Shown here one piece after another: positions 1-32,682 of a stretch of DNA of 32,682 bases (the first letter of the stretch is position 1; each line of letters opens with the position of its first letter). The stretch is from Gammaproteobacteria bacterium. GTDB taxonomy: Bacteria; Pseudomonadota; Gammaproteobacteria; Pseudomonadales; Azotimanducaceae. The notes under the pieces were generated by a model, which was not told the origin of the DNA, did not search any database, and saw nothing but the letters and a program-made list of their open reading frames with translations. The translations under genes were made by a program, and so were the position numbers. The stretch lies in contig JAPULC010000188.1 in the NCBI GenBank assembly GCA_027295305.1, positions 1 through 32,682 of the forward strand. The letters are read 5' to 3'.

Positions 1-89
1 GCGAATGCCCGCAAGGCATTGATCTGCCCTTGTGCGAAAGGCGCCTGCCTTTCGCCGCGCAAGGCAAAGGTAAAACCTATGAGATCCGA

Positions 90-268
90 GTGAAGATCTT
101 CGCACGGAGCCGGTGCCGGAGGTTCCCCGTGCTAGCGCTCGTCGGACATCCCTGCCCTCCTCGCTGGCGGACCGGGTACAGCTTGCATGTCCCTGTACGC
201 TGCACCCGCTACGCCCGCCCGAGAAACCTCCGGCACCCACTCCCCTTCATCACCAACGTAAACTGAAG
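90..268 (-). repeat. Structured intergenic repeat, family 1 copy 1 (homologous to 29012-29180 in opposite orientation)
   Basis: The reverse complement aligns with 29012-29180. Shared blocks are GGGGAGTGG.TGC.GGAGGTT, CAGCGAGGAGGrCAGGGAyGTCCGACGAGCG.TAGCACG and CTCCGTGCGA. Stem arms are at 106-129 and 220-243. Confidence 0.8.
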
Positions 269-311
269 CGTGTAGTAGAACACCCCCTGAAGCCGCTGCT
301 GCCAGGGACTT

Positions 312-1121
312 CTAACGGTTGTCATCGCCTAGGAATGCCGGCCCCACAGGCAGCCTAGGTAGCTCGAACCGCTCGGGATAGATCACTTCCACCAGATAGA
401 GGCCCCGCGCCGGCGCGGTGGCGGCGCAAAGGGATCGATCTCGACCCTGAAGCACTTCTTCGATCCAACTCCCGGGGCGTGCGCTGCACCCGACTTCCAT
501 CAATGCGCCTGCCACGTTGCGAACCATATGCAGGAGATAGGCGTTGGCGCGGATATCCAGGACGACGAACCGACCCCTGCGCCGTACGGACACTTCGAAA
601 ATGCATCGATAGGGTGTCGGAGATTGACATCCACTCGCCCGGAACCCGCTGAAGTCGTGCTCACCCAGGAGTGCCTGTGCTGCGTCATGCATCCGCTCGG
701 CATCGAGCGCCAGATGCGTCCAGGTAAGCAGCTCCCGCCCCACTGCCGGCGCTTGAGGCTGATCGAGCCAGAAATAGAGGTACCGACGGGACGTGGCGCT
801 GAACCGAGCATGGAACTCCGTTGGCACTTCCTGCGCCCAGTGCGCCGTGACCGCGGGTCCGGCAAGGCTGTTGCAGCCTCGAACCCAACCCCGCGCGTCA
901 CGCTGGGCCCGGGTCTCGAAGTGAATCACCTGGCCGGTGGCGTGGACCCCCGTATCGGTGCGCCCGGCGCAGACGAGACCAATCGGTTCATCGGCCACTT
1001 GCGACAATGCACGCTCCACGCGCTCCTGCACGGTGGGCGTGTCGGCTCGACGCTGTGACTGGAAGCCAAAAAAGCGGCTGCCGTCGTATTCCAAACCGAC
1101 GGCGATTCTGCGTGTGGTCAC
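312..1121 (-). CDS. truA: tRNA pseudouridine synthase A
   Basis: 269-aa ORF with RRIAVGLEYDGSRFFGFQSQ, CAGRTDTGVHATGQVIHFET and YLLHMVRNVAGALMEVG motifs. Overlaps the fimV stop by 4 nt. Confidence 0.95.
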   Translation of the reverse strand: MTTRRIAVGLEYDGSRFFGFQSQRRADTPTVQERVERALSQVADEPIGLVCAGRTDTGVHATGQVIHFETRAQRDARGWVRGCNSLAGPAVTAHWAQEVPTEFHARFSATSRRYLYFWLDQPQAPAVGRELLTWTHLALDAERMHDAAQALLGEHDFSGFRASGCQSPTPYRCIFEVSVRRRGRFVVLDIRANAYLLHMVRNVAGALMEVGCSARPGSWIEEVLQGRDRSLCAATAPARGLYLVEVIYPERFELPRLPVGPAFLGDDNR

Positions 1122-3970
1122 GTCAATTGCGAGAGGAGCTCGTTCGCTTCCTTCTGCTGCTCCTCGGAACCTTCCTCGACGACTTCGTTGAGGATGTCCC
1201 GAGCACCGTCGCTGTCCCCCATGTCGATATATGCCCGTGCAAGGCTGAGCTTGGTGCTGGTTTCATCCTCGGCGTCGGATAACAGCAGCTCGACGTCGTC
1301 GTCGATGTCGCCGCCACCCCCGGCATCGAGATCGAGCTCGGCGAGGTCGAACTCTTGGGTGGGCGATGCGGGTTCGGCCAGGTCGGCCGGCATCGACGGG
1401 ACGGCGGGCTCAGGCACTTCGTCGAGGGACGGCTCTACATCCGAATCCTCCTCCAGGGAGAGCACGATCTCTTCATCCAAATCCCCCTCCAGGGAGAGCT
1501 CGATCTCTTCGACATCTTCTGAGACATCGTCTTCCAAGACGGCGTCCTGATCTGCGAGATCGCTCAGATCGAATTCCTGTGTCTCGTTGCCGATTCCGAG
1601 AAGCTCCACTGCTGGCGCCTCGGCGTCAGCTCCTTCGTCATCGTCCTCGAACGGTTCGAGCTCGAGATCGTCAAAGTCCTCGTTGGCCGCCGATTCCTCC
1701 GGGGGTGGCGTCAGATCGACGGCCGGATGCTCCCCGGTCGCTGCGGGCGTGAAGGCGTCCTCATCGAGATCGAGCTCCAGGTCAAGATCGTCAGCCTGCA
1801 GCGCGATCTCCAAATCGTGGAGCGTGGGACTGCGCTCGGAATCTTCCTCGAGATCGAGTTCCAGATCGAGGGAATCGGCAGCGTCGGCTTCCTCGTCGTC
1901 ACTCTCGAGATCGAGATCGAAATCGAGGGAAGGTTCACCTGGCTGCGCATCGCTATCGGCGAGATCGGCGTCGTCGAGATTCAGGTCCAGATCGAGGCTC
2001 GACGCTCGATCGTCGTCACTCTCCTCGACGGCTTCACGCGCCGCGTCTGCGATCTCATCGACTCCCACCAGGGTGTCGGAGAGATCGAGATCCTCATCGA
2101 GGCCTGAAGCCGGAATCGCGTCCGCGCCTGGAATCTGAGCCTGAAGCTGACGGGCTCGGCGCATCACCGCCTCATCGCCTTCGGCTTGTGACAGCAGCGC
2201 CTTACTCTGCTCGCTGAAGCCTTCCAGATCCTTGGTCTCGACGTAGACCTCCATCAGCTTGAGGCGTACGTCGCTGCGTTGCGGCTCCGACTCCAACGCG
2301 CTCTGCAGGAAGCTGATGGCCTGCGGAAATCGCCCATAGGCGATGTAAATGTCGGCTTCGCTCACGACATCGGAGGTCTGCAGAGTCTGGTCCCCGATCT
2401 CCAGCTCGTCGTCGTCGTCGAAGGCGAAATCCGGTTCTGCTACATCTACCGATTCCGGCTCTTCCTCTTCGGCGAGGTCGATGAACTGCTCCGAGCGTTC
2501 ACCCGGTGCCGCTACTGCTGGCTGCTCGGCGGAATCGAAGACGTCGAACTCATCGGGCAACGCCTCCTCGAAGGAAACGTCATCGAACTCCACGGCTTCA
2601 CGTCGCGCCGAGTACACCCTGAGCGCCACGAACAGCACGATGACCAGCGCGAGCGCGCCGCCCACCAGAACGATGTTGTTCAGCACGAATGCGAACGGGC
2701 CGCTCGACTCGGGCGCCGCGGGCTCCGGGACGGGTGTGGTCACCGTGGGAGTGCGTGGTTGCGCCGGGGGCGGCTGTTGCTGCACTTCCGCCATCTGCTC
2801 GCGGACCTGTTGGAGCTGCTGCTGCAGTTGCGCAAGCTGTTCGTCCTTTATCTGCAGCTGGCGCCGGACGTTTTCATTCTGCGATTCCAGCATCCGCTGG
2901 CTCTCGCGCAATTCGTCGTTCTCGCGTGCAACCCGATCGCGTTCCTCCTCCGTAGCCGTGAGCCCCGCCATCGACATGTCGCGGGTCGCGCTAGCGCCTC
3001 GCGTGACATCACTCGCCCCGGTGGCAGCCTCGGCGCCGGCGTCGGCGGATGAGACGAGACGCAGCTCGCCTTCGTCACGCCCGGTCTCGGCGTATGTGCG
3101 GCTCATGCTCGGCTCCGAGGCATCAATGGGTTCGATGCCTTCGCCAATGCGATAGGACTCCCAAAGCGCGTTGTGGCGCATCACGGCCGCCACCGCCTCG
3201 CGTTGAGAAAGCTGCCGAATTTCGTCTTCGGTCGGCACCCGCAGCACGAAGCCGGCCTTCACGAGATTGACGTTGTTTCCGATGAACGCTTCGGGATTCA
3301 TGCGAACGAATGCAAGCATGGTCTGTTGCACGCTGACGTCGCGACTCGGGCGCGTCATCAGCGCAATGGACCACATGGTGTCGTCGCGGTCCGTCATGCC
3401 GTACGTCTCCCCCGCGAACCGTTCCTCCTTCGTGTAGGCAGGCAGTGCTGCCGGACGCTCAACGTCTTCCACGGGCAGGGGAATTTCCACATCCTCGCGA
3501 ACCACCAGACCCACACCACGGTCCGGCGCCACCATCGCGCGGCCCGGGGACACCGGTGCTACCCCCTCGTCCTTTGTGAACACCGGGGGATCCAGGAGCA
3601 CGGTGTACTCCTTGAGAAGTCGTCCGCTGGGCCAGATTACCTCGACGAGGAAATTGAGATAGGGCTCGGTGACGGGTTCGCGCGAGCTGATGCGGACGAT
3701 GGCATCGTTTCCGACGCGCTCGATATCGAAATTCAGGCTGGTGAGAAAGAAGAATCGCTCGATGCCGATGCGCTCGAAATCCTGCGCGGATGCGAGGCGT
3801 GGGATCATCTCGTCGTTTCCGAGATCGCGTATCCGAAGCAGCTGAATCTCGGCGTTGAAGTTCTGGTTCAGTGCGGAATGAAGGGTGATGTCCCCGAGTC
3901 CGAGTGCACTTACCACGGTCGCCCAGAGCGTACATACTGCCCCGAGAACGAACGCTGGAGTACGCGCCAT
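1118..3970 (-). CDS. fimV: FimV-family inner-membrane/peptidoglycan-binding protein
   Basis: 950 aa. N-terminal LGLGDITLHSALNQNFNAEIQLL domain, LysM-like region, coiled coil, one TM segment (FAFVLNNIVLVGGALALVIVLFVALRVYS), long acidic D/E/L-rich region, C-terminal TKLSLARAYIDMGDSDGARDILNEVVEEGSEEQQKEA. Located between asd and truA as in other gammaproteobacteria. Confidence 0.92.
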   Translation of the reverse strand: MARTPAFVLGAVCTLWATVVSALGLGDITLHSALNQNFNAEIQLLRIRDLGNDEMIPRLASAQDFERIGIERFFFLTSLNFDIERVGNDAIVRISSREPVTEPYLNFLVEVIWPSGRLLKEYTVLLDPPVFTKDEGVAPVSPGRAMVAPDRGVGLVVREDVEIPLPVEDVERPAALPAYTKEERFAGETYGMTDRDDTMWSIALMTRPSRDVSVQQTMLAFVRMNPEAFIGNNVNLVKAGFVLRVPTEDEIRQLSQREAVAAVMRHNALWESYRIGEGIEPIDASEPSMSRTYAETGRDEGELRLVSSADAGAEAATGASDVTRGASATRDMSMAGLTATEEERDRVARENDELRESQRMLESQNENVRRQLQIKDEQLAQLQQQLQQVREQMAEVQQQPPPAQPRTPTVTTPVPEPAAPESSGPFAFVLNNIVLVGGALALVIVLFVALRVYSARREAVEFDDVSFEEALPDEFDVFDSAEQPAVAAPGERSEQFIDLAEEEEPESVDVAEPDFAFDDDDELEIGDQTLQTSDVVSEADIYIAYGRFPQAISFLQSALESEPQRSDVRLKLMEVYVETKDLEGFSEQSKALLSQAEGDEAVMRRARQLQAQIPGADAIPASGLDEDLDLSDTLVGVDEIADAAREAVEESDDDRASSLDLDLNLDDADLADSDAQPGEPSLDFDLDLESDDEEADAADSLDLELDLEEDSERSPTLHDLEIALQADDLDLELDLDEDAFTPAATGEHPAVDLTPPPEESAANEDFDDLELEPFEDDDEGADAEAPAVELLGIGNETQEFDLSDLADQDAVLEDDVSEDVEEIELSLEGDLDEEIVLSLEEDSDVEPSLDEVPEPAVPSMPADLAEPASPTQEFDLAELDLDAGGGGDIDDDVELLLSDAEDETSTKLSLARAYIDMGDSDGARDILNEVVEEGSEEQQKEANELLSQLT

Positions 3971-4103
3971 AGCCTAGAATCCCTCGCCGTTATCCCTAAC
4001 TGGCCGTAACCGGCAAAACCCCGCGTCTCAGGCCTACCGAATCCCTATAGCCAATTGGAAGGATAACCTAGAAACGTTCTCTCGAAAGTTCAGTAAGTAT
4101 CGC

Positions 4104-5129
4104 TTATAGAAGTTGTTTTATCAAAAGCTCCGCGATTTGTATAGCGTTCAGGGCGGCCCCCTTCCTGACGTTGTCAGAGACCACCCAGAGATCCAGAGCG
4201 CGAGGATGCGAGATGTCCTCACGGATGCGTCCGACGTAAACCGCATCCTGTCCAGCGGCCTCCGTCACCGCCGTGGGGTACCCCCCATCGACGCGGGAAT
4301 CCATCACCACGACGCCGGGCGCGCGTTCCAGCAAATCCCTGGCGCTGGCCGCCGAAAGCTTGTCGCGGGTCTCCACATGCACCGCTTCTGAGTGCCCGAA
4401 GAAGACCGGGATCCGCACACAGGTCGGATTCACCTGGATGGATTCATCCCCGAAAATCTTGCGGGTCTCCCACACCATCTTCATCTCCTCTCTGGTATAG
4501 CCGTTCTCCTGAAAGCTGTCGATGTGAGGGAGCGCATTGAACGCGATCTGTCGCGAATGCACGCTCGGCTCTATGGGTCTCGCGTTCAGCAGCTTTGCGG
4601 TCTGCTCCGCGAGCTCGACCACCGCCTTGCGGCCGGCGCCCGACACCGCTTGATAGGTGGCGACATTGATCCGTTCGATCCCCACCGCGTCGTAGATCGG
4701 CTTCAACGCCACCACCATCTGAATGGTGGAACAGTTCGGATTTGCGATGATGTTGCGATTGCGAAAGTTCGCGAGGGACTCTGGATTGACTTCCGGCACC
4801 ACCAACGGAATCTCATCGTCGTAGCGAAACTTCGAAGTGTTGTCGATCACCACACACCCTGCCGACACTGCTTGCGGCGCGTATTCCTCCGAGACGCTGC
4901 CACCGGCAGAAAAAAAGCCGATCTCGGCGTTCGCGAAGTCGAATTCATCGAGACGTTCGATGCGATGGGTTTTCCCGCGGAACAGAACGGTCTTTCCCTC
5001 GGAGCGCTGACTCGCGAGCAGATGTAGCTCACCGATCGGAAATTTCCGCTCCTCGAGGATTTCCACGAGCACTTCGCCAACCGCACCGGTGGCACCGACA
5101 ACCGCAACGTTCCACCGCTTGTCCGTCAT
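4104..5129 (-). CDS. asd: Aspartate-semialdehyde dehydrogenase
   Basis: WNVAVVGATGAVGEVLVEILEERKFP, NPNCSTIQMVVALKP, TYQAVSGAGRKAV. Start chosen at MTDKRWNV; the longer ORF start overlaps leuB. Confidence 0.95.
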   Translation of the reverse strand: MTDKRWNVAVVGATGAVGEVLVEILEERKFPIGELHLLASQRSEGKTVLFRGKTHRIERLDEFDFANAEIGFFSAGGSVSEEYAPQAVSAGCVVIDNTSKFRYDDEIPLVVPEVNPESLANFRNRNIIANPNCSTIQMVVALKPIYDAVGIERINVATYQAVSGAGRKAVVELAEQTAKLLNARPIEPSVHSRQIAFNALPHIDSFQENGYTREEMKMVWETRKIFGDESIQVNPTCVRIPVFFGHSEAVHVETRDKLSAASARDLLERAPGVVVMDSRVDGGYPTAVTEAAGQDAVYVGRIREDISHPRALDLWVVSDNVRKGAALNAIQIAELLIKQLL

Positions 5130-5133
5130 GGCA

Positions 5134-6219
5134 TCAGCCTCCATAGGCATCGATCACTGCCTGAGTCATCGCAGCGGTTCCCACTTGCTGGAGCCCGGTG
5201 CTTCCCTCGGGAAGAATGTCCCGCGTGCGCAAGCCTTGGTCGAGGACCGCTTCCACGGCCGCCTCGATGCGCGCCGCCACCTCAGGCAGGTCGAAGGTGT
5301 ATCGCATCATCATCGCGACCGAAAGAATGGTGGCGAGGGGATTCGCGAGATCCTGACCTGCGATGTCGGGTGCGGTGCCATGCACCGGCTCGTACATCCC
5401 TTTCCCATGCGCATCGAGGGACGCCGACGGCAACATGCCGAGTGATCCGGTAAGCATCGCCGCCACGTCCGAGAGGATGTCGCCGAACAGGTTGCCCGTC
5501 ACGATGACATCGAACTGCTTCGGCGCGCGCACGAGTTGCATGGCCGCGTTGTCGACGAGCTGATGGGTGAGCTCTACGTCGGAATATTCCTCCGCCACCT
5601 CGTTCACCACGTCGCGCCACAGCTGCGTGACTTCCAACACGTTGGCCTTGTCCACGGAACAGAGCCTGCGGTTGCGTTTGCGGGCAAGGTCGAATGCCGC
5701 CCGCGCGATGCGTCGGATCTCGTGCTCGGTGTAGACGTAGGTATTGAAGCCCCGGCGCTCATTGGCAATGACCTCGACGCCCCTCGGCTCACCGAAATAG
5801 ATGCCACCGGTGAGCTCCCGCACGATCAGGATATCGAGCCCGGCGACGATCTCGGATTTGAGCGACGAGGCATCGGCAAGCTGTGAGAACAGAATCGCCG
5901 GCCTGAGATTAGCGAATAGCTCGAGCCCCGAGCGCAGACCGAGCAGCCCCCGCTCGGGCTTCTGGTCGACGGGCAGATGGTCCCACTTGGGACCTCCCAC
6001 GGCCCCCAGCAATACGGCGTCCGCCGCCTTTGCCTTCGCCAGGGTTTGCGCGGGTAGCGGGGTCCCTTCGGCGTCGATGGCCACGCCCCCGGCCAGCGCG
6101 TCGGCGAGCTCGAACGTGTGACCCTCCTTGGACGCCACCACCTCGATCAGCCTCACGACGTGATCAAGGATCTCGGGACCGATCCCATCTCCCGGGATGA
6201 CGAGTATTTTTCTATTCAT
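5134..6219 (-). CDS. leuB: 3-isopropylmalate dehydrogenase
   Basis: 361 aa. [63 protein letters not shown]. Confidence 0.97.
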
Positions 6220-6251
6220 AATAGATAGTTAACGAACTTTCCTAATCTGAA

Positions 6252-6905
6252 TTATGAGGTGGACGAGTCTTGAAACAGCCAGGGTGCTTCCTGTCTGCGA
6301 CGCGCCTCGTATGCGCGGATGGCGGAGGCATCCGCGAGGGTCAGACCGATCTCATCGATTCCCTTCAACAGGCATTGTTTGCGGAACCCATCGATCTCGA
6401 ACGCGTAGCGCTCGCCACTCGGGCTGCGCACCTCCTGTGCGGCCAGGTCGACGGTCAGCGAATAGCCCGGGCTGTCTTCCACTTCTCGAAACAGCCGGTC
6501 GACTACATCTTTAGGTAAAACAACGGGTAACAAGCCGTTCTGAAAGCAGTTATTGAAGAATATGTCGGCAAAGCTGGGAGCGACGACGCAACGAATCCCG
6601 TATTCATCGAGTGCCCACGCGGCGTGTTCACGTGACGAACCGCAGCCAAAATTCGCCCTGGCGAGGAGGACGCTGGCACCCTGATAGCGTGGCACGTTCA
6701 ACACGAACTCGTGATTGATGTCCCGCTCGTTCGGGCTCTTATCCAGGTCGCCCTCGTCGTGATAGCGCCACGAATCGAACAGGTGGTCGCCAAAGCCCGT
6801 GCGTCGAATGGACTTCAAAAACTGCTTCGGAATGATCTGATCGGTGTCCACATTGGCCAGATCCAATGGGACCACCAATCCCGTGTGTTGTGTGAATGTC
6901 TTCAT
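6252..6905 (-). CDS. leuD: 3-isopropylmalate dehydratase small subunit
   Basis: [33 protein letters not shown]..., [18 protein letters not shown] overlap with the leuC stop. The 349-aa ORF is an artefactual N-terminal extension. Confidence 0.96.
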
Positions 6906-8347
6906 CGGTCGGCACCCCTGTGTCGCTCTTCCCCCGCCATCAGTTCCCGCGGATCCACGAAGTGGCCGGCGATGGCCGCCGCAGCCGCGGTGGTCGGACT
7001 CACCAGATGGGTGCGGCCCCCATACCCCTGCCTGCCTTCGAAGTTGCGATTGGAGGTCGAGGCGCAGTGCTCGCCGTTCTCGAGCCGATCCGGATTCATA
7101 GCCAGGCACATGGAGCATCCAGCGGATCGCCACTCGAAACCCGCGTCGATGAAAATTCGATGAAGCCCCTCTGCCTCTGCCTGCTGCTTGACCAGGCCCG
7201 AGCCCGGGACGACCAGCGCCTGCTTGATGGTGGATGCCACACGACGGCCCGACACCACGTCGGCAGCCGCGCGCAGATCCTCGATGCGCGAGTTCGTGCA
7301 CGAGCCGATGAATATACGATCCAGGTGGATGTCCGTGATGGCCATACCCGCAGTGAGTCCCATGTAGATCAATGCCCGCTCGTAGTTTTCGCGCCTGCCG
7401 GCATCTTCGATGGCGGCTGGGTCCGGCACCTTTTCCCCGACCGAAACCACCATCTCAGGGGAAGTTCCCCACGTGACCTGAGGCGAGATGGCCTCCGCGG
7501 CGAGCTCGACCACGTGATCGAACACCGCCCCTTCATCGGAGCGTAGCGCGCGCCAGCTTTCTACCGCCTGCTCCCATTGCTCGCCGTGCGGCGCAAAGGG
7601 CCGGTTCTCGAGATAACCGATGGTGGTCTCGTCCACCGCGACGAGCCCGGCCCGGGCTCCTGCCTCGATGGTCATGTTGCACAGAGTCATGCGACCTTCC
7701 ATGCTCAACCCTCGAATTGCCTCTCCGGCGTATTCCAGGGTGCTGCCTGTGCCGCCGGCGGTGCCGAGCTGGCCGATGATCGCAAGCGCCACGTCCTTTG
7801 CGTAGACCCCGGGGGCCAATGTGCCCTCCACACGCACCAACATGTTGCGCGCCTTCTTCTGCACCAGACACTGGGTGGCAAGCACGTGCTCGACCTCGGA
7901 GGTACCCACCCCAAGGGCCAGGGCGCCGAATGCGCCGTGCGTCGAGGTATGACTATCGCCGCATACCACGGTCATCCCAGGCAAAGTGGCACCCTGTTCC
8001 GGGCCAATGACGTGCACGATGCCCTGCCGAACGTCATCGATAGCGAACTCCTCGATGCCGAATTCTTTGCAGTTATCGTCGAGGGTCTCGACCTGAATCC
8101 GCGATACAGGATCGGTGATGCCATCGATTCCCTTCTCCCGGTCGGTGGTAGGTACGTTGTGATCGGGGACCGCGAGATTGGCATCCCTGCGCCAGGGGTT
8201 GCGCGCTTTGATTCGCAGTCCTTCGAACGCCTGGGGAGAGGTGACCTCGTGCAGGAGATGCCTGTCGATGTAGATCAGCGCGCTGCCGTCCTCGCGCTCC
8301 TTGACGAGGTGAGCGTCCCAGAGCTTGTCATAGAGGGTGCGCGCCAT
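6902..8347 (-). CDS. leuC: 3-isopropylmalate dehydratase large subunit
   Basis: 481 aa. [73 protein letters not shown]. Confidence 0.97.
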
Positions 8348-8399
8348 GTGGCTGGGTCCTTCGAACGATGATCGGGGCGCGTCATGCTATTCTCGGCCC

Positions 8400-8418
8400 A
8401 TGAATAACACAAATTCAT
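8400..8418. promoter_or_regulatory. Candidate LysR-type regulator operator in the leuC/lysR divergent intergenic region
   Basis: Perfect inverted repeat ATGAAT-N7-ATTCAT containing T-N11-A pairs, between divergently oriented leuC and the LTTR gene. Confidence 0.5.
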
Positions 8419-8447
8419 AATTTTTATCCAATGCATGAAGATACGTT

Positions 8448-9320
8448 ATGGATCTGAGCCAGCTCAGAACCTTCGTGGCCGTGGCCCAATCGAGTTCGTT
8501 CTCCACTGCTGCGGTCGAGTTACACCTGTCCCAGCCAGCGATCAGCAAGCGCATCGGAAATCTCGAGATGCAGCTTGGCACACGGCTCTTCGACCGCATG
8601 GCGCGCGAAGTGCGCCTCACGGAGCCGGGGCGCGTTCTGCTGGCGCGGGCCGAGGCGATTCTGCGGGAGGTACAGGACACCGAAACCCTCGTCAGGAACC
8701 TGACAGGCGACGTGAGCGGATCACTCTCCATCGCCACCAGCCATCACGTCGGCCTGCATCGACTGCCGCCGGTTCTGCGAGCGTTTTCCGATCGCCATCC
8801 TCAGGTGCATCTCGACCTGGACTTCCTGGATTCAGAGCCGGCTCACGATCTGGTGCTCCACGGAGACTCCGAGCTCGGGGTGGTTACCCTGGCCCCCGCC
8901 GGTCATCCCCGCCTCGCCTACGAAGTGCTCTGGCCCGATCCCCTGTGCTTCGTGGTCGCGCGGGATCATCCCCTTGCCTCCCGCGAGCACGGGAGTCTGC
9001 GAGAGTTCTGCCTTCACCCCGTGGTCCTCCCGGGGATGTCGACCTACACCGGCCGTATCATCGTGGCGCTCTTCGAGCAGCGCGGACTCGAGCTCGAGGT
9101 CTCAATGTCCACCAACTACCTGGAGACGATTCGCATGCTGGTCTCGGTGGGATTGGGCTGGAGCGTGCTCCCCGAAACCATGGTCGACGAAACTCTAGCG
9201 ACCATTCCGGTGCCGGAGGCCAAGGGGTTGGAGCGCACACTCGGTGTGGTCGTCCACCCCGACCGCACACTCTCCAACGCGGCGAACGCCTTTTTGGAAG
9301 TCTTGCGGGAGTGCGTCTGA
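8448..9320 (+). CDS. LysR-family transcriptional regulator
   Basis: 290 aa. N-terminal MDLSQLRTFVAVAQSSSFSTAAVELHLSQPAISKRIGNLEMQLGTRLFDR wHTH plus LysR substrate-binding domain. Divergent from leuC. Confidence 0.95.
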   Translation: MDLSQLRTFVAVAQSSSFSTAAVELHLSQPAISKRIGNLEMQLGTRLFDRMAREVRLTEPGRVLLARAEAILREVQDTETLVRNLTGDVSGSLSIATSHHVGLHRLPPVLRAFSDRHPQVHLDLDFLDSEPAHDLVLHGDSELGVVTLAPAGHPRLAYEVLWPDPLCFVVARDHPLASREHGSLREFCLHPVVLPGMSTYTGRIIVALFEQRGLELEVSMSTNYLETIRMLVSVGLGWSVLPETMVDETLATIPVPEAKGLERTLGVVVHPDRTLSNAANAFLEVLRECV

Positions 9321-9344
9321 AAATGGGGTCTGACCCCATTTTCA
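9318..9344. terminator. Perfect 13+1+13 palindrome between convergent lysR and aroC; probable bidirectional terminator/REP-like unit
   Basis: TGAAAATGGGGTC-T-GACCCCATTTTCA. A/T tracts flank GGGGTC/GACCCC. The outer TGA and TCA are the stop codons of the two genes. Confidence 0.75.
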
Positions 9345-10427
9345 ACGGCGCGGGTGCTTCGCGTCGAAATCCGGGATCTGTGCGCGCGCGCGCATGCAGT
9401 GATCCATGAGCACCAGAAGCAGCATGGCCTCGGCAATGGGCGTGGCGCGTATTCCGACGCACGGATCGTGGCGTCCCGTGGTCACGACCTCGACGGGATT
9501 GCCGTGAATGTCGAGGCTGCGTCCGGGAATTCTCAGGCTCGATGTGGGCTTGAGCGCGATGCTCGCGAGGATATCCTGTCCGCTGGAGATCCCGCCGAGA
9601 ACACCCCCCGCGTTGTTCGACAGGAATCCTTCGATGCTGAGCTCATCGCGGTGCTCGGTCCCCTTCTGCTCGATCGATGCAAATCCCGACCCGATCTCGA
9701 CCCCCTTCACCGCGTTGATGCTCATGAGGGCTGCGGCAATATCACCATCGAGCTTCCCAAACACCGGTTCGCCGAGTCCCGTCGGCACGTTCGATGCCAC
9801 CACGTTCACCCTGGCGCCCACCGAATTGCCCTCGCGCTGCAGCTGTTCGATCAATGCCTCCATCTCCGGGACCTTGGCTGCATCCGGGCAGAAGAAGGGA
9901 TTTCTGGACACTTCGGACCAGTCGAATTCCTCCACCCCGATGGGACCGAGCTGGGCGAGATATCCCCGCACCACGATGCCATAACCCTCGAGCAGACATT
10001 TTCTGGCAACCGCGCCGCCAGCCACCCGCATGGCGGTCTCGCGTGCCGACGCCCGGCCACCCCCTCGATAGTCCCGGATGCCGTACTTCTGGTAGTAGGT
10101 GTAGTCCGCGTGAGCTGGGCGAAACTGATCCTTGATGGCGCCATAGTCGCGAGAACGTTGATCCGTGTTGTGGATCAACAGCGAGATGGGGGTTCCGGTG
10201 GTGGTGCCCTCGAAGACGCCGGACAGAATTTCGACCTCGTCGGCTTCCCGGCGCTGGCTCGTGAAGCGTGAGGTACCCGGGCGCCGGCGATCCAGATCTT
10301 GCTGGATGTCGGCCGCGGCAAGGGCCATGCCGGGCGGGCAGCCATCCACCACGCAGCCAATGGAGGGCCCATGGCTCTCGCCCCAGGTGGTGATACGAAA
10401 CAGCTGACCGAAGCTATTGCCGCTCAT
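9342..10427 (-). CDS. aroC: Chorismate synthase
   Basis: 361 aa. [71 protein letters not shown]. Confidence 0.97.
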
Positions 10428-10436
10428 AGCGCTGCA

Positions 10437-11357
10437 TTATAGAGATTCCGCCGATTCCGGCAGATCTCGCGCGCGCAACACAAACAATCCTCGCCCGCCA
10501 CCCTCGAGCTCAGGCCATAAAAAAGGAAGCGACGAGCATCGCCGCTCCAGCGCGGCCCCAGCATCTCCCACCTCCATCACGAGAATGCCATCCGCATGCA
10601 GATAGGCCCGCGCGGCGCACAACACGCGAAGCGCGAATTGAAGCCCGTCATCCCCGCCGGCCAGTCCCAATCGGGGCTCGTGCGCGTATTCAGGCGGCAT
10701 CTCACCGAGCTCGGAGTCGGCAACGTAGGGTGGATTGCATACGATGAGCTCGTAGCGGGTCTCGGGCACAGCCTCGAGCAGATCCGACTTCACGAGACTC
10801 ACGCGGTCGGCAACACCATGGCGCACCACGTTTTTGCGCGCGACCTCGAGCGCGTCAGCCGAAACATCCACCAGATCCACTTCGGCTCGGGGGAACGCAT
10901 GGGCGCAGGCGATGCCAATACACCCCGAACCCGCGCACAGATCGAGTATGCGCCGGGGCTCCAACACACCGAGCCACGGCTGAAAGTGAGCCTCGATGAG
11001 CTCCGCGATGGGCGAACGCGGCACCACGACCCGCGGATCCACCTCGAAGCGATGACCCGCAAACCACGCGAACCCAGTGAGATAAGGCACCGGAATCCGA
11101 GCCTCCACGCGCTTCCTCGCCAATTCGATCAGCTGGCGCCGCTCGTCGCGCATCAGCTTCGCATCCAGCACGAGATCCGCGCGATCCCACGGCAATCTCA
11201 GATGACCCACTACGAGTGCCACGGCCTCGTCCCAACGGTCGTCGGTGCCGTGCCCGCAGAAGATCTCTTCGCGCTCGAACAACGTCGCGCAGAAGCGCAG
11301 CAAATCGCCTACCGAGGAGAGTTCGTCGGCCAGCTCGTCGCTGCGACTCCAATCCAT
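10437..11357 (-). CDS. prmB: Ribosomal protein uL3 N5-glutamine methyltransferase
   Basis: RKRVEARIPVPYLTGFAWFAG, DLCAGSGCIGIACAHAFP, ELIVCNPPYVADSE. Start MDWSRSDEL overlaps the upstream stop (TGATG). Adjacent to aroC. Confidence 0.9.
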   Translation of the reverse strand: MDWSRSDELADELSSVGDLLRFCATLFEREEIFCGHGTDDRWDEAVALVVGHLRLPWDRADLVLDAKLMRDERRQLIELARKRVEARIPVPYLTGFAWFAGHRFEVDPRVVVPRSPIAELIEAHFQPWLGVLEPRRILDLCAGSGCIGIACAHAFPRAEVDLVDVSADALEVARKNVVRHGVADRVSLVKSDLLEAVPETRYELIVCNPPYVADSELGEMPPEYAHEPRLGLAGGDDGLQFALRVLCAARAYLHADGILVMEVGDAGAALERRCSSLPFLWPELEGGGRGLFVLRARDLPESAESL

Positions 11358-12256
11358 CAGGGAATCACGAGCTCCACGTGGGATTCGTTGCCGCTGCCTG
11401 ATCGCGGAAACAGAGGACCTGCCCCGAAAGCAACCAGATCGGGACCGGGGAAATCTCCCAATGCCTCCACGAAGTTGCGTGCGCACCGGCGTGAATTCTC
11501 GATCAGTGTGTCGGCATCGTCGGCACCGAAAAGATGACACACGACGTATACGCGTCGGTTGGCGAGAGACCCGAGCTCGGTGCGCAGACGCTCTGCGAGC
11601 TCCGCGCTGAGCGCCACGGCACCGCTGTCCTCGATGCCTACCCCCTCGATCGCCGCATACCCGTTGCGCTGCAGCTCCTGCGTGAGTCCAGCGGCGCCGG
11701 TGAGCCCTGACATTTCGTCCACGCTCAGGAGTTCGAGGTGCGCATAGACCCGACGGTTGCCACGCTGGATGACGTAAATCGACAGCAGATATTCCTCGCC
11801 GCGATGGCTGAATGGCGAGGCGAGGTAGAATTGATTCTTATCGGGTCCATAGAGCGTTGGATTCTCGAAGATACCACTCGCCCAGTGCTGGCTGCGCCCG
11901 CAATCGCGACCGCTGCAGACGAATGAATGGTCGTCCTGCGCCACGGTGACAAGGCGCTGAAAGTGTGCAAACGTCTCCGCGCTCGTCACCCCGGGTGGCA
12001 TCTGATAGGTGACCTTGGTGACGCGTCCCCGCAACCGCAACGACTCCTTCCCACGCACGAACGCACCACTCTTCGTCACCGGACCGAATACGTACTCGTA
12101 AGGGACAACGGCATCGCCTGGGGTGTACTCCAAGATCCATGATCCTGGGAAACGAGGGATCCCCGGTAGATCTGAGCTGCCAGGCAGGTCTTCGCCTGCC
12201 ACCGCCGTAACGGCCGCAAGCGAGAGTACCGTCAATATGAGCCCACGAAGAGCCAA
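11357..12256 (-). CDS. Putative exported DUF4892-like protein with OmpA-like C-terminus
   Basis: 299 aa with signal peptide. DLPGIPRFPGSWILEYTPGDAVVPYEYVFGPV. C-terminal RVYVVCHLFGADDADTLIENSRRCARNFVEAL resembles OmpA-type repeats. The DUF call is from memory. Confidence 0.6.
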   Translation of the reverse strand: MALRGLILTVLSLAAVTAVAGEDLPGSSDLPGIPRFPGSWILEYTPGDAVVPYEYVFGPVTKSGAFVRGKESLRLRGRVTKVTYQMPPGVTSAETFAHFQRLVTVAQDDHSFVCSGRDCGRSQHWASGIFENPTLYGPDKNQFYLASPFSHRGEEYLLSIYVIQRGNRRVYAHLELLSVDEMSGLTGAAGLTQELQRNGYAAIEGVGIEDSGAVALSAELAERLRTELGSLANRRVYVVCHLFGADDADTLIENSRRCARNFVEALGDFPGPDLVAFGAGPLFPRSGSGNESHVELVIP

Positions 12257-12258
12257 TC

Positions 12259-12633
12259 TCAGCTGTCGTCAGGCGCCGACGGCGTCTCGGGGGGCTGGGT
12301 GCTCTCCGGCGCTGCTGCGCGTTGCTCCACCACGACACCTTCCGGCCAATCCGCGAACGGAAACGGCTTGGTGCTGGAGCAATACGTCAGAAACGCAAGG
12401 ATATCTCTCGCGTAGGCGGTCAGCTTGGACCCGAGGGACAGCAGGTTCTGGTTGCGCGACCCCGATATGATCACCCAGAGAAATTGAATCACCCATACGA
12501 TGGTGACCACCCCCTCGACCAGCTGAAATATGATCACGAACAGCACCATGTAGAGCAGCCGCAGCCACTGGGACTCATCCGTCAGATGTTCCTTGAGCTC
12601 TTCATCCATTGTTCCGGCGCCTTCCTTCATCAT
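12259..12633 (-). CDS. DUF4389-like membrane protein
   Basis: 124 aa. SQWLRLLYMVLFVIIFQLVEGVVTIVWVIQFLWVIISG...LTAYARDILAFLTYCSSTKPFPFADWP. Confidence 0.75.
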   Translation of the reverse strand: MMKEGAGTMDEELKEHLTDESQWLRLLYMVLFVIIFQLVEGVVTIVWVIQFLWVIISGSRNQNLLSLGSKLTAYARDILAFLTYCSSTKPFPFADWPEGVVVEQRAAAPESTQPPETPSAPDDS

Positions 12634-12639
12634 GAAGGG

Positions 12640-13653
12640 TCATTGTACAACGACAAATTCCACATCCCGTCCCTGCTGTGCGGACATGAGGCGACCGATC
12701 ACATCCGGCAGGCTCTGGCCCTCGAACAGGATCTCGTGAATGCCCATCACCAGAGGCATGTACAAGTCGAGCTCCTTAGACCTCGCCCACACCAGCCGCA
12801 GGGTATTCACACCTTCGGCCAATTTGCCGAGCTCCTCCATCGCCTGGTCGAGGGACTTGCCCTGCGCGACGCGATATCCCACTTGGAAGTTGCGGCTCAG
12901 CGGCGAAGTGCAAGTCACCATGAGATCCCCCACACCTGCAAGCCCTAGAAACGTGAGCGGATCCGCTCCCAGCGCGACGGCAAAGCGGCTCATCTCCGCA
13001 AGACTGCGCGTAATGAGCAGTCCGATGGTGTTCTGCCCCACGCCCATCGCCGACGCCATCCCACAGGCAATCGCATATATATTCTTCAGCGCACCACCCA
13101 GCTCGACGCCGTAGATGTCCGAGCTTGCATAGACACGGAAGTAACTGCTCGCCAGGAGTTCCTGAACACGTTCGCACAGTGACTCGCTCTGACTCGCTAT
13201 CACCGTCGCCGTGTAATGATGATCGGCAATCTCCTCGGCGAGATTGGGACCACTGATGGCCCCCACGCCTGCCGCGGGGCATTCCTCGGCAAGAATGTCA
13301 CTCATCAGCTTGAAGCTGCTCGCCTCGATCCCTTTCGTTGCGCTCACCAGACAATGGCGCTCGTCGTCGACGAACGCCTTGAGCTCTCGCGCAACCTCGC
13401 GAAACGACGCGCTCGGCACCGTGACGAATATTACCTCGCTGCGCCCGACGCAACCCGCAAGATCGTCCGTCGGTACGATGAGGTCGTTGAGGGGATGTCC
13501 GGGTAGGTAGCGTCTATTTTCACGATGCCTGCGCACGTCTTCGACCTGCTGCGCATCACGCATCCAGAGATTCACGGTGTGGCCGTTGTCCGCGATGATG
13601 TTGGCCATCGCGGTGCCGAAATTTCCGCCCCCCGCTATGGTCACTTCGCTCAT
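12640..13653 (-). CDS. gpsA: NAD(P)H-dependent glycerol-3-phosphate dehydrogenase
   Basis: MSEVTIAGGGNFGTAMANIIADNGHTVNLWMRD, GPNLAEEIA, ELGGALKNIYAIACGMASAMGVGQNT. Start set at MSEV; the ORF track extension upstream translates repeat copy A. Confidence 0.96.
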   Translation of the reverse strand: MSEVTIAGGGNFGTAMANIIADNGHTVNLWMRDAQQVEDVRRHRENRRYLPGHPLNDLIVPTDDLAGCVGRSEVIFVTVPSASFREVARELKAFVDDERHCLVSATKGIEASSFKLMSDILAEECPAAGVGAISGPNLAEEIADHHYTATVIASQSESLCERVQELLASSYFRVYASSDIYGVELGGALKNIYAIACGMASAMGVGQNTIGLLITRSLAEMSRFAVALGADPLTFLGLAGVGDLMVTCTSPLSRNFQVGYRVAQGKSLDQAMEELGKLAEGVNTLRLVWARSKELDLYMPLVMGIHEILFEGQSLPDVIGRLMSAQQGRDVEFVVVQ

Positions 13654-13670
13654 CTCACGCCCCTCTATTT

Positions 13671-13837
13671 CTTGTCCCGAAATTCGCCGTCCGGGCGAAT
13701 TTCTTCCCACGCTGCGGCGAAGTAAATTCGCCTTCGCTCCCAGGCCCTTTCTTTTTGCTGCGCGTTCTTCCGCAAAGAGCTCCGCAAAAAAGCGGTCCTG
13801 CTTACGCCAGCCGCAAGGCTGGCGCGACATCCCTGTC
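13671..13837 (-). repeat. Intergenic repeat family 2, copy A (gpsA/htpG junction)
   Basis: Near-identical to 19313-19507 and 20861-21050 (GAAATTCGCC..GGGCGAATTTC, TGCTGCGCGTTCTTCCGCAAA, AGCGGTCCTGCTTACGCCAGCCGCAAGGCTGGCGCGACATCC). Lacks a 21-bp hairpin-containing segment present in B and C. Confidence 0.92.
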
Positions 13838-13863
13838 AAAGGAGCTTCGTTCTTGCCCAGGTT

Positions 13864-13896
13864 CTTGTCCGGAAATTCGCCGTCCTGGCGAATTTC
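13864..13896. repeat. Partial family-2 unit (terminal stem-loop only), A-prime
   Basis: CTTGTCCG GAAATTCGCC-GTCCT-GGCGAATTTC repeats the start of copy A just upstream of the htpG stop. Confidence 0.8.
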
Positions 13897-13908
13897 ATCG
13901 CCTGCCTT

Positions 13909-15786
13909 TTAACTGGCCGACAGCTCCAGCAACAGTCGGTTCATCCGCTCGACGTAGGCTCCAGGGTCACTCAGCTGGCTGCCCGTAGCAAGCCGTGCCT
14001 GATCGAACAGCACGAGGGTGAGGTCGGCAAAGCGTGCCTCGTCGACTTCGGCCTCCAATCGCTCGACCAACGGATGATCCGGATTCAGCTCGAAGACAGG
14101 CTTGGTCTCTGGAACGTCTTGTCCCGCAGCCTGCATCACGCGTTGCATTTGAAAGCCAAGGGCAAAGTCGCCGACGACCAGGCATGCGGGAGAGTCCGTG
14201 AGCCGCACCGAGAAGCGCACATCCTCTACCCTCTCTCCCACCACCTGCTTCAGGCGCTCGATGAACGCCGAGCGATCCGCGGCGTCGCCGCTCTTCGAGC
14301 TTGCGTCACTGACGAGCTCTCCGAGATCGAGCTCACCGCGTGCGATGTCCCGCAATTTCTTTCCGTCGAACCCCTCGAGTGTCGTCATCATCCACTCGTC
14401 GATCCGATCGTGGAGCAGAACCACCTCGATGCCTTCTCGCTTGAATATTTCCAGGTGCGGGCTCTTACTCACCGTTGTGAAGTTGTCGCCGCAGAGGTAG
14501 TAGATTTCCTTCTGGGCTTCACGCATTCGTCCGACATAGTCCTCGAGTGACTGATCCTGCGCGTCGCTGTCGGTGTGAGTAGTGCTGAAGCGGAAGAGCT
14601 TGGTAATGGCTTCTCTGTTGCCGAAGTCCTCCGCTGGTCCTTCCTTCAGCACCAGGCCGAACTCGCTCCAGAATGTCACGTAGTCATCCGCTGCGCTCTT
14701 CGCCATCTTGTTGAGCAAATCCAAAACCCGTCGGGTGAGAGCGCTACGAATGCTCTCCACCCGCGAGTCGTTCTGGAGGATCTCACGTGAGATGTTGAGG
14801 GGAAGATCGGGACAATCCACCACGCCGCGAACGAAACGCAGATACAACGGCAGAAATTGCTCGGCATCGTCCATGATGAACACGCGCTGGACGTAGAGCT
14901 TCAACCCGCGAGGCGCTTCGCGCTGCCACAGATCGAACGGGGCCCGCCGGGGGATGTAGACGAGGCTCATATAATCGAGCTTTCCTTCCACACGATTATG
15001 CGACCACGTAAGTGGATCCTCGAAGTCGTGGGCGACGTGCTTGTAGAACTCCTTGTATTCGTCGTCGCTCACCTCGGCTCGCGGGCGCGTCCACAACGCC
15101 TTCGCCGTATTGACCGTCTCCAAGGCGTCAGCCTCGTCCTCTTTCGGCATCCGGATCGGAACGCCGATGTGGTCGGAGTACTTGCGCAAAATCGTGCGCA
15201 GACGCGAACCGTCGGCGAACTCCTTCGCATCGTCACGCAGATGAAGAGTGACCTGCGTGCCTCGCTCGAGACCCGATACGTTCTCAACGGTGTATTCCGC
15301 TTCACCACCGGAGATCCAGCGCGTGCCCGTATCCGGGTCCTGGCCTGCTCGTCGAGTCAATACCTCCACTTCGTGGGCGACGATGAACGAAGAGTAAAAC
15401 CCAACGCCGAACTGTCCGATCATTGCGGCATCGGCCTGTCGATCACCGCTCAGGCTACCCAGGAACTCTGCAGTACCCGAGCGGGCAATGGTTCCCAGAT
15501 TGTCCACGACCTCCTCGCGGCTCATCCCGATGCCGTTGTCGCGCACGCTGACGGTCTTCGCATCAGCGTCATACCGGACGACGATCTCGAGCTCCGGATC
15601 GTCCTCCAGCAGTTCCGCATTCGATAGCGCCTCGAAGCGCAGCTTGTCGCTCGCGTCGGATGCATTCGAGATCAGCTCGCGCAGAAAAATCTCGCTGTTG
15701 CTGTACAGCGAGTGAATCATGAGATGCAGTAGTTGCTTGACCTCGGTCTGAAAAACGTGGGTCTCGACCGCCTCGGCCATCGTCAT
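13909..15786 (-). CDS. htpG: Molecular chaperone HtpG (Hsp90)
   Basis: [81 protein letters not shown]. Start MTMAEA or MAEA (15780). Confidence 0.96.
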
Positions 15787-16658
15787 GCCTCCGTCAGTAT
15801 CTCGGCGAGAGCATCTCCGATTTCCACCAGGCTTCGCACCGTTCGCGCCCCCGACGACTCCAATGCGGCGAACTTCTCCGCCGCGGTGCCTTTGCCCCCC
15901 GCAATGATCGCCCCGGCATGACCCATTCGCTTGCCCGGGGGCGCCGTGACCCCAGCGATGTACGCCACGACCGGCTTGTCGACATTCGACTTGATGAACT
16001 CGGCCGCTTCTTCTTCCGCAGTCCCACCGATCTCCCCCACCATCACGATGGCTTGCGTCTGCGGATCCGCTTCGAAAAGCTCGAGCATGTCGATGAACGT
16101 GCTGCCGGGAATCGGATCTCCGCCGATTCCAACGCACGTGCTCTGCCCGAAGCCCCGATCGGTGGTCTGCTTCACGGCTTCATAGGTGAGCGTACCGGAG
16201 CGTGACACGATGCCGATACGCCCCGGCAGGTGGATCTCAGCGGGCATTATGCCGATCTTACATTCGCCCGGGGTGATCACGCCGGGACAGTTGGGCCCGA
16301 TCAAGCGCACGCCACGCGCGTCGACGACGGCCTTCACCACGAGCATGTCGAGGGTCGGGACGCCTTCGGTGATGCACACGATGAGTTCGATGCCGGAATC
16401 GATCGCTTCGAGAATGGAGTCTTTGCAGAATGGCGCAGGAACATAAATGACCGTGGTATCCGCCCCCGTAGCGTCAACCGCATCGCGTACGGTGTTGAAC
16501 ACCGGTCGTTCGAGGTGGGTGGTGCCGCCCTTGCCCGGCGTGACGCCACCGACGATCTGCGTGCCGTACGCGATCGCCTGTTCGCTGTGAAGCGTACCCT
16601 GAGATCCGGTGAATCCCTGCACGATGACCTGGGTGTTCTTGTCGACGAGAATGCTCAC
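15783..16658 (-). CDS. sucD: Succinyl-CoA ligase subunit alpha
   Basis: [77 protein letters not shown]. Confidence 0.97.
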
Positions 16659-17825
16659 GAAGCATCCCTTGCTGCCAGCACCGCCTTCTCCGCGGCATCG
16701 GCAAGGCTTTCGGCCGCGATCAGGCTGAGTGCGGATTCGCGCAGCTTCCGTCTCCCCACCTCGGCATTGTTGCCCTCGAATCGCACCACCACCGGTACCT
16801 CGACACCCACGTCCTTCACCGCGCCGATGATTCCATCGGCAATCACGGCGCAGCTTACGATGCCACCGAAAATGTTGATCAGAACCGCTTTCACATTGCT
16901 GTCCGACAGGATGATCTTGAATGCCTCGGTCACCGCTTCCTGAGTCGCACCCCCACCGACATCGAGAAAATTGGCAGGACTACCGCCGATGAGTTTTACG
17001 AGGTCCATGGTGCCCATGGCGAGCCCCGCGCCATTGACCATGCATCCGATGGTGCCATCGAGCGCCACATAGCTGAGATTGAATGTCGCTGCCTCCACCT
17101 CGCGTGGATCCTCCTGAGTGGGATCGTACAGGGCTTCGAGCGCTGGCTGCCGATAGAGCGAATTACCGTCCACGTTGACCTTTGCGTCGAGACACAAAAG
17201 ATCCCCAGCCGACGTGACGACGAGCGGATTGACTTCGAGAAGCGAGCAATCGCACTCGTGAAAAAGCTTCGAGAGGCTAATGAACAGTTTCGCGAATTCG
17301 CCGACCCGCTGTCCATCGAGGCCGAGACCGAACGCAAGCTCGCGTCCCTGATAGGGTTGCGCACCGAGGAACGGGTCGATCACCGCTCGCAGAATCTTCT
17401 CAGGCGCGTCTCGTGCCACCGACTCGATGTCGACCCCACCCTCGTTGGACGCCATGAACACGACCCTGCGTGCCGAGCGATCGATGACGGCGCCGAAGTA
17501 CAGCTCGCGCTCGATGTCGGCTGGCACTTCGACGTAGATCTTGCTGACGGGTTGACCGTTGGCGTCGGTCTGATAGGTGACGAGATTTCGACCTTCGAGA
17601 CTCGCCGCGAATTTCCGTACATCCTCGAGGCTGTCCACCAGCTTGATGCCACCACCTTTGCCGCGACCGCCGGCGTGCACCTGTGCCTTGACCATCCAGC
17701 GCTCACCGCCGATCTTACGTGCCGCGTCCACGGCCTCGTCAGCGGTGTCCACTGCGATGCCTTGCGACACCGCCACGCCGTATTGGGCAAAGAGCTGCTT
17801 CGCTTGATATTCGTGCAGGTTCATT
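16655..17825 (-). CDS. sucC: Succinyl-CoA ligase subunit beta
   Basis: [72 protein letters not shown]. Confidence 0.97.
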
Positions 17826-17854
17826 CGGGCTCCTGAGTAGCCGCTCGGCAATCC

Positions 17855-19507
<1,653 letters not shown>

Positions 19508-19522
19508 CTAATTCCTGTCCCA

Positions 19523-20836
19523 TCATATCTCCAGCAGAATCCTGGCTGGGTCTTCCAACAGCTCCTTGATGGTGACCAGGAACCTGACCGCTTCGGAGCC
19601 ATCGATCAGACGGTGATCGTACGAAAGGGCCAGGTACATCATCGAACGGGCAACGATTTCGCCCTCTTCCACCACCGCACGCTGCTCGATCTTGTGCATC
19701 CCGAGAATTGCGGTCTGGGGCGGGTTCAGGATGGGGGTCGACAGCAGCGATCCGAAAACGCCGCCGTTGGAAATCGTGAACGTGCCCCCGCTCATCTCAT
19801 CCAGCGTCAACTTGTTGTCACGCGCCTTGACGGAAAACTCGCGCGTCTGGTCTTCGATCTGGGCGAGGCTCAGGCCGTCTGCATCGCGGATCACCGGCAC
19901 CACCAGCCCGCGTTCTGTGCTGACTGCGACACCGATGTCGTAGTAACCGTGATAGACGACGTCGTTCTCATCGATGGATGCATTCACGGCGGGGAAACGT
20001 TTCACCGCCTCGACCGCCGCCCTGACGAAGAACGACATGAACCCGAGACGTGTGCCCGCATGGGTCTGCTCGAACAGGTCCTGGTATTTACGTCGCAGGT
20101 CCATCACTCGCTCCATGTTCACCTCGTTGAACGTGGTCAACATGGCTGCGTTGTGCTGCGCCTCCACCAAACGTCTTGCCACGCTCGCGCGCAGTCGCGT
20201 CATCGGTACGCGTCGCTCCACGCGTTCACCAGCCGGTGATTCGGCCATCGGCGGAGCGCTCCGAGCGAGCGCGAGGGACGGCGGCGCCGGCGGCGGAATC
20301 TCCAGGGTGTATTGGCGCGCCTCAGCGCGCGCCTCCTGGGGTACCTCTTCGCGTATCTCGACGGCACGACTCACGTCTTCCTTCGTGATGCGTCCGTTGC
20401 GCCCAGTGCCCGAAATCAAGGCAACCTCGATGCCGTGCTCGTCTGCGAGCTTACGTGCGGCGGGGCTCGCCGGAGCAGCGGTTCGCGGAGCAGCGGCCGC
20501 CACTGCTGCAGGTGCTTCCACGGGTCCGGCACTTCGAATCGACACCGCCGAATCCGCTATCTTCGCTGGCTCGGCGCGAACCGCGGGCGCCGGGGATACT
20601 CCCTCACTGAAGATCGCGATCACCTCTTCCGACAGCACCGTATCGCCTTCTTGCTTGATGATCTGGGAGATCTCGCCATCCGCTGGTGCAACGATCTCGA
20701 GCACCACCTTGTCCGTCTCGACATCCACGATCAGCTCGTCGCGCTCCACATTCTCACCGGTGTGCTTGTACCAGGTGGCTATGGTCCCGTCCGGGATGGA
20801 CTCCGGAAAGGTGGGCACCTTGATTTCGATGGTCAT
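19523..20836 (-). CDS. sucB: 2-oxoglutarate dehydrogenase E2 (dihydrolipoyl succinyltransferase)
   Basis: [80 protein letters not shown]. Confidence 0.97.
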
Positions 20837-20860
20837 TCGTCCTCCTGACTAGTGGCCCTC

Positions 20861-21050
20861 TGGAAATTCGCCATCCGGGCGAATTTCCTCCGACGCTGCG
20901 GCGAACCAAGTTCGCCTTCATCTTGGTGGTCTCCCACCGCGCTCCCAGGCCTTTTCTTTTTGCTGCGCGTTCTTCCGCAAAAGCTCCGCAAAAAGCGGTC
21001 CTGCTTACGCCAGCCGCAAGGCTGGCGCGACATCCCCGTACCGGACGTCC
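20861..21050 (-). repeat. Intergenic repeat family 2, copy C (sucB/sucA junction)
   Basis: Aligned by eye to copies A and B over its full length. Confidence 0.92.
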
Positions 21051-21070
21051 GCGATATTCGGCGTGGGGCG

Positions 21071-23911
21071 TTACGATCCAAAGAGTGCCTCGTGGATGAC
21101 CTTCTCCTGCTGCTCGAGATGCAACGATATATAGCCCGCTGCCGCCGCCGCGGATCCGTCACGGCCAACATAGTTCAGATAAAGCCGATCGTCGTGATTG
21201 AAGATGACATGGCGCATATGATGCTGACTGCAGTACCACGCGCCCTGGTTCATCGGTTCCTCCTGACACCAGACCACGTCAGCGAGCGCCTTGTAGGGTG
21301 CGATGACCCGCGCGAGCTCGGCCTCCGGGAACGGATAGAGTTGCTCCAGGCGCACGATCACCACGTCCTCGATATTCTCGTCGCGGCGTCGTTCGAGCAG
21401 CTCGTAGTAAAGCTTCCCACTGCAGAGAATCACACGCCGGACTCGCGCTGGATCGTGGTCGTCGATTTCGCCGATCACGGTCTGAAAGCTTCCTTCGGTC
21501 AGCTCCTCCAAAGTGCTGACGGCGCGTTTATGGCGCAGCAAGCTCTTCGGCGTCATGACGACCAAGGGCCTTCGCAAGGGCCGAATGGCCTGTCGACGAA
21601 GCATGTGAAACACCTGTGCCGGCGTCGTTGGCACGCAGACCTGAATGTTGTGCTCGGCAGACATCTGGAGGTATCGCTCCAGGCGCGCAGAGGAATGCTC
21701 CGGGCCTTGGCCTTCGAAACCGTGAGGTAGCAGCAAAGTCAGTCCGCACAACCGTCCCCACTTGTGCTCGCCGCTCGTGATGAACTGATCGATCACCACC
21801 TGTGCGCCATTGGCAAAGTCACCGAATTGCGCTTCCCAGATCACAACGTGCTTCGGCGCGGTCGTGGCATAGCCATACTCGAAGGCGAGCACGGCCTCTT
21901 CGGACAACAGCGAGTCGTAGACCTCGAACGTGGTATCGCCCTGCGCGAGATTCGCCAGCGGTATCAACTGCTCACCGTCCTTCTGGTTGTACATGCATGC
22001 ATGGCGATGCGAGAAGGTGCCGACCCCCGTGTCCTGTCCTGTCAGGCGAATGGGATAGCCTTCCTGCAGCAGCGTCGCGTAGGCCATCGTTTCTGCATAT
22101 CCCCAGTTGATCGGCATGGCGCCGGCAGTCATTTTGTGCCGATCTTCCAGCAGTCGCTGCACCTGCCTGTGCGGTACGAATCCTGCCGGCAACTGTTCCA
22201 GACGTCGCCCGAGTTCCTGTAGTGTCTTGAGGTCGAATCGTGTGTCTGCAGGTGCGTTCCAGTCATGACCGATATACGGCGACCAGTCGACGAAGAGCGC
22301 CGTGTCGGGCTCGTGAACAAGTGACAAGGCGACGTGATGCCCCCCCTCCAACGCGTCGCGATAGATATCGATCAAGCGATCGCTCACCTCTTTCGAGAGG
22401 ATGCCCTCCTCGATGAGGCGCGCAGCATAGAGTGCACGCGTTGTTGGATGGGTTCGAATCGTCGCGTACATCAACGGTTGGGTCTTTGACGGCTCCTCGG
22501 CCTCGTTGTGCCCGCGGCGGCGATAGCACACCAGATCGATGACGACGTCCTTGTGAAACTGCATGCGATAGTCGACGGCCATCTGCGTCACGAACACCAC
22601 CGCTTCGGGATCGTCCCCGTTGACGTGGAAGATCGGCGCTTGAACCATCTTCGCCGCTTCGCTGCAGTACTCCGTGGAGCGGGCATCCTCGGGATTGCTG
22701 GTGGTGAAACCAACCTGATTGTTGATGATGATGTGCACGGTGCCCCCGGTGTGAAATCCGCGCGTCTGCGACATCTGGAAGGTTTCCATGACGACGCCCT
22801 GACCCGCAAACGCCGCATCGCCATGTATGACGATGGGCAGCACCAGCGCCCCGGTGGGGTCCTTGCGCCGATCCTGGCGGGCGCGCACCGAACCTTCGAT
22901 CACAGGCCCGGTAATCTCGAGATGCGACGGATTGAAAGCAAGAGCCACGTGCATCTCGCCGCCGGGCGTCATCACATTCGATGAGAACCCAAGGTGATAT
23001 TTCACATCCCCAGAACCGCCTTGCGCGGGTAACTTGCCTTCGAACTCATCGAAGAGTTCCCGCGGATCCTTACCGAGAATGTTCACGAGCACGTTGAGAC
23101 GCCCTCGATGAGCCATTCCCGTCACGGCCTCCACGATGCCGTGAGACCCGGCGCGTTGAAGCAGCTCGTGCAACATCGGAATCAGACTTTCCGCGCCCTC
23201 CAGACCGAAGCGTTTGGTCCCGGGGTAACGGTTGTGCAGATATTTCTCGAGTCCCTCGGCGGCGGTCAAACGCTCGAGAATGTGATGCTTCGCTTCGAAG
23301 CTCAGCTGTGGACACGCACGCACACTCTCGAGGCGCTGCTGCACCCAGAGTTGCTCCGCGGCGTCGACAATGTGCATGTATTCGGCACCCACGCTGCCGC
23401 AATAGGTCTGCTCGAGCGCATCGACGATCTGGCCGAGGGTCGCCTCGCCTGCGCCATAGAAGAACGAGCCGGTCCGAAACAACGTGTCCCAGTCGGCCAC
23501 CGACAGGTGATGAAAGGCGAGATCCAGAATGGGGGTCGGCGGACGCTCCATCATCCCCAGAGGATCGATAGTCGCTTTCTTGTGACCTCGATGACGATAG
23601 GCACTGATGAGCTCGGTGACACAGACCTGTTTCTTCTCGTGCTCGCTCGCGACCGGTGCGCTCACCGGCGCCGGACGGCTGCGAAGGCGGTTCTTACCGA
23701 GCTGCTCGAAGTGTTGTCGTACGGGGGCGTGGGGAACATCGGCGGCGATGACGCCTTCGACCCGTGGCAGCTTGTCGAAATAGTCACGCCACTCGGGTCC
23801 CACCGAGTTCGGATCCTCGAGAAACGCCTCGTACAACGCCTCGACGTAAGACACGTTTCCCCCGGACAGATGGGACGTGCGTTGCATCTGCTCCATGAAG
23901 CTTTCAGACAT
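21071..23911 (-). CDS. sucA: 2-oxoglutarate dehydrogenase E1
   Basis: 946 aa. NVSYVEALYEAFLEDPNSVGPEWRDYFDKLP, GMAHRGRLNVLVNILGK, DVVIDLVCYRRRGHNEAEEP, LLPHGFEGQGPEHSSARLERYLQ. Confidence 0.97.
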   Translation of the reverse strand: MSESFMEQMQRTSHLSGGNVSYVEALYEAFLEDPNSVGPEWRDYFDKLPRVEGVIAADVPHAPVRQHFEQLGKNRLRSRPAPVSAPVASEHEKKQVCVTELISAYRHRGHKKATIDPLGMMERPPTPILDLAFHHLSVADWDTLFRTGSFFYGAGEATLGQIVDALEQTYCGSVGAEYMHIVDAAEQLWVQQRLESVRACPQLSFEAKHHILERLTAAEGLEKYLHNRYPGTKRFGLEGAESLIPMLHELLQRAGSHGIVEAVTGMAHRGRLNVLVNILGKDPRELFDEFEGKLPAQGGSGDVKYHLGFSSNVMTPGGEMHVALAFNPSHLEITGPVIEGSVRARQDRRKDPTGALVLPIVIHGDAAFAGQGVVMETFQMSQTRGFHTGGTVHIIINNQVGFTTSNPEDARSTEYCSEAAKMVQAPIFHVNGDDPEAVVFVTQMAVDYRMQFHKDVVIDLVCYRRRGHNEAEEPSKTQPLMYATIRTHPTTRALYAARLIEEGILSKEVSDRLIDIYRDALEGGHHVALSLVHEPDTALFVDWSPYIGHDWNAPADTRFDLKTLQELGRRLEQLPAGFVPHRQVQRLLEDRHKMTAGAMPINWGYAETMAYATLLQEGYPIRLTGQDTGVGTFSHRHACMYNQKDGEQLIPLANLAQGDTTFEVYDSLLSEEAVLAFEYGYATTAPKHVVIWEAQFGDFANGAQVVIDQFITSGEHKWGRLCGLTLLLPHGFEGQGPEHSSARLERYLQMSAEHNIQVCVPTTPAQVFHMLRRQAIRPLRRPLVVMTPKSLLRHKRAVSTLEELTEGSFQTVIGEIDDHDPARVRRVILCSGKLYYELLERRRDENIEDVVIVRLEQLYPFPEAELARVIAPYKALADVVWCQEEPMNQGAWYCSQHHMRHVIFNHDDRLYLNYVGRDGSAAAAAGYISLHLEQQEKVIHEALFGS

Positions 23912-24072
23912 GCTATCGACCTCTAAACGGCGGCGCTCAGATCACGGGCGGGTGCAAAAGAGTGACCTCACCGAGGGTCCCGGGTTCATTCTGGGAACCT
24001 CAGTATTTTAGCAGCATGGCGTGCGGAGAGTTGGCGTACGACGGCGCGTCGGAGGGGTCGCCGGGAGACCCT

Positions 24073-24777
24073 TCAGGTGCCTCGCTGCAGCAGCATCGTG
24101 CGGATCTCACCGATGGCTTGGGTCGGGTTCAGTTTTTTCGGGCACACGCTCACGCAATTCATGATTCCGCGACAGCGAAACACGCTGAAGGGATCTTCGA
24201 GGGCTGCCAATCGCTCGTCGGTGGCGGTGTCACGGCTGTCGGCAAGAAAACGGTACGCCTGAAGGAGTCCGGCGGGACCGACGAACTTATCGGGATTCCA
24301 CCAATACGAGGGACAGGCGGTGGAACAGCATGCGCAGAGAATGCACTCGTAGAGTCCATCCAGACGTGCTCGCTCTTCCGGGGATTGAAGCCGCTCCTGG
24401 GCAGGCGGGGCTTCATCGTTGATGAGATAGGGCTTCACTTTTTCGTATTGCTTGAAGAACTGGCCCATGTCCACCACGAGATCGCGGATCACCGGCATGC
24501 CGGGCAGCGGTCGGATCACGAGTTTGCCGCGCCTCGCCACATCCGACACGGGCGTAATGCAGGCGAGGCCGTTCATTCCGTTCATGTTCACGCCATCGGA
24601 TCCACACACGCCCTCGCGACACGAGCGGCGAAAGGTGAGCGTCGGATCCTGCGCCTTCGCAAGCTCCAGCAGGTCGAGCACCATGAGGTCCCTGCCCTCC
24701 GGGACCTCGACCTCGACGTCCTGCATGGATGGCGTCTCATCGACCTCTGGGTTGTATCGGTAAACGCTGAATTTCAT
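24073..24777 (-). CDS. sdhB: Succinate dehydrogenase iron-sulfur subunit
   Basis: SCREGVCGSDGVNMNG, CILCACCSTACPSYWWNPDKFVGPAGLLQAYRF, CVSVCPKKLNP. Confidence 0.97.
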   Translation of the reverse strand: MKFSVYRYNPEVDETPSMQDVEVEVPEGRDLMVLDLLELAKAQDPTLTFRRSCREGVCGSDGVNMNGMNGLACITPVSDVARRGKLVIRPLPGMPVIRDLVVDMGQFFKQYEKVKPYLINDEAPPAQERLQSPEERARLDGLYECILCACCSTACPSYWWNPDKFVGPAGLLQAYRFLADSRDTATDERLAALEDPFSVFRCRGIMNCVSVCPKKLNPTQAIGEIRTMLLQRGT

Positions 24778-24790
24778 TTCTCGTTATGCC

Positions 24791-26563
24791 TCAATATTTG
24801 CGTTCGGTTGGCTGAAACGGCGCAACGATCTGCGGAGAAAAGTTCACGCTGCGCTTACCCACGCGCTTATCGGTGGGCATGTACAGCGAATGGCATAGCC
24901 AGTTGTCGTCGTCGCGATCCTGGTAGTCGACGCGGGCGTGTGCGCCTCGGCTCTCGCGGCGTTCCTCTGCGACGATTGCGGTGGCCTCCGCGACCTCCAA
25001 CAGATTGTCGAGCTCGAGGGCCTCCATCCGCGCGGTGTTGAAGGCTCGGCTCTTGTCCACGAGATGCGCGTTCGCAATGCGCTCACGGAGCGATGCCAGA
25101 CGCTTGATTCCGGCGCGCATCTGCTCTTCGGTGCGAAACACCCCGAAATCAGTCTGCATGGTCTGCTGGAGCTCGCTGCGCAGCGCCGCCACGCCCTCGC
25201 CCCCCGAGGAGTCGTCCCAGCGTCTGAGCCGCTGCGATGCCTTCTCCACATCGGCGTCCGATGCATCTCGATAGGCAACCCCCTGCCTGATGACTTCCTC
25301 GATGTGAATTCCCGCCGCGCGCCCGAACACCACGAGATCCAGAAGCGAGTTACCCCCCAGGCGATTCGCGCCGTGAACGGAGACGCAGGCCGCCTCCCCC
25401 ACGGCATAGAGCCCCTCGCACTCGATGTCCTCTCCTGCCGGGTTCGGATTCAACGCCTGACCGTGCACGTTCGTGGGAATGCCCCCCATCATGTAATGAC
25501 ACGTGGGCTCGACTGGAATGGGTTCGTGCACCGGATCCACCCCCGCGAAGGTGCGTGAAAGCTCGAGAATGCCGGGCAGCCTTTTGTTCAGAACATCCTC
25601 CCCGAGGTGGTCGAGCTTCAAGAGCAGATAATCCGCGTTCGGACCACAACCGCGTCCGTCGGCGATCTCGAGCACCATGGAGCGCGATACCACGTCGCGT
25701 CCCGCCAGATCCTTGGCCGTCGGGGCATAGCGCTCCATGAAGCGTTCGCCGTCCTTGTTGATGAGATAGCCACCCTCTCCACGGCTACCCTCGGTGATGA
25801 GCACGCCGACCCCTGCAATTCCCGTGGGGTGAAACTGCCACATTTCCATATCCTGCATCGGGAAGCCGGCACGCAGCGCCATACCGACACCGTCGCCGGT
25901 GTTGATCAGCGCATTCGTGGTCGACGCGTAGATGCGCCCGCCACCCCCCGTGGCCAGCACCGTGGCGTTGCACTTGACATGCACCACCTCGCCCGTTTCC
26001 ACCTCAATCGCAATGACGCCCACCACCACACCGTCCTGGTTCGTCACCAGGTCCACGGCAAACCATTCCGAGAGAAACACCGCCTCGGCACGCAGGTTTG
26101 CCTGGTAGAGTGTGTGCAGCAGCGCGTGACCGGTGCGATCTGCGGCGGCGCACGTTCGCGCCGCCTGACCGCCCTTCCCAAAATTCTTCGACTGCCCTCC
26201 AAAAGGTCGCTGATAGATGCGTCCACTTTCGGTGCGTGAGAAGGGAAGCCCCATGTGCTCGAGCTCGTACACCGCTTCCGGACCCACGCTGCACATGTAT
26301 TCGATGGCGTCCTGGTCCCCGATGTAATCGGACCCCTTCACCGTGTCGTACATGTGCCAGCGCCAATCGTCGTCCGGATCCGCGCTGCCGATCGCGCACG
26401 TGATCCCTCCCTGCGCGGAGACCGTGTGGGAGCGCGTGGGAAATACTTTGGAGATCACAGCGGTATTGACGCCGGACTGGGCAAGCTGCAACGACGCCCG
26501 GAGGCCTGAACCGCCCCCGCCTATGATGACGGCGTCGAACGTCAGAGTTCTGATGGCGGGCAT
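24791..26563 (-). CDS. sdhA: Succinate dehydrogenase flavoprotein subunit
   Basis: [78 protein letters not shown]. Start placed at MPAIRTL. Confidence 0.96.
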
Positions 26564-26931
26564 CACACTCCCCAAAGGATCTGAAGACCCCAGAGCACGT
26601 AGACGAACAGCGTGATGATGCAGGCGCTCTGGTATATGAAACGAAAGGACGTGGCACGGCCGCCGAAATAGTGAGGCCGAATGTAGTCGGTACCCACCGT
26701 CCACAGGCCGATCCAGCCGTGGGCAGCAATGGACAGAAGCGCAAGGGTACTGAACATCTGCATCACGCCGTGGCCGAAATAGCCGACGAGATCGGCGCGG
26801 GTAAGATCGGGATTGGCCAACAGGAAACCGCCCACGCACAGCGTGTAGAGCGCCAGCACCACTGCGGTAATGCGCTGGATGACCCAGTCCCAGAGCCCGC
26901 TGCGGCTGAGGCTGGTAATATTCGTTACCAA
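26563..26931 (-). CDS. sdhD: Succinate dehydrogenase membrane anchor subunit
   Basis: 122 aa, three TM segments, [16 protein letters not shown], position between sdhC and sdhA. Confidence 0.9.
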
Positions 26932-27302
26932 AGCCAGGCTCCCGCGAGCACGATCAGCACACCCGATGTGGCCATGGTCAATTGGCTCCCGATGCGCCCG
27001 CCCCGGAGGCTATCGCCGATGTGAAAGTCCATGAGCATGTGTCGGACGCCTGCCACCAGATGGTAGATGAGCGCTGCAAGCACGACCCACACCGCCGACT
27101 TGACTACAGGGGTCGCAATGAGGGATGCCGCCTCGTCGAAGCCTGCATCCGACTCAAGCGCCATCGCGAGGAGGTTGAGGAACAAAGCCATGCCGAAAAA
27201 GAGCGCCACACCGGAAATGCGGTGCATGATCGATACAATCGCCGGCAACGGGAAGTGGAACTGAAATAGGTTCAGATAGACCGGTCTTGCGGGCTTATTC
27301 AT
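26925..27302 (-). CDS. sdhC: Succinate dehydrogenase cytochrome b556 subunit
   Basis: [53 protein letters not shown]. Confidence 0.95.
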
Positions 27303-27422
27303 ATGGTATCGAGTGTCCTGTCCCGCAAGGGACGGCACACTGGCAACTCGCGGCGGCGGAATGATAGAGCAACACCCCGGCATAATACACCAGCGACGAG
27401 GGCATCCATGGCGATTCACCGA

Positions 27423-27451
27423 TTGACAAGCGGACCAGCCAATTCTTAGAT
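27423..27451 (+). promoter_or_regulatory. Candidate sigma70 promoter for gltA
   Basis: TTGACA-N17-TTAGAT about 50 bp upstream of gltA. A GAGGAG ribosome-binding site precedes the ATG. Confidence 0.5.
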
Positions 27452-27499
27452 TGGCGTGCCCGCCGATCCATTCGCGCCCCAGCAATCGAGGAGCAATCA

Positions 27500-28786
27500 A
27501 TGGCTGACAAGAAGGCCACACTCAGCGTGCACGGCGCAAACGAGCCGCTCGAGCTACCCATTCTCTCGGGAAGCGAAGGTTCCGACGTCATCGACATCAA
27601 CAGCTTGGCCCAGCACGGCCTCTTCACCTATGACCCTGGGTTCGTCTCCACCGCTGCATGCATGTCGGCCATCACCTATATCGATGGGGACAAGGGGGTA
27701 CTGCTTCACCGTGGCTATCCCATCGAACAGCTTGCAGAGCATTCAGACTATCTCGAGCTCTGCTACCTGCTGCTGAACGGCGAATTACCGAAGCGGGCGG
27801 AGAGAGAGGCGTTCGTGGAGGTGATCAAGAACCACACCATGGTGCACGATCAGCTGCGCAATCTGTTCTCGGGATTTCGCCGCGACGCACATCCGATGGC
27901 CATCATGTGTGGCGTCGTGGGAGCACTGTCCGCGTTCTATCACGACTCGCTCGACATCGACGACGCCGAGCATCGCACCATCACTGCGCATCGACTGATC
28001 GCCAAGATGCCGACCCTCGCAGCGATGAGCTACAAATATTCCATCGGTCAACCCTTCGTATATCCCCGCAATGATCTCGATTACGCCGCTAACTTCCTGC
28101 ACATGATGTTCGCGACGCCCTGCGAGGAATACGAAGTGAATCCCGTGCTCGCGAAAGCCATGGACCGCATCTTCCTGCTGCACGCGGACCATGAGCAGAA
28201 CGCGTCCACGTCCACGGTGAGACTCGCGGGCTCCACCGGTGCCAATCCGTTCGCGTGCATTGCCGCGGGCATCGCCGCGCTCTGGGGGCCGGCGCATGGA
28301 GGTGCCAATGAAGCGGTGCTCGACATGCTCGGGGACATCGGCGACGAGAAGAACATCGACAAGTTCATCGCCCGCGCGAAGGATCCGAACGATACCTTCA
28401 GGCTCATGGGATTCGGCCACCGGGTGTACAAGAACTACGACCCCCGTGCGAAGGTGATGCAGGAGACCTGCCGAGAGGTGCTCGACGAGCTCGGCATCGA
28501 GGATCCGATGCTGCGCATTGCCCAGCGTCTGGAGAAGATCGCCCTCGAGGACGAATACTTCATAGAACGAAGGCTCTATCCGAACGTCGACTTCTACACC
28601 GGGATCATTCTGAAGGCGATGGGCATCCCCTCCACCATGTTCACCGTGATCTTCGCCACCGGCAGGACCCCGGGCTGGATCACGCAGTGGATCGAGATGA
28701 TCGCGGGGGGATACAGAATCGGTCGGCCGCGCCAACTCTACACCGGGGTCAGCCGCAGAGACTACGTGCCGCTGGCGAAGCGCTGA
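27500..28786 (+). CDS. gltA: Citrate synthase (type II)
   Basis: 428 aa. [99 protein letters not shown]. Confidence 0.97.
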
Positions 28787-28824
28787 CGTATCCCACGACG
28801 CGACAACACGCACGAAGCGGTCGC

Positions 28825-28948
28825 TGGAGTTTCTTCTCGCTACCGCCTGGCAGACGTCCTGTCTACCAGGCTGGCGAGCGGCGCCGCCTCATACGTCGCT
28901 CTTTAGGTAAGGAGCCGCGACGCCTCCACCCCGCCAAAAGAAACTCCA
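28825..28948. repeat. Nested inverted-repeat element downstream of gltA
   Basis: Outer perfect 11-bp arms TGGAGTTTCTT (28825-28835) / AAGAAACTCCA (28938-28948). Inner hairpin CTCGC..GCCTGG.AGAC-GTCCT-GTCT.CCAGGC..GCGAG. Also the GCGGCGCCGC palindrome at 28878-28887. Confidence 0.65.
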
Positions 28949-29011
28949 ACACCCGCTTCTGGGCACCGGCTCTCACTACGAAACGGTGACGGGAATCTGC
29001 CGTCTACGGTT

Positions 29012-29180
29012 CTTCAGTTCCACGTAGTGGTTTGGGGGAGTGGATGCAGGAGGTTCCTCGAGCGGCGTTTGAGGCGTCACGACACAGGGATGTAATGAGT
29101 GGCGCCGATACGCAGCGAGGAGGACAGGGACGTCCGACGAGCGGTAGCACGAGGGACCTCCTGCATCCGCTCCGTGCGAT
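29012..29180 (+). repeat. Structured intergenic repeat, family 1 copy 2
   Basis: Stem arms GGAGTGGATGCAGGAGGTTCCTCG (29037-29060) / CGAGGGACCTCCTGCATCCGCTCC (29150-29173). Internal hairpin GGCGTCAC/GTGGCGCC. Homologous to 90-268 (-). Confidence 0.8.
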
Positions 29181-29255
29181 GCTCTCGGTTCTTCGGTTCC
29201 ACGTTGAGTTGAAGGTTCTAAAGCCCGTCAGGATGTCGTGGGACCCCACTCATTC

Positions 29256-30131
29256 CTATCTGGGTGGATCGAGGCGTCTGATCAGGCTGGAGGTATCCCA
29301 TCGCCCGCCTCCCATTTCCTGCACATCGGCGTAGAACTGGTCCACCAGGGCCGTGAGAGGCAACCGTGCACCGTTACGCCGTGCCTCAGCCAGCGTGATG
29401 GCAAGATCTTTACGCATCCAGTTCACCGCGAAGCCGAATTCGAACTGGTCCTCGAGCATCGTCTGTGAACGATTGTCCATCTGCCACGACTGCGCCGCCC
29501 CTCCGGAGATCACATCGACCACCGCGGCTCCGTCCAGACCCGCAAGGCGCGCGAAGTGCAGCGCTTCCGACAGACCCTGCAGCACGCCGGCGATGCAGAT
29601 CTGGTTGGCCATCTTGGTGAGCTGCCCGGCACCCACGGGGCCCAGCAGCTTCGCGCTCTTCGCATAGCAGTCGAGCACTGGCGTCGCGCGTGCGAAGATT
29701 TCCTCGTCGCCTCCGACCATGATGGTGAGCTGCCCGTTTTCAGCGCCTGCCTGGCCCCCGGAGACCGGAGCATCCAGAAAGTGAAACCCTCGTTGCGTTG
29801 CGGCCGCGGCGAGCTCGCGCGCGACGTTGGCCGAAGCCGTGGTGTGATCGATGAAGATCGCATTGTCCCCCATGCCTTCGAACGCGCCCTGTGCGCCAAG
29901 GGTGACTTCGCGAACGTCATCGTCGTTGCCCACGCAACACAACACCACGTCCGCACCGGCTGCTGCAGCAGCGGGCGTGTCCTGCAAATGACCCGCGTGT
30001 TCCTCGCACCACCTCTCGGCTCTCGAGGTGGTCCGGTTGTATACCGTGACATCGAATCCTGCGGCGGCAAGATGCCCCGCCATGGGATACCCCATCACCC
30101 CCAGACCGATGAACGCCACGTTGCCGACCAT
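29256..30131 (-). CDS. NAD(P)-dependent 3-hydroxyisobutyrate dehydrogenase-family oxidoreductase
   Basis: 291 aa. VAFIGLGVMGYPMAGHLAAAGFDVTVYNRT, FLDAPVSGGQAGAENGQLTIMVGG, GPVGAGQLTKMANQICIAG. Substrate not determinable from sequence. Confidence 0.9.
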   Translation of the reverse strand: MVGNVAFIGLGVMGYPMAGHLAAAGFDVTVYNRTTSRAERWCEEHAGHLQDTPAAAAAGADVVLCCVGNDDDVREVTLGAQGAFEGMGDNAIFIDHTTASANVARELAAAATQRGFHFLDAPVSGGQAGAENGQLTIMVGGDEEIFARATPVLDCYAKSAKLLGPVGAGQLTKMANQICIAGVLQGLSEALHFARLAGLDGAAVVDVISGGAAQSWQMDNRSQTMLEDQFEFGFAVNWMRKDLAITLAEARRNGARLPLTALVDQFYADVQEMGGGRWDTSSLIRRLDPPR

Positions 30132-30192
30132 GCCCTACCCCACTCGCGACCAACATCCGCAAACGGTAACAGGAGCTAACTGGTGTATGTCC

Positions 30193-30218
30193 AGAAATTC
30201 ACGTCCCTGTGAATTTCT
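30193..30218. repeat. Stem-loop related to the family-2 terminal hairpin
   Basis: AGAAATTCAC-GTCCCT-GTGAATTTCT, perfect 10-bp arms. The stem start GAAATTC and GTCC(C)T loop match copies A and A-prime. Confidence 0.65.
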
Positions 30219-30230
30219 TCTGACGACCAC

Positions 30231-30264
30231 AAAAGAAACGCCCGGCGGCAGAGCCGACCGGGCG
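30231..30264 (-). terminator. Intrinsic terminator downstream of the rpoS/sigma-4-like ORF
   Basis: On the minus strand CGCCCGG-T-CGGC-TCT-GCCG-CCGGGCG followed by TTTCTTTT. Confidence 0.8.
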
Positions 30265-30296
30265 CGGGGGGAGAGATCTGTCAGAGCCGCTGGTTA

Positions 30297-30503
30297 TCAG
30301 CCGAACGGCGGAACGTTGCGAAGCTCGGTCAGCGCAATGCGCTGTAATCGATACACCTCTTCCAGGGTGACGCCCAGCTCACGGCTCACATCCTCGAGTG
30401 AACCCGCTTCATCGCCACCGAGTCCGAATCGCCGGCATATCACCTTGCGGAGCACGTCCGGTAGCGACGACAGCCAGCGGTCGACGAGGGTATCGTCTCG
30501 CAT
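30297..30503 (-). CDS. Stand-alone sigma-70 region 4-like small protein (68 aa), RpoS region-4 paralogue
   Basis: [55 protein letters not shown] aligns to Rpo[56 protein letters not shown] (31/58 identical over the hand alignment). 3-nt gap to the rpoS stop, followed by a terminator. Confidence 0.82.
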   Translation of the reverse strand: MRDDTLVDRWLSSLPDVLRKVICRRFGLGGDEAGSLEDVSRELGVTLEEVYRLQRIALTELRNVPPFG

Positions 30504-30506
30504 GGC

Positions 30507-31490
30507 TCAGCTCGTGATGACCCATTCGCGCCTGAGACCCTGGTTCTCCAGCATCTCGCGCAATTGCTTCAAGGCTTCGACCTGGATCTGGCGCACACGC
30601 TCGCGGGTAAGACCGATCTCGCGGCCCACCTCTTCGAGGGTGGACAGGTCGTATCCGCGTAAACCGAAGCGCCGGCAGATAACCTCGCGCGGCTTCTCGC
30701 CAAGCGCCGACAGCCAGCGATCGACCTGCCCACGAAGATTATTGTCTTCGAGCAGAACGGCAGGGTCACGGGACTGTTCGTCGGCTATCGTCTCTGAAAA
30801 CGGTCGGCCCTCGTCGGCGCCGGAAAGATCGGTGGAGGTCACGCGCTCGGCGAGTTGCATGACGCGTCGCACGTCATTGGCCGGCTTGTCCACCAGATCC
30901 GCAATTTCTTCAACGGAGGGCTCGTGGTCGAGCTTCTGCGAAAGCTCGCGCTCGGCGCGCAAGTAACCGTTGAGCTCCTTCGCCACGTGAATCGGCAGGC
31001 GAATCGTGCGCGCATGATTCATGATGCCGCGCTCGATGGCTTGACGGATCCACCAGGTGGCGTACGTGGAGAAACGGAATCCGCGCTCCGGATCGAATTT
31101 CTCCACTGCACGTATGAGGCCGAGATTGCCTTCCTCGATGAGATCGAGCAGCGGCAGCCCTCGATTCAAATAGCGGCGCGCAATCTTCACCACGAGGCGC
31201 AGATTACTTTCGATCATCTTGCGGCGCGCGGCCGCGTCGCCGCGTTGGACACGCCGTGCAAGGCGTACCTCGTCGGCCGCGGTCAAAAGCTGCGAGGCGC
31301 CGATCTCGGCGAGATACATCTCGGTGGCATCGCCGATGCCTCGAGATGTGGGGGGAATTCCTTCCTCGATGACATCGTCATCGATGGCAATGTCTTTGCC
31401 GGCCTTGCTTCCATCGACAACCTGAAGACCTTCGAGCTTGTCAGTGTTCTCGTCGATCGCCGCGGCCTTGTCGCTCCATGCTGCTTCCAT
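30507..31490 (-). CDS. rpoS: RNA polymerase sigma factor RpoS
   Basis: 327 aa. [111 protein letters not shown]. Confidence 0.95.
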
Positions 31491-31519
31491 AAGGTCACCC
31501 GTTTCTTTGCCCTGGCCCT

Positions 31520-32095
31520 CTACGCTGCCGTTGACTCTAGAAGCCCGCAGGCTTCCAGAACGTCGTCGTTTCTCAACGGCTTGGTAAAGAACCTGTCAGC
31601 ACCGGCTGCGAGGATCTTGCGGGCCAATCCGGGTTCATCGAACCCCGTCATGGCAACCACGTGGATCTGCATCGTCTCCACGTCGCCCTTCAGCCTCCGG
31701 CACACCTCTATCCCGTTGAGTCCTGGCATCATGATGTCGAGTAACACGACGTCCGGCTTGAAGGTTGCTACCTTGCTGCCGGCTTCGAACCCGTCGAAAG
31801 CCGAGTCCACCACCACGTCGCCGCCCCGCTGCCGCAACAAATCCACAAGGAACTTGTTGATGTGCAGGTCGTCATCCACTACCAGGATTCGCCGTCCTTC
31901 GTCCTCCCCAAGATTTCCTGAAAGTCCCATTTCACGCGCAAAGTCTCGAACGGAGTCGATAGAAAACCGCCGGTGACCACCCGCAGTCATACGCGCCTCC
32001 AACAGACCTTTCTGGGCCCATTGACGGACGGTAATAGGGGATACCAGCAGTAAATCTGCGACTTCCGTTGGCGTTAGGTATCGTTTTTCTTTCAT
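31520..32095 (-). CDS. HTH (BldC/excisionase-like)-REC fusion transcriptional regulator
   Basis: N-terminal [44 protein letters not shown] (GGHRR wing). C-terminal ILVVDDD...[13 protein letters not shown]...VVAMTG...FFTKPL with all canonical receiver residues. Confidence 0.92.
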
Positions 32096-32113
32096 GCGTT
32101 CGATCGTACTTCT

Positions 32114-32185
32114 ATATCGGTTACAGCGAAATTATCGTTTTAATCGAATCAATCGATCTGCGCGGTATAATCGGTTTAATCGCTT
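32114..32185 (-). promoter_or_regulatory. Phased 9-bp iteron array upstream of the HTH-REC gene
   Basis: Eight consecutive 9-mers on the minus strand: AAGCGATTA AACCGATTA TACCGCGCA GATCGATTG ATTCGATTA AAACGATAA TTTCGCTGT AACCGATAT. CG is at positions 4-5 of every unit and CGAT in six of eight. Confidence 0.7.
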
Positions 32186-32192
32186 TGAGTGT

Positions 32193-32492
32193 CTAATACC
32201 AAAAGTTCATAAGAATCTCTTCATTCTGACCCTTTTGGACTAAGACGTATCCGTAGCTATCGGCGGGCGCCGAAAGGCCGACACACCGGCCAAGGCTCGG
32301 CGCGGGGGCGTTGGCTGGGTCGTGAATCAGGCGGGTGCTGGCGCGTCCGTCCAGCCCGAGCTCTTCGATCGCCGTCTCCCGCATACGGTATTTCTGGAGC
32401 TTGCCGTGCGCAACGAAGTAGCCGTTGTTAGGCGACACACTCACGGCAGACGAGACTCTTGCGGTATTAGAGAGGGGACCTGCCCCGGTCAA
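32193..32492 (-). CDS. Hypothetical protein (99 aa)
   Basis: ORF between the usp-like gene and the iteron array, TTG start abutting the usp stop. No family recognised; could be spurious or start later (e.g. MRETAIEEL). Confidence 0.35.
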   Translation of the reverse strand: MTGAGPLSNTARVSSAVSVSPNNGYFVAHGKLQKYRMRETAIEELGLDGRASTRLIHDPANAPAPSLGRCVGLSAPADSYGYVLVQKGQNEEILMNFWY

Positions 32493-32682
32493 TCACTCTT
32501 CCATGTCACCGATACGTACGGCCAGCACGTCACACTTGACACCGTGCAGCACGGCGTTGGCCGTCGAGCCCAGGAGCAGTCCCAACCCGTGGCGCCCATG
32601 GGTGCCCATCACGACCAGATCGACCCCCTCCGCCTCCGAAAGACGATGAATTTCGGAAGCGGGATTGCCGACGCACACGTGC
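32493..32682 (-). CDS. Universal stress protein (UspA family), C-terminal part, runs off the window
   Basis: PASEIHRLSEAEGVDLVVMGTHGRHGLGLLLGSTANAVLHGVKCDVLAVRI matches the C-terminal Usp motif G-x2-G-x9-G(S/T). Confidence 0.9.
   Translation of the reverse strand, partial: HVCVGNPASEIHRLSEAEGVDLVVMGTHGRHGLGLLLGSTANAVLHGVKCDVLAVRIGDMEE

Follow-up and report, generated by a model that had tools for sequence, protein, structure and literature searches.

The current view is that a handful of dedicated sRNAs determine how much CsrA/RsmA is present. The sequence selected by CsrA in SELEX experiments follows the consensus RUACARGGAUGU, with ANGGAN loops (PMC3791407), and the RsmE-RsmZ structures have led to a rule for high-affinity binding, according to which an ANGGAX hexaloop is presented on a stem, a 5-nt loop lacking the N being weaker (PMC4005645). 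A further system to be considered is the TwoAYGGAY RNA (RF01731), which Rfam types as cis-regulatory and includes in clan CL00106. The function of this RNA is not established; CsrA binding has been proposed for it from motif matches in one study, which also mentions tandem G.A pairs (PMC4333381). The passages retrieved from the open-access literature contain no description of TwoAYGGAY as a dispersed, divergently paired repeat.

The DNA analysed here, referred to as the window, is a stretch of 32,682 nucleotides that corresponds to contig C99 of the assembly of a gammaproteobacterium of the Azotimanducaceae (the host; 4.12 Mb, 523 contigs, about 95% complete), and its genes include FimV, truA, gltA and an RpoS-like sigma factor. 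The original prediction, made from these letters alone, described two homologous copies of an intergenic element, each closed by a 24-bp stem. Both copies are present in the sequence and are found by BLASTN (29012-29180 on the plus strand and 90-268 on the minus strand). The stem of the former is made up of standard pairs throughout, positions 5 and 19 being G.U, the latter has G.U at positions 5, 20 and 22 and G.G at position 6, and positions 8 (G-C to A-T) and 12 (C-G to A-T) are altered on both arms between the two copies, all as it had been described. The observation was correct but understated, since it included neither a third copy nor the two-hairpin junction fold, the GGA loops and the resemblance to TwoAYGGAY. 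The features of the three copies are collected in Table 1.

Table 1. Element copies in the window and their structural parts
Feature	Position	Strand	Remark
Element copy, subtype A (copy 2 of the original prediction)	29035..29179	+	covariance model 158.6 bits, E 1.3e-28
Element copy, subtype B, divergent partner of the 29035..29179 copy	28808..28961	-	covariance model 132.8 bits
Element copy, subtype A (copy 1 of the original prediction)	100..245	-	covariance model 135.7 bits
Spacer between the divergent pair, 73 nt	28962..29034	.	
P1, 5' arm of the 24-bp closing stem	29037..29060	+	
P1, 3' arm of the 24-bp closing stem	29150..29173	+	
P2 arm, apical hairpin ACAGGGATGT at 29084-29093, loop AGGGAU on C-G	29073..29106	+	
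P3 hairpin GGAC[AGGGAC]GTCC, CsrA-type hexaloop	29122..29135	+	
P3 hairpin of the subtype B copy, GCCTGGTAGAC[AGGAC]GTCTGCCAGGC, GGA pentaloop	28845..28871	-	
P2 apical hairpin of the 100..245 copy, GTAC[AGGGAC]ATGC	185..198	-	position counted from the sequence
P3 hairpin of the 100..245 copy, GGGC[AGGGAT]GTCC	144..157	-	

The search for more copies with BLASTN and a covariance model, which had been proposed as a check, yielded 21 or more full copies from the host genome. Each is a folded RNA unit of about 150 bases; they are scattered over at least 14 contigs and fall into three subtypes (A, B and C) differing in stem sequence. Thus, of the suggestion that the element is mobile or dispersed, dispersal is borne out and mobility is not, there being neither a linked transposase nor a conserved terminal repeat in the stems. 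Taking into account that the copies often sit at contig ends, the repeat probably broke the assembly, and the true copy number is likely to exceed 21. Some of these ends (L014 at the end of C34, L038/L034 at the ends of C207/C74) look chimeric, with a strand switch inside the palindrome or a flanking gene repeated in inverted order, and are probably assembly artefacts at the repeat. Copies of subtypes A and B form head-to-head pairs, with 5' ends about 75-85 nt apart, in the window (28808/29035) and on contigs C512, C457, C269 and C34, the partner on C34 being truncated; some copies have related flanks. Their neighbours are ordinary genes, such as truA and gltA. Many copies are intergenic and near gene 3' ends, and most are found either downstream of a gene or in the gap between convergent genes, at a distance from ribosome-binding sites. 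In 15 of 19 copies (hand tally) the gene on the 3' side runs on the opposite strand, an orientation bias seen in the host only and not in its relatives. A small hairpin (CTACGT..CTTCAG..ACGTAG) also precedes subtype A copies, for example at 29000-29025 of the window, with compensatory changes (CTACAT/ATGTAG) noted by eye.

The long closing stem P1, of at least 24 bp, encloses two hairpin arms, P2 and P3, in a three-way junction. The fold energies on the element strand are -86 and -94 kcal/mol for the two subtype A copies of the window, with z = -8.9 and -7.7 against dinucleotide shuffles, and the complement gives weaker values (-6.9 and -4.7). In the alignment of the 21 host copies, 26 of the 40 pairs show changes on both sides and 95.9% of the pair cells are standard pairs, figures to be taken as support and not as a formal R-scape test, since the structure was derived from one member of the alignment, although the alignment itself had not been adjusted to it, and since related copies inflate the counts. 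None of 500 shuffles attains any of the covariation measures, and shifting the pairing by one column lowers the paired cells to about 36%. G.U pairs outnumber A.C by 80 to 4 over all stems and by 56 to 2 in P1. Neither an absence of covariation nor A.C mismatches as common as G.U, the outcomes that the original prediction had named as speaking against it, was found in these copies. Because of the covarying pairs, the proportion of paired cells, the G.U:A.C ratio and the strand asymmetry of the fold, its claim that the element functions as RNA in the given orientation is strongly supported.

The P2 stem covaries and contains an asymmetric internal loop, which could accommodate tandem G.A pairs, its tip being UAC[AGGGAU]GUA or a variant. 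This tip is swapped in 11 of the 21 host copies for another hairpin without a canonical site; the substitute is a CTCTTTATATGGAAAGAG-like hairpin in many copies (L002, L003, L004, L006 and others). P3 appears as GAC[AGGGAY]GUC, GAC[AUGGAU]GUC and variants, with a pentaloop, GAC[AGGAC]GUC, in subtype B, and an extra CCCCAGCGC...GCGCTGGGG hairpin is inserted 3' of P3 in several A copies. The element is therefore modular, with hairpin exchange. In 18 of the 21 copies P3 has a GGA site of canonical form in a hexa- or pentaloop, and in 20 it contains GGA; both its stem (ACA..UGU, GCA..UGC) and the base before GGA (G, U or A) vary while GGA stays. C-G-closed A(N)GGAN loops are thus nearly always present in P3 and, in about half of the copies, in P2.

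These A(N)GGAN loops closed by C-G match both the CsrA SELEX consensus and the high-affinity rule, and the element carries candidate CsrA/RsmA sites in the form of an ANGGAN hexaloop, or of a smaller GGA loop, set immediately on a stem closed by C-G. Hairpins with at least 7 Watson-Crick pairs were counted in a 563-kb sample of the host genome in which contigs carrying the element are over-represented, and ANGGA was the commonest hexaloop pattern (20 of 206 hexaloops, against 0.8 expected). When each distinct stem of this sample was counted once, ANGGAN accounted for 9 of 74 hexaloops, with 0.29 expected (p 2e-11), and all 14 intergenic ANGGAN hexaloops on stems of at least 6 bp were closed by C-G. 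The GGA pentaloops are less enriched once repeats are collapsed (8 of 117 stems, against 1.8 expected), so the argument rests on the hexaloops. Little or no excess of ANGGAN hexaloops was seen in two other genomes of the host's family or in E. coli K-12; an order-level relative (G511) has 4 among 72, with 0.28 expected. Two csrA genes of ordinary sequence are present in the host, both scoring above the Pfam cut-off, and one of them lies just downstream of an aspartokinase-like gene.

Apart from the element, the window contains a second dispersed intergenic repeat family (13669-13844, 19305-19507 and 20846-21047, minus strand) with hairpins of 10-11 bp, GAAATTCGCC[CGGAY or AGGAC]GGCGAATTTC, one copy having GACAGGGATGTC; this hairpin recurs many times in the 563-kb sample. 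An isolated perfect hairpin with a CsrA-type hexaloop, AGAAATTCAC[AGGGAC]GTGAATTTCT, is located at 30193-30218 (minus strand), and the same stem is found elsewhere in the genome.

Outside the host, the covariance model built from its elements (R2) matches one element in each of two genomes, G122 with 52 bits and G511 with 49 bits (E 9e-8), the best score in 660 kb of control DNA being 18 bits. The elements of G511 also form divergent pairs, have inner hairpins of the AUGGAU, ACGGAU and AUGGAC types, and match RF01731 weakly (31.7 bits in one search, E 0.004 in another; the gathering cut-off is 43 bits); it was the match of the L078 elements, below this cut-off, that pointed to the family. The Rfam search that had been proposed as a check gave zero matches in the window at gathering level, and RF01731 itself does not match the host elements even at E 10, nor anything in the whole host genome. 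Copies below threshold are found in seven other genomes of the host's family, and within the order 73 of 392 genomes give RF01731 matches, 32 of them above the cut-off, often in multiple copies, up to at least seven per genome. Among the matches listed, the 10 pairs lying less than 500 nt apart comprise 8 divergent and 2 tandem ones, with no convergent pair. When 14 elements from relatives are aligned, every fully invariant column falls within the two CANGGANG motifs. In the TwoAYGGAY-like elements of relatives (L184-L193), P1 is long and nearly perfect, and its sequence bears no relation from one copy to the next, even within one genome. R2 does not reach most RF01731 matches, whereas the G511 elements match both models and can be regarded as a bridge between the host family and TwoAYGGAY, although not as proof, since so simple an architecture could converge. 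A DNA pattern scan of all the named genomes gave four unrelated matches, about the number expected by chance, which indicates that the host family is narrow in sequence. A match in G006 was rejected, as it consists of 29 bases inside an apparent coding sequence. BLASTN of the host and G511 elements found none in phages and plasmids, nor did a pattern search of viral contigs.

Judging from sequence, the element may best be described as a lineage-specific, amplified and diverged TwoAYGGAY-like structured RNA and a candidate binder of CsrA, to which we give a probability of about 0.6. Because the tips of its hairpins correspond to the binding sequence of the global regulator CsrA/RsmA, it probably soaks up or tethers this protein. 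Each copy would be transcribed from its own promoter or within the 3' region of a neighbouring gene, and one CsrA dimer would clamp both loops, that of P3 and, where present, that of P2, with the long P1 stem giving stability; as the P2 apex is replaced in 11 of the 21 copies, bridging of two sites would not be universal. Collectively, the many dispersed copies would form a distributed sink and so reduce the amount of free CsrA; each might also tether CsrA to its own transcript. Unsystematic inspection identified neither a promoter nor an intrinsic terminator of the element. Two facts weigh on the other side: P1 is far longer than CsrA binding requires, which counts against the CsrA reading, and the lack of any RF01731 match to the host elements counts against kinship with TwoAYGGAY.

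The same loops would equally serve a cis-acting CsrA site, with each copy controlling its own transcript and no global sink being formed; the adjoining of ordinary genes (truA, gltA) and the cis-regulatory type given to TwoAYGGAY in Rfam agree with this proposal, which is nonetheless doubtful, since most copies are placed 3' of a gene or between convergent genes, where ribosome-binding sites are not close by. That placement, the opposite-strand neighbours on the 3' side and the great stability of the stems would instead be expected of hairpins comparable to BIME/REP, which shield mRNA from 3' exonucleases or end transcription and in which the GGA loops are incidental. This role leaves unexplained why the GGA loops are kept while the stems change and why the enrichment is specific to the loop; moreover, nearly all the copies inspected lack a T-run after the stem, and the orientation bias is absent in relatives, all of which makes it unlikely.

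Dispersal, divergent pairs of REPIN-like arrangement and related flanks could also be the traces of a mobile DNA element (MITE or REPIN-like) with hairpins in single-stranded DNA, where G.T would mimic the G.U bias. However, the stems vary in sequence and yet stay complementary, so that no terminal repeat is conserved, and the loops bear the motif of an RNA-binding protein. A MITE with a conserved terminal inverted repeat was rejected for this reason, the stem sequence differing between subtypes with compensation. As for an intact Y1 transposase (RAYT, PF01797), the only match in the host assembly, about 95% complete, is weak and has an internal stop, and we regard a mobile DNA element as quite improbable. 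An integron attC site and a group II intron were considered as well and not retained. Template switching (quasi-palindrome correction) might produce covariation in place of selection, as the near-perfect, copy-specific P1 stems of relatives could suggest, but correction would remove G.U and A.C alike, whereas the host P1 keeps the former in great excess; P2 and P3 covary as well and the loops are conserved, and this origin is very improbable. A broader proposal is that these are order-wide, dispersed, divergently paired and self-amplifying repeats, selfish or domesticated, which titrate CsrA/RsmA, lineage-specific versions such as that of the host having arisen and spread independently of TwoAYGGAY; it can be put forward only tentatively.

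If tens of dispersed repeats bind CsrA, as the candidate-binder reading would have it, the effective pool of this protein would depend on the repeat content and on which genes are transcribed. At the same time, TwoAYGGAY gains a genome-wide context of multiple copies and divergent pairs, and the CsrA proposal becomes directly testable with existing RsmA CLIP data.

Regarding the known systems, the element resembles CsrB/CsrC and RsmX/Y/Z in its A(N)GGAN hairpin loops on C-G and in a probable titration of CsrA. Each of those RNAs, however, is the product of one gene whose regulation is known and carries several to many sites, whereas the element is a dispersed repeat of about 150 nt with at most about two sites, and the Rfam models of CsrB/RsmY/RsmZ-type sRNAs match neither the window nor the elements. 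It shares with REP, BIME and REPIN sequences the condition of dispersed intergenic palindromes in inverted pairs, but it is much larger, biased to one RNA strand, and provided with covarying stems and GGA loops, in a host in which no intact RAYT was found. From TwoAYGGAY it differs in its loops, mostly AGGGAY instead of AYGGAY, in the spacing of the GGA motifs (about 41 nt versus 28), in a longer P2, and in a P1 common to the members of a subtype. As to the two AYGGAY hairpins of that family, two GGA loops occur in about half of the host copies, with some AUGGAU in P3. Both have a long outer stem around the two hairpins, A-N-GGA-Y loops and multiple copies, often, in the order, as divergent pairs, which is compatible with a putative common descent. 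Since RF01731 misses the host elements and R2 misses most RF01731 matches, with G511 bridging them, the element is called TwoAYGGAY-like and not a member of that family.
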